Positions 1 to 64,000 of a stretch of DNA of 64,000 nt are shown here, one piece after another; position 1 is the stretch's first letter, and every line of letters starts with the position of its first letter. The position numbers and the translations under genes are program-made. The notes beneath the pieces were generated by a model. The model saw only the letters and a list, made by a program, of their open reading frames with translations. It was not told the DNA's origin and did no database searches. The stretch comes from Subtercola boreus (lineage in GTDB: Bacteria > Actinomycetota > Actinomycetes > Actinomycetales > Microbacteriaceae), in assembly GCF_006716115.1 (NCBI RefSeq), contig NZ_VFOO01000001.1:496001-560000 (forward strand). Direction: 5' to 3'.

Positions 1-1092
1 CAGGATCGCCGCCAGCACGAGCGCTCCGAGGCCCGGGGCGACGATCGACAGCAGTGCGAACCGGCTGCCGTCGTCGTACCCCTCTTCGCTGAGGTAGCCG
101 GGCAGGTAGCCGACGACCGCGATGCCGGTCGACAGGATGTACGGCACGTAGAGTGCCGCGAACGTCAGCAGGGCCGAGATCGTCACGCTGAACGGATGCC
201 GCCGGAGGATCGCCGGCACACCGATGACCGGGACGAGCTTCACGGCGATGGCGGCTCCGAGGCTGATGCCGCCGAGCACGCTCCGCCTGACCTCGCGGAA
301 GGCCCGGCCGGGACCGGCGCGGGAGAGGAGGAGCGTGGCGACCAGGAGCAGAAGCGCGGCCAGGGCATCCACATGCGAGTTCGTCACCGCCTCCGTAGCG
401 ACGAACGGGCTCCACCCCCAGAGCGCGGCCCAGCGCGGATCGATGCCCCGTCGGCGCATCGCGAGCACCAGGGCGACGGTGACACCGATGAGCAGGAGCG
501 CACCCGCGATCTGGAAGGGGGCGTACTCAACGCTTGCGGGCACGGTCAGGCGCACCCCGGCGAAGTACAACTCTGCAGCCGGTGGATAGATCGTGTTGAC
601 CTGCGGGCGGTTGATGGTCGTGCAGATGACGTCGAAGGAGGGCACGCTGAGGGTGCGCCCCACGCGCGGGCCCTCGCACTGCGGGCGCCCGTCGGCGTCG
701 GTCACCGGGGAAGGGAACAGCCAGTCGGTGCGGAACTCGGCCAACGCGTCGTCGGCAGGGGTGTAGGAGTAGGGGGACGTGCCGCCGATCTGCACGATGC
801 CGTCCCACGCGTAGCGGGCCGAGTCGGTACTCGTGTTGGGTGGGCCCGCGAGGGCGCTCCCTCCGAGCACGGCCGATCCGGCGACGACGAGCACGACGAC
901 GGCGCGCGCCGGCACCTTCTGGAGCGACCAGAGCGCGAGACCGTAGAGCGCCCAGAGTCCGATAGTGCACCAGAGGATGCCACCGGCATCCGACGGATCG
1001 AAGAACCCGACGGCGGTGACCGAGAAGGCGGTGAGGGCGGCCATCGCAGCGAGAATGACAGCCGTCAGCAGAATACGCACAAGGCCTATCAT
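1..1092 (-). CDS. GT-C (GT87/DUF2029-like) polyprenyl-phosphate glycosyltransferase, C-terminus cut by window edge
   Basis: Translating from the ATG ending at 1092 gives 364 uninterrupted residues that run off the left edge. The protein is hydrophobic, with N-terminal membrane segments, a large first external loop containing RYAWDG, SPYSYTP and IYPPAAELYF, and further helices including a WGWSPF/NSHVDALA stretch. This layout is that of integral membrane GT-C enzymes that take sugars from polyprenyl-phosphate on the outer face of the membrane. The gene lies 44 bp from and divergent to the molybdopterin oxidoreductase. It is on the same strand as, and near, the methyltransferase-DUF2064-GT2-MTAP/epimerase run, which suggests it is the final transferase for the sugar that run makes. 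By recalled synteny the counterpart would be M. tuberculosis Rv0541c. The family call is fairly sure; the sugar specificity is inferred. Confidence 0.85.
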   Translation of the reverse strand, partial: MIGLVRILLTAVILAAMAALTAFSVTAVGFFDPSDAGGILWCTIGLWALYGLALWSLQKVPARAVVVLVVAGSAVLGGSALAGPPNTSTDSARYAWDGIVQIGGTSPYSYTPADDALAEFRTDWLFPSPVTDADGRPQCEGPRVGRTLSVPSFDVICTTINRPQVNTIYPPAAELYFAGVRLTVPASVEYAPFQIAGALLLIGVTVALVLAMRRRGIDPRWAALWGWSPFVATEAVTNSHVDALAALLLLVATLLLSRAGPGRAFREVRRSVLGGISLGAAIAVKLVPVIGVPAILRRHPFSVTISALLTFAALYVPYILSTGIAVVGYLPGYLSEEGYDDGSRFALLSIVAPGLGALVLAAIL

Positions 1093-1136
1093 GGGCCCAG
1101 AGCCACCACTTCGGTGTCCCGCTCCGAAGAAGGATC

Positions 1137-2435
1137 ATGCGACGCCTGCTACTGACCCTCCAGCACGCCGTCGCCGCGCCCACCCGGAATCCCCGGCTCG
1201 CTGTGGTGATCGGTCGACTGCTCGGCATCGCCTTCCTGGTCTGCTTCGGCACCGGGCTCTACAGTCACTTCCTGCAGGAGCCGTTGCCGTGGATGCACTT
1301 CCCGACGTTCCCGGGCAACCTGTACCAGTTCACGCAGGGCATCCACATCACAGCCGGCATAGCCTGTTTCCCGCTCATCCTTGCAAAGCTCTACACGGTC
1401 TTCCCGAACCTGTTCGAGACCCCGCCGATCACCGGAATCGGGAGCCTGCTCGCCCGCGCATCCATCGCTGTGTTCGTCGGAGCGTCGCTGGTCGAGATCA
1501 CGATCGGCCTGCTGAACACCTACCAGTTCTACCCGTGGCCGTTCGGGTTCCGTGAGGTGCATTTCGCGCTGTCGTTCGTGATCATCGGGTCCCTGGCGAT
1601 CCACATCGGGGTGAAACTGCCGATCATTGCGAAGTACTGGCGGAAGCGCGACGGCTACGGCCCCGAGCTCGCCTTCGATGAGGAGGAGCGCGCGGAGATC
1701 AACGCGCCGCTGGTGGACGTACTGCCCGAGCCTCTGCAGAAGGTTCCGGGTGTGCGCCAGGCGTCGGGGCTGACCGGTCGGCTGTTCCGCTGGATCGACG
1801 CGGCGCCGGCGGACCCTATCGAGCAGCCCCGCACAGGGGCATCCACCAGCCGGCGGGGCTTCCTCGTGACGGTGGGTGTGGGCGTGGCGGCCGTCGTCGT
1901 GCTCACGGCCGGGCAGTCGTTCGCGCTCCTGCGACCGTTCAACCTGTTCGCGCCGCGGGTGAAGGGGATCGGGCCGCAGTCGGTGCCGATCAACCGCACC
2001 GCCGCCGCCGCGCAGGTCACCGAGACGGCGATGGCGCCGGACTGGGCGCTCACGATCAGCAACGGATCCCGCAGCGCGTCGTTCACCCGTGCGGCGCTCC
2101 TGGCGATGCCGCAGACCACCGTCGACCTGCCGATCGCCTGCGTCGAGGGCTGGAGCCAGCTGGCGACGTGGACGGGCGTGCGCCTGAACGACCTCGTCAG
2201 GCAGGTCGAGGCGGGGGAGGGTGCGGCGCTCCGCATCACCAGCCTCGAGAAGGAGGGCGGCTACCGGGTGACGCAGATGGGCTCCGAATACGTGGCGGAT
2301 GACTCGACCCTCGTCGCCCTGGCCCTGAACGGGGAGACGCTCGACATCGACCACGGGTACCCGGCGCGGATGATCGCGCCCGGTCGGCCCGGGGTGCTGC
2401 AGACGAAGTGGCTGAGCAGACTGGAGGTGATGTGA
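1137..2435 (+). CDS. Membrane-anchored molybdopterin-dependent oxidoreductase (sulfite oxidase/YedY-like)
   Basis: 432 residues in two parts. Residues about 20-170 hold roughly four membrane helices with histidines in or next to them (GIHITAG, EVHFALSF, AIHIGVK), resembling a b-type cytochrome domain. Then comes SRRGFLVTVGVG near residue 238, a twin-arginine-like motif followed by a hydrophobic stretch, and finally a sulfite-oxidase-type molybdopterin domain with the expected cysteine in PIACVEGW at about residue 335. The C-terminal domain therefore probably acts outside the cell with electrons passing through the N-terminal domain. A good ribosome site, AGAAGGA, precedes the ATG. The gene overlaps the next one by one base in TGATGAG context. 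Its substrate is unknown; the position beside a putative methylthio-sugar cluster suggests sulfur oxidation or reduction, but this is inference. Confidence 0.88.
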   Translation: MRRLLLTLQHAVAAPTRNPRLAVVIGRLLGIAFLVCFGTGLYSHFLQEPLPWMHFPTFPGNLYQFTQGIHITAGIACFPLILAKLYTVFPNLFETPPITGIGSLLARASIAVFVGASLVEITIGLLNTYQFYPWPFGFREVHFALSFVIIGSLAIHIGVKLPIIAKYWRKRDGYGPELAFDEEERAEINAPLVDVLPEPLQKVPGVRQASGLTGRLFRWIDAAPADPIEQPRTGASTSRRGFLVTVGVGVAAVVVLTAGQSFALLRPFNLFAPRVKGIGPQSVPINRTAAAAQVTETAMAPDWALTISNGSRSASFTRAALLAMPQTTVDLPIACVEGWSQLATWTGVRLNDLVRQVEAGEGAALRITSLEKEGGYRVTQMGSEYVADDSTLVALALNGETLDIDHGYPARMIAPGRPGVLQTKWLSRLEVM

Positions 2436-2914
2436 TGAGCGAACGTCGCGTGGATGAGAGTCGCGTGGAGGGGGGCGGCATGAGTGCACGCACGATGCGC
2501 CTCACCCGCACGATCCTGATCGTGGTCGGGGTGCTCGGGCTGGCCCTCGGGGCAGTGGTGCTGGTCTCGAAGCAGGACCTCCCGGCGATCCTCAGCGTCG
2601 CCGCGTGGATGCTCGGGGCGATCATCCTGCACGATGCCATCCTGTCGCCGATCGTGTTCCTCATCGGCGTCGTGGCGCGCCGCGCCGGGAGGCGTGTCTC
2701 GAAGGTGGTGCTCGCGATCATCCAGGGCGGAATCGTCACGGGGTGCCTGCTGATGCTGCTCGTGATCCCGGAGATCTACGCGAAGACGCTGCCGATCGCC
2801 AACGACACGGTGCTGCCCTTCGACTACGCCGCGCGGCTCGGGTTCCTGTGGCTCGGCATTGCCGCGCTGACGGCGGCGATCTGCGCGGTCTACCTGCGAG
2901 TGCGCAAACGCTAG
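2435..2914 (+). CDS. Small integral membrane protein of unknown function
   Basis: 159 residues with about four hydrophobic segments (near residues 25-50, 50-80, 85-115 and 130-150). The ATG at 2435 shares its A with the stop of the molybdopterin gene and has GGAGGTGA upstream, so translation is coupled. A second ATG at 2480, also with a purine-rich site, would give a 144-residue form. No family is recognised with confidence. The coupling suggests it works with the upstream oxidoreductase, perhaps as a membrane partner. Its stop forms the palindrome CTAG with the stop of the convergent LCP gene. Confidence 0.75.
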   Translation: MSERRVDESRVEGGGMSARTMRLTRTILIVVGVLGLALGAVVLVSKQDLPAILSVAAWMLGAIILHDAILSPIVFLIGVVARRAGRRVSKVVLAIIQGGIVTGCLLMLLVIPEIYAKTLPIANDTVLPFDYAARLGFLWLGIAALTAAICAVYLRVRKR

Positions 2915-4161
2915 TTGCCCACCGTGCAGGTCTGGTCGGCTGCCGTCTGGCCGGTCACGTTCGACGGCAGAGCCACGTCTGTGGCGGGTGTCGTCGGAGC
3001 AGCCGTCGATCCGTCGGTCGGGGTTGCGGTGTCGGACGGTATCGCGGTATCCGTCGGCGCGGCGTTGGGGTCGGTAGTAGCCGCCTCGCCCGTGCCGCCG
3101 GTCAGCGAGATCGGCTGGTTGTTCACGAGTGCGGTGTTCAGTACGCCGGCAGCGGTCTCGTCGGCGACCACGCGGTTCGAGTCGTCGGGGTCGGCCACGA
3201 CCGGGTACTGCACGAACACGAGCTTGCTGAGGTCGACGTCTTTCAGCGCGAGGGCGATCGAGACCATCGAGTTCGCATTCAGGCTCGTCGAGAGTTTCAT
3301 GTTCGCCAGGGCGGCGTTCGCGAGCTGGTACAGGGTCACCGGGTTGGCGAGAACCCCAGCGCTCGTGACCTTCCGCATGAGGGCCGACAGGAACACCTGC
3401 TGGTTGCTGATGCGGCCGAGGTCGCTGCCGTCGGCCACGCCGTGGCGGGTGCGCACGAAGGCGAGTGCTTCGTCGCCGACCAGGTTCTGGTTGCCGGCTT
3501 CGAGGTCGAGGCCCGTGAACGAGTCGACGACGGGTGAGGCGAGACAGACGGTGACACCGCCGACCGCGGTCGACATCGCCGAGACGCCGGAGAAGCTGAT
3601 CTCGGCGGCGTAGGGGATCGTCAGCCCGGTGAGGGCTTCGACCGTCAGAACGGTGCAGGAGATGCCTCCGCGGGACAGGGTGGAGTTGAAGATCTCGAAG
3701 TCGGAGGCGGAGACGGTGCCGTCACCGGTGGGCGACGGGCAGTCCGGCACCGGGCCCATCAGGTCGCGCGGGAAGCTGATCACCGCGGCACTCTTGTGAT
3801 CGGCGGAGATGTGCAGAAGGATCGTGACGTCGTTGTTGCCGGCGCCGGAGCTCGCGTCCTGGTTGGCAGCGTCCTCGAAGCCCGCGCCCTGGTCTGTGCG
3901 CGTGTCAGTGCCGACGAGCAGCAGGTTCACGCTGCCCTCGGCCGCACCGATCGCCACAGACGGGGCGTTGTCACCGTTTGCCGTCTGCAACTGGATGCCG
4001 GGCTGCGCCCGCCCGAGTGTCTGCGCGACGGCGATGGCGGCGACGGAGGTGGAGCTGACCGCGAGCACGGCGACGATGGCGAGCGCTGTGCGGAGGATCA
4101 CGCCGGCGGGGCGGCGGGCGTGCAGCCGGCCGTGGCGCACCTGGCGGTCTTCGGCGCTCAC
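2911..4161 (-). CDS. LytR-CpsA-Psr (LCP) family glycopolymer transferase
   Basis: 416 residues from a GTG. A short basic cytoplasmic tail is followed by one membrane helix (about 20-45). The extracellular LCP domain starts near LLLVGTDTRTD (residues 80-90), continues through DVTILLHIS and SFPRDL (about 111-133), and reaches TRHGVADGSDLGRISNQQ (about 238-254). These conserved Asp and Arg residues bind pyrophosphate-lipid-linked glycans. LCP enzymes move glycopolymers from undecaprenyl pyrophosphate to peptidoglycan or related acceptors. The last 60 residues are a Thr/Pro/Ala-rich low-complexity tail. The upstream frame is open for about 130 bp before a TAG but has no other ATG or GTG, so this start is preferred. 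It lies among sugar-transfer genes, which fits a wall glycan role; the polymer is unknown. Confidence 0.9.
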   Translation of the reverse strand: MSAEDRQVRHGRLHARRPAGVILRTALAIVAVLAVSSTSVAAIAVAQTLGRAQPGIQLQTANGDNAPSVAIGAAEGSVNLLLVGTDTRTDQGAGFEDAANQDASSGAGNNDVTILLHISADHKSAAVISFPRDLMGPVPDCPSPTGDGTVSASDFEIFNSTLSRGGISCTVLTVEALTGLTIPYAAEISFSGVSAMSTAVGGVTVCLASPVVDSFTGLDLEAGNQNLVGDEALAFVRTRHGVADGSDLGRISNQQVFLSALMRKVTSAGVLANPVTLYQLANAALANMKLSTSLNANSMVSIALALKDVDLSKLVFVQYPVVADPDDSNRVVADETAAGVLNTALVNNQPISLTGGTGEAATTDPNAAPTDTAIPSDTATPTDGSTAAPTTPATDVALPSNVTGQTAADQTCTVGN

Positions 4162-4384
4162 AGGGCCGCCGCCAGCGGACTGCGGGGTGCTGGCAGACCA
4201 GTGCGGGGCGTTGTCAGAGCAGTGCGGGGTGCCGGAGGCGTTCGGGTCAGTCTCATTCGCGGCCGGGGGCCCTTCAGTCAGCGATCGATCGTCACCCTAT
4301 GTTGCCGCATCCGACCGCTTCTGCGTGTCACTGCAGGGTTTTCGCCGCCAATTCCTCGGGAACGCCCAGTTTTGCGGGACAGCC

Positions 4385-5044
4385 TCAGACCCGGTGTTCG
4401 AGGCGACAGAACGAGCGGCCGTCGCGGGTCCAGCTCTGCACCGGGCCGAGTCCGAACGGGGCCGCCCGGCGGGCGAGCGCCGCACTGCCGATCTCTGCCC
4501 AGGGGAACGACGCGCTCGCGCGGCCGTCGTCGCCGACGACCGTGCAGTCGTAGGTGCGGTCGACAGCGGCGTCGTGCTGCACCTCGACGAGCACGCAGCC
4601 GGTCGGCGAGAGGAGCTCGGCGCACCGTTCGAGCAGGGCGGACGGATCGCCGCCGATACCGATGTTGCCGTCGACGAGCAGGAGCGTCATCCACTCGCCT
4701 TCGAGGGGCAGACGGTCGAAGACGGACGCCTCGAGAACCGGCACTCCCGCGGCGTGGGCGACGCCGACCGCAGCCCGCGAGACGTCGATCCCCAGCGCGT
4801 TGTAGCCCGCCGTGAGAGCGGCCCTGACCATCCGGCCCGGTCCGCAGCCGATGTCGAGCAGCGGGCCGGTGCCCTCTTCGATGAGGCTCATGTCGGTGGC
4901 GTCGGCTGCGGAACTCCAGCGGCCGACATCCATGACCAGCGACCGCGACCCGGGCGCGCCGGCGGGTACGAGCAGCAGTTGGCCGTCGTTCTGCAGGGCG
5001 CGGGCGTACGGCTCGTCGCCGCCGGCACCGAAGGTGGGGGTCAT
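4385..5044 (-). CDS. Class I SAM-dependent methyltransferase
   Basis: 219 residues. Motif I is PLLDIGCGPGR at about 61-71, followed by the acidic LGIDVSRAAV strand end, typical of Rossmann-fold AdoMet methyltransferases. The ATG sits in an ATGA overlap with the stop of the upstream DUF2064 gene, which fixes the start and implies coupling. The family includes enzymes acting on small molecules and sugars; the substrate cannot be read from the sequence. In the proposed methylthio-sugar cluster it is the least explained member, since the methylthio group already comes from methylthioadenosine. Confidence 0.85.
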   Translation of the reverse strand: MTPTFGAGGDEPYARALQNDGQLLLVPAGAPGSRSLVMDVGRWSSAADATDMSLIEEGTGPLLDIGCGPGRMVRAALTAGYNALGIDVSRAAVGVAHAAGVPVLEASVFDRLPLEGEWMTLLLVDGNIGIGGDPSALLERCAELLSPTGCVLVEVQHDAAVDRTYDCTVVGDDGRASASFPWAEIGSAALARRAAPFGLGPVQSWTRDGRSFCRLEHRV

Positions 5045-5760
5045 GCGCGGGCTCCCGTGAGTTCGCGGGCTGCGCCGAGTTCGCGGGCTGCGCCGGGCGT
5101 GCGGGTTGCGCCGGGCGTGCGGGTTGCGCCGACAGCCTGCTGCCAGGCCGTCGCGAACCGACCGTTCGGGGCGAGGCCGGCCACCAGCGATGCGTCTTCG
5201 GCCGTGTCGACGTCGGTGAGGCTGCCGAGGAGGCCCACCGTGAGGCCGGCCTCGCGCAGGCGGGCGAGTTGGATGCTGCCGGTGTCGTCCTCGGACATCG
5301 GCACTCCCTTGATGAGGCTGCCGTCGGGGTTCGCCATCGCCAGGGCCCAGAAGCCGCCGTCGGTGGAGAGGCCGAGCCAGGCGTCGGGGAGTTCCGAATC
5401 GACGCCTTGTGGCCAGGCGAGCACGGGGGCCAGGTCGCCGCGAGTGAGCTGCGGGGTGTCCATGCCGACCAGGAGGGTCGGACCCTGGCACTTGTCGAAG
5501 ATGTCGGCCAGCCGGGCATCCAGAGAACCCGTCGCCTGCGGGATGATCTCGAACCCTGCGGCCTCGGCGGGAGCGTTGGCGGGGTCGCCGTCGAACGCCA
5601 GGATGCGGCGGTCAGCCGGCAGCTCACGGATCACGTCGAGCGTGTCCCGGAGGCTTCCGGATGCCACGGCCGCCGCCTGCTCGAAGGTGAGCTCGGGAGT
5701 CAGCCGGGTCTTCACCCTCCCGGGTACGCACTCTTTTGCGATGACGATGACTGTGAGCAC
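5041..5760 (-). CDS. DUF2064 / TIGR04282-type glycosyltransferase-like protein
   Basis: 239 residues from a GTG. The N-terminus (VIVIAKECVPGRVKTRL) and the GMDTPQLTR segment near residue 99 are characteristic of the DUF2064 family, a GT-A-like fold related to nucleotidyltransferases and glycosyltransferases. It overlaps the downstream methyltransferase by four bases. The C-terminus beyond about residue 210 is a tandem array (TRTPGA and ARELGA units) encoded by four 18-bp repeats, so the original stop probably lay earlier. By recalled synteny it corresponds to mycobacterial Rv0540. Its biochemical role is not established. Confidence 0.85.
   Translation of the reverse strand: MLTVIVIAKECVPGRVKTRLTPELTFEQAAAVASGSLRDTLDVIRELPADRRILAFDGDPANAPAEAAGFEIIPQATGSLDARLADIFDKCQGPTLLVGMDTPQLTRGDLAPVLAWPQGVDSELPDAWLGLSTDGGFWALAMANPDGSLIKGVPMSEDDTGSIQLARLREAGLTVGLLGSLTDVDTAEDASLVAGLAPNGRFATAWQQAVGATRTPGATRTPGAARELGAARELTGARA
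5059..5130. repeat. 18-bp tandem repeat, four copies, in the DUF2064 coding end
   Basis: Four adjacent 18-bp units: two read GAGTTCGCGGGCTGCGCC and two GGGCGTGCGGGTTGCGCC on the plus strand. They encode six-residue repeats at the C-terminus of the minus-strand DUF2064 protein and keep the frame. Confidence 0.9.
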
Positions 5761-5949
5761 CGGGACTCCCTCTTGTGACTGCGTGGCTCTGCGATGAATG
5801 TGACTGCTGCTGTGTGCGTCTGCTGTGATTCTTGCTGTGTGCTTCTGCTGTGTGCAGAGGGGGGTTCGGAGCAGCGGGCCGGATGGATGGTTCGTACAGC
5901 CGGCGGTCAGGTTCAGCGTGCAGTCGCTGGGCAGGCGCAGCGCAGTCGA
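5761..5949. other. Spacer between GT2 and DUF2064 genes with imperfect CTGCTGTG repeats
   Basis: Between two minus-strand genes of the same block. Around 5775-5860 the strings CTGCTGTG and GCTGTGTGC recur several times in imperfect copies, giving a lower-complexity patch. No gene or clear promoter is seen. It could be a decayed tandem repeat or hold an internal promoter. Confidence 0.4.
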
Positions 5950-6699
5950 TCAGCCGCCGTTCCGTACCGCCCGGAGCAACCGGGACATGTCGCGGATCGC
6001 GCCGACCGTGCCGCGGAGCGTGCCGGTCACCTTCGAGCGCCCGACCCGGGGGGAGTAGCCGGTGTCGGTCTCGACGATGCGCCAGCCCCGGTCGTTCGTG
6101 CGCAACACCATCTCGAGCGGGTAACCGCTCCGCCGATCCTCGAGCCCGAGGGCGAGGAGGTCCGCGCGGCGCGCGACCCGCATCGGGCCGAGGTCGTGCA
6201 GCACGACTCCGGAGCGCAGGCGGATGAGGAGGCTGAGGGCGCGGTTCGCGAGCCGGGCGTGCAGGGGCCAGGATCCGCGGGCGGTGGGGCGCCGGCGGCC
6301 CAGCACGAGACGGGCGCCGGTGGGCTGTTGCGGCTGGCCCGCGGCGGAGGGTGCAGCAGCCGCTCCCAGGAGGGCGACCATACGGGGGAGCTCGGCCGGA
6401 TCCATCGACGCATCCGCATCGCAGAACGCGACAGTGTCGGCCGTCGCCGCGAGCAGGCCCGCGTGGGCGGCCGATCCGAAACCGCGACGCGGTTCGCTCA
6501 CGACGAGGGCGCCGAGGGCGCGCGCCACGGCAGCCGAGTCATCCGTCGAGCCGTTGTCGACGACGATTGCCCGGTAGCCGGCGGGCAGGCGTCCGAGAAC
6601 CCAGGGGAGGGCGGCCGCCTCGTCGAGGCAGGGGAGCACGACGTCGACGAGCGGGACAGCTGCGTCGGGGAGCGGGACAGGTGCGCCGGCGTCGGTCAT
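5950..6699 (-). CDS. GT2 family glycosyltransferase, probable polyprenyl-phosphate sugar synthase
   Basis: 249 residues with the GT-A fold: DVVLPCLDEAAALP at about 19-32, IVVDNGSTDDS at 45-55, GFGSAAHAGL at 73-82 and the metal-binding DADASMDP at about 94-101. These features match dolichyl/polyprenyl-phosphate sugar synthases that transfer an NDP-sugar to a lipid carrier. No membrane helices are evident. The ATG overlaps the stop of the MTAP-epimerase fusion by four bases, so the sugar-forming enzyme and this transferase are translationally coupled. By recalled synteny its equivalent is Rv0539, assigned to polyprenyl-phosphate methylthioxylose synthesis. Family call strong, donor sugar inferred. 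Confidence 0.88.
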   Translation of the reverse strand: MTDAGAPVPLPDAAVPLVDVVLPCLDEAAALPWVLGRLPAGYRAIVVDNGSTDDSAAVARALGALVVSEPRRGFGSAAHAGLLAATADTVAFCDADASMDPAELPRMVALLGAAAAPSAAGQPQQPTGARLVLGRRRPTARGSWPLHARLANRALSLLIRLRSGVVLHDLGPMRVARRADLLALGLEDRRSGYPLEMVLRTNDRGWRIVETDTGYSPRVGRSKVTGTLRGTVGAIRDMSRLLRAVRNGG

Positions 6700-8906
6700 C
6701 GCTCTGTCACGGCGGCTCGGAGCGGCGCGTGCGCGAACTCCCGCACGCCGTCGTCGAACGACACTGAGGGGGTCCAGCCGAGCTCTGAACGGAGACGCTC
6801 GCTCGACGCGGTGATGTGCCGCACGTCGCCGAGCCGGAACTCTCCGGTCACGACCGGTGCGAGCCCGCCCGAGAAACGGCTGAGCGCTTCGGCGAGATCG
6901 CCGATGGTGTGCACAGTCCCGCTCCCCACGTTGAAGGCGCGGAAGGTGGAATCCGGGCCTGTCGCCGTGCTGTCGAGGGCGGCGAGGTTGGCGGAGGCGA
7001 CGTCGGCCACGTGCACGAAGTCCCGCCGTTGCCGGCCGTCCTCGAAGACCCGGGGCGCCTCGCCGCGCTCGATCGCCGAGCGGAACAATGAAGCGACGCC
7101 GGCGTACGGCGTGTTCTGCGGCATGCCCGGGCCGTACACGTTGTGGTACCGGAGCGCGATGGCCCGGCCGCCGGTCGAGCGGGCCCAGGAGGTGGCGAGG
7201 TACTCCTGGGAGAGTTTGCTGGAGGCGTAGACGTTGCGGGGGTCGAGCGGGTCGTCCTCCGAGATGAGAGCGGGAACGAGCGCGAGACCTGTCGCGGGGT
7301 CGACGGGGTCGAAGCGACCCGCTTCGAGGTCGCTCTGCTGGCGCGCGGGCGGGCGGAGGGTGTCGCCGGTTCCGGATGCCCGGCGGTAGCTCCCCTCGCC
7401 GTAGACCACCATCGACGAGGCCATCACGAGCCGGCCGATGCCGGCCCGTGTCATCCCGGCCAGCAGGATTGCGGTGCCGAGCTCATTGCTGGCGACATAG
7501 TCGGGCGCGTCGAGGAAGTCGACCCCGAGCCCGACCTTGGCGGCCTGGTGGCAGACCACGGTCACACCGGCCAGCGCGGCGGCGACGGCCTGCGGGTCGG
7601 TGACGTCGCCGAGGAGGAATTCGACCCCGGGGTCGTCGTCGAAGGGCCCCGCGGCCGGGGCTCCGCCTGCCGCTGCTGGGCCTGCCGCTGCTGGGCCTGC
7701 TGCTGAGGGGACTGCCGCTGCTGGGCCTGCCGCTGCGGGGACTGCCGCGTGCACGTCGGGCCGCAGGGAGTCGAGCACGCGCACAGACCAGCCCCGGTCC
7801 CGCGCCTGCCGCACGATGGCGGAGCCGATGAACCCGGCACCGCCCGTCACGAGGAGCAGCCGGCCGGCGTCGACATCGCTGCTGCCGGTCACGACGGCTG
7901 TGCCGTCTGCCGGAACCGCGCCGTCTGCCAAAACCGCTCCGTCGGCCGGAACCGCGCCGTCTGCTGGAACCGCGCCTGCTGCCGGCACTGCGTACGCCAG
8001 TACGCGTTCCACCTCTGCGGGCGCGATCAACTCGCGGGGCTCGTAGTCGACCGGGATGGCCGCCACGATGGCCTCGATCGCGCGGATGATGCGGGGCTGG
8101 GCATCCCGCAGCCGCCGGAAGACCAGGTCGGCACTGACCGAATCGGATGACGTGTCAGCCGTCCCGTCAGCGGTCTCGTCGGAGGGCGTGTCGGCGCTCG
8201 GCGCCAGGCCCGCGTCGGCGTCCGTCACGAACGAGAGGTTCACCGTGCCGATGTTCAGTTCCGCGGCGAGGGTCACCTCGGGCACCAGCGTCATGTTCAC
8301 CGTGTGGGCTCCTGCGGCCCGGAACCAGACCGACTCGGCGCGGGTCGAGAACCGGGGGCCCTGGATCACGACGACGGTGCCTGTGGAGGAGAAGACCTCG
8401 CCCGCCGCCGTGAGCGCGCCCGCAGCGAGGCCGTGGAGGGAGGGGCAGAACGGATCCGCCGCGGCGAGGTGCTGCACGCTGCCCCGGTCGAAGAACGTGT
8501 CGGGCCGGCCCCAGGTGCGGTCGATGAACTGGTCGGTGAGCACGAGAGTGCCCGGCGGAACGTCGGGGCTGACCCCGCCGACGGCCGCTGAGGACACGAT
8601 CGCCCGCACGCCGAGCGACTTCAGCGCCCAGATGTTCGCGCGATAGTTGATCCGGTGCGGCGCGACGGAATGGTCGGCGCCGTGACGCGTCAGGAATGCC
8701 ACGCTCCGGCCATCGATCCGGCCCACCGTGATGGGGCTCGACGTCTCGCCGAACGGAGTCGGAACGGTGACCTCGACGACCCTGTCGTCGCTGCCGTCGA
8801 ACAGACTGTAGAGACCCGATCCACCGATCACAGCGATGCGCGGCTGCTCGGTCAGAGCGGGATGGGCTGCGGCGACGGGTGTGTCGGAGGGTGACGCTTC
8901 AGGCAT
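6696..8906 (-). CDS. Fusion of S-methyl-5'-thioadenosine phosphorylase with an NAD-dependent sugar epimerase/dehydratase
   Basis: 736 residues. Residues about 22-290 are a purine nucleoside phosphorylase of the MTAP type (RIAVIGGSGLYSLF, LTRHGADHSVAPH, SSAAVGG, QGPRFSTRAES, VNMTLVPE). Methylthioadenosine is split by such enzymes to adenine and methylthioribose-1-phosphate. Residues about 350-730 are an extended short-chain dehydrogenase of the NAD-epimerase family (VTGGAGFIGSAI, MASSMVVYGE, and catalytic Tyr560 and Lys564 in NVYASSKLS). An Ala/Pro/Asp-rich repeat joins them at about 305-335, and a second Ala-rich repeat of 15-bp units interrupts the Rossmann fold at about 389-414. In mycobacteria the two activities are separate adjacent genes as I recall. 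The fusion suggests channelling of methylthioribose-phosphate into an epimerised sugar. One frame is open throughout, so this is not a read-through artefact. Confidence 0.9.
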   Translation of the reverse strand: MPEASPSDTPVAAAHPALTEQPRIAVIGGSGLYSLFDGSDDRVVEVTVPTPFGETSSPITVGRIDGRSVAFLTRHGADHSVAPHRINYRANIWALKSLGVRAIVSSAAVGGVSPDVPPGTLVLTDQFIDRTWGRPDTFFDRGSVQHLAAADPFCPSLHGLAAGALTAAGEVFSSTGTVVVIQGPRFSTRAESVWFRAAGAHTVNMTLVPEVTLAAELNIGTVNLSFVTDADAGLAPSADTPSDETADGTADTSSDSVSADLVFRRLRDAQPRIIRAIEAIVAAIPVDYEPRELIAPAEVERVLAYAVPAAGAVPADGAVPADGAVLADGAVPADGTAVVTGSSDVDAGRLLLVTGGAGFIGSAIVRQARDRGWSVRVLDSLRPDVHAAVPAAAGPAAAVPSAAGPAAAGPAAAGGAPAAGPFDDDPGVEFLLGDVTDPQAVAAALAGVTVVCHQAAKVGLGVDFLDAPDYVASNELGTAILLAGMTRAGIGRLVMASSMVVYGEGSYRRASGTGDTLRPPARQQSDLEAGRFDPVDPATGLALVPALISEDDPLDPRNVYASSKLSQEYLATSWARSTGGRAIALRYHNVYGPGMPQNTPYAGVASLFRSAIERGEAPRVFEDGRQRRDFVHVADVASANLAALDSTATGPDSTFRAFNVGSGTVHTIGDLAEALSRFSGGLAPVVTGEFRLGDVRHITASSERLRSELGWTPSVSFDDGVREFAHAPLRAAVTER
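7665..7739. repeat. 15-bp tandem repeat, five copies, inside the epimerase domain
   Basis: Five units close to GCCTGCCGCTGCTGG in a row, coding on the minus strand for an Ala/Gly/Pro-rich loop inserted after the first Rossmann strands of the epimerase half. Confidence 0.9.
7902..7991. repeat. 18-bp tandem repeat, five copies, in the MTAP-epimerase linker
   Basis: Five 18-bp units close to GCCGTCTGCCGGAACCGC. On the minus strand they encode VPADGA-like hexapeptides forming the inter-domain linker of the fusion protein. Confidence 0.9.
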
Positions 8907-8941
8907 GGTTCACGGTAACAGCCTCCGGGAACCGTGGGCGC

Positions 8942-9898
8942 TCACAGGTCGTCGTCGTCGATCTCGCTGCGTTCGAAGGGAACGGCCGAACTCATCGGTG
9001 GGCGCGCGTGGCGCGGGTGCACGGAAGCGCCCTCCGCCAGGTACACCTCGTTCGGCTGGCCCGCATCGGACTGTTTGACCGACGAGATCCAGATGGACTC
9101 CGGATGCACGTCGTCTCCCGCGCGCACGTCTTCTGCCGTGCGGAGCTTCGCCACGCGGTGGATGAGCGTGCCGAAGCCGATCTTCACGAGAACGTCGGCG
9201 ACGCAGAGGGACACCTGCATCGTGGTGGCCCAGCCGCCGCCGTCGCCGAACACCTGGATCAGGTAGACCAGCGGGTAGACCACCCAGCCGGAGAGCATCA
9301 GGATCGTCGCCGAGCGCATCCAGGAGGCTGCCTGGGTCGTCAGCGAGGGAAGCGATCGGCGCACGCACCGGATGAGCAACACGTTCGTGATGATCCAGAA
9401 GACGCCACTGATACCGCCCCAGATCAGGAGCTGGGCCTGGCTCTGGCCCTCATCGATCACGATTGCGCCGAGGAAACCACTGAAGATCATGGCGAACGAG
9501 CTGGCACCCACGATGAGCTGCGTACGGCGGAGCGCCGGTCCGACGACACTGCAGACGGCGAGCAGCTCGAACGTCAGCAGGGGAACGGTGACCGACCAGT
9601 CGGTGTACCGCAGGGCGAACATCATCACCGCATTGCCGTTCGGCACGTAGGTGTCGCCCGTGAGCGTGTAGCTCGACAGGAAGGTGGTGATCAGAAGCAG
9701 GTACGACACGAACGCGACGCCCGTGACGGTCAGTCTGGCCACAACGGCCGGCCGGAAACGGGATCCGACCTCCGACCGGGTCGTCACGCTCCGGGCGAAC
9801 CCGGCGAGCAGCGCCAAGCCTGCGACGACGAGGAAATAGAGCGTGAGAAGGTACTGCGGCTGGCTGAGGGTCGCCAGCCAGGGGGCCGAAGCGGTCAT
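8942..9898 (-). CDS. Microbial rhodopsin, DTE-type light-driven proton pump
   Basis: 318 residues with seven predicted helices. Helix C reads RYTDWSVTVPLLTFEL, giving Arg97, Asp100 (proton acceptor), Thr104 and Glu111 (proton donor), the DTE set of proteorhodopsin/xanthorhodopsin pumps. Helix F has the WVVYP retinal-pocket motif (Trp205-Pro209). Helix G has Asp235 and the Schiff-base Lys239 in ADVLVKIGFG. Leu108 sits at the proteorhodopsin spectral tuning site, predicting green absorption. The helix B position that carries the His partner of the acceptor in proteorhodopsin aligns by eye with Ser65. A soluble tail of about 70 residues follows helix G, with a DDDD patch at the very end. It lies 4 bp after the DUF7882 gene. 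No retinal synthesis genes are in the window. Confidence 0.93.
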   Translation of the reverse strand: MTASAPWLATLSQPQYLLTLYFLVVAGLALLAGFARSVTTRSEVGSRFRPAVVARLTVTGVAFVSYLLLITTFLSSYTLTGDTYVPNGNAVMMFALRYTDWSVTVPLLTFELLAVCSVVGPALRRTQLIVGASSFAMIFSGFLGAIVIDEGQSQAQLLIWGGISGVFWIITNVLLIRCVRRSLPSLTTQAASWMRSATILMLSGWVVYPLVYLIQVFGDGGGWATTMQVSLCVADVLVKIGFGTLIHRVAKLRTAEDVRAGDDVHPESIWISSVKQSDAGQPNEVYLAEGASVHPRHARPPMSSAVPFERSEIDDDDL

Positions 9899-9902
9899 CC
9901 GG

Positions 9903-10241
9903 TCAACTCCTCGACTTGGTCATCGACGAACTGTGCGGAAGGCTTCCGGGTTCGGGGAGGAAGAAAAGTCCGGCCCCGCTGTTGGCGGACTCCATCAGCA
10001 CCTCGATCCACTCGCGGTTGATGGAGGGAATGCGGCTGCCGAAGTACCGATAGTAGAGAGTGCTCGACGGGTCGAGCCAGATGGAGCTCCGGCCGCTACC
10101 CACGTCGGCGGAGTCGTTCCACGAGAACACGAAACTCTCGCGGCGGCGGAGTTTCGCGGTGATCACGATCTGGAGATGCTGGAGAGCCCGGTCATCGAAA
10201 CTGATCTCGATGCTCGGGTTGCCGTAGAGCAGAAGGCCCAA
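9903..10241 (-). CDS. DUF7882-type small protein (often labelled ATP-dependent DNA ligase in Microbacteriaceae)
   Basis: 112 residues from a TTG (the frame begins LLLYGNPSIEISFDDRAL). The conserved body includes DRALQHLQIVITAKLRRRESF, FSWNDS, GRSSIWLDPS, FGSRIPSINREWIEVL and SANSGAGL. This small family is widespread in Microbacteriaceae, and its usual DNA-ligase label is unsupported by any ligase motif. Function unknown. The stop is 4 bp before the rhodopsin ATG, so the two genes are very likely co-translated. Confidence 0.8.
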   Translation of the reverse strand: MGLLLYGNPSIEISFDDRALQHLQIVITAKLRRRESFVFSWNDSADVGSGRSSIWLDPSSTLYYRYFGSRIPSINREWIEVLMESANSGAGLFFLPEPGSLPHSSSMTKSRS

Positions 10242-10253
10242 AGCCGGCCGCGC

Positions 10254-10361
10254 CTAGAGGCTCTGCGGATCGGGATCGGCGGGAGCTCCACCCGACGCCG
10301 TGTCCTCTTCGGTTTCGGCGTCATGATCGGCGTCGTGCTCCGGTTGCTTCTTGTCGGTCAT
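10254..10361 (-). CDS. Possible 35-residue acidic peptide
   Basis: An ATG-to-TAG frame just upstream of the DUF7882 gene on the same strand encodes 35 residues rich in Asp, Glu and His (EHDADHDAETEEDTASGG). Only a weak ribosome site precedes it. Its position 12 bp ahead of the DUF7882-rhodopsin pair fits a leader ORF, but a chance frame cannot be excluded. Confidence 0.35.
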   Translation of the reverse strand: MTDKKQPEHDADHDAETEEDTASGGAPADPDPQSL

Positions 10362-10506
10362 GGCTCAAAAATACTGGGTCGCGCGAGGGGCAGGATGCGG
10401 CGTGGCGGGGGACTTGTGCGATCCCGGAAACCGCCCTATGCTCGTGCGCTTCCAAGCGCCCTGCCGGTCCTCAGCACCCCGTCGGCCCTCAGCGCCCTGC
10501 CGGCCC

Positions 10507-11880
10507 CTAGCACTCGACGACGTTCAGCGCCAGGCCACCGCGCGACGTCTCCTTGTACTTGTCCTTCATGTCCGCGCCGGTCTCCCGCATCGTCTTGATC
10601 GCGGCGTCGAGAGAGACGTGGTGTTCGCCGTCGCTCCGCACAGCCATCCGGGCTGCGGTGATCGCCTTCACCGCCCCGACCGCGTTCCGCTCGATGCAGG
10701 GGATCTGCACGAGCCCGCCGACCGGGTCGCAGGTCAGGCCCAGGTTGTGCTCGATGCCGATCTCAGCCGCCATCTCCACCTGCTTCGCCGAACCGCCGAG
10801 CACTTCGGCAAGCCCGGCTGCGGCCATCGAGCAGGCCGATCCGACCTCCCCCTGGCAGCCCACCTCCGCACCGGAGATGGAGGCGTTCTCCTTGAAGAGG
10901 ATGCCGATCGCCGTGGCCGCGAGCAGGAACCGCACTACGTCGTCGTCGCTCGCACCCGGAACGAACCGCACGAAATACGAGAGCACCGCGGGGATGATGC
11001 CGGCCGCCCCGTTCGTCGGAGCGGTGACGACGCGCCCGCCGGCCGCGTTCTCCTCGTTCACGGCGAGGGCGAAGAGGGTCACCCACTCCATGGCGCGGAG
11101 AGGATCCTGCAGGTCGGGGTTCTGCTCCAGCTGGGCCAGCTGCGCCGCCGCCCGGCGACGCACCCGCAGCCCACCCGGCAGCGTTCCGGTGGCCGCGCAG
11201 CCGCGCTCGATGGTCTGCTGCATGACCTCCCAGATGTGCAGCAGGCCCGACCGCACCTCTGCCTCGCTCCGCCAGGCAAGCTCGTTCTGCATCACGATGT
11301 CGCTCACCCGGAGGCCCGTGCGCTCGCACAGGTCGACGAGCTGCGCGCCACTGGTGAAGGGGTGCGGAACGGGCGTCGGATCGTGGACGAGGATCGTGCG
11401 ACCCGCTTCGTCCTCGTCGAGCACGAAGCCGCCGCCGACGGAGAAGTACTCGCGCTGGTCGATCAGAGCGCCGTCATCCCCGAGGGCAGCGAACCGCATC
11501 CCGTTGCTGTGGAAGGCGAGGCGCTCCCGGCGGTGCATCACGATGTCCTTCCGCCAGTCGAAGGGCACCGGATGTTCGCTCGCGAGCATCAGCGACCCGC
11601 CTTCCGACTGGCGCTCGACCGTGACGTCGGCCGTCAGGGGATCGACCAGGTGCGGCTGCTCGCCCGAGAGCCCGAGCATCACCGCCTTGATCGTGCCGTG
11701 GCCGTGCCCGGTCGCCCCGAGGGAACCGAAGAGGTCGACGCGCACCGATCGCACTGAGGTGAGCCGGTCATCCTGCTGCAACCGAGAGATGAAGAGGTAC
11801 GCCGCGCGCATCGGGCCGACCGTGTGCGAGCTCGACGGGCCGATGCCGATGGAGAAGAGGTCGAACGCGCTGAGGCTCAT
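10507..11880 (-). CDS. sdaA: L-serine ammonia-lyase (L-serine dehydratase), single-chain iron-sulfur type
   Basis: 457 residues, full length for the fused alpha/beta form. The beta domain begins [18 protein letters not shown] near residue 10. The alpha domain carries three cysteines, Cys350 (GSACSMAA), Cys384 (LTCDPVGG) and Cys395 (IPCIERN), spaced as the ligands of the [4Fe-4S] cluster. The enzyme deaminates L-serine to pyruvate and ammonia in the cytosol. It stands alone, with a 145-bp gap downstream and a divergent phosphoesterase upstream. The C-terminus ends in NVVEC. Confidence 0.95.
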
Positions 11881-11936
11881 GGGCGGCCAGTTTACGCTCC
11901 GGCAGCCGTGCTGCCCCGGAGGCCCTGACGTATCGT

Positions 11937-12470
11937 GTGCACGTGACCCGTCTCCTTCTCCTGGCCGACACCCACCTCCCCAAGCGCGCCCGCGACCTGC
12001 CGCCTGAGGTCTGGCAGGCGGTGGATGCCGCGGATGTCGTCTTCCACGCCGGCGACTGGGTCGACCTCCGCACGTACGAGCGGCTCACCGCGCGTGTCGC
12101 CGCGGCCGGCGGCCGGTTCGTCGGGGTCTGGGGCAACAACGACGGGCCAGAGCTCAGAGCGGTGCTGCCCGAAGTCGCGACACGGGATGTCGGAGGCCTC
12201 CGCTTCGCGATGACCCACGAGACCGGACCGGCCACCGGCCGCGAGGCCCGCGCCGATGCCGCCTTCCCCGACGTCGACGTGCTCGTCTTCGGCCACAGCC
12301 ACATCCCCTGGGACTCCGTCACGCCCGGCGGCCTCCGCCTCCTCAACCCCGGCTCGCCCACCGACCGCCGCCGCCAGCCCTTCTGCACCTACCTCACGGC
12401 CACGGTCGCCCCCGCCCCCGCCCCCGCGGTCCTCACCGACGTGACCCTGCACCGCCTCCCTCCCCGCTGA
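11937..12470 (+). CDS. YfcE/MJ0936-type metallophosphoesterase
   Basis: 177 residues. Calcineurin-like motifs are in order: LADTHLPK near residue 9, [16 protein letters not shown], a histidine in AMTHETG, and FGHSHIPW with [11 protein letters not shown]. These bind two divalent metals in small phosphodiesterases. A GTG at 11937 or 11943 is the start. The gene diverges from sdaA across 56 bp. The natural substrate of such proteins is generally unknown. Confidence 0.88.
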
Positions 12471-12504
12471 CTCCACCACCCGCATCACGAATCCGAAACA
12501 CCAC

Positions 12505-12539
12505 AAGTTGTCGCTCCGACTGCACCAGAACGACAACTT
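12505..12539. repeat. 9-bp inverted repeat with 17-nt loop
   Basis: A perfect stem AAGTTGTCG/CGACAACTT downstream of the phosphoesterase, with a T run of three. It could be a weak terminator, a protein-binding dyad or one copy of a dispersed palindromic element; only one copy was seen in this window. Confidence 0.6.
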
Positions 12540-12781
12540 TCAGCGTTTCGATTTAGTTCCGGCTCGGTGTGCGCGCTCGAGAGGCGTGCCTGGCTGATCT
12601 CCGGCGTGGCGCGTCTGGGCGCGAAGAACGCCATTTAAAGCGCGAAACTCGGCTAGTCCACCGTCCGGAGGGCTGCCGAGTCCACTTTGCCGCGCTAGTG
12701 CACGACACGGTGAGACTCCATCACGTTCTGGATGCACTGGTCCAGCGCGGAGGCGGTGGCTGGGGGCTGTGGCAAGGGGCG

Positions 12782-12809
12782 TTGCGCTGACAGTTACTCA
12801 GGCTACAAT
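12782..12809 (+). promoter_or_regulatory. Predicted sigma-70-type promoter of the moxR operon
   Basis: TTGCGC at 12782-12787 and TACAAT at 12804-12809 are separated by 16 bp and lie 33 bp before the moxR ATG. They are a good match to the actinobacterial housekeeping consensus. Confidence 0.5.
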
Positions 12810-12842
12810 CGGGCGCACCAGTGCCGAAAAGCGGGAGCAGCT

Positions 12843-13886
12843 ATGACAGACCGGGCCACCAGCAGAGCAGCCGAATCGTCCGGAGCGAGCCAGGCCGACC
12901 TGCAGCAGAACGGCGACATGGAGGAGTTCGGCCGCCTGTCGGCCGCGATCCTCGCGAACCTGCGAATGGTGATCAACGGCAAGGACGAGGTCGCCGCCCT
13001 CGCGCTGATCGTGCTGCTCTCCGAGGGTCACCTGCTCGTCGAAGACGTTCCGGGTGTCGGCAAGACGACCCTGGCCAAGGCTCTGGCCCGTTCGGTCGGC
13101 TGCACGGTGAGCCGCATCCAGTTCACGCCCGACCTGCTGCCGTCCGACGTGACCGGCGTCTCCATCTACAACCAGCACGAGCGGGAGTTCGAGTTCAAGC
13201 CCGGCGCCATCTTCGCGAACATCGTCATCGCCGACGAGATCAACCGCGCCTCGCCGAAGACGCAGTCGGCGCTCCTGGAGTGCATGGAGGAGCGCCAGGT
13301 CTCGATCGACGGCCAGACCTACTTCCTCGAGCCGCCCTTCAGCGTCGTCGCCACCCAGAACCCGATCGAGATGGAGGGCACCTACGCACTCCCCGAGGCG
13401 CAGCGCGACCGGTTCATGGTGCGGGTGTCGATGGGGTACCCGGATGCCCGTGCCGAGCTCGCGATGCTGCACAACCGTGAGCAGCAGAGCCCGCTCGACC
13501 AGCTCGCCGCCGTCGTCACCCGCCAGCAGCTGCAGCGCATGATCGAGACCGCCCGGAATGTCTTCGTCTCCCCGGCGGTCGAACAGTATGCGGTGAACAT
13601 CGCCCAGGCCACGAGGCGGGATCCCGACATCCGGCTCGGCGTGAGCCCCCGCGCGACCCTGCACCTGGTTCGTGCTGCCAAGGTCGCCGCGGCCCTCGAC
13701 GGCCGGGAGTTCGTGTTGCCCGACGACATCGATGCGCTGGTCGTGCCGGTGCTGGCGCACCGACTGCTGCTCACCCGACGTTCGCTCTCCGACAACCGCG
13801 TCGGCGGGGTGGCGGCGCACGACGAGGTGCTGCGCCGCATCGTCCGGAACACCCCCGTTCCCCTCGTCGCGGCGAGGATGGCGTAG
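12843..13886 (+). CDS. MoxR family AAA+ ATPase
   Basis: 347 residues. The ATG at 12843 is preceded by GGGAGC and agrees with family starts; an upstream in-frame ATG at 12732 would lie before the predicted promoter. The Walker A motif is VPGVGKTTLAKA (about 67-78), Walker B is VIADEINRAS, followed by VVATQNPIEMEGT (sensor 1 region) and the arginine-finger region EAQRDRF. MoxR ATPases act as chaperones for metal or VWA proteins and are typically coupled to DUF58 and transglutaminase proteins, exactly as in the next two genes. Confidence 0.95.
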   Translation: MTDRATSRAAESSGASQADLQQNGDMEEFGRLSAAILANLRMVINGKDEVAALALIVLLSEGHLLVEDVPGVGKTTLAKALARSVGCTVSRIQFTPDLLPSDVTGVSIYNQHEREFEFKPGAIFANIVIADEINRASPKTQSALLECMEERQVSIDGQTYFLEPPFSVVATQNPIEMEGTYALPEAQRDRFMVRVSMGYPDARAELAMLHNREQQSPLDQLAAVVTRQQLQRMIETARNVFVSPAVEQYAVNIAQATRRDPDIRLGVSPRATLHLVRAAKVAAALDGREFVLPDDIDALVVPVLAHRLLLTRRSLSDNRVGGVAAHDEVLRRIVRNTPVPLVAARMA

Positions 13887-13889
13887 CTC

Positions 13890-15323
13890 GTGCCGGCAGC
13901 CCCTGCTGTGCCAGCGGAATCGGCTGGACTTTCCGTGTCGGCTGGACCTTCCGTGTCGGCTGGACCTCGTGTGTCGGCGCCGAGCGGCCCGGCCGCCCTG
14001 TTCGCCTTCCTGCGGACCGAGGTACCGCGGCCGACATTCCGCGGCTGGGGGTTCCTGGTCGCCGGCATCGTGCTGCTCGTCATCATGAACGTGCTGCAGC
14101 GCCGTGACCTCAGCTTCGTCGCGCTCTTCGTGCTCGCGCTGCCGGTGCTCGCGGCCGTGGGCGTCTCGCTGTACCGGTTCCCGCTCATCGTCGACCGACG
14201 GTTCACGCCCGAGCTCGCCGCGGCCGGCAGCCCGGTGGAGGTGCGGCTGCTCCTGCAGAACCGCGGCCTGTTCGGCACGCCCGAAGCGGTCTGGTTCGAC
14301 GACGCGGCAGCACCGCTGGTCGCCAGCGCGCGGGCGCCTCTGCCTCGGCTCCGGCGTTCGGCGGGAGGCTCCGGCAGTGGCTCCGGCTCCGGCGGCGCCA
14401 GCGGTGGCAGCGGCGGCGCACCGACCACCTTCGGCTACAGCCTCGAAGCCCGTCACCGCGGCGAGCACCTGGTGGGGCCGCTGACCGTGCTTCTCTCGGA
14501 CCCGTTCGGCATGGTCATCCGCACCGTGCGGATCGGCCGCCCCGACCTGCTGACCGTGACCCCGTCGACGGTGCCGCTGCCGCGCGGGGCGGTGAGACTG
14601 GCCTCCGGTGCGGGTTCCGCGCCCGCCTCGCGCCAGCTAGGCGGCGCTGGCGAGCAGGATGTGATCTCCCGCAAATACCAGACCGGCGACTCGATGCGGC
14701 GCGTCAACTGGTCGGCGACGGCCCGGTTCGGCGAGTTGATGGTGCGTCAGGATGACCAGCAGAACGACCAGCATGCGGTGGTCATCCTCGACTGCGCAGC
14801 CACCGGTTACGCGGCTGCCCATCACCGCTTCTCGCCTGAGTTCGAGTGGGCGGTCTCGATGAGCACCTCGATCGCGCTGCACCTCCTCGGCGAGGGATTC
14901 CAGGTGCGGCACATCGACGCTGTCGGGGCGCGGTTCGACCCGTCGTCACCCGAAGAACTGCTGCTGCACGCGGCCCGCACGACGGTCATCGAACCGGAAG
15001 CTGACACAGATTCTGCTCCGACAGGCGTCGACTACCGGCTCGCCGTGAGCCGCACCGAGTCCGCCGCGGGCGACCTCCCCCCGCTCTTCGCCGTGGTCGG
15101 TCGACTCGACGACGCCTCGCTGCACTCGCTCGCGAGCTCCGCCCGGTTCTCCTCCGGCGCTGTCGCGATCATCGTCACCCCGCCCGGCGCAGCGTTGTCG
15201 ACGTGGGCCGTCGCCGAGCGCCAGACCCTCGAATCGGCCGGCTGGACGACCCAGGTCATCACCTCCGACGAAGCCCCCTCCGCCGCGTGGGGCACGGTCG
15301 ACGGCGAGAGGCTCGTGCTGTGA
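13890..15323 (+). CDS. DUF58 domain-containing membrane protein
   Basis: 477 residues from a GTG 3 bp after moxR. Two hydrophobic helices lie near residues 50-95. A beta-rich segment follows, then the DUF58 signature DSMRRVNWSATARFGELMVR near 265-285, and a von Willebrand-like C-terminal part. The N-terminus is made of three 18-bp repeats (SVSAGP units) and a Gly/Ser-rich run sits near residue 165. DUF58 proteins accompany MoxR ATPases; their action is not defined. It overlaps the transglutaminase gene by four bases. Confidence 0.92.
   Translation: MPAAPAVPAESAGLSVSAGPSVSAGPRVSAPSGPAALFAFLRTEVPRPTFRGWGFLVAGIVLLVIMNVLQRRDLSFVALFVLALPVLAAVGVSLYRFPLIVDRRFTPELAAAGSPVEVRLLLQNRGLFGTPEAVWFDDAAAPLVASARAPLPRLRRSAGGSGSGSGSGGASGGSGGAPTTFGYSLEARHRGEHLVGPLTVLLSDPFGMVIRTVRIGRPDLLTVTPSTVPLPRGAVRLASGAGSAPASRQLGGAGEQDVISRKYQTGDSMRRVNWSATARFGELMVRQDDQQNDQHAVVILDCAATGYAAAHHRFSPEFEWAVSMSTSIALHLLGEGFQVRHIDAVGARFDPSSPEELLLHAARTTVIEPEADTDSAPTGVDYRLAVSRTESAAGDLPPLFAVVGRLDDASLHSLASSARFSSGAVAIIVTPPGAALSTWAVAERQTLESAGWTTQVITSDEAPSAAWGTVDGERLVL
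13920..13973. repeat. 18-bp tandem repeat, three copies, in the DUF58 N-terminus
   Basis: Three units close to TCGGCTGGACCTTCCGTG encode SAGPSV-like hexapeptides ahead of the first membrane helix of the DUF58 protein. Confidence 0.9.
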
Positions 15324-17773
15324 GCGGCACGCGCATCCGCCCCTCCTCCCGGCGGCCCGGAGGCAGCAGACTCACCGGCCGTCGGGGTTCCAGCGACGAA
15401 TTCACCCGGGCCTGGGCCGGATTCGACGAAGCCAGGGCGACACCCGCCGGCACGACCCCGCGGGGCCCGGTCCACAGTGACGGGGTCGGCAGAGCCGACG
15501 ACCACGACCGCCTCACCCGCACCGAACCGGGCCGCGCCGGCCAGGCTGCCGTCTCGCCGATCCTCTTCCTGCTGATCATGCTCCCGGTGGGCGGGCTCGC
15601 CCCGCTTCTGTCGGGGTCGGGCTGGTGGTGGAACACTGCCCTCGTCGTCGCCCTGGTGCTCGGAGCGGCGCTCCTCGTGCGCCTCCTCCCGCTCCCTGCC
15701 GCTGCCCCACCGATCGCGGCCCTGGTTGCCTGGGCGATCACGGTCACCGTCATGTTCGCGCCGGGCGACGCCCTGTTCGGCTTCCTTCCGACCCTCGGCA
15801 CGCTCGACACGATCCGTTCCGGCCTCGCCGACGCGGGGGAGTCGATCGCCCTGCAGAGCGTCCCCGCCGACCCCGTGCAGCCGATCGTGCTGCTGCTGGC
15901 CCTCACCGTGGGGCTCCTCGCCGTGCTCGCCGACTCGCTCGTCTTCGGGCTCCGGATGCCGGCTCTCGCCGGTCTCGTGCCCGTGTCGATCCTGGTCGTG
16001 CCCTACACGGTGCGCCAGCAGGAGTTCGACATCGTGCTGTTCGTCGTTCTCGCCGCGACCTACCTGCTGCTGCTCTTCGCGGCGGGCCGCTTCGGCATCG
16101 GCCTCCGCCTCCGGCAGGGGGAGAACATCCGTGCCGGGCGGAATGCCGGGCGCGCCGTGCTCTCCGGTGCGCTCGCCGTGCTGCTCGCCTGCTTCCTCCC
16201 CGGGGTGACGCCGGGGCTCACGCCCGGCTCGTTCCGCCCGGCCCAGTCGGCGCAGCTGCCTTCGGTCTATTCCAGCGGTGTGGATCCGTCGATCCAGCTC
16301 AGCCAGGACCTCCGCCGCACGAACCCCGTGCTCTCCCTCACCTACAGCACGACCTCGGCCTCGGGCCTCTATCTGAAGCTCGTGAACCTCTCCGATTTCA
16401 CCACCAGCCCCTGGCAGCCCGAAGACCTCTCCGAAGCGGCGCCGCTCGGGTCGGGCTTCGCCGCGCCCGACGGTCTCTCGGCCGATGTCGCCATCCAGCC
16501 GGTCACCACCGACGTCTCGGTGACGGGGCTCCGGAGCGACTGGCTGCCCGTGCCGTATCCCGAGACCGACGTCACGGGCCTCGACGGCGACTGGACGGTG
16601 AGCCCGGGCAGCCTCACGGTGACCGGCGACAACACCAACACGACAGGCCAGGACTACTCGGTCACGAGCCTGCTCGTACAACCCACCCCCGCGCAGCTCG
16701 CAGCTTCCGCCTCCACGGTTCCGGATGCCCTGCAGAACTACCTGCGGCTGCCGAGGTCGATCTCCCCGATCATCCGCAACACCGCCCTAGAGGTGACGGG
16801 CAGTGCGGCGAGCAACTACGACAAGGCTGTCGCACTGCAGAGCTACTTCACGTCGGGTGCGTTCGAGTACTCGGTCTCGGCGCCCGTGGAGGGCCACTAC
16901 GACGGGGGCAACTTCGCCGCGGTCGCCACGTTCCTGTCGGCCAAGAGCGGGTATTGCATCCATTTCGCTTCGGCGATGGCCGTCATGGCGCGTACCCTCG
17001 GCATCCCGTCGCGCATCGCGATCGGCTACCACCCGGGTGGGGCCGGAACGCGCGAGTCAGACGATCTGACCACGTTCCAGGTCTACAGCGACCAGTTGCA
17101 CGCCTGGCCCGAGCTCTGGTTCGACGGCATCGGCTGGCTGGCGTTCGAGCCGACTCCGGGCCTCGGGCTGACGCCACCGGAGTACTCCCTGCCGAACTAC
17201 ACCGGAGCCGCCGCCACGGCCCCGCTCCGGGACGGTGCCACCTCGTCGGCGGTGCCCACGACCCCGCGCGCGGCCCCCCAGCTCGACAGTGGCGACGTTG
17301 CAACCAGTGACCCGCAGGTGCAGGCGGCCCAGCAGGGCCGCGCCTGGCTGATCGCGGCCGGCATCGCGGTGCTCGTCATCCTGCTCGCGCTCGTGCCCGC
17401 CGGGTGGCGCCGGCTCCGTCGACGGCGTCGCCTCGCCGCGATGATGGTGGATGACCGGCCGGCCTCGATCGGCTGGCAGGAGGTCAGGGACTCCGCGAAG
17501 GACTACCGCTTCGAGCTGCTGGACGGTGAGACGGCCCGCGGTTTCGCGGCCCGACTCGGGTCTCTCTACCACATGCCCGCGGAGCCGATCGAGGAGTTGC
17601 TCGTCGCGGTCGAGCGTGAACAGTTCGCGCGGCCCGGCACGGCGGGGCAGCCAGACCGCCTGGTGTCAGACGTCGAGCAGATCATCCGTGCGCTGAGTGC
17701 GCAGGCGAGCACAGCGGATGATCGGCGGGCGCTCCTCCTGCCCACGTCGTTGCTCGGCCGTCCCGGGCGCTGA
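15320..17773 (+). CDS. TgpA-like transmembrane transglutaminase-domain protein
   Basis: 817 residues from a GTG overlapping the DUF58 stop (GTGA). An Arg-rich cytoplasmic N-terminus of about 75 residues is followed by six or so membrane helices to about residue 300, then an external region. The transglutaminase core has Cys546 in KSGYCIHFASAMA, His594 in QLHAWPELW and the following Asp in WFDGIGWLAFEPTPG. One more helix (about 673-695) and a DUF4129-like cytosolic tail end the protein. This is the standard third partner of MoxR-DUF58 operons, probably a periplasm-side peptidase or crosslinking enzyme; the substrate is unknown. Confidence 0.93.
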   Translation: MSGTRIRPSSRRPGGSRLTGRRGSSDEFTRAWAGFDEARATPAGTTPRGPVHSDGVGRADDHDRLTRTEPGRAGQAAVSPILFLLIMLPVGGLAPLLSGSGWWWNTALVVALVLGAALLVRLLPLPAAAPPIAALVAWAITVTVMFAPGDALFGFLPTLGTLDTIRSGLADAGESIALQSVPADPVQPIVLLLALTVGLLAVLADSLVFGLRMPALAGLVPVSILVVPYTVRQQEFDIVLFVVLAATYLLLLFAAGRFGIGLRLRQGENIRAGRNAGRAVLSGALAVLLACFLPGVTPGLTPGSFRPAQSAQLPSVYSSGVDPSIQLSQDLRRTNPVLSLTYSTTSASGLYLKLVNLSDFTTSPWQPEDLSEAAPLGSGFAAPDGLSADVAIQPVTTDVSVTGLRSDWLPVPYPETDVTGLDGDWTVSPGSLTVTGDNTNTTGQDYSVTSLLVQPTPAQLAASASTVPDALQNYLRLPRSISPIIRNTALEVTGSAASNYDKAVALQSYFTSGAFEYSVSAPVEGHYDGGNFAAVATFLSAKSGYCIHFASAMAVMARTLGIPSRIAIGYHPGGAGTRESDDLTTFQVYSDQLHAWPELWFDGIGWLAFEPTPGLGLTPPEYSLPNYTGAAATAPLRDGATSSAVPTTPRAAPQLDSGDVATSDPQVQAAQQGRAWLIAAGIAVLVILLALVPAGWRRLRRRRRLAAMMVDDRPASIGWQEVRDSAKDYRFELLDGETARGFAARLGSLYHMPAEPIEELLVAVEREQFARPGTAGQPDRLVSDVEQIIRALSAQASTADDRRALLLPTSLLGRPGR

Positions 17774-17828
17774 CGCCGGCCGCCGCCCGCCGGCCGCCGC
17801 TCCCCGGGCCCGCGCCCCGGGCGTTCGG

Positions 17829-19664
17829 CTACCGCAGCGAGTCGCTCTGCGCCGCCTCCGGGGTGCCGGAGGCGTGGGCGCTCGCCGTCCGCGCGGTGGT
17901 GGTCAGGGCGTCGGCCGCACGTACGAGGGCGAGGTGCGACAGCGCCTGGGGTGTGTTCCCGGCCTGGCGGTGGCCCGTGATGTCGTACTCCTCGCTGAGA
18001 AGGCCGACGTCGTTGCGGAGCTTCAGCAGGTCATCCATCAGCCGGCGGCCGTCTTTCAGCCGGCCGCTCCGCGCATACTGCTCGACCAGCCAGAACGAGC
18101 ACGCGAGGAACGGGTACTCGCCCGCAGGGAGTCCGTCGACGCCGGTCTCCGTGCGGTAGCGGAGCAGCAGCCCATCGTGCAGCAGCTCCTGCTCGATGCG
18201 GGCGACGGTCCCGAGCATCCGGGGGTCGTCGGCTTCGACGTAGCCCACCTGGGCGAGCTGAAGCAGGGAGGCGTCGACCGCGGTGCCGCCGAAGACCTGC
18301 GTGTAGCAGCCGAGCTCGGCGTTGTAGCCCTTCTCCTCGATCTCGGCACGCACCTGCTCGCGGAGGCGACGCCACTTCTCGACCGGGCCGCGGAGGCCGA
18401 ACTGCTCGACACCCTTGACGCCCCGGTCGAGCGCCGCCCAGACCATCACGCGCGAGTGGGTGAAGAACTGGTCCGGCCCGCGGATCTCCCAGATGCCGGA
18501 GTCGGGGCGTTCGAGATTCGATTCGACGACTGTGAGCAGCGCTCGCTGCAGGGCCCAGGCGTCCTGGCTGGCCTGCCCGGTCTGCACGCGTGAACGGTGC
18601 AGCGCCACCATCACCTCACCGATGACGTCGGCCTGGTACTGGTCGACCGCGCCGTTGCCGATCCGCACGGGGGAGGCCCCGTTGTACCCGGGCAGCGACG
18701 TGATTTCCTGCTCCGGCAGCCAGCGCTCACCCGCCAGTCCGTACATGATCTGCACGTCGTTCGGGTCACCGGCGATCGCGCGGAGGAGCCAGCCGCGCCA
18801 GGCATCCGCCTCGCCGACGAAGCCGTGGTCGAGCAGCACGGTGAGGGTGAGCGAGGCGTCCCGGAGCCACACGTAGCGGTAGTCCCAGTTGCGCTGCCCG
18901 CCGAAGCTCTCGGGCAGGGAGGTGGTCGCGGCGGCGACGATGCCGCCGGTGTCCTCATGGGTGAGCGCGCGGAGCACGAGCAGCGACCGCATCACTGCGG
19001 CGTGGTACGGGCCGTCCTGGGCACTGTTCGATCCCCAGTTCTCCCACCAGTCGAGGGTGTCGGCCAGCGCGACATCCACATCGTTCGGTGTCGGCGTCGG
19101 GCGGTGCGACGGATACCAGGTCAGCACGGTGTCGACAGTCTCGCCCTCCGTCACGACGAACTCGCGGCCGTGCGAATGGTCGGTGGGTTCGAGCTCCGGC
19201 CCGCGGACCACCAGTGCATCGGGGCCGGCGATGGCGACGAGGTCGGAGGCACCCTCGGGCGTGGCGATCTGCCGAACCCACGGGATGGCGGTGGCGTAAC
19301 CGAACCGCATCCGCAGGTCGACCGTCATCGGGACCGACCCGGAGATGCCCCTGACGCGGCGCATCAGGTCGGCCCGCCGGTCGCCGTGCGGCATGAAATC
19401 GGTGACCTCGACCACGCCGGTCGGGGTGGTCCAGACGGTGCTGAGCACGAACGTGTTCCCGACGTACTGGCGGTGCGAGCGGGCCTCCGGATGCTGCGGG
19501 GCGATCTTCCACCGGCCGTGGCTCTCGTCGCCGAGCAGGGCGCCGAACGTCGACGGCGAGTCGTAGCGCGGCAGGCACAGCCAGTCGATGCTGCCGTCGT
19601 CCCCGACCAGGGCCGCGGTGTGGCAGTCGCTGATCAGGGCGTAGTTCTCAATCGGGAGGGCCAT
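17829..19664 (-). CDS. Glycoside hydrolase family 15 (glucoamylase/trehalase-like)
   Basis: 611 residues from the ATG giving MALPIENYALISDCHTAALV, which matches family starts; a longer frame upstream would overlap the divergent gene's start. Typical GH15 stretches are GSIDWLCLPRYDSPS near 30, WDYRYVWLRDASLT near 270 and VMYGLAGERWLPE-type segments, consistent with the (alpha/alpha)6 barrel. Actinobacterial members include trehalases and glucan hydrolases; which applies here cannot be decided. It is cytosolic, with no signal peptide. It diverges from the acyl-CoA dehydrogenase gene over 59 bp. Confidence 0.92.
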   Translation of the reverse strand: MALPIENYALISDCHTAALVGDDGSIDWLCLPRYDSPSTFGALLGDESHGRWKIAPQHPEARSHRQYVGNTFVLSTVWTTPTGVVEVTDFMPHGDRRADLMRRVRGISGSVPMTVDLRMRFGYATAIPWVRQIATPEGASDLVAIAGPDALVVRGPELEPTDHSHGREFVVTEGETVDTVLTWYPSHRPTPTPNDVDVALADTLDWWENWGSNSAQDGPYHAAVMRSLLVLRALTHEDTGGIVAAATTSLPESFGGQRNWDYRYVWLRDASLTLTVLLDHGFVGEADAWRGWLLRAIAGDPNDVQIMYGLAGERWLPEQEITSLPGYNGASPVRIGNGAVDQYQADVIGEVMVALHRSRVQTGQASQDAWALQRALLTVVESNLERPDSGIWEIRGPDQFFTHSRVMVWAALDRGVKGVEQFGLRGPVEKWRRLREQVRAEIEEKGYNAELGCYTQVFGGTAVDASLLQLAQVGYVEADDPRMLGTVARIEQELLHDGLLLRYRTETGVDGLPAGEYPFLACSFWLVEQYARSGRLKDGRRLMDDLLKLRNDVGLLSEEYDITGHRQAGNTPQALSHLALVRAADALTTTARTASAHASGTPEAAQSDSLR

Positions 19665-19723
19665 GTGACCATCTTGCACGACCGGCCCGCGCGCGGCCCC
19701 CCATTGCGGTTTAGTCTTGTTCG

Positions 19724-20878
19724 GTGACACCGGACACCCTCCTCGACGACGAACTGCTGCAGGTCATCCGTTCGCGCGCCGCCGGCTACGACGCCTCGAA
19801 CACGTTCTTCGCTGAAGACCTCGACGACCTCCGCGCTGCCGGTTACCTCCGGATGTTCGTGCCGACCGAGCTCGGTGGGCACGGTTTCGGGCTGGAACGC
19901 GTGGCCCGGGAACAGCTCCGCCTCGCCACGGCGGCCCCGGCGACGGCGCTCGGCATCACCATGCACCTCGTCTGGACGGGCGTGGCGAAGACGCTGCTCG
20001 ACCGCGGGGACTGTTCGCTCGAGTTCGTGCTGCGGGAGGCGGCCGCGGGAGAGGTGTTCGCCTTCGGCAACAGCGAGGCGGGCAACGACCTCGTGCTCTT
20101 CGGATCGACCACCCGCGCCGAGCCGCAGCCCGGCGGCGCGTACCGCTACTTCGGGCAGAAGATCTTCACGTCGCTCTCGCCCGCCTGGACCCGGCTCGGC
20201 ATCTTCGGGCTCGACGACTCAGACTCCGGGCATCCGCTGCTCGTGCACGGCTTCCTCGATCGTGCGGCGGGCGGGTACGAGATCCTCGACGACTGGGACA
20301 CCGTCGGGATGCGCGCAAGCCAGAGCCGAACGACGGTGCTCGACGGCGCCGAGGTGGCCGCGGACCGGATCGTGCGGAAGCTCCCGGCCGGCCCGAGCAG
20401 AGACCCGTTGGTGTTCGCGATCTTCGCCAACTTCGAGATCCTGATCGCCGCCCTCTACACCGGTATCGGCGAGCGGGCCCTCGAGCTGGCAGTGCTCGCC
20501 GCCCACCAGCGAAAGTCCCTGAAGAACGATGGCCGACCCTACTCATCAGACCCGGACATCCGCTACCGCGTCGCCGAGGCTGCCATCGCGCAGGACGGTC
20601 TCTACCCCCAGCTCGACGTGCTCGCGCGGGCCGTCGACGACCTCGCCGACCTCGGGGCGTCGTGGTTCCCGCGGCTCGTCGGGCTGAAGCTCCGGGCGAC
20701 CGAGAACGCGCGGTTCGTGGTCGACCAGGCGCTCCGTGTCTCGGGCGGGCGGGCGCTGTCGTCGGCGAGCGAGCTCGGCCGGCTGTACCGGGACGTCGTC
20801 GCCGGTATGTTCCATCCCTCCGACCCCGAGTCTGCGCACTCGACGGTCGCCAACGCCTGGTTGGGGCCTCCCGAATGA
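19724..20878 (+). CDS. Acyl-CoA dehydrogenase family protein
   Basis: 384 residues from a GTG. The three-domain pattern is visible: an alpha-helical N-domain, a middle beta-domain with FGNSEAGNDL and KIFTSLSPAWT, and the C-terminal helical bundle with YSSDPDIRYRVAEAAIAQD. The FAD-dependent family oxidises acyl-CoA thioesters or, in some branches, sulfur or nitro compounds; the exact substrate is unclear. The stop overlaps the gamma-carbonic anhydrase start (ATGA), starting a three-gene coupled operon. Confidence 0.88.
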   Translation: MTPDTLLDDELLQVIRSRAAGYDASNTFFAEDLDDLRAAGYLRMFVPTELGGHGFGLERVAREQLRLATAAPATALGITMHLVWTGVAKTLLDRGDCSLEFVLREAAAGEVFAFGNSEAGNDLVLFGSTTRAEPQPGGAYRYFGQKIFTSLSPAWTRLGIFGLDDSDSGHPLLVHGFLDRAAGGYEILDDWDTVGMRASQSRTTVLDGAEVAADRIVRKLPAGPSRDPLVFAIFANFEILIAALYTGIGERALELAVLAAHQRKSLKNDGRPYSSDPDIRYRVAEAAIAQDGLYPQLDVLARAVDDLADLGASWFPRLVGLKLRATENARFVVDQALRVSGGRALSSASELGRLYRDVVAGMFHPSDPESAHSTVANAWLGPPE

Positions 20879-21408
20879 CAGCTTTCCCGAACATCCTCCC
20901 GCTCGACGGGGTCACGCCTGTCGTCGATGCCTCGGCCTGGATCGCGCCCACCGCCCTGCTCATCGGCGACGTCGCTGTGGCTGCCTCGGCGAGCGTCTTC
21001 TACGGCGCCGTCGTGCGCGGGGACACCGCCCACATCGCCCTCGGCGAGGGGAGCAACCTGCAGGACAACGTGGTCGTGCATGCCGACCCCGGCTCTCCGG
21101 TCTCGGTCGGGACAGACGTCAGCGTCGGGCACGGCGCGGTGCTGCACGGCTGCACGATCGGCGACCGCACGCTCATCGGCATGAATGCGACCGTGCTCAA
21201 CGGGGCGCAGATCGGTGACGACTGCCTGGTCGCTGCGGGCGCGCTCATTCTCGAGAACACCGTCATCCCGAACGGATCGCTGGTGGCCGGGATGCCCGGG
21301 AAGGTGCGGCGCGAGCTCACCGACGACGAGCGGGCCTCCGTGAAGGACAACGCGGTGCGTTACCGGTCGACGGCGGCGCGGCACCGGCAGGCCGTGGGAG
21401 GGGAGTGA
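20875..21408 (+). CDS. Gamma-carbonic anhydrase family protein (left-handed beta-helix)
   Basis: 177 residues. Hexapeptide-repeat beta-helix with the metal-site histidines in VVVHADPGS, VSVGHGAVLHGCTIGDRTLIGMNA. The active-site region resembles the PaaY/YrdA group. The ATG is fixed by the ATGA overlap with the preceding dehydrogenase, and it overlaps the next gene by GTGA. Carbonic anhydrase activity is possible but often absent in this group. Confidence 0.9.
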   Translation: MTAFPNILPLDGVTPVVDASAWIAPTALLIGDVAVAASASVFYGAVVRGDTAHIALGEGSNLQDNVVVHADPGSPVSVGTDVSVGHGAVLHGCTIGDRTLIGMNATVLNGAQIGDDCLVAAGALILENTVIPNGSLVAGMPGKVRRELTDDERASVKDNAVRYRSTAARHRQAVGGE

Positions 21409-22682
21409 CGGCGCGGGTGCTCCGGAGGCCGACGACCTGGGCCGCGCTGGTCGCCGGTGCTGCGCTGGCAGTTTCGCTCGGTGGATGCTCGGGCGAGGGC
21501 CAGGCGGATCCTGCGGCGGGCGCGCCGCCGGCGGCCGCGCCCTCCGGTGCCGCTGTCACCGGTGTCGAGACGTCTGCACCGACACCGACACAGACACCAA
21601 CACCGACACAGACACCGACACCGACGGTGTCGGCCACCCCTCCTGCCAGTCCCGCGGAGCTCGATGCTCTGTATGCCTCTACACGCATGGACTCGATGTC
21701 GCTCGATGCCAAGATTTCCATGATGTTCATGGTGCAGGTGCCGGGCACCGACCCCGCGCCGATGGCGGCCTACCTGGCGGCGAACGGCCCGGGCGGCTTC
21801 CTGCTGCTCGGCAACAACGTGCCGGGCTCGGCGGAAGCTCTCCGCGCGCAACTCGCCGGGGTGGAGGCGACAGCCGGGCTGTCTCCGCTCATCTCGATCG
21901 ATGAGGAGGGCGGTGACGTCGCCCGCCTCGGCCAGGACGTCTTCCCCGGCGCCGATGAACTGAAGTCCCTGCCCGTCGAGGCGACGACCGACTCCTTCAG
22001 CCAACGCGCGGCGCTGCTGGTGTCGGCGGGCGTCTCGGTGAACTTCGGCACCGTCGCCGACGTCACCGCCGACCCGGGCTCGTTCATCTTCGACCGGGTT
22101 CTCGGAACCGACCCCGCCTCGGCCGGCGCGCGGGTCGCTGCGTCGGTGTCCGCCGAGAACGGATCGGTGTTCAGCACGCTGAAGCACTTCCCGGGACACG
22201 GCGAGACGAACGCCGACTCGCACACGAGCATTCCGGCCACCGACCTGTCGTTCGACCAGTGGCAGGCTCGGGATGCACCCCCCTTCGCCGCAGGCGTCGA
22301 GGCCGGCGCGTCGCTGGTGATGTTCGGGCACCTCGCCTACTCGAGTGTCGACCCCGAGCCGGCCTCGCTCTCGGCGCGCTGGCACGAGGTCCTGCGCAGC
22401 GAGCTGGGCTTCACCGGTGTCGCAGTCACGGACGACATGCTGATGCTCCAGGACTCGGGCCTGCCCGAGTTCGCCGACCAGTCGGCGAATGCCGTGCGGG
22501 CCGTGTCGGCGGGTAATGACATGCTGCTCTACAACAGTGCGATCGACATGGCACCGCCGGTCGCGGCGATCCGCGCGGCTGTGCAGTCCGGGCAGTTCAG
22601 CGAAAAACAGATCGACGAGTCGGTGGTGCGCATCCTGACGCTGCAACGGCAGCAGTGGGAGCGCACGCACCCGGCCAGGTGA
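21405..22682 (+). CDS. Glycoside hydrolase family 3 lipoprotein, beta-N-acetylhexosaminidase (NagZ-like)
   Basis: 425 residues. The N-terminus has arginines, a hydrophobic stretch and the lipobox SLGGC, so it is a surface lipoprotein. A Thr/Pro linker made of three 18-bp repeats (TQTPTP units) follows. The GH3 domain shows SIDEEGGDVARL, KHFPGHGETNADSHTSIP (the His-Asp dyad loop typical of NagZ) and VAVTDDMLML with the catalytic aspartate. NagZ enzymes release N-acetylglucosamine from muropeptides; a secreted form suggests wall turnover. The start is a GTG overlapping the upstream stop. Confidence 0.92.
   Translation: MTARVLRRPTTWAALVAGAALAVSLGGCSGEGQADPAAGAPPAAAPSGAAVTGVETSAPTPTQTPTPTQTPTPTVSATPPASPAELDALYASTRMDSMSLDAKISMMFMVQVPGTDPAPMAAYLAANGPGGFLLLGNNVPGSAEALRAQLAGVEATAGLSPLISIDEEGGDVARLGQDVFPGADELKSLPVEATTDSFSQRAALLVSAGVSVNFGTVADVTADPGSFIFDRVLGTDPASAGARVAASVSAENGSVFSTLKHFPGHGETNADSHTSIPATDLSFDQWQARDAPPFAAGVEAGASLVMFGHLAYSSVDPEPASLSARWHEVLRSELGFTGVAVTDDMLMLQDSGLPEFADQSANAVRAVSAGNDMLLYNSAIDMAPPVAAIRAAVQSGQFSEKQIDESVVRILTLQRQQWERTHPAR
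21577..21630. repeat. 18-bp tandem repeat, three copies, in the GH3 lipoprotein linker
   Basis: Three units close to CACCGACACCGACACAGA encode a Thr/Pro/Gln linker between the lipid anchor and the GH3 domain. Confidence 0.85.
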
Positions 22683-22731
22683 TGGGCGGGCCGGTTGTAA
22701 TCGGGTTGACGAGTGGAAGGCAGGGCAGCGC

Positions 22732-23454
22732 ATGTGCGGAAGGTTCGCCATGAACAAGGAGACGGATGACCTCATCCTCGAGTTCATCGCACGCGGTGGC
22801 CGGGCCGAGGACTGGCGGCCGAGCTACAGCGTCGCCCCGACAGACGAGGCCCCGATCATCCGGGACCGCGTGCCGAAAGACGAGACAGGCCAGCCGGGCG
22901 AGACGGTCGAGCGGGAACTGGAGCTCGCAGCCTGGGGGCTGAAGCCGGCGTGGTCGAAACCGGGTGGCCCGGCTCCGATCAACGCGCGGCTGGAGTCCGT
23001 CGCGACGAACGGGATGTTCCGCGGCGCCTTCGCCTCGCATCGCTGCATCGTTCCGATGACCGGTTACTACGAATGGCAGCAGCAAGACGACGGCAAGCAG
23101 CCGTACTTCATCCACTCCGACGCGGAGGTGCTGGCCGCCGCCGGGCTCTACAGCGCGCGGAAGGTGGACGACGCATGGAACGTCACCTTCACGATCATCA
23201 CGCGCGAGGCACGGGATGCCTCGGGGGAGGTCCACGACCGGATGCCCGTGTTCCTGCAGCCCGACCTCTGGACGCAGTGGCTCGACCCCGCGAAGGTGAC
23301 GGCGCCGGATGCCCTGCTGCACCTGCTCGAGCTCAGCTCGGCCTCGGTGGCGCGGTCGATCACGACGTACCCCGTGGCGCGTACAGTGAACAATTCGCGC
23401 ACACTCGACGCAGCGGACCCCGCACTCATCGAGCCGATCGAACTGGCGGGCTGA
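22732..23454 (+). CDS. SOS response-associated peptidase (SRAP/YedK/HMCES)
   Basis: 240 residues starting MCGRFAMNKE, so Cys2 becomes the N-terminal nucleophile after methionine removal and can crosslink to abasic sites in single-stranded DNA. Family motifs are present: PSYSVAPTD near 30, LKPAWSK, INARLESVATNGMF with the active Asn, RCIVPMTGYYEW with the catalytic Glu and VHDRMPVFL with the catalytic His. Size is normal. It ends in a short 9-bp duplication (GCGGGCTGA) that includes the stop codon. Role: protection of abasic sites. Confidence 0.95.
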   Translation: MCGRFAMNKETDDLILEFIARGGRAEDWRPSYSVAPTDEAPIIRDRVPKDETGQPGETVERELELAAWGLKPAWSKPGGPAPINARLESVATNGMFRGAFASHRCIVPMTGYYEWQQQDDGKQPYFIHSDAEVLAAAGLYSARKVDDAWNVTFTIITREARDASGEVHDRMPVFLQPDLWTQWLDPAKVTAPDALLHLLELSSASVARSITTYPVARTVNNSRTLDAADPALIEPIELAG

Positions 23455-23497
23455 GCGGGCTGAGCGGGCCGCGAGCCCGGGTTGGCGGGCTGGGGGC

Positions 23498-23935
23498 TCA
23501 GCTGCGGTTCGCTGCAGCCGCCTCGAGCGCCGGCAGCGCCTGCGCGAGGGTGCCGATATCGTCGTCGGACTGGTCGGAGAGCAACTGCAGTACCCGGTTG
23601 GTGCGGGCGAGGCGCGCCTTCGCGACCGCTTCCACACCCGACTCGGAGGCGCGGAGGAGGAACGACCGGCCGTCTGCCGGGTCGGGTTCGCGTTCGACGA
23701 GGCCCCGGTTCTCAAGATCGGCGACGATCCTGGTCATCGTGGGGGCGGCGACGTTCTCGAGCCGCGCGAGGTCGCTCGGGCGGAGCGGACCGGCGGCGTT
23801 CACGCTCGACAGGGCCGAGAGCACCCCATTGCTCAGTTCGTCACCGACGGGGCGGATGCGGCGATTCAGGCGGCTGATGGCCAGCAGGAGGCGTTCGGCC
23901 ACCTCGTGGCGGTCGATGCTGGTTTCGTCAGGCAT
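23498..23935 (-). CDS. MarR family transcriptional regulator
   Basis: 145 residues with the winged helix: LRPSDLARLENVAAPTMTRIVADLENRGLV (recognition helix region, about 60-90) and a beta-wing VEREPDPADGRSFLL. It lies 9 bp after the MFS gene on the same strand, so the regulator is co-transcribed with the pump. The TTAGTT/AACTAA dyad ahead of the MFS gene is the likely operator, giving autoregulation and ligand-induced efflux. Confidence 0.9.
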   Translation of the reverse strand: MPDETSIDRHEVAERLLLAISRLNRRIRPVGDELSNGVLSALSSVNAAGPLRPSDLARLENVAAPTMTRIVADLENRGLVEREPDPADGRSFLLRASESGVEAVAKARLARTNRVLQLLSDQSDDDIGTLAQALPALEAAAANRS

Positions 23936-23944
23936 TTCTCGACT

Positions 23945-25687
23945 TTACACTGAGCGGGTGGACGGCTGCGGGACGCTCGCCCCCTTCTCGGGAACGGCCT
24001 CCTCGACGTGCACGTACCTGGAGCCACGGGTGATCGACATCACCGCGGCGATGACCGACATGGCGGCGGCGACCACGAAGACGAGCACGAGACCGTCGTG
24101 GAACGGACCCGACAGCAGTTCGGGGAAGAACGTCTGGCCGGTGAGGGTGGCCGAATTCTGGGCCGACAGGCTGCCGAGGACTCCCGTGGGGCCGAGCAGG
24201 CTCTCGATCGGGTTGTAGCCGAGGAAAGCGGCGAACAGGCTGCCGACCGGGGGAGTCTGGCCGATCTGCGCCGCGATGTTCGCCGGCACACCGTTCTGGC
24301 TGAGGCCCGCCGTCATGGCTCCCGGAAGGGAAGAGGAGAGCCCGGCGATCATCAGCGAGAAGAACACTCCGATCGAGAGCGAACTGCCGGCGTTCAGTGC
24401 GGCGCCCGCCATTCCCGAGGCCGAACCGCGCTGGTTCGCGGGCACGCTGTTCATGATCGCGGTGCGGTTGGGCGAACTGAAGAGCCCGGAACCGATGCCG
24501 CTGAGCCCGGTGATGAGGGCGAACTCCCAGTACTCGAAGTTCACCGGGATGACCAGCAGGGCGAGGAAGGTGGCGGCGTTCAGCAGCAGGCCGGTCGTCG
24601 CGAAGGCCCGGGCGCCGAAGCGATCCGAGAGTGCCCCCGACAGCGGTCCGGCGATCAGGAAGCCGATGGTGATCGGCAGCAGGTAGATGCCTGCCCAGAG
24701 CGGGGTGTCCTCGTACGAGTAGCCGTGCAGCGGTAGCCAGATGCCCTGAAGCCAGATGATCAGCATGAACTGGAGCCCACCTCGCCCGATGGCAGCCAGG
24801 AGCCCGGCGAAGATGCCGCTCGTGAAGGCCCGGATCTTGAAGAGGTGCATGTTGAACATCGGGTTTGCCACCCGGAGTTCGATCATCACGAAGACGACGA
24901 GCAGAGCGAGGCCTCCGATGATGGCCGCGAGCACCCACGGATTCAGCCAGCCCATCGTCATGCCGCCGTAAGGCTGGATCCCATAGGTGATCCCGGCGAG
25001 CACGGCCGTGAGGCCGACCGCGAAGGTGATGTTGCCGGGCCAGTCCACCGAGCTCTTCGTACTGGTGCCGACCTCGTGCAGCGACTTGTACGACCAGATC
25101 GTGCCGATGATGCCGATCGGAACGCTCACGAAGAACACCGCGCGCCAGTCGACCACGGCGAGCAGTCCGCCGACGATCAGGCCGATGAAGCTGCCGGCGA
25201 TCGCAGCGACCTGGTTGATCCCCAGGGCGAACCCGCGTTTGTTGACAGGGAACGCATCGGTCAGGATCGCGGTCGAGTTCGCGAAGAGCATGGCCCCGCC
25301 GACGCCCTGCACGACCCGCCAGACGATGAGCCACATCGCGCCCGCTCCGGCGCTGTACGGGTCCAGGGCAAGGGCGATCGATCCGGCGGTGAACACGATG
25401 AAGCCGATGTTGTAGATCTTCACGCGGCCGTAGATGTCGCCGAGCCGACCGAAGGTGACCACGAACACAGCCGTCACCAGCATGTAGCCCATCAGGATCC
25501 AGAGCAGGTAACTGACGTTGCCGGGTTCCAGCGGGTTCAGCCCGATCCCCTTGAAGATGGCGGGCAGCGAGATGATGACGATCGACGAGTTGATCGTCGC
25601 CATCAGCACGCCGAGAGTGGTATTGCTGAGCGCGACCCAGCGGTACCTGGGGTGATCCTTGGTGAACAGGGCAGTACGAGAGGCCAC
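23945..25687 (-). CDS. MFS drug-efflux transporter, DHA2 (14-helix) type
   Basis: 580 residues from a GTG. About 14 membrane helices are seen. The loop after helix 2 reads [14 protein letters not shown] (motif A). The length and helix number place it in the DHA2 drug:proton antiporters. It is first in a two-gene operon with the MarR regulator, a usual multidrug resistance arrangement. The substrate is not predictable. Confidence 0.92.
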
Positions 25688-25716
25688 AGGATGCTCCGGA
25701 GTCAGTAGGGCACTTA

Positions 25717-25738
25717 TTAGTTGCTTTAGCCTAACTAA
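25717..25738. promoter_or_regulatory. Probable MarR operator dyad (TTAGTT-N10-AACTAA)
   Basis: A perfect 6-bp inverted repeat in a 22-bp AT-rich island, 30 bp upstream of the MFS start and overlapping the end of the Pr6Pr gene. Dyads like this are typical of MarR-family sites. Confidence 0.6.
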
Positions 25739-26408
25739 CTATAGTGCGCCTGCGGCTGATCCAGATCGTTCCCGCACCGATCGCCGTGATGACCAGGGCG
25801 ATGAGGATCACATAGAACGTCACGGAGAGGTAGCCGTTCGCCGACGTCGCCGGGTTCAGGAAGGGGTACGGGTACCACTCCTTGCCGGTGGCGCTGTCGA
25901 TGGCCAGCGGCCCGCGGACCAGGGTGTAGACCACCCAGACGATCGGGAAGGACAGGATCGCCCAGAGACGCTTCCAGTTCAGCGGCACCCGCCCCGGGGC
26001 GAACAGCCAGTCGAGCAGCAGGTAGATCGGCGCGATCACGTGCAGAATTTCGTTCGACCAGGCGAGCGTCTGTCCCTGGGGGAGTGCAATGCCGCGGAGC
26101 AACAGGTTGTAGACGATTCCGGTGGTCACCATGTAGGTGACCACGGCTGCGCGCACAGTGGTGAAGAGCACGGGATCGGGCGACACGCGGCGCACGACCA
26201 GCGCTGCCCCGACGACGAGCACCACGATGCTGGCCGCGTTGGAGTCGATCGTGAAGAAGCTGAAGAAATTGACCACCACGAAACCCACCGATGCAGGGTT
26301 CGCCTGGTTGGCGAGATTCGCGGTGTGGGCCAGCTGGCCCACAATGGCGGTGGCTATGGCGGCTGCGACCAGGATGCGCAGCACGCTGAACAGGAGCTTC
26401 ATGTCCAC
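25731..26408 (-). CDS. Pr6Pr family six-helix membrane protein
   Basis: 225 residues with about six membrane helices. Conserved spots include FTIDSN between helices 2 and 3, the conserved [14 protein letters not shown] stretch and [11 protein letters not shown]. Members are integral membrane proteins of unknown function found in actinobacteria and firmicutes. The start is at MDMKLL or two codons later. The gene is on the same strand as, and upstream of, the MFS-MarR pair, but the operator between them suggests a separate transcript. Confidence 0.8.
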
Positions 26409-26456
26409 AGCATAGGACGCGGTGGCGTGCCGGCGTGGTGTCCCAGCGGGGCGGGG

Positions 26457-26924
26457 TCAGGCGGCTTTCGCGAAAGACCCCTCGGCGTGGGATGAACGGC
26501 TGACGACCGAGTCGTCGGGAACGACGGAGTCGTGAGCGACATGCACCGAGTCGGCGACGGTCGCGCGGTCGCCGATACGACTGTGGCTGCCGATCTTCGC
26601 GCCGCGGCCGATGCGGGATTCCTGCCCCACGTGCACGCTCGCCCCGATGAACACTCCGGCACCCACGAGGGCGCCGCGGTCGATCCAGCTGCCGGCGCCG
26701 ATCCAGGCACCCTGCCCGACCTGGGCGTCGGGTTCGACGTAGGCGGACGATTCGATGTAGGCGCTCGGGTGCACCGTCGCGGTCGCCGAAATGAAGCCGC
26801 GACCATTCAGGTGGTGCTTGTAACGCGCGAGTTCACCGAACTCGTTCTCGATCTCGACATAGACCTTGCTCAACAGTGTCTCCCTGACGTACTTGTGCCT
26901 GAGGTTCTTGTACCTTTGATACAT
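26457..26924 (-). CDS. Left-handed beta-helix (hexapeptide repeat) protein of unknown function
   Basis: 155 residues. A basic N-terminal helix (MYQRYKNLRHKYV) precedes about a dozen hexapeptide turns such as ATVHPSAYIESSAYVEPDAQVGQGAWIGAG, interrupted here only for brevity. The fold is that of sugar or amino-acid acyltransferases, but no catalytic histidine loop typical of an acetyltransferase stands out. It could be a scaffold or trimeric binding protein. It stands alone; the next gene upstream is the DUF4349 lipoprotein, whose stop is 42 bp before this ATG. Confidence 0.7.
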   Translation of the reverse strand: MYQRYKNLRHKYVRETLLSKVYVEIENEFGELARYKHHLNGRGFISATATVHPSAYIESSAYVEPDAQVGQGAWIGAGSWIDRGALVGAGVFIGASVHVGQESRIGRGAKIGSHSRIGDRATVADSVHVAHDSVVPDDSVVSRSSHAEGSFAKAA

Positions 26925-26966
26925 GTAACACCGCGGGAGGCTAGTCGATTCCCTACAGGCTGCAAA

Positions 26967-27857
26967 TCAGCTGGGCGTTTGCGCCTCCTCCGCTCGCCGT
27001 GTACGACGCATGCCGAGACGGATGACCAGCAGCACGATCGCGGCGATCAGAGCGAGCGCGACCAGCCAGGGCAGGGCCACCCCGAACGCGACAAGAGCTC
27101 CCGACAGCGCCGTCACCAGCGAGGACCAACCGGTGCCGAGGCCACTCCAGAAGTCGCCGGGACCGACCGTCGGCGCGGTGGCGGCCGTATCGACACTGAC
27201 CGTGATCGCGGAGTAGGCGACGGTGTCGGTGAGCGCCGTGCGCTGCGCGACCAGGCTGTCGAGGTCGGCCTGGCGCTCGGAGAGGGTGGATTCCAGCGCG
27301 ATGAGGTCGGTGGTGCTCGTCGCCTTCGACATCAGGTCGAGGAGCCGGGCGACCGAGGTCTGCAGGGCGGTGATCCGCGCGGCGATGTCACTCGACTGGG
27401 CCGTCACGTCCGTCGCCGTGATGCTGACGGAGTCGACCGTGGCGAGCTCTTTCAGGCCGTCGATCGCCTCGGTCACCTTCTCGCTGGGGATGCGGAGCAC
27501 GAGGTCGGCTCGTGCGTCGCCGGAGGTCTGCTCCGTCCGGTTGTCGACATGCCCGCCGAGCGACGTCGCCAGGGCGACGGCGCGGTCGGCGACGGTTGTC
27601 GGTTCCTCGGCGAGGAGGGCGATGGTTCCCGTCGTGACGATCTGCGCGCCGGGAACCAGTGTCGCGACATCCCGGCCCGTGTCGCCGTCGGAGTGTGCCG
27701 CCAGCGTGCCTCCGGGGGAGTTGTTCGCGTCGCTGGAGGTTCCACCGCCTTCGAAGGTTTCGCCCGGCGAACTGCTGGATGCGCTGCCGAGGGCCGAGCA
27801 TCCACCGAGCAGCAGGGCGACGGACAGTGCGCCGATAACGAGCAATTTTCGCTTCAT
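26967..27857 (-). CDS. DUF4349 domain-containing lipoprotein
   Basis: 296 residues from the ATG giving MKRKLLVIGALSVALLLGGC, a signal peptide with lipobox LGGC. A Ser/Gly/Asn-rich linker follows, then the DUF4349 domain: IVTTGTIALLAEEP, a long helical stretch around STTDLIALESTLSERQADL (coiled coil), and one C-terminal membrane helix with a basic end. Members are surface proteins of unknown function. A longer frame upstream adds a non-signal-like sequence and was not chosen. Confidence 0.9.
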   Translation of the reverse strand: MKRKLLVIGALSVALLLGGCSALGSASSSSPGETFEGGGTSSDANNSPGGTLAAHSDGDTGRDVATLVPGAQIVTTGTIALLAEEPTTVADRAVALATSLGGHVDNRTEQTSGDARADLVLRIPSEKVTEAIDGLKELATVDSVSITATDVTAQSSDIAARITALQTSVARLLDLMSKATSTTDLIALESTLSERQADLDSLVAQRTALTDTVAYSAITVSVDTAATAPTVGPGDFWSGLGTGWSSLVTALSGALVAFGVALPWLVALALIAAIVLLVIRLGMRRTRRAEEAQTPS

Positions 27858-27942
27858 GGCCACACTGTAGGCAAACCACCTGCGAATCAAGCCTCCCCAG
27901 CGCACATGGTTATCGGGTTGTTATCCGCCCTAGGCTGGGGGA

Positions 27943-28926
27943 ATGCATTCACGCGAACTCGGCCGTACCCACCGCACCGTCTCGGAGATCGGGCTCGGCA
28001 CCTGGCAACTCGGCGCCGACTGGGGCGACGTCCACGAAGAGGATGCCCTGGCCGTACTCGATGCGGCTGTCGACCATGGTGTCACCTTCTTCGACACGGC
28101 CGACGTCTACGGCGACGGTCGGAGCGAGCAGACGATCGGCTCCTACCTGGCATCGAACCCCGGGCACTCGATCACGGTCGCAACGAAGATGGGGCGGCGG
28201 GAGGCGCAGGTCGCGTCGAACTACGTGCTCGACAACTTCCGGCTGTGGACAGACCGGTCGCGCCAGAACCTCGGCGTCGACACACTCGACCTGGTGCAGC
28301 TGCACTGCCCGCCCTCCGAGGTCTTCACCGACGATGCGGTCTACGACGCGCTCGACACCCTCTTCTCCGAGGAACGCATCGCCGCCTACGGGTTCAGCGT
28401 GGAGACCGCAGACCAGGCGCTCGCCGCCATCGCGCGGCCCGGCACCGCGACCATCCAGATCATCCTGAACGCGTTCCGGCTGAAGCCGCTCGACGAGGTG
28501 CTGCCCGCGGCGCGCGCCGCGGGGGTCGGCATCATCGCGCGTGTCCCGCTCGCCTCCGGGCTCCTCAGCGGCAAGTACACGGCCGAGACCACGTTCGACG
28601 CGAACGACCACCGCACCTTCAACCGGGACGGCAGCGCATTCGATGTGGGCGAGACCTTCTCGGGCGTCGACTTCGCCACCGGTGTCGAGGCGGCCCGTGC
28701 GTTCGCCGAGCTGGTGCCGGAGGGCGTCGCGCCTGCCACCGCCGCTCTCGCCTGGGTCGCACAGCAGCCCGGCGTCAGCGCGGTCATCCCCGGCGCGCGC
28801 ACCCCCGGCCAGGCCGTGGGAAACGCGGAGGCGGGCTCCCTCCCGCCCCTCGGCGCCGCCTTCGACGACGGTGTGCACGCCATCTACGACCGCTACTTCC
28901 GCCAGAGCATCCACTCCCGCTGGTAG
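27943..28926 (+). CDS. Aldo/keto reductase
   Basis: 327 residues of the (beta/alpha)8 AKR fold. The catalytic tetrad region is present: FFDTADVYGDG (Asp and Tyr, about 47-57), VATKMGRR (Lys) and LVQLHCPP (His). The C-terminal AAALAWVAQQPGVSAVIPGARTPGQ binds NADP(H). It resembles the YajO/AKR11-13-like bacterial reductases. Divergent from the DUF4349 gene. Substrate unknown. Confidence 0.92.
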   Translation: MHSRELGRTHRTVSEIGLGTWQLGADWGDVHEEDALAVLDAAVDHGVTFFDTADVYGDGRSEQTIGSYLASNPGHSITVATKMGRREAQVASNYVLDNFRLWTDRSRQNLGVDTLDLVQLHCPPSEVFTDDAVYDALDTLFSEERIAAYGFSVETADQALAAIARPGTATIQIILNAFRLKPLDEVLPAARAAGVGIIARVPLASGLLSGKYTAETTFDANDHRTFNRDGSAFDVGETFSGVDFATGVEAARAFAELVPEGVAPATAALAWVAQQPGVSAVIPGARTPGQAVGNAEAGSLPPLGAAFDDGVHAIYDRYFRQSIHSRW

Positions 28927-28932
28927 AGAGCG

Positions 28933-28959
28933 CCCGCCCTTCTCGCGAGCGACGGCGGG
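28933..28959. terminator. Possible hairpin between convergent aldo/keto reductase genes
   Basis: CCCGCC (28933-28938) and GGCGGG (28954-28959) form a 6-bp stem in the 39-bp convergent gap. No T tract follows, so it is weak. Confidence 0.3.
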
Positions 28960-28965
28960 AGGCCG

Positions 28966-29790
28966 CTAGCCGACGTCGTCGGGGTCGCGGCCGGTGCGCT
29001 CACCGGTCTCGAGCGCGGCGATGAGGGCGAGGTCTGCGTCGTCGAGGGTGAACTCGAACACGTCGATGTTGCTCGCGATGCGCGAGGGCGTGATCGATTT
29101 CGGGATGACGACGTTCCCGAGCTGCACATGCCAGCGGATGACGACCTGCGCGGGGGAGACGCCGTGCTTCGCGGCAATACCGTCGAGCACGGGATTGCCG
29201 AGCACCCGGCCCCGGGCGAGCGGCGACCACGCCTCGGTGAGGATACCGTGCGCGTCATGGTACGCGCGGAGGTCGGCCTGGGGGAGCCACGGGTGCAGCT
29301 CCACCTGGTTGACGCTCGGAACCACACCCGTCTCGGCCGCGAGCCGGTCGAGGTGGTGCGTGTGGAAGTTCGAGACGCCGATGGATCGGGCCAGCCCGTC
29401 GGCCTGGATCCTCTCGAGGGCCCGCCAGGTCTCGACATAGAGGTTCTGCTTCGGTGCGGGCCAGTGGATCAGGAAGAGGTCGACATAGTCGAGTCCCAGC
29501 CGGTCGAGGCTCTCATCGAAGGAGCGGCGTGCCTCGTCGTAGCCGTGTCGGTCCTGGAAGACCTTCGTCGTGACGAAGATCTCCCGGCGATCCACCTCCG
29601 AGCGGTTCACAGCCTCACCGACCCCGACCTCATTGTCGTAGAGGGTCGCCGTGTCGATGTGGCGGTAGCCGGCGTCGAGGGCGACTCCGATCGCGTCGAC
29701 CGCTTCGGCGTCGGTCACTTTGTAGACCCCGAGCCCGACCTGCGGGATCGTGTGGCCGTCGTTCAGGGGCATCGCTGGAGCTGTGGTCAT
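28966..29790 (-). CDS. Aldo/keto reductase, 2,5-diketo-D-gluconate reductase-like (AKR5)
   Basis: 274 residues. The AKR5 pattern is clear: GYRHIDTATLYDNEVGVGEA (catalytic Asp and Tyr near 44-49), IFVTTKVF (Lys) and DLFLIHWPAP (His), and the cofactor loop VIPKSITPSRIASN. Such enzymes reduce keto sugars and aldehydes with NADPH. Convergent with the preceding reductase, and only distantly similar to it, so the pair is not a recent duplication. Confidence 0.93.
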   Translation of the reverse strand: MTTAPAMPLNDGHTIPQVGLGVYKVTDAEAVDAIGVALDAGYRHIDTATLYDNEVGVGEAVNRSEVDRREIFVTTKVFQDRHGYDEARRSFDESLDRLGLDYVDLFLIHWPAPKQNLYVETWRALERIQADGLARSIGVSNFHTHHLDRLAAETGVVPSVNQVELHPWLPQADLRAYHDAHGILTEAWSPLARGRVLGNPVLDGIAAKHGVSPAQVVIRWHVQLGNVVIPKSITPSRIASNIDVFEFTLDDADLALIAALETGERTGRDPDDVG

Positions 29791-29846
29791 GACCCCATTC
29801 TTCTACGGTCGCGCGCCCTTGCCGTTCGCCACCGGCCGGGGCGCGC

Positions 29847-31055
29847 TCAGCTCGTGACGGCGGCGAACGGCTCGGTGTCGGGAATCGGACTGGCGTCCCT
29901 GCCGCGGAGGTCCGGGTGCCAGCGCCGACCGAGGAGGGGCACGAGGAAACCGACGAGCGCGAGTGCGGCGGCGACGACGAACGCGCCCGTCGGTCCCTGC
30001 GCGTCGATGAGGAACCCCGCGAGAGCGGATCCGACAGCCGCACCGATGAGCTGGCCGGTGCCGACCCAGCCGTACGCCTCCGCCGTCTCGCTGAAACGCA
30101 CGCTCGACGAGACGATCGAGAACATCACGGCCAGCGCGGGAGCGATACCGACCCCGGCCAGGAACAGGAAGACAGCGAGCCACCACACGTTCAGGGAGAC
30201 GGCTGCGATCGCCGTGCCGGCGAAGACGATCAGCATGCGCTGCGCGAGGGCCCACGGACCGATTCCGACGTGGCCGAGCGCGAGACCGCCGACCAGGGAG
30301 CCCACCGCGAAGATGGCCAGCACGATACCGGCCTCCGCGCCGCCGTGCCCGAACGAGGCGACGACCCCTGCCTCGATCGCCGCGCAGGCCGCCACCAGCA
30401 GGAAGCCGACGATCGTCGCGAGCAGAACGGGGGGCTTGGCCAGCACCGCCCCGAGGCGCTTGCGGCTGCGGGGGATGCGCACCCGGCCGAGTTCGGGGCT
30501 CGACAGGAACCACGCGCCGCCGCCCACCAGGAACGCGACCGCGAGCAGGATGCCCTCGACCGTGCCGACCTGCGTCGCGGTGAAGGTGGTGATGACCGGC
30601 CCGACGACCCAGATGATCTCCTGCGCCGAGGCGTCGAGCGAGAACAGCGGGGTGAGCTGCTTCGAGTTGACCATCTTCGGGTAGATCGTGCGGACGGCAG
30701 GCTGGATCGGCGGCATCGTGAGGCCCGCCGCGAAGGCGACCCCCATGGTCAGCGGGATCGTCATCGGAACGAGCGCGATGACGGAGACAGCGATCGCACA
30801 GATCGCGATCGTGCCCGTGATCACCGGCCGCATGCCGAGCCGGCCCATCAGGCGGCTCGTCAGCGGTCCCGCGATCGCCTGCCCGATCGACAGTGCGGCG
30901 AGCACCAGCCCGGCCGCGCCATACGATCCGTGCACCCGTTCGATGTGCAGCAGGAAGGCGAGCGACAGCATGCCGAAGGGGAACCGTGCCACGAGCTGGG
31001 CGGCCATGATCCGCCCGACACCGCGGGTCTTCAGAAGATTTGCGTAACTGCTCAC
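29847..31055 (-). CDS. Major facilitator superfamily transporter
   Basis: 402 residues with about 12 membrane helices and the motif A-like loop SRLMGRLGMRPVIT near residue 65. The sequence begins by resembling predicted arabinose-efflux/YfiS-like permeases. Substrate not predictable. No regulator is adjacent. Confidence 0.85.
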   Translation of the reverse strand: MSSYANLLKTRGVGRIMAAQLVARFPFGMLSLAFLLHIERVHGSYGAAGLVLAALSIGQAIAGPLTSRLMGRLGMRPVITGTIAICAIAVSVIALVPMTIPLTMGVAFAAGLTMPPIQPAVRTIYPKMVNSKQLTPLFSLDASAQEIIWVVGPVITTFTATQVGTVEGILLAVAFLVGGGAWFLSSPELGRVRIPRSRKRLGAVLAKPPVLLATIVGFLLVAACAAIEAGVVASFGHGGAEAGIVLAIFAVGSLVGGLALGHVGIGPWALAQRMLIVFAGTAIAAVSLNVWWLAVFLFLAGVGIAPALAVMFSIVSSSVRFSETAEAYGWVGTGQLIGAAVGSALAGFLIDAQGPTGAFVVAAALALVGFLVPLLGRRWHPDLRGRDASPIPDTEPFAAVTS

Positions 31056-31133
31056 AAGAGGTCAAGTGTACCGGTTGGACGGTACAAGAACGCCCCTGTG
31101 GCAGGTGCAGACATCCGATCGTCACCGGGAGTT

Positions 31134-31213
31134 CAGCCCGGCAGCAGCCTCAGCTCACGGCCGACTCAGCCCGGCAGCAGCCCCAGCCCGGCAGCCGGCT
31201 CAGCCCGGCGGCC
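31134..31213. repeat. Repeats of CAGCCCGGCAGC immediately downstream of hrpA
   Basis: The string CAGCCCGGCAGCAGCC occurs at 31134 and 31167, with shorter copies at 31184 and 31201, in the gap between hrpA and the MFS gene. Confidence 0.75.
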
Positions 31214-31216
31214 AAC

Positions 31217-34200
31217 TCAGCTCGCGAGCAGCTTCTGCAGCCGCTGGAGCGAGACGGGCTCAGCGGTTCCGAGCGACTGCGCGAAGAGGCTGATCCGCAA
31301 CTCCTCGATCATCCAGCGCGCGCGGATGAGCGGGGCGCTCAGCACCGAGGCGGCATCCGCCGGCAGGGGGAGCGCGCCGCCCGATGCTTCGTAGCGTGCT
31401 GTGGCATTCTGTACCTCCGTCATCCAGGCCCGGTCCCGTGCCGGTGCGTCGGGCAACTTCTGCATACGCTGCTCAACCCCTGTCAAGTACCGTGGATAAC
31501 TCCGCAGCTGCACCGTGCCTGTGGAGGAGATGAAGCCAGGGAAGATCAGCGCCGCCAGCTGGGCCCGGGCATCCGACAGTGCCGGCAGCAGCGACACACT
31601 GGTCACAGCCTTGAGGGCCCGCTCGGCATCCCGAGCCTTCAGCAGGGTCGCCGCAACGGTGGCGACGGTCTGGTACATCGAATCGATGATGCCGGCCGAG
31701 AGGCGATCGCGGACAGCCTCGAACTCGTCCTTCGTGTACAGCAGGCCCGCCGGATGCTCGGCCCGCAGCACCTCGTCGGCCGAAGCGCGCAGGCAGTCGT
31801 CGAACAGGGCCTGGATGCCCGGGTAGGGGCTCGTTGCGAGGATCAGTTTCTCGTTCTGGCTGAGGTGCTCGCGAACGTACGACACCGGTGAGGGCACGGC
31901 GAGCAGCAGCAGGCGCCGGATGCCCGCGGGCGTCAGCCGGTCGGCCTCCTGCTGGGTGCTCATCAGCCGGATCGCAACAGAGCTCTTCTCGTCCACAATC
32001 GCGGGATATGCGCGAATCACACTGTTCTGGAGTTTCGTGTCCACGAACCTCGGCAGTTCCGTAAAGTCCCACGTTGTGAGGCCGCTCCGCTCCAACGAGT
32101 GCGCGGTCTGGCGAGAAGCACGGGCGACACTGTCGCGCGCCGCCGAACGGAACCGGGCCTGGAGTGCGGGCAGATCCTTCGACGCCGCGACAGTCTTGCC
32201 CGTCTCATCCACCACACGGAAGGAGACGGAGAGATGCGAGGGAATGCGCGAGCGGTCGAAATCACTCACGGCGACGGGTACGTACGCCAGGCGCGACATG
32301 GTCTGGGCGAGAGAGGCGAGGAAGGTCAGTTCGTCGCTCCCGGCATCCGGCAGCGACGTCAGGAGCTTCGACGCCCAGTCGGTCGCCGGCACGAAGTTCC
32401 GCCGGATCGCCTTCGGCAGCGAGCGGATCAGCGCGGTCACCAGTTCCTCGCGGAAGCCCGGCACCTGCGCCTCGAAGTCCTCCGGCTCCAGCCGCGGCAG
32501 CAGAGCGAGCGGAACGGTCACGCTGACCCCATCATCGTCGGAGCCCGGCTCGAACCGGTACGACAGCGCGAGCTGCTGGTCGCCCTGCTGCCAGGCCGCG
32601 GGGAATTTCGTCTCGTCGACCTCCGGTGCGCCCTCGGGCAGCAGCGAATCGACGGTCATCGTGAGCAGCGCAGGCGTGTCGTGCCGGGCCTTCTTCCACC
32701 AGCCGTCGAAGCTCCGCGCGGTGTTGACGTCACGCGGCACGCGCTTGTCGTAGAACTCGAAGACCGCCTCGTCGTCGAGCAGCAGGTCGCGGCGGCGACT
32801 GCGTTCCTCGATCTCGGCGAGCTCGTCACGGAATCGCCGGTTCTCCCGGTCGAAGGCGTGAGGGGATTCCCAGTCACCGTCGACGAGGGCGTGCCGGATG
32901 AACAGCTCACGGGCATAGGCGGCATCCACCCGGGAGAACTGCACCCGGCGTTTCTGGATGATCGGCACCCCGTAGAGCGTTACCCGCTCGAACGCGACCA
33001 CCGCTCCCTGCTTCTTCTCCCAGTGCGGCTCCGAATAGCTCCGCTTGCAGAGGTCCCCGGCCAGCGACTCCGCCCACGCCGGATCGATGGAGGCGTTCAT
33101 CCGGGCGAAGAGCCGGCTCGTCTCCACCAGCTCCGCACTCATCACCGCGTTCGGCTGCTTCTTCGACAGGACAGAGCCGGGAAAGAGGCTGAACCGGGTC
33201 TGGCGTGCGCCGACGTAGTCCTTCTTCGCGGTGTCCTTCAGGCCGATGTGGGAGAGCAGACCCGCAAGCAGAGACCGGTGGATGCCGTCGGGGTCGACGG
33301 ACGGCTCGCCGATCACCAGGTCGAGGGGCTTGCTGAGCTGGCGGAGCTGACGGAAGACGTCCTGCCATTCCCGCACCCGCAGGTAGTTCAGGTGCTCGGC
33401 CTTGCAGAGCCGGCGGAAGGCGCTCGACGACAGCTCCCGCTGCTTCTCCTCGACATAGTTCCAGAGGTTCAACAGGGTCAGGAAGTCACTGGTCGGGTCG
33501 GTGAACCGCGCGTGGAACTCGTCAGCGCGCTGCCGCTTCTCGAGCGGGCGTTCCCGCGGGTCCTGGACGGTCAGCCCGGCCACGATCGCCATCACCTCAC
33601 GGCTGGTGCCGTGGTTCTTCGACTCGATCACCATCCGCGCGAAGCGGGGTTCGATCGGCATCCGGGAGAGGTCGCGCCCGACCCTGCTGAGAGTCGGTAC
33701 CGCCGATGCGCCCGGCTTGTTCGACGACGACCCTGGGGCATTGATCGCGCCCAGTTCGCTCAGCAGGTCGAGCCCGTCCTTGATGCCCCGGGAGTCCGGC
33801 GGCTGCAGGAAGGGGAACGAGGCGATGTCGCCGAGCCCCAGCGAGATCATCTGCAGGATGACCGCCGCGAGGTTCGTGCGGAGGATCTCCGGTTCGGTGA
33901 ACTCGGGCCGGGCGAGATAGTCCTCCACGGAGAACAGCCGGATGCAGATACCGTCGCTCGTGCGCCCGCTCCGTCCCGCGCGCTGGTTGGCCGAGGCCTG
34001 CGAGATCGCCTCGATCGGCAGGCGCTGCACCTTCGACCGCACGCTGTAACGACTGATGCGGGCCGTGCCCGTGTCGATCACGTACTTGATGCCCGGAACG
34101 GTGAGGCTCGTCTCGGCCACGTTGGTCGCCAGCACGATCCGGCGCCGGATGCCCGGGGTGCTGTTCCGCTGGAAGACCTTGTGCTGGTCGGCGGCGCTCA

Positions 34201-35164
34201 ACCGTCCGTAGAGCGGGAGTACCTCGGTGGCAGCACCGAGCGAGCCCGAACCGCCGGAGTTCAGGCGGCCGCGGATCGACTCCTCGGCGTCGCGGATCTC
34301 GTTCTCGCCCGAGAAGAAGACGAGCACGTCCCCGTCGCCCTCCCGTGCGAGTTCGTCGAGGGCCTCGTTGACGGCGTCGAGGGGGTCACGGTCGGCGGTT
34401 GCGCCGGCGCCGGTCCGCCCGGTCGAGGTACCTGCGCCGGCGCCGGTCCGCCCGGTCGAGGTACCTGCGCCGGTGCCGGCGCGACTTCCGCCCGGCCCGG
34501 TGCCGGGTCGCGAGCGGGGGGCGGGCTCGTCGTCGACGTCGTCGACGTCATCCAGAACCGCGCCGTCTGCGACGAGCGGCCGGTACCGCACCTCGACCGG
34601 GAAGGTGCGGCCGGAGACCTCGATGATCGGCGCGCCGCCGAAGTGCCGGGAGAAGCTCTCGGGGTCAATCGTCGCCGAGGTGACGATCACCTTCAGGTCG
34701 GGGCGTTTCGGCAGGAGTTCGCGCAGGTAGCCGAGCAGGAAGTCGATGGTGAGGCTCCGCTCGTGCGCCTCATCGATGATGATCGTGTCGTACTTCTTCA
34801 GCAGGCGGTCGCGGTGGATCTCGTTCAGCAGGATTCCGTCGGTCATCAGTTTGATGCGGGTGTCGGCTCCGACCCTGTCGGTGAACCGCACCTGGTAGCC
34901 GACGAGTTCGCCGACCTCCTGGCCGAGCTCCTCGGCTATGCGTTCGGCGATCGTGCGCGCGGCGATCCGCCTCGGCTGGGTGTGGCCGATGCTGGTGCGG
35001 CCGAGCTCCAGGCAGATCTTCGGGATCTGGGTGGTCTTGCCCGAGCCGGTCTCGCCGGCGATGATCACGACCTGGTTCGCCTCGATGGTGCGGGCGATCT
35101 CTTCGCGGAGTCGGCTGACGGGGAGCTCTGGCGGGAAGTGGATCGACGCGGGAATCATGGGCAT
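31217..35164 (-). CDS. hrpA: ATP-dependent RNA helicase HrpA (DEAH box)
   Basis: 1315 residues, full length for the family. Walker [14 protein letters not shown] near 40, the DEAH box IIDEAHERS near 130, SAT motif VTSATID, RecA2 motifs [12 protein letters not shown] and [12 protein letters not shown], then the HA2 and OB regions and the long C-terminal DUF3418 domain. HrpA unwinds RNA and rescues stalled or collided ribosomes. Between the two RecA domains, near residues 215-260, lies a Gly/Thr/Ala-rich insert made of 33-bp repeats. Both starts, MPMIPAS and MIPAS, are possible. Confidence 0.95.
34401..34482. repeat. 33-bp tandem repeat, about 2.5 copies, in the HrpA RecA1-RecA2 linker
   Basis: Two exact 33-bp copies beginning GCGCCGGCGCCGGTCCGCCC plus a half copy. 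In frame on the minus strand they encode 11-residue [11 protein letters not shown] units. Confidence 0.9.
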
Positions 35165-35288
35165 TCCATTCTACAAGCGTGGGTGGGGCGCCGGGCCGGG
35201 TGCGGACCGGGCCCCGGGCCGGAGCGTCGGTCGGGCCGGAGGCCGTGGCCGGGGCCGGCCCTGCGGGCGGGCCCCGTACGCTGGGAGC

Positions 35289-36998
35289 ATGGCCAACCGA
35301 CTCGCCACAGCGATAAGTCCGTATCTCCGTTCGCACAGCGACAACCCGGTGGATTGGTTCCCCTGGGGTGAGGAGGCCTTCGCCGAGGCGGTGCGGCGGG
35401 ATGTGCCGGTGCTGGTGTCGATCGGCTACTCCACCTGCCACTGGTGCCATGTGATGGCCCGGGAGAGCTTCAGCGATCCTGCCCTCGCCGCTGTGCTCAA
35501 CGACGGCTTCGTGGCGATCAAGGTCGACAGGGAGGAGCACCCCGAGGTCGACTCGGTCTACCTTGCGGCGGCCGGCGCCTTCACCCAGAACCTCGGCTGG
35601 CCGCTGAATGTGTTCGCGACACCCGGCGGCCGGGTGTTCTTCGCGGGAACCTACTCGCCCCCGGTCGCCGTGCAGGGCAACCCGTCGTTCCGGCAGGTGC
35701 TCGATGCGGTGCAGGAGGCCTGGCGGAGCAGACGGAGCGACGTCGAGAGTACGGCCGCGCAACTCGTCGAGGCGCTCGCCGAGGCGGGATCGCAACACGC
35801 GCCAACGGCGGGGCAGCAGTACGACTCGCCGGTGTCGCCCGACCCCGAACTGCCGACCACGGCGGAGCTGGCCCAGGTGGTCTTCGAGCTCGACGCCTAC
35901 GAGGACACCGTGCACGGAGGGTTCGGAACCGCTCCCAAGTTCCCGGTTGCCCCGGTGCTGCGGTTCCTGCAGGCGATGGATGCTCCGCTGGCCGATCGCA
36001 CACTCAAGGTGATGGCGGCCTCCCCGCTTCGCGACCCCATCGAGGGCGGATTCTTCCGTTACGCCACCCAACAGGACTGGAGCGACCCGCACTACGAACG
36101 GATGCTCTACGACAACGCGCTGCTGCTGGACGCGTACACGACCGCGGCCGAGAAGCAGCCGGGTGCCGATTGGGCGAAGGAGACGGCGCTCGGCATCGCC
36201 GACTACCTGATGACGCGCCTGCAGCAGCCGGAGGGCGGCTTCGGCTCCGCGCAGGATTCCGAGAGCACTGTCGGGGGAGTCCGGACCGAGGGCGGGTACT
36301 ACGGGCTCGATGCCGGGCAGCGTGCGGCGGAGGTGCCTCCGGCTGTCGACCTGAAGATCCTCACCGGGTGGAACGGCCTCGCCATCGGTGCCCTGGCTCA
36401 CGCTGGGTCGGCTTTCGGCGAGAACGGCCTCCTCGATTCAGCCCGACAGGCGGCGGACTACCTGCTCGCCCACCACCTGCGGGCCGACGGAACGGTGGTG
36501 CGCGCGTCACTCGGAGGCCGGGTCTCCGAGGCGCGCGCCACCCTCGAGGACTACGGCATGCTCAGCGCTGGCCTGTTGCGGCTCGGCACCGCAACCGGCG
36601 ACAAGCGCTACAGTGCGGCGGGAGCGGCGCTGCTGGACGCTGTGCTGGAGGCGGGTGCTGAGCCGGGAGAGAGCGACGCACCTGCCGGAAGCGTCGGCAC
36701 TGCCCAGAAGCTGTTCGTCGTACCCGGCGGCGGTGACCCCGTGCTGGCTGCCCGCGGGCTGCTCCTGGAGGGAGACGTCTCCGAGGGGGCGTACCCGTCG
36801 GGCAACAGTGCTGCGGCTGAGGCTGCGTACCTCCGTTACCGGGAGACCGGCGACGCAGCGTATCGGTCTGTCGCGCTACGGGCGCTCGCGCCGCTGGGGC
36901 CGGACGCATTGTCACGGCCCATCGGATTCGGAGCCGCCCTCGAACTGATGGTGCGGCTCCGAGCGGAGGCCCGGTCCGAAGGCGGGCCAGGGTTCTAG
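35289..36998 (+). CDS. Thioredoxin-domain (DUF255/YyaL, spermatogenesis-associated protein 20-like) protein
   Basis: 569 residues from an ATG after GGGAGC. The N-terminal thioredoxin-like domain has [17 protein letters not shown] and [14 protein letters not shown] near 40-60, with the two cysteines of a CxxC (CHWC). A long (alpha/alpha)6-like region follows ([41 protein letters not shown]). It is somewhat shorter than the roughly 600-690 residues of many members. Function in bacteria is not established. Its TAG overlaps the TAG of the convergent rhodanese gene in a CTAG. Confidence 0.9.
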
Positions 36999-37507
36999 GC
37001 TGCGGAGGAGTCTGCGGCCGATTCGGTGGGCCGCTCCTCGGCGTTCCACTTCGCAAAACCGCCGTCGAGAACGGTGACACGCTCGTGGCCGAAAGATCGG
37101 AAGACGTCGCGGAGTCGGGCAGCGTCATCCACAGGTGCGGTCTCCGACCCTGCGGATGACCCTGCGGTCTTCGATCCCGCACCCGCGTCGTACAGCACGA
37201 CCGTCGAGCTGGAATCGATGCCGTAGCGGAGAGTGATCTCCCGGAAGGACGCGTCATCCGCGGCCGCGAACCCGTCGGCGAAGAGGGCGGTGGGGATGCG
37301 CGAGCACCGCGCCTCCGACGGTCCGGCCGCGCGGCCGAAGCCACGGCCATCCAGAACCACCATCGTGTCGGAGCCGAGATGATCGCAGAGCCACTGGGTC
37401 GACACGGAGGGCGACACGGCGGGACGCGTGGCGGGAGGTGTCGGGAAGGCGGCAGACGAGATCACGTCTCTCACGCTAGCGGCGACCGGTGACACCGACC
37501 TGAACAT
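36995..37507 (-). CDS. Orphan non-catalytic rhodanese-like domain protein
   Basis: 170 residues. [28 protein letters not shown] and [25 protein letters not shown] match the N-terminal, structural half of two-domain thiosulfate sulfurtransferases. The C-terminal catalytic half with its CxxG active-site loop is absent. A short Ser/Gly/Ala insert lies near 115-130. It may be a regulatory rhodanese or a remnant; the frame is intact. It converges on the YyaL-like gene with a 4-bp overlap. Confidence 0.7.
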
Positions 37508-37633
37508 CCGGCCTGAAAGTCACAGACGCGTAACATTCGGCGTCGAATGCCGTCGCTCCGTACACTCGGCCACGATCACGGCGACGCACGGCTGCAGCGC
37601 CCGGCTGCAACGTTCGGCCGTAACCGCAACGCC

Positions 37634-38239
37634 CTACCGGAGCGTCTTGCGTGCCGAGATCTGGCCCGTGTCGAACCCCAGCAGGTGCAGTCCGCCGTGA
37701 AAGCGGGCGTGCTCCACCTTGATGCAGCGGTCCATGACCACGGTGAGGCCCTGGCTCTCGCCGTACTCCGCCGCCTCCTGGTTCCAGATGCCGAGCTGCA
37801 CCCAGACGGTCTTCGCGCCGCTGGCGATCACGTCGTCGATGACCGAGGGGATGTCGCTGGCTTTCCGGAACACGTCGACGATGTCGGGCACCTCGGGGAG
37901 GGACGCGAGGTCAGGGTAGGCGGGCTGGCCGAGGATCTCCTTCGCGTTGGGGTTCACGAAGTAGACGCGGTAGTCGCTCGACGACAGCAGGTAGGTGCCG
38001 ACGAAGTAGCTGGACCGGGCGGCGTTCGGCGAAGCGCCGACAATCGCGATCGACTTCGCCTTCCGCAGGATCTTCAGCCGCTCCTTCGCGTCGGGGCCGA
38101 CCCAGGTGCGCTGCGACTTCAGGAGTTTCGCAAGCGGTGACGACGAGGGGACCGAGCAGGTCAGCCCGTTCGAGAGCTGGGCCGTGACGAGATCGTCGGG
38201 GACAGCTGTGGGGAGGGGAGTTTCGCTGGTGAGAGTCAT
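37634..38239 (-). CDS. CoA-binding (YccU-type) protein
   Basis: 201 residues. The Rossmann fold of the CoA-binding family is seen in SIAIVGASPNAARSSYFVG near 65-85, YFVNPNAKEILG, and VWVQLGIWNQEAAEYGE, DRCIKVEH. It begins in an ATGA overlap with metY, so the two are coupled. The partner relation with sulfhydrylase is common by position but unexplained biochemically. Confidence 0.9.
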   Translation of the reverse strand: MTLTSETPLPTAVPDDLVTAQLSNGLTCSVPSSSPLAKLLKSQRTWVGPDAKERLKILRKAKSIAIVGASPNAARSSYFVGTYLLSSSDYRVYFVNPNAKEILGQPAYPDLASLPEVPDIVDVFRKASDIPSVIDDVIASGAKTVWVQLGIWNQEAAEYGESQGLTVVMDRCIKVEHARFHGGLHLLGFDTGQISARKTLR

Positions 38240-39531
38240 GAGAGACCTTCCGTCGCCTTTGTCAGTGCCTGGTCGAGGTCGTAAACAATGTCCTCGGGGT
38301 CTTCTATTCCCACGCTGATGCGCACGATGCCGGGCAGCACACCCGCCTCGACGAGCTGCTGCTCGTTCAGCTGGGCGTGGGTCGTCGACGCGGGGTGGAT
38401 CACCAGCGTCTTCGCATCGCCGATGTTCGCGAGGTGGCTGGCGAGGTCGACCGATTCGATGAAGGTGCGCCCGGCATCCCGGCCGCCCTTGACGCCGAAG
38501 CTGAAGACCGAGCCCGGCCCCTTCGGCAGGTACTTCAGGCCCCGCTCGTAGTGCGGATGCGCGGGAAGGCCTGCCCAGTTGACGTACTCGACGCGGGGGT
38601 CCGCGTCGAGCCACTCCGCGACGATCCGTGCGTTGTCGATGTGGGCCTGCATGCGGAACGGCAGGGTCTCGACGCCCTGCGCGAGCAGGAAGGCGGAGTG
38701 CGGGGCGAGGGAGGGGCCGATGTCCCGCAGCTGCTCGGCGCGGAGGCGGGTCAGGAAGGCGTACTCGCCGAAGTTGCCCGACCATTCGAGGCCGCCGTAG
38801 CTCGGCACGGGCTGGCCGAACAGCGGGAATTTCTCGCTGTGCCACTCGAACCTGCCGCTCTCGACGACGACGCCGCCGAGGGTTGTGCCGTGCCCGCCGA
38901 GGAACTTGGTGGCCGAGTGGATGACGATGTCGGCACCCCACTCGATGGGCCGGTTGAGGAACGGGGTGGCAATGGTCGAGTCGATGATGAGGGGAATGCC
39001 GTGCGCGTGCGCGACCTCGGCGAGCCCCTCGATGTCGGCGACCTCGCCGGACGGGTTCGCGACGGTCTCCGCGAAGATCAGCTTCGTCCTGTCGGTGATC
39101 GCTGCGGCATAGTCGGCGGGGTCGGAGCTCCGCACGAACGTGGTGTCGACGCCGAAACGCCGGAGGGTGACATCCAGTTGCGTGATCGAGCCGCCGTAGA
39201 GGTTGGCAGACGAGACGATGTGGTCACCCGCCCCGACGAGTGAGGCGAAGGTGATGTACTGCGCGGCGAGCCCGCTCGCGGTCGCGACGGCGCCGAGTCC
39301 GCCCTCGAGGCTCGCGATGCGCTCCTCGAACGAGGCGACCGTGGGGTTCGCGAGCCGGCTGTAGATGTTGCCGTACTTCTGCAGGGCGAAGCGGGCCGCG
39401 GCATCAGCCGTGTCGTCGAAGACGAAAGCCGACGTCTGGTAGATCGGCAGCGCGCGGGCGCCGGTCACCTCGTCGGGGATGTTGCCTGCGTGGATTGCAC
39501 GAGTCCTGAAGCCGTATTCGCGATCTGCCAT
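38236..39531 (-). CDS. metY: O-acetyl-L-homoserine sulfhydrylase
   Basis: 431 residues from the ATG giving MADREYGFRTRAIHAGN, the expected start; the frame runs upstream another 20 codons without similarity. Cys/Met metabolism PLP fold: YSRLANPTVASFEERIA near 60, the PLP lysine in HSATKFLGGHGTTLGG near 205, and SVGIEDPEDIVYDLDQAL at the end. Converts O-acetylhomoserine and sulfide to homocysteine. metX is not adjacent. Coupled to the CoA-binding gene. Confidence 0.95.
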   Translation of the reverse strand: MADREYGFRTRAIHAGNIPDEVTGARALPIYQTSAFVFDDTADAAARFALQKYGNIYSRLANPTVASFEERIASLEGGLGAVATASGLAAQYITFASLVGAGDHIVSSANLYGGSITQLDVTLRRFGVDTTFVRSSDPADYAAAITDRTKLIFAETVANPSGEVADIEGLAEVAHAHGIPLIIDSTIATPFLNRPIEWGADIVIHSATKFLGGHGTTLGGVVVESGRFEWHSEKFPLFGQPVPSYGGLEWSGNFGEYAFLTRLRAEQLRDIGPSLAPHSAFLLAQGVETLPFRMQAHIDNARIVAEWLDADPRVEYVNWAGLPAHPHYERGLKYLPKGPGSVFSFGVKGGRDAGRTFIESVDLASHLANIGDAKTLVIHPASTTHAQLNEQQLVEAGVLPGIVRISVGIEDPEDIVYDLDQALTKATEGLS

Positions 39532-39696
39532 AGAAGCCAAACTACCGGAGGCTACAGCGACGAATGCCCTGCGGAGCCCACTGCGACGCAATGTGACGCT
39601 GTGGGTCTCGCAGACGGCGACGCGGGTCTCGCAGACAGTTCTGAGACTCCCGAACTAAGCTGTATGCACGTCAATGCCGACCGAAAGAAGTGCTTC

Positions 39697-41268
39697 ATGA
39701 GTGCAGGTTTTGCCACGATGTCCGTTGCGTCGATTCTCGTCGAATCCGCGAAGCGCACACCCGACCACGTCGCGATCGTGGTCGGGGAGACCTCGACCAC
39801 CTACGCAGAACTCTGGCAGCAGACCCGCGAGTATGCGGGTGCCCTGCGCGACCGTGGGGTCGGCCCCGGCACCGCCGTGGCGATGCTCATCCCGAACGTC
39901 GCGGACTTCCCCCGCATCTACTACGCGGTGCTCTCGCTCGGCGGCGTGGTCGTGCCGATCCACGCCCTGCTGAAGGGCAAGGAGATCGAATACGTGCTCC
40001 GCGACAGCGGCGCCGAGCTGCTGGTCTGCGCCGCTCCGCTGCTGGCCGAGGGCGCCAAGGGCGCGGGCCTCGCCGGTGTGCCGGTTCTCAGCGTGCTGCT
40101 GCCCGAGGCGAACCCCGGGCTGCCGCCCCGGCTCGAGGACGAGGCTCGCGCATCCGTGCCGATCGACACCTATGTGCAGCGCGAACCCTTCGACACAGCG
40201 ACCATCCTCTACACCAGCGGTACGACCGGAACGCCGAAGGGCGCCGAGGGCTCGCACCTGGCGCTGGTCGAGCAGGTGAACGTCTCGCTGCTGACGACCT
40301 TCGACATGAAGGCGGATGACAAGGTTCTCGGCGCCCTGCCGCTGTTCCACACGTTCGGTCAGACCTGCACCATGAACACGGTCTTCCGCGCCGGAGCGAC
40401 CATGGTGATGGTGCCGAAGTTCGACGGCGACACGGCGCTGAAGGTCATGAACGACCAGCAGTGCACGATCTTCATGGGTGTGCCGACGATGTACATCGCG
40501 CTTCTGGATGCGGCGACCCGCACCGATACCAGGCCCCCGCTCCGCTACGGCATCTCCGGGGGTGCGGCGATCCCCGTCGCCGTGATCAACCGCTTCAAGG
40601 AGCTGTTCGGAACCGAGATCCACGAGGGGTACGGCCTGACCGAGACGTCGCCCGTCGCCACGTTCAACATGGTCGGGGTTCCGCCGCGCGCGGGCACGAT
40701 CGGCACGCCGATCTGGGGGGTGGATGTCGAGATCGCCGACGCCGAGACGGCCGACTCGATCGTGCTGCTGCCGACCGGCGAGCTGGGGGAGCTGGTCATC
40801 CGGGGGCACAACCTGATGAATGGCTACCACAACCGTCCCGAGGACACGGCGAAGGCGATGGTGGACGGCTGGTTCCGCACCGGCGACCTCGGCCGGAAGG
40901 ACGAAGACGGCTACCTCACGATCGTCGACCGCACGAAGGACATGATCCTGCGGAACGGCTACAACGTGTACCCGCGCGAGGTCGAGGAGGTGCTGGCCGG
41001 GCATCCGGCGGTCTCGATGGTGGCCGTCTACGGGGTGCCGCACGAGACCCACGGGCAGGAGATCATCGCCTCGGTCGTGCTGGCTGCCGGCGCGTCGGCC
41101 ACAGCCGATGAACTCACCGTGTTCGTGAAGCAGGATGTCGCGGCCTACAAGTACCCGCGCCACATCGACATCGTGGAGTCGCTGCCGCTCGGACCGTCGG
41201 GCAAGGTGCTGAAGCGCGAGCTCGTGGCCGCGTACGTGGCGCGCGAGGAGGCGGCCGTCGCGGGCTGA
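39697..41268 (+). CDS. Acyl-CoA ligase (AMP-binding, long-chain fatty acid type)
   Basis: 523 residues. The adenylation motif ILYTSGTTGTPKGAEGSH lies near 175-190, followed by GYGLTETSPV, YHNRPEDTAKAMVDGWFRTGD, DRTKDMILRNGYNVYPREVEE, and the catalytic lysine in PLGPSGKVLKREL at the C-terminus. It activates fatty or aryl acids to CoA thioesters through an acyl-AMP. Start chosen at the ATG after GAAAGAAG; an upstream ATG at 39664 and one at 39718 are alternatives. Confidence 0.92.
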   Translation: MSAGFATMSVASILVESAKRTPDHVAIVVGETSTTYAELWQQTREYAGALRDRGVGPGTAVAMLIPNVADFPRIYYAVLSLGGVVVPIHALLKGKEIEYVLRDSGAELLVCAAPLLAEGAKGAGLAGVPVLSVLLPEANPGLPPRLEDEARASVPIDTYVQREPFDTATILYTSGTTGTPKGAEGSHLALVEQVNVSLLTTFDMKADDKVLGALPLFHTFGQTCTMNTVFRAGATMVMVPKFDGDTALKVMNDQQCTIFMGVPTMYIALLDAATRTDTRPPLRYGISGGAAIPVAVINRFKELFGTEIHEGYGLTETSPVATFNMVGVPPRAGTIGTPIWGVDVEIADAETADSIVLLPTGELGELVIRGHNLMNGYHNRPEDTAKAMVDGWFRTGDLGRKDEDGYLTIVDRTKDMILRNGYNVYPREVEEVLAGHPAVSMVAVYGVPHETHGQEIIASVVLAAGASATADELTVFVKQDVAAYKYPRHIDIVESLPLGPSGKVLKRELVAAYVAREEAAVAG

Positions 41269-41309
41269 CGGCCGCCGGCTGGCGCCCCTGCGGGTCGGTG
41301 CAGCGGCGG

Positions 41310-42413
41310 TCAGCGCAGCAGCGCGACCGCCGCGAGCGACAGCAGCGCGATCAGCAGCCACGACGCCAGGCCGACGATGAGCGCGCGCCAGCCGGTGCGG
41401 GCAAGGGTGGCGAAGCGGATGTTCGAGCCCAGCGCGAACAGCGCCATGCCGAGCAGGATGGTCTGTGCGGTGTCCGCGACGGAGAGCACCGACCCGGCCA
41501 CCGCAGCTCCCATCACGCCGTCGCCGAGCAGGAACGTTCGCACGAGCACCGCGGCGAGGAAGCCCACGATGAACAGGGGCACGATCGCTGGCCGCTTGGC
41601 CCGGTCAGTGGATTCCGCGCCGGCAGAAGACCGCCCCTGATCCTCGGCCCGGAACGCCCGGCGGTCGCGCCTGCGCTTGACGAACCCGACGATCGCGACC
41701 ATCGGGGCGAGCGTCAGCACCCGCGTCAACTTGACGACGACGGCCGCAGCCAGCGCGGTGGGACCGGCGATCTGGGCGGTCGCGACGACCTGCCCGACGT
41801 CGTGCACGCTCAGCCCGACCCAGAGGCCGAAGTCCGCGTAGTCGAGGCCGAGCGGGAAGCGGAGCGCCGGCAGGATGAAGATCGCCAGCGTGCCGCAGAG
41901 CGTCACCAGGGCCACGGGGGTTGCCTGGTCCTCGTCCTTGCTGCGGGTCACGGCGCTCATCGCACCGATCGCCGAGGCCCCGCAGATCGAGAATCCGGCA
42001 GCGATCAGGATCGGCTGGGTGCCGGGCAGGCGCATCAGCCGGCCGAGCCCGAGGGTGGCTGCGAACGTGATCCCGACGACGAGCACGATCACGATGATCG
42101 TGGGCCAGCCGAGCCCGGCGATGTCGTAGAGCGAGAGTTTCAGGCCGAGCAGCACGATACCGATCCGCAGCAGCCGCCGGGCCGCCAGCGCGATCCCCGG
42201 CTTCAGCACGGTGTCGAGCAACCGCTGCGTGGCGGGGATCTGGCCCACGATCATCCCGAGCCCGACCGCCGCGGTGAGCAGCGGGATGGCCGGCAGGGCG
42301 AGGTGGAGGAGGAACGCGACGAGCGTGGCCAGCCCTGCGACCGCGAAGCCGGGCAGCCAGCGCGGGCCGGGAAGCCAGCTCGGGCCGGGAAGCCAGCGCG
42401 GCGCTAGCGCCAC
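41310..42413 (-). CDS. YeiH/UPF0324 family putative sulfate-exporter-like membrane protein
   Basis: 367 residues with about ten membrane helices. Family stretches: VGLGMIVGQIPA, GIVLLGLKLSL, AGFSICGASAIGAMSAV, GLSVHDVGQVVATAQIAG and LGMALFALGSNI. The GTG start lies 10 bp inside the end of the mannosyltransferase gene. The N-terminus is three WLPGP-type hexapeptides encoded by an 18-bp repeat. The family is widespread but its transport substrate is unproven. Confidence 0.9.
   Translation of the reverse strand: MALAPRWLPGPSWLPGPRWLPGFAVAGLATLVAFLLHLALPAIPLLTAAVGLGMIVGQIPATQRLLDTVLKPGIALAARRLLRIGIVLLGLKLSLYDIAGLGWPTIIVIVLVVGITFAATLGLGRLMRLPGTQPILIAAGFSICGASAIGAMSAVTRSKDEDQATPVALVTLCGTLAIFILPALRFPLGLDYADFGLWVGLSVHDVGQVVATAQIAGPTALAAAVVVKLTRVLTLAPMVAIVGFVKRRRDRRAFRAEDQGRSSAGAESTDRAKRPAIVPLFIVGFLAAVLVRTFLLGDGVMGAAVAGSVLSVADTAQTILLGMALFALGSNIRFATLARTGWRALIVGLASWLLIALLSLAAVALLR
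42356..42401. repeat. 18-bp tandem repeat, about 2.5 copies, at the YeiH N-terminus
   Basis: Units close to GCCAGCGCGGGCCGGGAA, coding on the minus strand for PRWLPG/PSWLPG hexapeptides just before the first membrane helix and next to the stop of the upstream gene. Confidence 0.85.
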
Positions 42414-44032
42414 GTCGGCAGCCAGTAGTGCAGCGTCAGCAGCCAGCCCGGTATCGGCTGCGCCGTCCAGACGGGCCAGAAGAACACCGACACCGCCACC
42501 GCGAGCAGCAGGTAGGCGCCCACGACCCAGAGGGCCGCGACCCGTTTTCGCCGGGCATCCGTTCGCTTGCCGAGCGCCATGCCGATCACGAAGGTCAGTC
42601 CGAGGATCATGTAGGGCTCGAACGCGATCGTGTAGAACTGGAAGATCGTGCGGCCCGAGAAGAGCAGCCAGGGCAGGTAACCGCCGACCATGCCCATCAG
42701 GATGATGCCGACCTGCCACTCGCGCTTCCGGATGAGACGGTAGACGAGGAAGAAGATGGCAGCTGTCGCGGCCCACCAGATCGCGGCGTTTCCCACCGAG
42801 GTGATGTTCTCGTAGCAGGTCTGCTCGCCACAGCCACCCGTACCGTCGCTGATCGTGTTCACATACATCTGTGTCGGGCGGATCATGAACAACCAGGTGA
42901 ACGGGTTGGCTGCATACGGGTGCGGCGAGTGTTCGTTCACGTTGAAGTTGTAGACCGACACTTCGAAGTGCCAGAAGTTCTGGATGGTCAGCGGCACCCA
43001 GGCGAGGCCGCCGGCCCAGGGCGTGCCGTCGGTCTGCGCCCAGTTGCGGTAGTAGCCGTTCGTGCTCGTGAACCAGCCCGTCCAGGTGACGAGGTAGCTC
43101 GCGAGGTAGACGGGCACGAGCAGCACGAACGTCGCGAGGCCCTGCTTGAGGATGGCGGCGCTGATCCAGAAGGGCAGGCCCGCGCGGCGCCTCGCCAGGG
43201 CATCCACCAGCACCGTCCAGAGCGCGAACGCGACGAGGAAGTAGAGGCCTGACCACTTGACGGCGGTCGCGAGGCCGAGGGCGACGCCCGCGGCCACCAG
43301 CCACGGCCGGTTCCAGATCGCCGGGCCCCAGAGCACTTCGTCACCCTCGCGCTCGCGTGCGGCTATCCGCTCGGCCAGCCGTTTCAGGTGCCACTCTCGG
43401 TCGAGCAGGAACGCGCCGAACCCGAGCAGCAGGAACAGCATCAGGATGCCGTCGAGAATGCCCACCCGCGACATCACGATCGCGTGCCCGTCGATCGCGA
43501 AGAGGAACCCGGCGATCGTGCCGAGCAGCGTCGAACGGAAGAGTTTGGTGCCGATCATCGAGATCAGCAGCACGCCGAGGATGCCGCAGACCGCCACCGA
43601 GATGCGCCAACCGAAGCTGTTCTCGGCCCCGAAGACGGCCAGGCCGAGCGCGATGATCCACTTTCCGAGCGGTGGATGCACGACATACGTCGGGCTGTCG
43701 GTATAGGTGTTGACGTCGCCGGCGTTGAACGCGGGGTCGGGCGTCGCCGGCCAGGATCCCTCGTAGCCGAGGTGCAGCAGGGACCAGCCGTCTTTGACGT
43801 AGAACGTCTCGTCGAAGACCAGGCTGTGTGGGTCGCCGAGGTTCCAGAGCCGGAGGATCGCGGCGAGCAGGGTGACGGCGATCGGGCCGCCCCACCGCCA
43901 CGCGCGCTGCCTCGCCGGAGTGGAGACGAGCGCACCCCACCACGAGTCGAGCCGGCTGCCGCGCGGGCCCTCGACGACGGGCGGTGCTGGCGCTGGGTGT
44001 ACGGCGTCGGTCGCGTGGCTCACCCGCCCCAT
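42404..44032 (-). CDS. pmt: Dolichyl/polyprenyl-phosphate-mannose:protein mannosyltransferase (PMT family)
   Basis: 542 residues with about 11 membrane helices. GT39 features: NLGDPHSLVFDETFYVKDGW near 70-90 with the catalytic acidic pair, VVHPPLGKWIIALG, and IWNRPWLVAAG. In actinobacteria (for example M. tuberculosis Rv1002c, known) this enzyme O-mannosylates secreted proteins using polyprenyl-phosphate mannose. It is divergent from rsmI across 65 bp, an arrangement common in the phylum. Confidence 0.93.
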   Translation of the reverse strand: MGRVSHATDAVHPAPAPPVVEGPRGSRLDSWWGALVSTPARQRAWRWGGPIAVTLLAAILRLWNLGDPHSLVFDETFYVKDGWSLLHLGYEGSWPATPDPAFNAGDVNTYTDSPTYVVHPPLGKWIIALGLAVFGAENSFGWRISVAVCGILGVLLISMIGTKLFRSTLLGTIAGFLFAIDGHAIVMSRVGILDGILMLFLLLGFGAFLLDREWHLKRLAERIAAREREGDEVLWGPAIWNRPWLVAAGVALGLATAVKWSGLYFLVAFALWTVLVDALARRRAGLPFWISAAILKQGLATFVLLVPVYLASYLVTWTGWFTSTNGYYRNWAQTDGTPWAGGLAWVPLTIQNFWHFEVSVYNFNVNEHSPHPYAANPFTWLFMIRPTQMYVNTISDGTGGCGEQTCYENITSVGNAAIWWAATAAIFFLVYRLIRKREWQVGIILMGMVGGYLPWLLFSGRTIFQFYTIAFEPYMILGLTFVIGMALGKRTDARRKRVAALWVVGAYLLLAVAVSVFFWPVWTAQPIPGWLLTLHYWLPTWR

Positions 44033-44097
44033 GGTAGCGGGCGACCTCCCCGCCGGGCCGACAACCCCGCCGGGCCCAGCGGTGCGAGACTGGGGGG

Positions 44098-44973
44098 ATG
44101 ATCATCCTCGCCGCCACTCCGATCGGCAACCTCAAGGACGCCTCCGTGCGCCTCGTCGAGACGCTCGAAGCCGCCGAGGTGGTCGCAGCCGAGGACACGC
44201 GCGTCACGGCCAAGCTGTTGCGTGCGCTCGGCGTCGAGAACCGGCCGCGCCTCCTTGCGCTGCACGACCACAACGAGCGGGAGAAGTCGGCCGAGCTGGT
44301 CGAACTGGCGCGCACGACCGACCTCGTCGTTCTGAGCGATGCCGGCATGCCGACGGTCTCCGATCCGGGGTTCCATCTCGTGCAGGCGGCTGTCGCGGCG
44401 GGGGTGGATGTCACGGTCATCCCCGGCCCGTCGGCGGTCGTGTCGGCGCTCGCGGTCTCGGGGCTGCCCACCGACCGGTTCACCTTCGAGGGTTTCCTGC
44501 CGCGGAAACCGGGCGACCGGGTCTCGGCGCTCACGGAACTCGTGCGGGAGCGCCGCACGATGGTGTTCTTCGAGTCGCCGAACCGGCTCGCGGCCTCGCT
44601 CGGCGACATCGCGGCGGTGCTCGGCGACGATCGGGTCGTCGCGGTGTGCCGCGAGCTGACGAAGCTCTACGAAGAGGTGCGGCGGGGCGGCGCGGCATCC
44701 CTCGTGCCGTGGGCGTCGGCCGGGGTGAAGGGCGAGATCGTGCTCGTGGTCGCGGGGGCGCCCGCGCTCGACGTCACACTCGAGACCGGGCTGGCCCAGG
44801 TGCGCGAGTTGGTCTCCGACGGCACGCGCCTGAAGGATGCCGCGGCGGCCATCGCCGAAGCGACGGGGCTCAGTAAGCGTGACCTCTATGAGGCGGCGCT
44901 GGCCGGCAGGTCATCCGGTGCGTCCTCTCGTCCACAGGTGGCGGATCTGCCGGGTTATCCCCCGCCCCGGTAA
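44098..44973 (+). CDS. rsmI: 16S rRNA (cytidine1402-2'-O)-methyltransferase
   Basis: 291 residues. SAM-dependent tetrapyrrole-methylase fold: ILAATPIGNLKDASVRL at the start, VAAEDTRVTAKLL, VLSDAGMPTVSDPG, VIPGPSAVVSALAVSGLP and FEGFLPRKPGDR. Methylates C1402 of 16S rRNA in the decoding centre. Followed at 32 bp by metG. Confidence 0.96.
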   Translation: MIILAATPIGNLKDASVRLVETLEAAEVVAAEDTRVTAKLLRALGVENRPRLLALHDHNEREKSAELVELARTTDLVVLSDAGMPTVSDPGFHLVQAAVAAGVDVTVIPGPSAVVSALAVSGLPTDRFTFEGFLPRKPGDRVSALTELVRERRTMVFFESPNRLAASLGDIAAVLGDDRVVAVCRELTKLYEEVRRGGAASLVPWASAGVKGEIVLVVAGAPALDVTLETGLAQVRELVSDGTRLKDAAAAIAEATGLSKRDLYEAALAGRSSGASSRPQVADLPGYPPPR

Positions 44974-45005
44974 CAGGGCGGTTCGGATGACCGGCACACC
45001 TTAAG

Positions 45006-46583
45006 ATGATGAGCATGTCCGACGGCTCTTCGTTCTATATCACCACTCCCATCTTCTACGTCAACGACGTGCCCCACATCGGGCACGCCTACACCGAGGT
45101 GGCGAGTGACGTTCTGGCGCGCTGGCACCGCCAGGCGGGCGACCCGACGTGGTTCCTCACCGGTACCGATGAGCACGGGCAGAAGATCCTCCGCACGGCT
45201 ACCGCGAACGGCGTCTCGCCGAAGGAGTGGGCCGATCGCCTCGTCGAGACGGCCTGGCAGCCGCTGCTGTCGACCATCGACATCTCGAACGACGACTTCA
45301 TCCGCACCACCGATGAGCGGCACGAGGCCAACGTGCAGCTCTTCCTGCAGCGACTCTTCGACGCCGGGTACATCTACACGGGGGACTACGAGGGCTTCTA
45401 CTGTGTGGGCTGCGAGGAGTACAAGCAGCCCACCGACCTCGTCGCCGGCACCGGGCAGTACGAGGGCGTGCAGGTCTGCGCCATCCACTCCAAGCCGGTG
45501 GAGCTGCTGCAGGAGCGCAACTACTTCTTCCGCATGAGCGACTTCACGCAGCCGCTGCTCGACCTCTACGAGTCGAACCCCGACTTCATCCAGCCCGAGA
45601 GCGTGCGCAACGAGATCGTCGCCTTCGTGAAGCGTGGGCTGAACGACCTGTCGATCAGCCGCCAGTCGTTCGACTGGGGCATCAAGGTCCCGTGGGACGA
45701 CACGCACGTCGTCTACGTCTGGTTCGACGCGCTGCTGAACTACATCACTGCGGCCGGTTACGGCAGCGACGACGCCCGCTTCGAGGAGCTGTGGCCCGCC
45801 ACGCACATCGTCGGCAAAGACATTGCACGCTTCCACGCCGTCATCTGGCCGGCGATGCTGATGGCTGCCGGGCTCTCCGTGCCGAAGCAGGTCTTCGGCC
45901 ACGGCTGGCTGCTCGTGGGCGGGGAGAAGATGTCGAAGTCGAAGCTCACCGGCATCGCCCCGAACCAGATCACCGACACGTTCGGGTCGGATGCGTTCCG
46001 GTACTACTTCATGAGCGCCATCACCTTCGGCCAGGACGGATCGTTCAGCTGGGAAGACCTGTCCGCCCGCTACCAGTCCGAGCTCGCCAATGGGTTCGGC
46101 AACCTCGCGTCGCGCGTCGTCGCGATGGTGTCGCGCTACTTCGACGGGGAGATCCCGGCGGCCGGGGCGCTCGAGGAGGCCGACGAGAAGATCCGCTCAG
46201 TGGAACAGACCGCCACGGCCGATGCCGACGCGGCCATCGAACGACTCGCCATCCACGACGCGCTCACGAGCATCTGGCAGCTGGTCGACGACCTGAACGG
46301 GTACATCACGGCCCAGGAGCCGTGGGCCCTGTCGAAGCAGCCCGAGACCCGCGAGCGGCTGCAGACCGTGCTGGCCACGGCCGTGCACGGCGTCGGTACG
46401 CTCGCCGTGCTGCTCTCACCGGTGATCCCGGAGGCCACGGCGAAACTGTGGCTCGCGCTCGGCGGCGTGGGAGACCTCGGCGCCGTGCCGCTCCGCCGTG
46501 CGTGGGAGTGGCAGAGCTCCGGCCGCGTGGTTCCACTCGAGCCGCTGTTCCCGCGGGTCGAGACCATCGAGGGTGCGGCGTGA
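45006..46583 (+). CDS. metG: Methionyl-tRNA synthetase
   Basis: 525 residues. Class I signatures: PHIGHAYTEV (HIGH) near 22 and KMSKSKL near 315. The inserted metal-knuckle region has FYCVGCEEY (near 131-138), one CxxC only. There is no C-terminal EMAP-type tRNA-binding domain, consistent with the short form. The start may be either of the first ATGs (45006, 45009, 45015). Overlaps tatD by four bases (GTGA). Confidence 0.96.
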   Translation: MMSMSDGSSFYITTPIFYVNDVPHIGHAYTEVASDVLARWHRQAGDPTWFLTGTDEHGQKILRTATANGVSPKEWADRLVETAWQPLLSTIDISNDDFIRTTDERHEANVQLFLQRLFDAGYIYTGDYEGFYCVGCEEYKQPTDLVAGTGQYEGVQVCAIHSKPVELLQERNYFFRMSDFTQPLLDLYESNPDFIQPESVRNEIVAFVKRGLNDLSISRQSFDWGIKVPWDDTHVVYVWFDALLNYITAAGYGSDDARFEELWPATHIVGKDIARFHAVIWPAMLMAAGLSVPKQVFGHGWLLVGGEKMSKSKLTGIAPNQITDTFGSDAFRYYFMSAITFGQDGSFSWEDLSARYQSELANGFGNLASRVVAMVSRYFDGEIPAAGALEEADEKIRSVEQTATADADAAIERLAIHDALTSIWQLVDDLNGYITAQEPWALSKQPETRERLQTVLATAVHGVGTLAVLLSPVIPEATAKLWLALGGVGDLGAVPLRRAWEWQSSGRVVPLEPLFPRVETIEGAA

Positions 46584-47575
46584 CCGACGACGGGCCGCCT
46601 TCGGGCGGAGCGTCTGGTGCTGGTACGTCTGGTGCTGGTGCGTCTGATGCCGGTGCGTCTGGTGCCGGTGCCATCCGGCAACGCGACCCCTCGCCCGGGC
46701 GTGACCTGAGCTACCCGCCGCTCCCGCAGCCGCTCACCGTTCCCGTCTACGACAACCACACCCACCTCGAGATCGCCGACGGCGCACCCGGTGAGACGCT
46801 CACGTACCGCGAACACCTCGACCGGGCATCCAGTGTCGGCGTGCGCGGGGTCGTGCAGGTCGGCGGCGACGTCGAGACCTCCCGCTGGTCGGCCAAGCAG
46901 GCGCTCCGCGAGCCCCGGATGCTCGCGGCCGTCGCCCTGCACCCGAACGAGGCTCCCGTGTACGAGCTCGCAGGCGGTCTCGACGACGCGCTCGCGGTCA
47001 TCGCCGAACTCGCCACCCGCCCCCGCGTCGCGGCGATCGGCGAGACGGGGCTCGACTTCTTCCGCACCTCCGGCGACGAAGCCATCGCCGCGCAGTACCG
47101 CTCGTTCGAGGCGCACATCGAGATCGCGAAAGAGAACAACCTCGCGATGCAGATCCACGACCGTGACGCCCACGCCGAGGTCATCGCGACACTGAAGCGC
47201 GTCGGAGCACCGGAGCGCACGGTCTTCCACTGCTTCTCGGGCGACGCCGAGTTGGCTGAGATCTGCGCCGAGAACGGCTGGTACATGTCGTTCGCGGGCA
47301 CCGTGACCTTCAAGAATGCGGCCAAGCTGCGCGAAGCCCTCGCGATCGCACCGCGCAACCTGCTGCTCGTCGAGACCGATGCCCCCTTCCTCACGCCGGT
47401 GCCGAACCGGGGCCGGCCGAATGCGCCCTACCTGATCCCGCACACCCTCCGGGCGATGGCCGACCACCTCGGCACCGATGTGTCGATGCTCGCCGCGCAG
47501 ATCTCCTCCAACACGGAGCTCGTCTACGGCTCGTGGAACGCTGAGCCCGTCGTGCTGCCCGAGTGGAGCGAGTGA
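46580..47575 (+). CDS. tatD: TatD family metal-dependent hydrolase/DNase
   Basis: 331 residues from a GTG in the metG stop. The TIM-barrel starts at VYDNHTHLE (about 55), then IGETGLDFF, MQIHDRDAH, VFHCFSGDAE and LLVETDAPFLTPVPNRGRPN, all metal ligands in place. The first 30 residues are a Gly/Ala/Ser-rich array from four 15-bp repeats, absent from typical TatD. Probable 3'-5' exonuclease or tRNA-related hydrolase. Overlaps rsmA by one base. Confidence 0.93.
   Translation: MTDDGPPSGGASGAGTSGAGASDAGASGAGAIRQRDPSPGRDLSYPPLPQPLTVPVYDNHTHLEIADGAPGETLTYREHLDRASSVGVRGVVQVGGDVETSRWSAKQALREPRMLAAVALHPNEAPVYELAGGLDDALAVIAELATRPRVAAIGETGLDFFRTSGDEAIAAQYRSFEAHIEIAKENNLAMQIHDRDAHAEVIATLKRVGAPERTVFHCFSGDAELAEICAENGWYMSFAGTVTFKNAAKLREALAIAPRNLLLVETDAPFLTPVPNRGRPNAPYLIPHTLRAMADHLGTDVSMLAAQISSNTELVYGSWNAEPVVLPEWSE
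46610..46669. repeat. 15-bp tandem repeat, four copies, at the TatD N-terminus
   Basis: Four units close to GCGTCTGGTGCTGGT encode ASGAG-like pentapeptides ahead of the catalytic barrel. Confidence 0.9.
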
Positions 47576-48432
47576 TGACCGACGAACGCGCAGCGCTGCT
47601 GGGCCCGGCCGAGATCCGCGACCTCGCCGAGCTGCTGAACCTCACCCCGACGAAGAAGCTCGGCCAGAACTTCGTCATCGACGGCAACTCGGTGCGCCGC
47701 ATCGTGCGCATTGCGGGCGTGCAACCCGGGGAGACGGTGGTCGAGGTCGGTCCCGGGCTCGGCTCTCTCACCCTCGGCATCCTCGAGGTCGGAGCCGAGG
47801 TCATCGCGGTCGAGATCGACAAACGCCTCGCCGAGCAGCTCCCGCTCACGGTCGGCCTGCTGCAACCGGATGCCCGGCTGACCGTCATCCGCGACGACGC
47901 GATGCGCATCATGTCCCTGCCCGGCGCCCCCACCCGGCTGGTCGCGAACCTGCCGTACAACGTCTCCGTGCCTGTACTCCTGCACTTCCTCGAGCACTTC
48001 TGGAGCATCCAGAGCGGGGTCGTGATGGTGCAGGCCGAGGTCGGGCACCGCATCGCCGCCGACCCCGGGTCGAAGGTCTACGGCAGCCCGAGTGTCAAGG
48101 CGTCGTGGTACGGCACCTGGCGAACGGCAGGCCAGGTGAGCAGACAGGTGTTCTGGCCGGTGCCGAACGTCGACTCGGTGTTGGTGGCGTTCGAGCGGTC
48201 GTCGACGAGCCTTGCCAGCGAGGAGCTGCGCCTCGCCACGTTCGAGCTGGTCGACGCAGCCTTCCAGCAGCGGCGCAAGATGCTCCGGCAGTCGCTGTCC
48301 AGCGTGTTCGGCAGTTCTGCCACCGCCGCGCAGGTCATCGAGTCCGCCGGGCAGGATCCGACCGCCCGCGGCGAAGCCCTCACGGTGCACGACTTCCTCT
48401 CGATCGCCCGGGTGGCGACAACCGTCGAGTGA
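47575..48432 (+). CDS. rsmA: 16S rRNA (adenine1518-N6/adenine1519-N6)-dimethyltransferase
   Basis: 285 residues. KKLGQNFVID at about 25, VVEVGPGLGSLTL (motif I), VEIDKRLAEQL, NLPYNVSVP (motif IV) and EVGHRIAA are all present. Dimethylates two adenines of 16S rRNA helix 45. The ATG shares its A with the tatD stop. The sequence at its 3' end is duplicated downstream with a 45-bp period. Confidence 0.96.
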   Translation: MTDERAALLGPAEIRDLAELLNLTPTKKLGQNFVIDGNSVRRIVRIAGVQPGETVVEVGPGLGSLTLGILEVGAEVIAVEIDKRLAEQLPLTVGLLQPDARLTVIRDDAMRIMSLPGAPTRLVANLPYNVSVPVLLHFLEHFWSIQSGVVMVQAEVGHRIAADPGSKVYGSPSVKASWYGTWRTAGQVSRQVFWPVPNVDSVLVAFERSSTSLASEELRLATFELVDAAFQQRRKMLRQSLSSVFGSSATAAQVIESAGQDPTARGEALTVHDFLSIARVATTVE

Positions 48433-48535
48433 CGTGCCCGGCCGGCCCCGGGCATCCCGCGCGACCACTCTCGGGTGACGCGCCTGTCCGGCCCGGGCAT
48501 CCCGCGCGACCACCGTCGAGCGAGCTCTCCCGGCT
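48419..48535. repeat. 45-bp imperfect tandem duplication spanning the rsmA stop
   Basis: The string CCCGGGCATCCCGCGCGACCAC occurs at 48447 and 48492, and the rsmA-end string ACCGTCGAG recurs at 48514. This gives about 2.5 copies of a 45-bp unit between rsmA and ispE. Confidence 0.8.
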
Positions 48536-48551
48536 CGGGTAGGTTATTCTC

Positions 48552-49487
48552 ATGACTCAGAACTGGCGGGGCAAAGCGGTTCACGTCAGGGCGCCGGGCA
48601 AGATCAACGTGTTCCTCAAAGTCGGGGCCGTGATGCCCGACGGCTACCATGACGTCGCGACCGCGTACCAAGCCGTCTCGCTCTACGAAGACGTGAGAGC
48701 GTACGACGCCGATGACTTCTCGGTCGCCTTCACCGGATCCATCGACTCGACCGGGCTGTTGACCGACGGCTCGAACCTCGCCATCCGCGCCGCCCGCATG
48801 CTTGCGCACCGCGCCGGCTACCGCGGGGGAGTGCACCTCGAGATCTCGAAGAACGTCCCCATCGCCGGCGGCATGGGCGGCGGGTCAGCGGATGCCGCGG
48901 CCACCCTCCTCGCCTGCGACACCCTCTGGGGCACGGAACTCGGCCGCGAGGAGCTGCTCGGGCTCGCCGCGCGCCTCGGGGCCGACGTCCCGTTCGCCTT
49001 CACAGGTGGCACCGCGATCGGCACCGGCCGGGGCGACCGGCTGAGCCCGGCGCTCGCGAAGGGGCAGTTCCAGTGGGTGCTGGCGCTCGCGACGTTCGGC
49101 TCGTCGACCCCCGAGGTCTACCGGGAGCTCGACCGCCACCGCGACCGTCACGCGCAGGACATCTTCCCCGCCCAGACCCAGCCGACCGTCGACGCCGATG
49201 TGCTGCAGGCGCTCCGCGCGGGCGACCCGCACATGCTCGCGGAGTCGCTCCACAACGACCTCCAGGCACCGGCGCTCCACCTCGCGCCCGCGCTCGCCCA
49301 GGTGCTCGAGATCGGCGAGGCCAACGGTGCCCTCGCCGGCATCGTCTCAGGCTCCGGCCCCACGGTGGCGTTCCTCGCCGCCGACCCTGACGGAGCCCTC
49401 GAACTGCAGCTCGCGCTGGGCGCTGCGCGCCACACGGTCGTGCGCGTGACGGGCCCCGTGCACGGCGCCCGCCTGATCGGCGACTGA
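48552..49487 (+). CDS. ispE: 4-diphosphocytidyl-2-C-methyl-D-erythritol kinase
   Basis: 311 residues. GHMP kinase fold: [14 protein letters not shown] at the start, the ATP loop [20 protein letters not shown] near 105-122, and [12 protein letters not shown] near the end. Fourth step of the MEP isoprenoid pathway; its products feed polyprenyl-phosphate carriers used by the glycosyltransferases in this window. Confidence 0.96.
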
Positions 49488-49670
49488 CCGCCCTCCGCCC
49501 CTCGCCCGCCGCCTGCCGCATGCTCCCGCTCGGGCCGCGCCGCCCTCCACCGCGCCGCGCCGCCCTCGCGAACCGGCGGAGCTCAGCCCACACGAACTCG
49601 TATACGCGGTCGCAGCGCCTGAGGTTCGTCGGTTCATTCGGGCGCCGACAGGTTTCGGGCATCCGGCGTA

Positions 49671-50336
49671 CTATCTGGGGCGAATCGCCGAATCCGTGTC
49701 CGATGTGGTGGCCGGCGGGCCGGGCGGTACGAGGGTAAGGCGTTTTGTGTCGCCGTTCCAGTGCCGCAGGGGGCCGGCGAAGGACGGCCACGAGGTGCCC
49801 GCCATGAGATCGTGCGTGGCCCAGCCCTCGGCGGCCAGCGCTGTGAGAGCGTCGGCGAGCTGCGCGGGTGTCAGTCGCGATGCGAGGGTGACGTGCGGCA
49901 GCCATGCGTCCGGGCGGCTGAACGCCGACAGGTCGACCACTCCTCGAGCGCGCCGGTGCACTGCGGCGTGCAGTTCGAGCAGCCGGGGGCTCACGACGAC
50001 GAGCCTGGCGAGGACGAGGCCCGACGGCGGCTGGCCGAACACGGCAAAACCCTGGAGGGTGAGCGGAAGCGGTCGGTGCTCCAGTCCCGGCCCGGATCCA
50101 GCATCCGCTTCGAGAGCTGCTGTTGCGTCGGCATCGAGCGCGGCTTGAGCGCCGGGCGCTTCGGCGGGGCCGAGATCGGCATGCACCGCGCGCGCGGCGA
50201 GCAGCGTGAGGTGCGGCGCGTTGCTCGCGCCGGTGTGCCGCGCCTGGCTCGGCAGGCCAGCATCCAGGAGGGGCTGCCACTCAGCCCTGATCCGGGCATC
50301 CGTCACTGGGTCGAGCAGCAGCTCGAAGCTCATCAT
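49671..50336 (-). CDS. 2H phosphoesterase (2'-5' RNA ligase family)
   Basis: 221 residues from MMSFELLLDP. The two HxT motifs of the 2H superfamily are present: APHLTLLA near residue 47 and LPHVTLAS near 150, with a Pro/Ala-rich insertion between strands near 65-90. Such enzymes act on 2',5'- or cyclic phosphodiesters. The frame stays open upstream through the 18-bp repeats and into the apt 3' end (to 50588), so a longer form with a Gly/Arg-rich N-terminus is possible but less likely. Confidence 0.85.
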   Translation of the reverse strand: MMSFELLLDPVTDARIRAEWQPLLDAGLPSQARHTGASNAPHLTLLAARAVHADLGPAEAPGAQAALDADATAALEADAGSGPGLEHRPLPLTLQGFAVFGQPPSGLVLARLVVVSPRLLELHAAVHRRARGVVDLSAFSRPDAWLPHVTLASRLTPAQLADALTALAAEGWATHDLMAGTSWPSFAGPLRHWNGDTKRLTLVPPGPPATTSDTDSAIRPR

Positions 50337-50350
50337 GCGCGGGCGCCCGC

Positions 50351-50458
50351 CGCCCGGCCGCCTGCCGCAGCCCGACCGCCTGCCGCAGCCCGACCGCCTG
50401 CCGCCGCCCGACCGCCCGTCGCAGCCCGACCGCCCGCCGCCGCCCGACCGCCCGCAGC
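50351..50458. repeat. 18-bp tandem repeat, six copies, between apt and the 2H phosphoesterase
   Basis: Six units close to AGCCCGACCGCCTGCCGC. They sit between two minus-strand genes; in the phosphoesterase frame they would code for GRRSGC-like units without a stop. Confidence 0.9.
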
Positions 50459-50505
50459 AGTCCCGGCGCTCGCCGCCGCCCGGCCGCCCACCACCACCGC
50501 CGCGC

Positions 50506-51045
50506 TCAGGCCGGCAGCTCGATGAGCGCGTGCACCGGGTACCCGGCGACGGCTTCGCGCCCGCCGAGCCCCGTGAGCTCGATGGCAACGCCGAGCCCCA
50601 CGACCACGTAGCCCGCCCGTTCGAGCAGCCGCACGGCCGCAGCGAGGGTACCGCCCGTGGCGAGCAGATCGTCGAGCACGTACACGCGGGAGCCCGGGGC
50701 GAGCGAGTCCGGCTGCAACTGGATGGTCGCGGTGCCGTATTCGAGATCGTATGTCTCGCTCAGCAGCGGCCCGGGCAGTTTGCCTGCTTTGCGGATCGGG
50801 TACACCCCGATGCCCCGCGAGTGCGCGGCGGCGGCAGCGAACAGGAACCCGCGGGCCTCGACACCGACCACGGCATCGATGTCGGCCGGCATCCGGGAGA
50901 GCAGGGCATCCGTCACCTGCCGGAGGGCCGGTCCGTCGGCCATCAGGCCGGTCAGGTCACGGAACAGGATGCCCGGCTGCGGGAAGTCGGGAGTGGTGGT
51001 CATCTTGGCGGCGATCAGTTCCGCCACGCTCGTCGAAGAGGTCAC
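50506..51045 (-). CDS. apt: Adenine phosphoribosyltransferase
   Basis: 179 residues from a GTG. PDFPQPGILFRDLTGLM near 20-35, GVEARGFLFAAA, and the PRPP loop VYVLDDLLATGGTL near 120-135. Salvages adenine with PRPP to AMP. Besides normal salvage it would recycle the adenine released by the MTAP half of the fusion protein in this window. Confidence 0.96.
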   Translation of the reverse strand: MTSSTSVAELIAAKMTTTPDFPQPGILFRDLTGLMADGPALRQVTDALLSRMPADIDAVVGVEARGFLFAAAAAHSRGIGVYPIRKAGKLPGPLLSETYDLEYGTATIQLQPDSLAPGSRVYVLDDLLATGGTLAAAVRLLERAGYVVVGLGVAIELTGLGGREAVAGYPVHALIELPA

Positions 51046-51125
51046 CCTCGAAGGCTAGCCGAGCATCCAGAGCCCGGCCGACGCCCCGGCAGCCAGCCCG
51101 GCCGCCGCACCAGCCGCACCAGCAC

Positions 51126-51377
51126 TCAGACGATGTCGTCGCGGCGCTCGCTCCGCGTGATCTGCTCGCCGCTCACCGGGTCGACCGCACTGCGGGTCGT
51201 CGCGGTCGAGGAGCGCTTCCGAGCGATCAGCGCGATACCGATGATGACAATGACGAAACCGGCGCCCATCAGGATGTAACCGACCGTCTTCAGGTCGATC
51301 CAGCTGACGGTCACGTCGAGCGCGAAGGCGAGGATGGCGCCGACGGCGAAGAGGAAGATACCGAATCCGAGACTCAT
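51126..51377 (-). CDS. DUF6458-type small membrane protein
   Basis: 83 residues beginning MSLGFGIFLFAVGAILAFAL. Two membrane helices (about 4-22 and 32-52) are followed by a basic/acidic cytoplasmic tail with a motif ERRDDIV. Members are common, short and uncharacterised in Microbacteriaceae. The start is preceded by a purine-rich site (AGCAGGTCTCCC). Confidence 0.85.
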   Translation of the reverse strand: MSLGFGIFLFAVGAILAFALDVTVSWIDLKTVGYILMGAGFVIVIIGIALIARKRSSTATTRSAVDPVSGEQITRSERRDDIV

Positions 51378-51473
51378 GGGAGACCTGCTTTCTGCGTCAC
51401 CCCCGACGCTACACGGGTGGTGCCTCTTACACCCTCTCCGTGGGTCCCCCGATTCTGTGGTCAACTTGAGGTA

Positions 51474-53330
51474 ATGGCACATCTACTGGGGGCAGAGTCC
51501 CTCCACCTCGAATTCCCCACCCGCGTGATCTTCGACGACGTCACCATCGGCATCAACGAGGGCGACCGCATCGGCATCGTCGGTCGTAACGGCGACGGCA
51601 AGTCCACCCTGCTCCGGATGCTCGCGGGGAGGCTCGAGCCTGACAGCGGCCGCGTCACCCGCCGGAACGGTGTCACGCTGGCGGTGCTCGACCAGTCCGA
51701 CACCCTCGACGACACGCTCACGGTCGGCCAGACCATCGTCGGCGACATCGACGAGCACGTCTGGGCGGGCGACCCGATCGTGCGCGACGTGATCGCGGGC
51801 CTCGCCAGCGACATCCCGTGGGAGGCGAACGTCAGCGACCTCTCCGGTGGCCAGCGCCGCCGAATCGCGCTCGCCCAGCTGCTGATCGGCGACCACGACA
51901 TCATCTTCCTCGACGAACCGACGAACCACCTCGACGTGGAGGGCATCTCCTGGCTCGCCGGGCACCTCAAGCGCCGCTGGTCGACGAACTCCGGCGGGCT
52001 CGTGGTCGTCACCCACGACCGGTGGTTCCTCGACGAGATCTGCACCGCCACCTGGGAGGTGCACGACCGGCTGATCGAGCCGTTCGAGGGCGGCTACGCG
52101 GCCTACATCCTGCAGCGCGTCGAGCGTGACCAGATGGCGGCGACGATGGAGGGCAAGCGCCAGAACCTGATGAAGAAGGAGCTCGCCTGGCTGCGTCGGG
52201 GGGCCCCCGCCCGCACCGCGAAGCCGAAGTTCCGCATCGACGCTGCCAACGCGCTGATCGCCGACGAGCCGCCCGTGCGCAACTCGATCTCGCTCGCCTC
52301 GATGGCCATGCAGCGCCTCGGCAAAGACGTGGTCGACCTCGAGAACGTCTCCGTCGTCTACGACGGAGCCGGCTCGCAGGGTGAGAAGCGGGTGCTGCAC
52401 GACGTCACCTGGCGCATCGCCCCGGGCGAGCGCACCGGGGTGCTGGGCGTGAACGGGGCCGGCAAGTCGACCCTGCTGAGCCTCGTCGCCGGCTCACTCC
52501 AGCCGACCACCGGCACGGTCAAGCGCGGCAAGACCATCCGCGTCGCCACGCTCACCCAGCAGCTCTTCGAGCTCGACGACATCCTGAACGACCGCGTCAG
52601 CGAGGTCATCGGCCGCCAGCGCAGCAGCTACGTCTCCGGCGGCAAGGAGATGACGCCCACCCAGCTGCTCGAACGCGTCGGCTTCACGAGTGCGCAGCTC
52701 TCCACCCCGGTCAAAGACCTCTCCGGTGGGCAGAAGCGTCGCCTGCAGCTGCTGCTCATCCTGCTCAGCGAGCCGAATGTGCTGATTCTGGATGAGCCCA
52801 CCAACGACCTCGACACCGACATGCTCGCCGCCATCGAAGATCTGCTCGACACCTACCCCGGCACGCTCCTCGTCGTCTCGCACGACCGGTACCTGCTGGA
52901 GCGCGTGACCGACAACCAGTACGCGGTGATCGAGGGTGGATTCATCCACCTCCCGCGGGGGGTCGACCAGTACCTCGAGGTGCGCGCCCTGCAGCAGCGC
53001 ACGGGGACTCGCGGGTCGACGTCGAGCCCGACCGAGTCGCAGGCGGGCGGTTCGGCTCCGGCGGGTGGATCGGGCAGTGCCACCGGTGCGCCCTCGAAGC
53101 CGAAACTGTCGGGTGCGGACCTCCGCAATGCGCAGAAGGAGCTCGCCTCGGTGAACCGCCGGCTCGAGAAGTACGGCACGCAGGTCGCAGGCATCCACGA
53201 GAAGATGGCGACTCACGACGCCAGCGACTACGCCGGCCTCGGTGCCCTGTCGGCCGAGCTCGACACGGTGCAGTCGACGCTCAGCGACCTGGAGCTGCGC
53301 TGGCTCGAGTTGAGCGAGCTGCTGGCTTAG
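51474..53330 (+). CDS. ABC-F family ATP-binding cassette protein
   Basis: 618 residues with two ABC domains and no membrane segments. Domain 1: GRNGDGKSTLLR (Walker A near 39) and LSGGQRRRIALAQLL. Domain 2: GVNGAGKSTLLS and LSGGQKRRLQLLLIL, with DEPTNDLD. The inter-domain linker is basic. A C-terminal helical coiled coil follows a Ser/Gly/Pro linker. ABC-F proteins act on ribosomes as translation factors or antibiotic protectors; the Uup-like C-terminus suggests a housekeeping role. Confidence 0.93.
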   Translation: MAHLLGAESLHLEFPTRVIFDDVTIGINEGDRIGIVGRNGDGKSTLLRMLAGRLEPDSGRVTRRNGVTLAVLDQSDTLDDTLTVGQTIVGDIDEHVWAGDPIVRDVIAGLASDIPWEANVSDLSGGQRRRIALAQLLIGDHDIIFLDEPTNHLDVEGISWLAGHLKRRWSTNSGGLVVVTHDRWFLDEICTATWEVHDRLIEPFEGGYAAYILQRVERDQMAATMEGKRQNLMKKELAWLRRGAPARTAKPKFRIDAANALIADEPPVRNSISLASMAMQRLGKDVVDLENVSVVYDGAGSQGEKRVLHDVTWRIAPGERTGVLGVNGAGKSTLLSLVAGSLQPTTGTVKRGKTIRVATLTQQLFELDDILNDRVSEVIGRQRSSYVSGGKEMTPTQLLERVGFTSAQLSTPVKDLSGGQKRRLQLLLILLSEPNVLILDEPTNDLDTDMLAAIEDLLDTYPGTLLVVSHDRYLLERVTDNQYAVIEGGFIHLPRGVDQYLEVRALQQRTGTRGSTSSPTESQAGGSAPAGGSGSATGAPSKPKLSGADLRNAQKELASVNRRLEKYGTQVAGIHEKMATHDASDYAGLGALSAELDTVQSTLSDLELRWLELSELLA

Positions 53331-53827
53331 CCGAAGTCGCGGGAGAGTTTCCGCAGAAGCCCGGCCAGGCGTTCCTGGTCGGGCTTCGACAGGCCCGACA
53401 GCAGCTGCGTCTCGTTGATCACGAGCTCGTCGATCGCCCGGTCGACCCGGGCGAGGCCGTCGGGCGTCATGGTGACGAGGATGCCGCGGCCGTCCTTCGG
53501 TGAGGTGCGCCGTTCGACGAGGCCCCGGCTGACGAGCCGGTCGATCCGGTTGGTCATCGTGCCCGACGACACGAGTGTCTCCTCCAGCAGTGCCTTCGGG
53601 CTCAGCTGGTACGGAGAGCCCGCCCGCCGGAGCGCGGAGAGCACGTCGAACTCCCACGAATCCAGCTCGCTGGTGCCGAAGGAAGTGCGGCGCGCCCGGT
53701 CGAGGTGCCGCGAGAGCCGCCAGACGCGCGAGAGCACCTGGAGCGGTGCGAAGTCGAGATCGGGCCGTTCCCTCTTCCACGCGTCGACGATCGCATCGAC
53801 TGAGTCTGTGGATTCCGGTTCGGGCAT
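53327..53827 (-). CDS. MarR family transcriptional regulator
   Basis: 166 residues. Winged helix: DSWEFDVLSALRRAG, LSPKALLEETLVSSGTMTNRIDRLVSRGLV and the wing ERRTSPKDGRGILV. The start MPEPESTDSVDAIV was chosen from several; the frame runs much further upstream without coding character. Its stop overlaps the ABC-F stop by three bases (TTAG). Target genes are not evident. Confidence 0.9.
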   Translation of the reverse strand: MPEPESTDSVDAIVDAWKRERPDLDFAPLQVLSRVWRLSRHLDRARRTSFGTSELDSWEFDVLSALRRAGSPYQLSPKALLEETLVSSGTMTNRIDRLVSRGLVERRTSPKDGRGILVTMTPDGLARVDRAIDELVINETQLLSGLSKPDQERLAGLLRKLSRDFG

Positions 53828-53931
53828 CCTTTCATTATCGCCCGAAACCGCCCGGATCTGGTCTGGCCCGTCACGCCCGGGCGCGTGATCTGGCAGACTT
53901 GTTCCCTGCACGCGGCGAACGCCGTGGGCAT

Positions 53932-54003
53932 TCCGCCTTGGTGTAACGGCAGCACGACAGCCTTTGGAGCTGTTAGGACTAGGTTCGAATCCTGGAGGCG
54001 GAG
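53932..54003 (+). tRNA. tRNA-Gln (anticodon UUG)
   Basis: A 72-nt cloverleaf. The acceptor arm TCCGCCT pairs with AGGCGGA, discriminator G. The anticodon stem ACAGC/GCTGT encloses the loop CTTTGGA, anticodon TTG. The T loop GGTTCGAATCC is standard. CCA is not encoded. It lies 43 bp before glmU. Confidence 0.95.
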
Positions 54004-54046
54004 CGCTCGGCGTCCGCGCCCCGGGCGAACGGAACGAAAGAGGACC

Positions 54047-55555
54047 ATGACCGACTCCCGACTCGCGATCATCATCCTCGCCGCAGGCCAGGGCACGCGC
54101 ATGAAGTCCGAGACGCCGAAGCTCCTGCACCACCTCGCGGGCATCCCGATCGTGAGCCACGTGCTCGCGACGGCACGGGAACTGGACGCTGTGCACACCG
54201 TCGCCGTGGTGCGCCACGAACGCGACCTCCTCGTCGACGTGATCACCGAACAGCTGCCCGACGGCCTGGTCGTCGACCAGGACGAGATCCCGGGCACCGG
54301 TCGCGCCGTGGAGCAGGCGGTGGCCGCCCTTCCCGCCGACTTCGACGGCGACGTCCTGGTGATGAACGGCGACACCCCGATGCTCGACGTGCAGACCCTC
54401 GCGGGCCTCGTGGACGAGCACCGTCGCTCCCGGGCATCCGCAACGCTGCTGAGCGCCTTCCTGCCCGATCCGTCGGGCTACGGCCGCATCGTGCGCCACA
54501 CCGACGACGATGCCTCGCGCGCCGACGGCAGCGCGGGCCGGGTGGACCGCATCGTCGAGCACCGTGACGCGACCGACAGCGAGCTCGCGATCGCCGAGAT
54601 CAACGCCGGGGTGTACATGTTCGGCGTGTCCGAGCTCCGTGACCTGCTGCCGCAGCTCAGCACGCACAACGCCCAGGGCGAGAAGTACCTCACCGACGTC
54701 ATCGAACTGCTCCGCCGGGCGGGATCCGATGTGAGCGCCCTCGCGGTCGCCGAGTCGTGGCTCGTCGCGGGCATCAACGACCGCGCCCAGCTCAGCGAAG
54801 CCGCCGCCCAGATGAATGCCCTGATCATCCGGGGCTGGCAGCTGGCCGGCGTCACCGTCCAGGATCCGGCGACGACCTGGATCGACCTGAAGGCCACCCT
54901 CGAACCCGACGTGACCATCCTGCCGGGAACCCAGATCCGCGGTGCGACCACCATCGCGCGCAGCGCCGTCGTCGGCCCCGACACGACCCTGGTCGACTGC
55001 GAGATCGGGCAGGGGGCGATCGTGAAACGAACGGATGCCGAACTCGCCGTGATCGGAGCCGGAGCCACCGTCGGGCCGTTCTCCTACCTCCGGCCGAACA
55101 CCGTGCTCGGTGCCGGCGGCAAGATCGGCACCTTCGTCGAGACGAAGAACGCCGAGATCGGCGCGGGAAGCAAGGTTCCGCACCTCTCGTACGTCGGAGA
55201 CGCGCGCATCGGCGAGCAGTCGAACATCGGCGCAGCCACGATCTTCGCCAACTACAACGGCATCGTGAAGAGCCACACCGAGGTCGGTTCGCATGTGCGC
55301 ACCGGGTCGCACAACGTGTTCGTCGCCCCCGTTACAATTGGTGACGGAGCGTACAGCGCCGCCGGAACAGTGGTGCGGAAGAACGTTCCAGCAGGATCGT
55401 TGGCCATGAACGTCGCACCGCAGCGCAACCTCGAGGGGTGGGTCGCTTCGCATCGCGAAGGATCGGCCGCCGACCTGGCTGCGAAGCGGGCCGAAGCCGC
55501 CGCGGCCGACAATTCAACAACAGCGGCGCCCGTCGCGCCGGATTCGGGAGAATAA
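54047..55555 (+). CDS. glmU: Bifunctional N-acetylglucosamine-1-phosphate uridyltransferase / glucosamine-1-phosphate acetyltransferase
   Basis: 502 residues from the ATG after GAAAGAGGACC. The pyrophosphorylase domain starts IILAAGQGTRMKSETPK. The left-handed beta-helix acetyltransferase domain covers about 260-460 (TTWIDLKATLEPDVTI, PFSYLRPNTVLG, FVETKNAEIG, NYNG). A short Ala/Asp-rich tail ends it. It makes UDP-GlcNAc for peptidoglycan. Confidence 0.97.
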   Translation: MTDSRLAIIILAAGQGTRMKSETPKLLHHLAGIPIVSHVLATARELDAVHTVAVVRHERDLLVDVITEQLPDGLVVDQDEIPGTGRAVEQAVAALPADFDGDVLVMNGDTPMLDVQTLAGLVDEHRRSRASATLLSAFLPDPSGYGRIVRHTDDDASRADGSAGRVDRIVEHRDATDSELAIAEINAGVYMFGVSELRDLLPQLSTHNAQGEKYLTDVIELLRRAGSDVSALAVAESWLVAGINDRAQLSEAAAQMNALIIRGWQLAGVTVQDPATTWIDLKATLEPDVTILPGTQIRGATTIARSAVVGPDTTLVDCEIGQGAIVKRTDAELAVIGAGATVGPFSYLRPNTVLGAGGKIGTFVETKNAEIGAGSKVPHLSYVGDARIGEQSNIGAATIFANYNGIVKSHTEVGSHVRTGSHNVFVAPVTIGDGAYSAAGTVVRKNVPAGSLAMNVAPQRNLEGWVASHREGSAADLAAKRAEAAAADNSTTAAPVAPDSGE

Positions 55556-56533
55556 GTGTCTGAGATCACGTCCAACGGTGAAAAGCACCTCGTTCTCGCC
55601 TCGGGCAGGGCGCACCCCGAGCTCGCTGAGGCCATCGCGGCCGAGCTCGACACCGGACTGATCAGCACCACCGCGCACACCTTCGCGAACGGCGAACTCT
55701 ACGTGCGCTTCAACGGCAGCGTGCGCGGCAGCGACGTGTTCGTCATCCAGTCGCACTCGACGCCGATCAACGAGTGGTTGATGGAGCAGCTCGTCATGGT
55801 CGACGCTCTGAAGCGCGCCTCGGCGAAGCGCATCACGGTGGTCGCCCCGTTCTACCCGTACGCCCGGCAGGACAAGAAGCACCGCGGCCGTGAGCCGATC
55901 TCGGCCCGCCTCGTCGCCGACCTCTTCAAGGCGGCCGGTGCCGACCGCATCATGTCGGTGGATCTGCACGCCCCGCAGATCCAGGGCTTCTTCGACGGCC
56001 CCGTCGACCACCTGTTCGCCATGCCGGTGCTCATGGAGCACATTCGGAGGACATTCGACCTAAAGCAGCTCACAGTCGTCTCGCCCGACATGGGGCGCGT
56101 GCGGGTCGCCGATGTGTGGAGCGACAAGCTCGGCACACCCCTGGCGATCATCCACAAGCGCCGTGATCCGCTGGTGCCGAACCAGGTCTCGGTGCACGAG
56201 ATCGTCGGTGACGTGAGCGGCCGCTGGTGCCTGCTGGTCGACGACCTGATCGACACCGGCCGCACGATCGTCGCGGCCTCGGAGGCTCTGAAGAACGCCG
56301 GCGCCAAGGGCGTCATCGTCGCGGCGACGCACGCCGTGTTCTCCGACCCGGCCTACGACATCCTCCAGTCGGACTTCATCGACTCGGTGGTCGTGACCGA
56401 TACGCTCCCGATTCCGGCGGAGAAGCGTTTCCCGTCGCTGACAGTGCTCCCGATCGCGCCGCTGCTCGCGCGCGCCATCCACGAGGTGTTCGACGACGGC
56501 TCCGTCACGTCGATGTTCGACGGCGATGCGTGA
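55556..56533 (+). CDS. prs: Ribose-phosphate pyrophosphokinase
   Basis: 325 residues from a GTG directly after the glmU stop, so translation is coupled. PRPP synthase motifs: LASGRAHPELAEAIA, PYARQDKKHRGREPISARLVA and the PRPP loop LLVDDLIDTGRTIV near 220-235. Makes PRPP from ribose-5-phosphate for purines, histidine, tryptophan and polyprenyl-phosphate ribose. Confidence 0.97.
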   Translation: MSEITSNGEKHLVLASGRAHPELAEAIAAELDTGLISTTAHTFANGELYVRFNGSVRGSDVFVIQSHSTPINEWLMEQLVMVDALKRASAKRITVVAPFYPYARQDKKHRGREPISARLVADLFKAAGADRIMSVDLHAPQIQGFFDGPVDHLFAMPVLMEHIRRTFDLKQLTVVSPDMGRVRVADVWSDKLGTPLAIIHKRRDPLVPNQVSVHEIVGDVSGRWCLLVDDLIDTGRTIVAASEALKNAGAKGVIVAATHAVFSDPAYDILQSDFIDSVVVTDTLPIPAEKRFPSLTVLPIAPLLARAIHEVFDDGSVTSMFDGDA

Positions 56534-56580
56534 AAATCTGTTCGTGAAATAAACGTCGCAGGCCACCGGTTGAAGACATC

Positions 56581-56850
56581 ATGACGACCACAACCGACTT
56601 CCTTCCTGCCGCCGAGACCATCACGATGTTCAGCACCTCGTGGTGCGGTTACTGCAACCGCCTCAAGAAGCAGCTCGACAAAGACGGCATCGGCTACACC
56701 GAGGTCAACATCGAGGAGGTCGAGGGCACGGCCGAGCTGGTCGAGGCCCTGAACGGCGGCAACCAGACGGTGCCGACCGTGCTCTTTCCCGACGGCTCCA
56801 GCGCCACGAACCCCTCGGTGATCGAAGTGAAGTCGCGCCTCGGCCTGTAG
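56581..56850 (+). CDS. mrx1: Mycoredoxin (glutaredoxin-like)
   Basis: 89 residues. TMFSTSWCGYCNRLKKQL near 15-32 has the CxxC active site (CGYC), and the cis-Pro loop TVPTVLFPDGS follows. This is the mycoredoxin pattern: reduces mycothiol-protein mixed disulfides using mycothiol. Confidence 0.9.
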   Translation: MTTTTDFLPAAETITMFSTSWCGYCNRLKKQLDKDGIGYTEVNIEEVEGTAELVEALNGGNQTVPTVLFPDGSSATNPSVIEVKSRLGL

Positions 56851-56854
56851 AGCC

Positions 56855-57256
56855 CTACGGGTTCAGCGCGTCCTGCGGGCTGAGCTGGCGCAGCTCGGCC
56901 TGGGTCGGGTACGAGGGGATCAGCCCCAGCGCCGCCACCGGTTTGCGGTCGCCGCCGTACGCCCCCACTGAGTAGCACACCCAGCCGGCACCGACGGCGG
57001 CGAAGAGCTCGAACCGCACCGACGAGCCGGTGGCGCTCGGTACCCGGTAGGCCACGTTCGCCTGGCAGGCGGCGCCGGCGGTCGCTTTGGCGAGGCTGTA
57101 GGTCGTGAGGATGCCCGGCAGCACGAGCGCGACGATGCCGAGTACGACGACCGCGCGCATCACGTGCAGGCGCCTGGCGCTCCGGAGCGGCCTGTCGCCG
57201 TGCGGCTCATAGCCGGCGAGTTCGGGTTCGTCGTCGTAGTCGGTCACGCGATCCAT
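56855..57256 (-). CDS. Membrane protein of unknown function with one membrane helix
   Basis: 133 residues with an acidic N-terminus (DYDDEPELAGYEPHGD), a basic stop-transfer (RSARRLHVMR), a single helix (about 35-55) and an external domain with two cysteines (AACQANVAY and GWVCYSVG) likely to form a disulfide. The start is the ATG at 57256 or the GTG at 57247, which overlaps the SDR stop. No family is recognised. Confidence 0.7.
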   Translation of the reverse strand: MDRVTDYDDEPELAGYEPHGDRPLRSARRLHVMRAVVVLGIVALVLPGILTTYSLAKATAGAACQANVAYRVPSATGSSVRFELFAAVGAGWVCYSVGAYGGDRKPVAALGLIPSYPTQAELRQLSPQDALNP

Positions 57257-58125
57257 CCCGCGGTGGCTCCGGTGACGGCCGTGCCGTCGAGGTCGCGGAG
57301 CTTGAGCCCGACGAAACCGGTCGCCGCATCGGAGGTCTGCACGCGGAACGGTGGCCGGTCATCCAGAAGAATCCCGACGATGACGTCGGCGACGCCCTGC
57401 GGTTGCTGTGCGCCATCGAAGGAGCCCCTGGTGCGCTCGAGGTAGTGGTCGAACGCCTCGCGGTAGGCCTCGGAGCCGTTCGCGGCCCCCGTGCTGAGCG
57501 CGTCGATGCTCGCACCGACGTTCGCCACGAACTGGGTGGCCACGGCGCCCGGTTCGACGACTGTGACGCGCACCCCGGCTGCGGCCGCGACGGGGTGGAG
57601 GCTCTCCATCATGCCTTCGACCGCGAACTTGGCGGCGCAGTAGCTCTCGTTGAAGGGCTGGCCGACGATACCGCCCACGCTCGTGACTGTGACGAGGCTG
57701 CCGCCGGATGCCCGGAGGTGCGGCATCGCGGGTCTCGTGACATTGAGCACCCCGAAGTAGTTCACCTCCATCACCTGTCGTACCGCGTCGAGGGTGTCGA
57801 GTTCGAGGGTGCCCACGTGGCCCGCTCCGGCGTTGTTCACGACGGCATCGAGCCGACCGTGGGTTGACGCGATGTCGTCGACCAGGGCGGCGGACGCCTG
57901 CGGGTCGGTGATGTCGAGCATCCGCAGTTCGAGATATTCGGAGACCCCGGCGACCGCGGCGGCCGTCAGCAGCTCGGCATCGCTGCCCGCTCGGCGCACC
58001 GTGGCGACAACATGCCAGCCGGCGAGGGCTGCTGAGACGGCCGTGGCCAGCCCGATGCCTGTGGACGTACCGGTGACCAGGACGACGGGTCGGGCGGATG
58101 GAGTCTCGGGGGAGTCAGTGGCCAT
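57244..58125 (-). CDS. Short-chain dehydrogenase/reductase (classical SDR)
   Basis: 293 residues. TGTSTGIGLATAVSAALAG near 18-36, NNAGAGH, catalytic SVGGIVGQPFNESYCAAKFA with Tyr and Lys, and the Rossmann fold of classical SDRs. Reductase of small carbonyl compounds; substrate unknown. Overlaps the next gene downstream (56855-57256) on the same strand. Confidence 0.9.
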   Translation of the reverse strand: MATDSPETPSARPVVLVTGTSTGIGLATAVSAALAGWHVVATVRRAGSDAELLTAAAVAGVSEYLELRMLDITDPQASAALVDDIASTHGRLDAVVNNAGAGHVGTLELDTLDAVRQVMEVNYFGVLNVTRPAMPHLRASGGSLVTVTSVGGIVGQPFNESYCAAKFAVEGMMESLHPVAAAAGVRVTVVEPGAVATQFVANVGASIDALSTGAANGSEAYREAFDHYLERTRGSFDGAQQPQGVADVIVGILLDDRPPFRVQTSDAATGFVGLKLRDLDGTAVTGATAGWIA

Positions 58126-58168
58126 AGAGAGATTATCCGCCCATCCACTGACTCCCGCGATGGGGCTG

Positions 58169-59626
58169 CTAGTGCGAGCTGCCCTCGGACTCGATCTCCG
58201 TGCGGTCGCCCGACCACAGGGTGTGGAAGGTGCCTTCCCTGTCGACGCGCTTGTAGGTGTGCGCACCGAAGAAGTCGCGCTGCGCCTGCACGAGCGAGGC
58301 CGGCAGGCGCTTCGACGCGAGCGAGTCGTAGTAGCTGAGCGCCGAACTGAACCCGGGAACAGGGATACCCGAGAGCGCAGCGGTCGACACGATCCGGCGC
58401 CAGGCCGCCTCGCCGTTCGCCACCGCAGAGGCGAAGTACGGGTCGGCAAGCAACGTCTTCAGGCCCGGGTTCTTGTCGTACGCCTCGACGATGCGGTTCA
58501 GGAACTGGGCCCGGATGATGCAGCCACCCCGCCAGATCTTCGCGATGTTGCCCTTGTTGATGTCCCAGCCGTACTTCTCGGCGCCCGCGATGATGGCGTC
58601 GAAGCCCTGGGCGTACGCGACGACCTTGGAGGCGTAGAGCGCCGCGTTCACGTCGTCGGAGAACGATGAACCGACCTCGACGGGCGACGGGCGCGACGTG
58701 ATGACGGCCTGGGCCGCCTCGCGCTGCTCGGGGTGCGACGACACGGCGCGGGCGAACACGGCCTCGGCGATGCCGCCGACGGGCACACCCAGGTCGAGGG
58801 CGTTCTGCACGGTCCAGACGCCGGTGCCCTTGGAACCTGCCTGGTCGAGCACGATGTCGACGAACGGCTTGCCGGTCTCTGCATCGACCTGCTTCAGCAC
58901 CTCGGCCGTGATCTCGATCAGGTACGACTCGAGGTCGCCCGAGTTCCACTCGGTGAAGACGTCTGCCGCGGCGCGCGGCGTGAGGCCGCCGATCTTCGTC
59001 AGGAGGTCGTACGACTCGGCGATCAGCTGCATGTCGGCGTACTCGATGCCGTTGTGGATCATCTTGACGAAGTGGCCGGCGCCGCCCGTGCCCACGTGGG
59101 TCACGCAGGGCTCGCCCTCGGCGACGGCCGCGATCGACTTCAGAATGGGGCCGAGGGTCTTCCACGACTCATCCGAACCGCCAGGCATGATCGAGGGGCC
59201 CTTGAGCGCGCCCTCCTCGCCGCCCGAGATGCCGGTGCCGACGAAGTGGATGCCCTTCGCCGTCACGGCCTCCTCGCGGCGGATCGTGTCGGTGAAGAGC
59301 GCGTTGCCGCCGTCGACGATGATGTCGCCCTCTTCGAAGAGGTCGGCGAGCTGCGAGATGACGGCGTCGGTGCCCTTGCCGGCCTGCACCATGATGATGG
59401 CCGTGCGGGGCTTCGTGAGGGAGGCGACGAAGTCCTCGATCTTCTCGCTGGCGACGAAGCCGGCCTCCGGGTGCTCCTCGGTGAGCAGGTTCGTGCGCTC
59501 CACCGACCGGTTGTACACGGCGACCGTGTTGCCTTCGCGGCTCGCCAGGTTGCGGGCCAGGTTCGAGCCCATCACGGCAAGCCCGACAACGCCGATGTTC
59601 GCTGTCGCTTCGCTTGTTTCAGCCAT
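58169..59626 (-). CDS. gndA: 6-phosphogluconate dehydrogenase, NADP-type decarboxylating (GndA)
   Basis: 485 residues. NADP-binding GLAVMGSNLARNLA near 12, the substrate signature LDQAGSKGTGVWT near 255, and VKMIHNGIEYADMQLI with catalytic Lys and Glu. Long form of about 470-485 residues. Converts 6-phosphogluconate to ribulose-5-phosphate. Gluconokinase, which makes its substrate, lies 2.6 kb away. Confidence 0.96.
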   Translation of the reverse strand: MAETSEATANIGVVGLAVMGSNLARNLASREGNTVAVYNRSVERTNLLTEEHPEAGFVASEKIEDFVASLTKPRTAIIMVQAGKGTDAVISQLADLFEEGDIIVDGGNALFTDTIRREEAVTAKGIHFVGTGISGGEEGALKGPSIMPGGSDESWKTLGPILKSIAAVAEGEPCVTHVGTGGAGHFVKMIHNGIEYADMQLIAESYDLLTKIGGLTPRAAADVFTEWNSGDLESYLIEITAEVLKQVDAETGKPFVDIVLDQAGSKGTGVWTVQNALDLGVPVGGIAEAVFARAVSSHPEQREAAQAVITSRPSPVEVGSSFSDDVNAALYASKVVAYAQGFDAIIAGAEKYGWDINKGNIAKIWRGGCIIRAQFLNRIVEAYDKNPGLKTLLADPYFASAVANGEAAWRRIVSTAALSGIPVPGFSSALSYYDSLASKRLPASLVQAQRDFFGAHTYKRVDREGTFHTLWSGDRTEIESEGSSH

Positions 59627-59801
59627 TGTTCTCCTCCAGATAAGTACCGTTTCCAGCGTAGTGCTTCGACGCCGGGCGCCCCCGGGTGCCCGCGTGGGGG
59701 TTGGGTGAGGGATGGGTACCCCCCTATGTGGGCAATTCCCCCCGGTCGGGGGTGCGGGGGTAATAGGATCGCACCGAGCACCCTAGGAGAGGCGACACAT
59801 C

Positions 59802-61199
59802 GTGAGTATCACTGGCATCCGAGGCACTTTCTTCGACTTCGTCGACGACCCCTGGAAGCACGTCGGCGACGAGGAGGCCTCGGCCCGGTTCCACTCCGAC
59901 GGACTGCTGGTGGTCGAAGACGGCATCATCATCGCTTTCGGCGACTACAGCGAGATCATCAACGATTTCGCTGACATCGACGTGACCCACATCGAGCACC
60001 GCATCATCACCCCGGGGTTCATCGACGGGCACATCCACTTCCCGCAGACCCGGGTGCTCGGTGCCTTCGGCGAGCAGCTGCTGCCGTGGCTTCAGAAGTG
60101 GGTCTTCCCCGAGGAGGCCCGCTACGCCGACCGCGCCTACGCCAAAGACGGTGCCGTGCGGTTCTTCGACAACCTGCTCGCCTCCGGAACCACGACGGTA
60201 CAGGCGTTCACGAGCAGTGCACCCGTCTGCACCGAGGAACTCTTCGAGGAGGCGTCGAAGCGCAACATGCGCGTCATCGCCGGGCTCACGGGCATCGACA
60301 AGAACGCTCCCGACTACTTCGTCGACACCGCCGACAACTTCTACGCCGACAGCAAGACGCTGATCGAGAAGTACCACAACGTCGGCCGCAACCTCTACGC
60401 GATCACGCCGCGGTTCGCGTTCGGCGCGAGCCCCGAGCTGCTCGAGCGCTGCGCACAGCTGAAGACCGAGCATCCGGATGCCTGGGTGCACACCCACATC
60501 TCGGAGAACCCGGCGGAGGTGCGTGGCGTCAGTGAGGCCCACGAGGGCGCGGAGGACTACCTCGCCGTCTACGAGAAGTACAACCTCGTCGGCCCGAAGT
60601 TCACCGGCGGTCACGCCGTCTGGCTGTCGAACTCGGAGTACAAGCGCCTGCACGAGGCCGAGGCCTCCGTCACCTTCTGCCCGAACTCGAACCTCTTCCT
60701 CGGCAGCGGTATGTTCCGCCTCGGCAAGGCAACCGACCCCGACCAGCGGGTGCGGATGACCTTCGGCACCGACATGGGCGGCGGAAACCGGTTCAGCATG
60801 CTCTCCGTGCTCGACGGCGCGTACAAGGTCGGGATGATCAACAACACCCTGCTCGACGGCAGTGTCGACCCCTCACTGAAAGACAGCGCCGAGGCCGAGC
60901 GCAACAAGCTGTCGGCCTACCGCGCGTTCTGGTCGATCACCCTGGGCGGGGCCGAGGGTCTCTACATCGACGACAGGGTCGGCAGCTTCGAGGTCGGCAA
61001 GGAGGCGGACTTCGTCGCCCTCGACTGGACCCAGGGCCCCCCCGGCGCCGACTGGCACTCCTCGCTCATCGCCGACGGCGGCGACCCGGTGACGATGGAT
61101 GACGCGGCGAACATGCTGTTCGGCATCATGATCGTCGGCGACGAACGTGCTGTCGACGAGACCTGGGTCTACGGGTCACGCGCCTACAAGAAGGGCTGA
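59802..61199 (+). CDS. guaD: Guanine deaminase
   Basis: 465 residues from a GTG. Amidohydrolase TIM barrel with GFIDGHIHFPQTRVLGAFGEQLLPWLQKW (first metal histidines in HIH), VHTHISE, HAVWLS and FGTDMGGGNRFS. Deaminates guanine to xanthine. Upstream region 59627-59801 is very G/C-run rich. Confidence 0.95.
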   Translation: MSITGIRGTFFDFVDDPWKHVGDEEASARFHSDGLLVVEDGIIIAFGDYSEIINDFADIDVTHIEHRIITPGFIDGHIHFPQTRVLGAFGEQLLPWLQKWVFPEEARYADRAYAKDGAVRFFDNLLASGTTTVQAFTSSAPVCTEELFEEASKRNMRVIAGLTGIDKNAPDYFVDTADNFYADSKTLIEKYHNVGRNLYAITPRFAFGASPELLERCAQLKTEHPDAWVHTHISENPAEVRGVSEAHEGAEDYLAVYEKYNLVGPKFTGGHAVWLSNSEYKRLHEAEASVTFCPNSNLFLGSGMFRLGKATDPDQRVRMTFGTDMGGGNRFSMLSVLDGAYKVGMINNTLLDGSVDPSLKDSAEAERNKLSAYRAFWSITLGGAEGLYIDDRVGSFEVGKEADFVALDWTQGPPGADWHSSLIADGGDPVTMDDAANMLFGIMIVGDERAVDETWVYGSRAYKKG

Positions 61200-61201
61200 G
61201 T

Positions 61202-62182
61202 GTGGCGACGACGGTCGGTGAGACCCGGCAGGGGCCCGCGGTCTCGCTGATCATCCAGCGCCGTGTGCTGCCGGGCAGCGACGATGTCTACCGGGCCTGG
61301 CAGCGGAAGCTCGGCAACGTGCTGAGCGTCTGGCCGGGCTTCCTCGGGCGCGACGTCATCGAACCGTCGCCACCGTCGCAGACCGACTGGGTGCTCGTGC
61401 AGCGGTTCGCGAACGTCGAGGCCGCCCGGGGCTGGCTGCAGAGCCCCGAGCGGGCAGCCCTGTTCGACGAGATCAAGGAGCACTTCGTCGGCCAGGAGGA
61501 GATCAACCTCGTCACCGAAGACGAGCGGAAGGCGCCGGAGGCGGCGTCGATCATCGTCACCAGCCGTGTTGCACCGGCCGACGAAGCCGCATTCCTCAGC
61601 TGGCAGCGGAAGATCTCGGCGGCCGAGGCCAACTTCCCGGGCTTCCAGGGGCACAAGATCGAACGCCCGACTCCCGGTGTGCAGGAGGACTGGACGGTCA
61701 TCCTGAGCTTCGACACCGACCAGAACCTCGCGGCCTGGACGGATTCTCCGCAGCGCCAGAAGCTGCTGGCGGAGGGGGAGGCCTTCGCCTCGAACACCCG
61801 CGTCTCGAAGGCGAAGTACGGATTCACCTTCTGGAGCACCGACCGGCCGAGCCGGCTGATGATCTTCAAGGACAACCTGCTCGTGCTGCTGGTGCTGTAC
61901 CCGATCGTGTTCCTGTTCGGGTATCTCATCAGCGAGCCGTTCCTCAGCGGGGTGCCGTTCTGGCTGAGCCTGTTCATCGGCAACATCGTCAGCACGCAGC
62001 TTCTCGGTTGGCTGGTGGCGCCCTGGATCTTCCGGGTCTTCGCGTGGTGGCACAAGCCCGGTATCGGGTCGCGCCGGGAGGTGCTCGGCTACGTCATCCT
62101 CGCGGTGCTCTACGCGGCGTCGATGGCTCTGGATGCCCTGCTGATCGCCCTCGGGCCGATCGGTGGTGGCGGCGCCGCGTAG
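61202..62182 (+). CDS. Two-domain antibiotic biosynthesis monooxygenase (ABM) protein with C-terminal membrane helices
   Basis: 326 residues. Two ABM-like domains repeat each other: VSLIIQRRVLPGSDDVYRAW ... GFLGRDVIEP (about 15-105) and ASIIVTSRVAPADEAAF ... GFQGHKIERP (about 115-205). Three hydrophobic helices follow to the C-terminus. ABM domains bind heme or small aromatic substrates. The gene starts 2 bp after guaD, so it is coupled. Function unknown. Confidence 0.88.
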   Translation: MATTVGETRQGPAVSLIIQRRVLPGSDDVYRAWQRKLGNVLSVWPGFLGRDVIEPSPPSQTDWVLVQRFANVEAARGWLQSPERAALFDEIKEHFVGQEEINLVTEDERKAPEAASIIVTSRVAPADEAAFLSWQRKISAAEANFPGFQGHKIERPTPGVQEDWTVILSFDTDQNLAAWTDSPQRQKLLAEGEAFASNTRVSKAKYGFTFWSTDRPSRLMIFKDNLLVLLVLYPIVFLFGYLISEPFLSGVPFWLSLFIGNIVSTQLLGWLVAPWIFRVFAWWHKPGIGSRREVLGYVILAVLYAASMALDALLIALGPIGGGGAA

Positions 62183-62191
62183 GCTCGGGAT

Positions 62192-62710
62192 GTGACAGCT
62201 TCCGCCCCCGCTCTGCCGCCCGTCGTCGTGATGGGGGTCTCCGGATCGGGTAAATCGACCGTCGGAGCCGCGCTCGCTTCAGCACTCGGCGTCGACTTCA
62301 TCGACGGCGACGACCTGCACTCCGCAGCCAACACGGCGAAGATGGCCAGCGGCGTGCCGCTCACCGACACCGACCGGCAGCCCTGGCTCGAAGCGGTTGG
62401 GCACGTGCTGCATTCGGAGCCGGGTGCCGGCCCTGTCGTCGCGTGTTCGGCCCTCCGCCGTGTGTACAGGGAGGTCCTGCGGGGTGCCGCACCCGACGCC
62501 GTGTTCCTCCACCTGGCCGCCGGGGCGGACCTGCTGCGCGCCCGCCTGGTGCACCGCGAGAACCACTTCATGCCGCCGGCCCTGCTCGCCTCGCAGCTCG
62601 GCACTCTCGAGCCGCTGGAAGCCGACGAGCGCGGCGTCGTGCTCGACACGGCGGGTGGAGTCGACGAGGTCGTCCTGCAGGCGATCGTGTGGCTCCGCGG
62701 TTCCGTGTAG
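62192..62710 (+). CDS. gntK: Gluconokinase
   Basis: 172 residues from a GTG. P-loop GVSGSGKSTVGAALA near 15, DGDDLHSAANTAKMASGVPLTDTDR near 40-65, and the carboxylate region HRENHFMPPALLASQLGTLE. Phosphorylates gluconate to 6-phosphogluconate for the pentose phosphate pathway, next to gndA. Confidence 0.95.
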   Translation: MTASAPALPPVVVMGVSGSGKSTVGAALASALGVDFIDGDDLHSAANTAKMASGVPLTDTDRQPWLEAVGHVLHSEPGAGPVVACSALRRVYREVLRGAAPDAVFLHLAAGADLLRARLVHRENHFMPPALLASQLGTLEPLEADERGVVLDTAGGVDEVVLQAIVWLRGSV

Positions 62711-62844
62711 ACTCTCAAGCTGAACTTCGGCGAGGGATGCTCTGCATCCGTGATCGACGCGGTGGACGAGGCTTCTGGTCTTTCCTCACGCTGATGCGTT
62801 CGAGTTGAACACACCCACAAACCCTCTCATTCGAGACTTTTACA

Positions 62845-62863
62845 GCGGGCCTTCGTGGCCTGC
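62845..62863 (+). promoter_or_regulatory. Hairpin immediately upstream of the rplY ribosome-binding site
   Basis: GCGGGCC (62845-62851) pairs with GGCCTGC (62857-62863) around a 5-nt loop, six Watson-Crick pairs plus one G-U. It touches the strong AAGGAG site at 62864-62869, so it could modulate L25 translation. Confidence 0.4.
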
Positions 62864-62876
62864 AAGGAGAAACACC

Positions 62877-63482
62877 ATGGCTGACGACAACAAGATCATC
62901 GCGGAGACGCGCACTTCCTTCGGCAAGGGTGCGGCGCGCAAGCTCCGCGCCGCCGGCAAGATCCCCGCCGTGATCTACGGCCACGGCGCCGACCCGCAGC
63001 ACGTGAGCCTTCCGGGCCACGAGGTCTTCCTGCTCATCCGCAAGTCGAACGCGCTCATCGAGCTCGACATCGAAGGCGCCAAGCAGCTCGCGCTGGTCAA
63101 GGATGTGCAGAAGGACCCGGTGCGCCAGATCATCGAGCACCTCGACCTGATCGTCGTGCGCCAGGGTGAGCGTGTGCAGGTGGAGGTCTCCGTGCAGGTC
63201 GAGGGCGAGCCCGTCTCCGGCGCCACCGCCGACCTCGACACCTTCACGCTGCTGCTCGAGGTGCTCGCCACGAACATCCCGACCCGCGTCGTCGTCAACA
63301 TCGAGGGCGCCGAGGCCGGCACCCAGATCCTCGCCAAGGACATCGAACTGCCCGAGGGCGCTGTTCTCGTCGGCGACGAGGACCAGCTGATCGTTGCCGT
63401 CTCGATCCCCGAGGAGCAGGACCTGGGCGACAGCCTCTCGGCCGGCGACGCGTCGACGTCGGACGCCCCGACGACCGCATAG
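62877..63482 (+). CDS. rplY: 50S ribosomal protein L25/general stress protein Ctc
   Basis: 201 residues. N-terminal L25 domain (TRTSFGKGAARKLRAAGKIPAV, ending VYGHG) and the C-terminal CTC domain (VEVSVQVEGEPVSGATADLDTF, ILAKDIELPEGAVL). Binds 5S rRNA. The ATG at 62877 follows AAGGAG at 8 bp. Ends before a strong terminator. Confidence 0.96.
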   Translation: MADDNKIIAETRTSFGKGAARKLRAAGKIPAVIYGHGADPQHVSLPGHEVFLLIRKSNALIELDIEGAKQLALVKDVQKDPVRQIIEHLDLIVVRQGERVQVEVSVQVEGEPVSGATADLDTFTLLLEVLATNIPTRVVVNIEGAEAGTQILAKDIELPEGAVLVGDEDQLIVAVSIPEEQDLGDSLSAGDASTSDAPTTA

Positions 63483-63496
63483 TCTCCTGTTCTGTC

Positions 63497-63540
63497 CAGA
63501 CGTGCCGCGGCGGCCTTGTTCGCCGCGGCACGTCTGTTTT
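63497..63540 (+). terminator. Rho-independent terminator of rplY
   Basis: A perfect 16-bp stem (63497-63512 with 63521-63536), 8-nt loop GCCTTGTT, followed by a T run. The strongest terminator in the window. Confidence 0.9.
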
Positions 63541-63582
63541 CTCCCCCAGGTTCTTCTTCCTCTCCGCTGAAAGGTGCGCGTC

Positions 63583-64000
63583 ATGGCTGCTGACGACCAG
63601 TGGCTCGTCGTCGGGCTCGGCAACCCCGGCCCGGAGTACGCCGGCAACCGGCACAATGTGGGCCAGATGGTGCTCGACGAGCTGGCGTCGCGGTTCTCGG
63701 GGTCGTTCAAAGCGCACCGTTCCAACGCCCGGGTGGCCGAGGGGCGGCTCGTTCCGGGCGGGACGCGGTTCGTCCTCGCCAAGCCGAACAGCTACATGAA
63801 CAACTCGGGCGGGCCGACCGCCGGCCTGCTCTCCTACTACTCGATCGATCCGTCGCACCTGATCGTGGTGCACGACGAGCTCGACATCCCGTTCGACACC
63901 CTCCGCCTGAAGTCGGGCGGCGGGCACGGCGGGCACAACGGCATCCGCGACATCATCACGGCCTCGGGCACACCCGACTTCACCCGGGTGCGGGTCGGCA
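63583..64000 (+). CDS. pth: Peptidyl-tRNA hydrolase, cut by window edge
   Basis: 139 residues visible. VVGLGNPGPEYAGNRHNVGQM with the catalytic His, KPNSYMNNSGG and VVHDELDIPFDTLRLKSGGG match Pth. Recycles peptidyl-tRNA. Start at the ATG after GAAAGG. Confidence 0.95.
   Translation, partial: MAADDQWLVVGLGNPGPEYAGNRHNVGQMVLDELASRFSGSFKAHRSNARVAEGRLVPGGTRFVLAKPNSYMNNSGGPTAGLLSYYSIDPSHLIVVHDELDIPFDTLRLKSGGGHGGHNGIRDIITASGTPDFTRVRVG

Follow-up and report, generated by a model that had tools for sequence, protein, structure and literature searches.

The first genes of the window, as we call the whole 64,000-nucleotide stretch of Subtercola boreus DNA that was analysed, raise the question of whether a member of the Microbacteriaceae decorates its envelope with a sugar related to methylthioxylose (MTX), described in parts of the literature as a unique residue and regarded as special to tubercle bacilli. 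Rv0535, Rv0536 and Rv0540 presumably have roles in the mycobacterial MTX capping locus. A passage of PMC8780516 names MtxS (Rv0539) as the polyprenyl-phosphate-MTX synthase and MtxT (Rv0541c) as the MTX transferase. In the passages concerned, M. tuberculosis lipoarabinomannan (LAM) contains both MTX and its sulfoxide, MSX (PMC8531672), the presence of MTX in the LAM of non-tuberculous mycobacteria is not apparent (PMC10675199), and the existence of MTX addition outside LAM assembly is called unclear (PMC11127046). The literature matches listed include no report of the cluster outside mycobacteria. The window carries the following genes:

6696..8906, minus strand: MTAP-epimerase fusion, 736 aa (NF005876, 3.2e-79; PF01370, 2.2e-45)
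5950..6699, minus strand: GT2, putative MtxS-like polyprenyl-phosphate sugar synthase (PF00535, 1.7e-16)
5041..5760, minus strand: DUF2064 protein, nucleotidyltransferase/GT-A-like (PF09837, 4.5e-16)
4385..5044, minus strand: class I SAM-dependent methyltransferase (PF08241, 2.3e-7)
2911..4161, minus strand: LytR-CpsA-Psr (LCP) ligase (PF03816, 9e-36)
2408..2914, plus strand: small membrane protein, with a later ATG at 2480 (no Pfam or NCBIfam match at 0.01)
1137..2435, plus strand: molybdopterin oxidoreductase with a cytochrome-b561-like N-terminal membrane domain (PF00174, 1.1e-23)
1..1092, then 335 bp outside the window, minus strand: GT-C transferase, GT87-like, 475 aa (PF09594, 32.8 bits)

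The full GT-C gene occupies positions 495665-497092 of the contig (L004:865-2292 in the extended locus). A preliminary description had recognised the MTAP-epimerase fusion, the GT2, the DUF2064 protein, the class I methyltransferase and the GT-C, all of which are borne out by domain profile matches on the minus strand; it had left out the molybdopterin oxidoreductase and the small membrane protein, both recurrent members of the cluster. Its picture of genes mostly overlapping by four bases had to be given up: only the epimerase/GT2 and DUF2064/methyltransferase junctions do so (at the latter, the methyltransferase start ATG overlaps the DUF2064 stop), a 189 bp gap separates the GT2 gene from the DUF2064 gene, and the methyltransferase is followed by the LCP gene (4161-2911), with two plus-strand genes between the latter and the GT-C.

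The fusion protein consists of an MTAP (residues ~20-290), a repeat-rich linker and an SDR epimerase (~348-722). Its MTAP half resembles solved MTAPs (1v4n, 9.6e-57) and scores 265.8 bits against NF005876, under the cut-off of 306; 58 of 59 family MTAPs, including that of the window, fall below the curated cut-off. The RHG, PRFSTRAE and TDxD positions are at least 95% conserved across 27 family rows. Fusion as a conserved trait was rejected: among the 40 same-family loci examined, MTAP and epimerase are separate frames in all 28 others having both, so that, among the loci compared, the fusion is known from the window locus only. In the sister genome G153 the two open frames overlap. The DUF2064 protein matches the F420 enzyme CofC (7.6e-7) and, by profile, PDB 3cgx (1.5e-21).

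No curated NCBIfam model scores above its cut-off for the GT2. Its best matches reach E <= 9.9e-60 in 71 of 249 family genomes and E >= 6e-19 in all others, a wide score gap dividing the cluster GT2 from other family GT2s. The cluster is not special to this family, the GT2 being present in 171 of the 394 class genomes. In a Mycobacterium-like genus, equated with Mycobacterium on account of its position amid named Mycobacterium loci in the GT2 tree, 98 of 128 genomes carry it. The window GT2 is 52-53% identical to three Mycobacterium-type GT2s and shares one tree, of a quick kind, with the named Mycobacterium GT2s. Identities between M. szulgai and window proteins are 50% for MTAP, 48% for the epimerase, 53% for GT2 and 34% for DUF2064. 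In 65 named Mycobacterium or Mycolicibacterium loci, some of them cut by contig ends, the GT2 is accompanied by MTAP (52), epimerase (53) and DUF2064 (64). The earlier claim that this is the same set as in M. tuberculosis thus stands, in gene sets and identities, for the donor-building half (MTAP, epimerase, GT2 and DUF2064), whose probable correspondence to the mycobacterial MTX locus is supported by sequence comparison. From gene order, the window GT2 would correspond to Rv0539, the named loci containing no M. tuberculosis record.

The claim fails for the transferase that should determine the acceptor, because the window GT-C lies outside the MtxT family. It passes the Pfam GT87 gathering score (32.8 bits, cut-off 25), and homology to mycobacterial MtxT was rejected (profile-profile probability 0.6 of 100, E 0.1). 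Among 100 GT2-bearing loci, 48 carry a GT87 and 45 an MtxT, none both and 7 neither, and the GT2 tree requires 11 exchanges between the two types. Within the family, the GT87 GT-C occurs in 63 of 71 GT2-positive and 0 of 178 GT2-negative genomes, and the remaining eight positives all have MtxT, which was sought in the fetched loci only. Since the last transferase differs from mycobacterial MtxT, the shared donor probably goes to another acceptor here. The GT87 family was founded on the mannosyltransferase PimE, so the window GT-C may yet belong with ordinary mannosyltransferases, the grouping that the preliminary description had named as telling against its reading. It is not special to the cluster, a second GT87 lying elsewhere in the window's genome.

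These 100 loci, with stretches of 4-18 kb, were hand-picked from the GT2 hits to cover a wide range (40 came from the 71 family positives and 60 from class or genus hits, several shortened by contig ends), and four further family loci were added later. Scored with profiles built for this analysis at thresholds that we set, the stretches hold the DUF2064 gene in 98 cases, the epimerase in 95, the methyltransferase in 82, the oxidoreductase in 77 and the small membrane protein in 75. The neighbouring LCP gene, which serves as a built-in control, is on 4 of the same 100, indicating that linkage of the other members is more than chance. The LCP gene, confined to the window's genus in all four, was accordingly dismissed as a general component, as was the upstream rhodopsin gene, present in 2 of 40 loci. 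Clustering had hinted at menA as a common neighbour; a direct search placed it in 10 Mycobacterium-like class loci, 50 named loci and 0 of 40 family loci, and it too was discarded. The set recurs beside the GT2 in many same-family loci, and although gene order and strand vary between loci, it stays together. Complete cassettes are also found on plasmids, one of them in Arthrobacter sp. U41. A GtrA gene adjoins the Rhodococcus cassette.

Members located apart still co-occur genome-wide. The oxidoreductase is present in 70 of 71 GT2-positive family genomes versus 0 of 178 GT2-negative ones, although such genome-wide counts score 6-10 first-look candidates per genome, and absences are therefore as good as that first look. 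The enzyme carries a Tat signal (TIGR01409, 20.8 bits against 16.7), a twin-arginine motif by which it is probably exported, and a PF01292 match below the cut-off (2.6e-5, 24.5 bits of 30.1). Its Cys335, R239-R240 and His70/142/156 are invariant in 23 rows. The small membrane protein has an HD motif whose H and D are invariant in 22 aligned rows. On the stretches of the 65 named mycobacterial loci, the methyltransferase is found in 24, the oxidoreductase in 17 and the small membrane protein in 16.

Taken together, the cluster probably encodes an MTX-type, methylthio-pentose glycan decoration with an exchangeable last step. In favour of this reading stand the MtxS/MtxT precedent, the kinship of the GT2s, the co-occurrence of MTAP, the lack of an mtnA match, the GT-C exchange, the plasmid cassettes and the presence of both MTX and MSX in LAM. 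We infer the following chemical steps, their order and the acceptor. MTAP would cleave 5'-methylthioadenosine (MTA) to adenine and 5-methylthioribose-1-phosphate, which the nucleotidyltransferase-like DUF2064 protein would activate; the SDR epimerase would invert one centre, from ribo to xylo as in MTX, and the GT2 would transfer the sugar onto polyprenyl phosphate. Once flipped, the polyprenyl-linked sugar would be joined by the GT-C, on the outer side of the membrane, to a glycan of the envelope. A probable task of the exported molybdopterin enzyme is to oxidise or reduce the sulphur (methylthio/sulfoxide), and the methyltransferase may add a methyl group. Against this reading, the oxidoreductase is only remotely like sulfite oxidases and MsrP, and is not on the stretch in 48 of the 65 mycobacterial loci. 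Also against it count the sub-cut-off scores of nearly all family MTAPs, the second GT87 in the genome and the lack of an identified flippase in the window, where neither the nine window proteins scanned nor the GT-C match PF04138 (GtrA).

The distribution of MTAP also speaks on both sides. At the thresholds used, it is missing from 12 of the 71 GT2-positive family genomes and from 36 of the 171 in the class, and it is linked to the GT2 on 53 of 100 stretches and in 0 of 10 named non-mycobacterial loci. The MTAP profile has no match in the 47 other stretches, and candidate replacements were rejected: 19 proteins from 11 MTAP-less loci proved to be transporters, regulators, redox proteins, an acid-phosphatase-like protein, or unmatched. 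With neither MTAP nor a recognised replacement in some loci, the sugar cannot be methylthio by the MTAP route everywhere. The same decoration logic might thus serve a sugar other than methylthio-xylose, for example another 5-modified or 5-deoxy pentose (such as one from 5'-deoxyadenosine), with MTAP feeding some lineages only. The MTAP-less genomes, the retention of most remaining cluster genes in MTAP-less loci, and the additional methyltransferase and oxidoreductase, not on the stretch in many mycobacterial loci, fit this idea, which we nonetheless judge rather unlikely, for family MTAP never occurs without the GT2 (59 of 71 positive versus 0 of 178 negative genomes) and that of the window lies inside the cluster with its motif positions kept.

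That same strict co-occurrence argues against an MTAP that only salvages adenine or detoxifies MTA and happens to lie next to an ordinary mannosyl-type pathway (GT2 and GT87) with which it has nothing to do. MTAPs in other settings do serve salvage, GT87 includes PimE, and MTAP is found in 56 of 223 GT2-negative genomes of the class (against 135 of 171 positives). The fusion of MTAP to the epimerase in the window, its presence with the rest of the set on three plasmid cassettes and the lack of a match to the methylthioribose-1-phosphate isomerase MtnA (TIGR00512, 1e-5) in the window's genome, when 9 of 14 control genomes have one, make this improbable. Mere inherited linkage without common function, in favour of which vertical inheritance inside the family speaks, is scarcely credible given that the set is kept together as order and strand vary, that separated members such as the oxidoreductase still co-occur, and that the set is found on plasmids.

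Since numerous relatives and some plasmids carry this gene set, a sugar hitherto seen as peculiar to tubercle bacilli may be more widespread. Should the wider cluster yield MTX itself or something close to it, methylthio-sugars would be frequent decorations of the actinobacterial envelope, epitope specificity would need checking against environmental actinobacteria, and MTA would gain a fate besides methionine salvage. The exchanged last transferase constitutes a natural experiment in acceptor choice. More tentatively, and with considerable doubt, one may imagine an actinobacteria-wide, also plasmid-borne system that turns waste MTA into a methylthio-sugar cap for glycans of the cell envelope, in which two dissimilar GT-Cs, exchanged many times over, choose the acceptor, an exported molybdoenzyme switches the sulphur of the cap between thioether and sulfoxide, and the mycobacterial LAM cap is a stripped-down case.

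Like the mycobacterial MTX capping locus, the window brings together MTAP, SDR epimerase, GT2 and DUF2064, with the GT2s in one tree. It differs in its GT87-like final transferase in place of MtxT, in the fusion of MTAP to the epimerase, and in the addition of a methyltransferase, an oxidoreductase and a small membrane protein, which only some mycobacterial MTX loci have on the stretch. With the three-component pentofuranose systems, as outlined in passages of PMC11127046, the window would share a polyprenyl-phosphate pentose donor and a GT-C acting outside; those systems use GtrA and a PRPP-derived donor, whereas the window proteins scanned give no GtrA match and the donor would come from MTA. 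Among NCBIfam models, the arsenosugar-type TIGR04282 fits the DUF2064 protein best, below the cut-off (104.5 of 134 bits), and its counterpart TIGR04283 matches the GT2, likewise below (35.1 of 182 bits). Finally, the oxidoreductase shares the Oxidored_molyb domain, a conserved Cys and the Tat motif with the MsrP and sulfite oxidase molybdoenzymes, and is set apart from them by its fused cytochrome-b561-like domain and by scores far under the curated NCBIfam cut-offs (SoxC, 49 of 420 bits; MsrP, 28.1 of 207 bits).

All five genes that the preliminary description had assigned to a putative glycan-capping cluster, encoding an MTAP-epimerase fusion, a GT2 protein, a DUF2064 protein, a methyltransferase and a GT-C transferase, are present at the left end of the window (bases 496001-560000 of contig 1 in a 4.2 Mb genome), but the four-base overlaps said to join most of them occur at two junctions only. 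The locus comprises:

8906-6696, minus strand: MTAP-epimerase fusion
6699-5950, minus strand: GT2
5760-5041, minus strand: DUF2064 protein
5044-4385, minus strand: class I methyltransferase
4161-2911, minus strand: LCP ligase
2408-2914, plus strand: small membrane protein, between LCP ligase and GT-C
1137-2435, plus strand: molybdopterin oxidoreductase, between LCP ligase and GT-C
1092 to 335 bp beyond the window edge, minus strand: GT-C, 475 aa

Upstream of the MTAP fusion, and ending 35 bp short of it, is a bacteriorhodopsin-like gene (8942-9898, minus strand; PF01036, 8.2e-27), which adjoins a gene for a DUF7882 protein (9903-10241, minus strand; PF25355, 4.7e-37); a rhodopsin gene lies near GT2 in 2 of 40 family loci. 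Directly downstream of GT-C, outside the window, is a lipoprotein-like gene (G000:C1:494802-495473, or L004:2-673 on the stretch extending the window leftwards).

The GT2 search of 249 genomes of the family (Microbacteriaceae) was bimodal, with 71 genomes giving a best match at E <= 9.9e-60 (60-100% identity) and the remainder 6e-19 or worse. The ~18 kb fetched around GT2 for 40 of these 71 contained the epimerase (38), DUF2064 (39), oxidoreductase (39), small membrane protein (39), methyltransferase (33), GT87-like GT-C, the type found in the window (32), MTAP (28) and LCP (4) genes. Genome-wide, MTAP (59/71 versus 0/178), the oxidoreductase (70/71 versus 0/178) and the GT87-like GT-C (63/71 versus 0/178) were confined to genomes with GT2, and thus all three accompany GT2 within the family; in G176, the sole GT2-bearing genome where the oxidoreductase search found no match, the assembly is 86% complete and in 490 contigs. 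Response regulator and sensor kinase genes, possible candidate regulators, were found on 48 and 46, respectively, of 104 stretches (100 chosen GT2-bearing loci and four from plasmids).

In the proposed order of steps, MTAP would convert 5'-methylthioadenosine (MTA) to methylthioribose-1-phosphate, which the DUF2064 protein would activate (its profile matches the solved 3cgx, a 'putative nucleotide-diphospho-sugar transferase', and weakly CofC). The SDR epimerase, whose nearest solved chains are NAD-dependent epimerases including UDP-glucose 4-epimerases, would then epimerise the sugar, GT2 would load it onto polyprenyl phosphate and GT-C would pass it from the polyprenyl carrier to a glycan; the window yielded no flippase. 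The MTAP half of the fusion retains the motif positions of MTAPs and scores 265.8 bits against a curated cut-off of 306; 58 of the family's 59 MTAPs fall short of it, this one included. The two halves, joined in the window by a repeat-rich linker, are separate frames in all 28 other family loci where both were found, overlapping in the closest relative (G153), so that the fusion is so far private to the window. A search for mtnA was negative in the window's genome and positive in 9 of 14 control genomes, leaving no recognised standard salvage route there for methylthioribose-1-phosphate. The MTAP-GT2 link is looser over the class (135/171 genomes with GT2 versus 56/223 without). With match thresholds of 1e-25 and 1e-45, MTAP was not detected in 12 of 71 family and 36 of 171 class genomes with GT2; none of 10 named non-mycobacterial loci had a linked MTAP, and no substitute was recognised in the MTAP-less loci examined. 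Such genomes must make another sugar or draw it from another source, unless an unrecognised enzyme splits MTA there.

Across the class, the GT2 profile matched 171 of 394 genomes and 49 of 138 genera at 1e-40. A single-GT2 search matched 98 of the 128 genomes in genus g102; this genus is equated with Mycobacterium, since in the GT2 tree its rows fall among named Mycobacterium loci. Among 80 named loci from one scan, 75 carried GT2: 65 from Mycobacterium/Mycolicibacterium and 10 from Nocardia (2), Lentzea, Actinomycetospora, Amycolatopsis, Actinokineospora, Actinopolymorpha, Streptosporangiaceae (1), Streptomyces and Dactylosporangium; our profile did not find it in the 5 non-actinobacterial named loci. 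The typical Mycobacterium locus consists of MTAP, epimerase, a ~4 kb gap, GT2, DUF2064 and, last, an opposite-strand GT-C, sometimes with methyltransferase and oxidoreductase genes between the latter two, an order agreeing with that of Rv0535-Rv0541c. The proposed identity of the two gene sets holds for MTAP, epimerase, GT2 and DUF2064 (50%, 48%, 53% and 34% identical to M. szulgai, respectively) but not for GT-C, which is unlike the mycobacterial enzyme. One genome (G501, stretch L128) has two divergent GT2-DUF2064-methyltransferase-oxidoreductase sets with a single epimerase between them.

Indeed, the mycobacterial GT-C (MtxT) gave no blastp match to the window GT-C, a probability of 0.2 in profile-sequence comparison, and 0.6 of 100 (E 0.1) between profiles of 48 and 45 sequences. 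The 100 stretches (40 family, 13 Mycobacteriaceae-like, 47 others) carried GT87-like GT-C (48), MtxT (45) or neither (7: L047, L056, L058, L063, L109, L118, L120), never both; the first four of the seven have a GT87-like gene elsewhere in the genome. The 75 named loci had MtxT (72), GT87 (1) or neither (2, both short), again never both, and all eight family genomes with GT2 and no GT87-like type carry MtxT in the fetched loci. Placed on the GT2 tree (114 rows), GT-C type must have changed 11 times, with starred branches forcing at least 5 of the changes, which argues that the last transferase has been exchanged repeatedly while the donor enzymes were retained. The two GT-C enzymes might do the same job; one donor serving several acceptors is the simplest reading of the exchange. 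GT87 is not peculiar to the cluster, since the same genome has a second match outside the window (G000:C1:826878-827708; 42.8 bits), stronger than that of the cluster GT-C itself.

GT2 matched seven records in the plasmid collection, one of them 11.9 Mb long, and four were examined. The conjugative plasmid of Arthrobacter sp. U41 carries the complete set (GT2, DUF2064, methyltransferase, GT87, MTAP, epimerase, small membrane protein, oxidoreductase), flanked by exact 893-bp inverted repeats (L249:7922-8814 and, by calculation, 16447-17339) with transposase genes nearby. The repeats contain a lipoprotein-like gene without a Pfam match, homologous to that downstream of the window GT-C; homologues occur on 24 of the 100 stretches and near the Arthrobacter and Rhodococcus plasmid cassettes. 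The Rhodococcus sp. AQ5-07 plasmid has the full set with MtxT replacing GT87 and a GtrA gene close by; on a Kitasatospora plasmid, the set includes GT87. The Mycobacteroides abscessus plasmid carries GT2, DUF2064, methyltransferase, oxidoreductase, small membrane protein and MtxT; in the 9 kb fetched to each side, neither MTAP nor the epimerase gave a match.

The oxidoreductase carries a twin-arginine motif, followed by an Oxidored_molyb domain in which one Cys is invariant. Three His of its membrane domain are invariant and a fourth, His44, is conserved in the family; the catalytic part of the enzyme would face outside. Methylthioxylose (MTX) and its sulfoxide both occur on M. tuberculosis lipoarabinomannan (LAM), according to PMC8531672, making a putative sulphur redox role plausible; the oxidoreductase gene lies on the stretch in just 17 of the 65 named mycobacterial loci. 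The presence of an LCP gene in the window's genus is a weak hint that the acceptor may be a wall glycopolymer. The literature found contains no chemistry for a non-mycobacterial cluster, and no report of one was among the matches listed in the open literature. PMC11127046 calls the occurrence of MTX addition outside LAM assembly unclear, and PMC8780516 identifies MtxS as Rv0539 and MtxT as Rv0541c; the donor logic is already known from mycobacteria.
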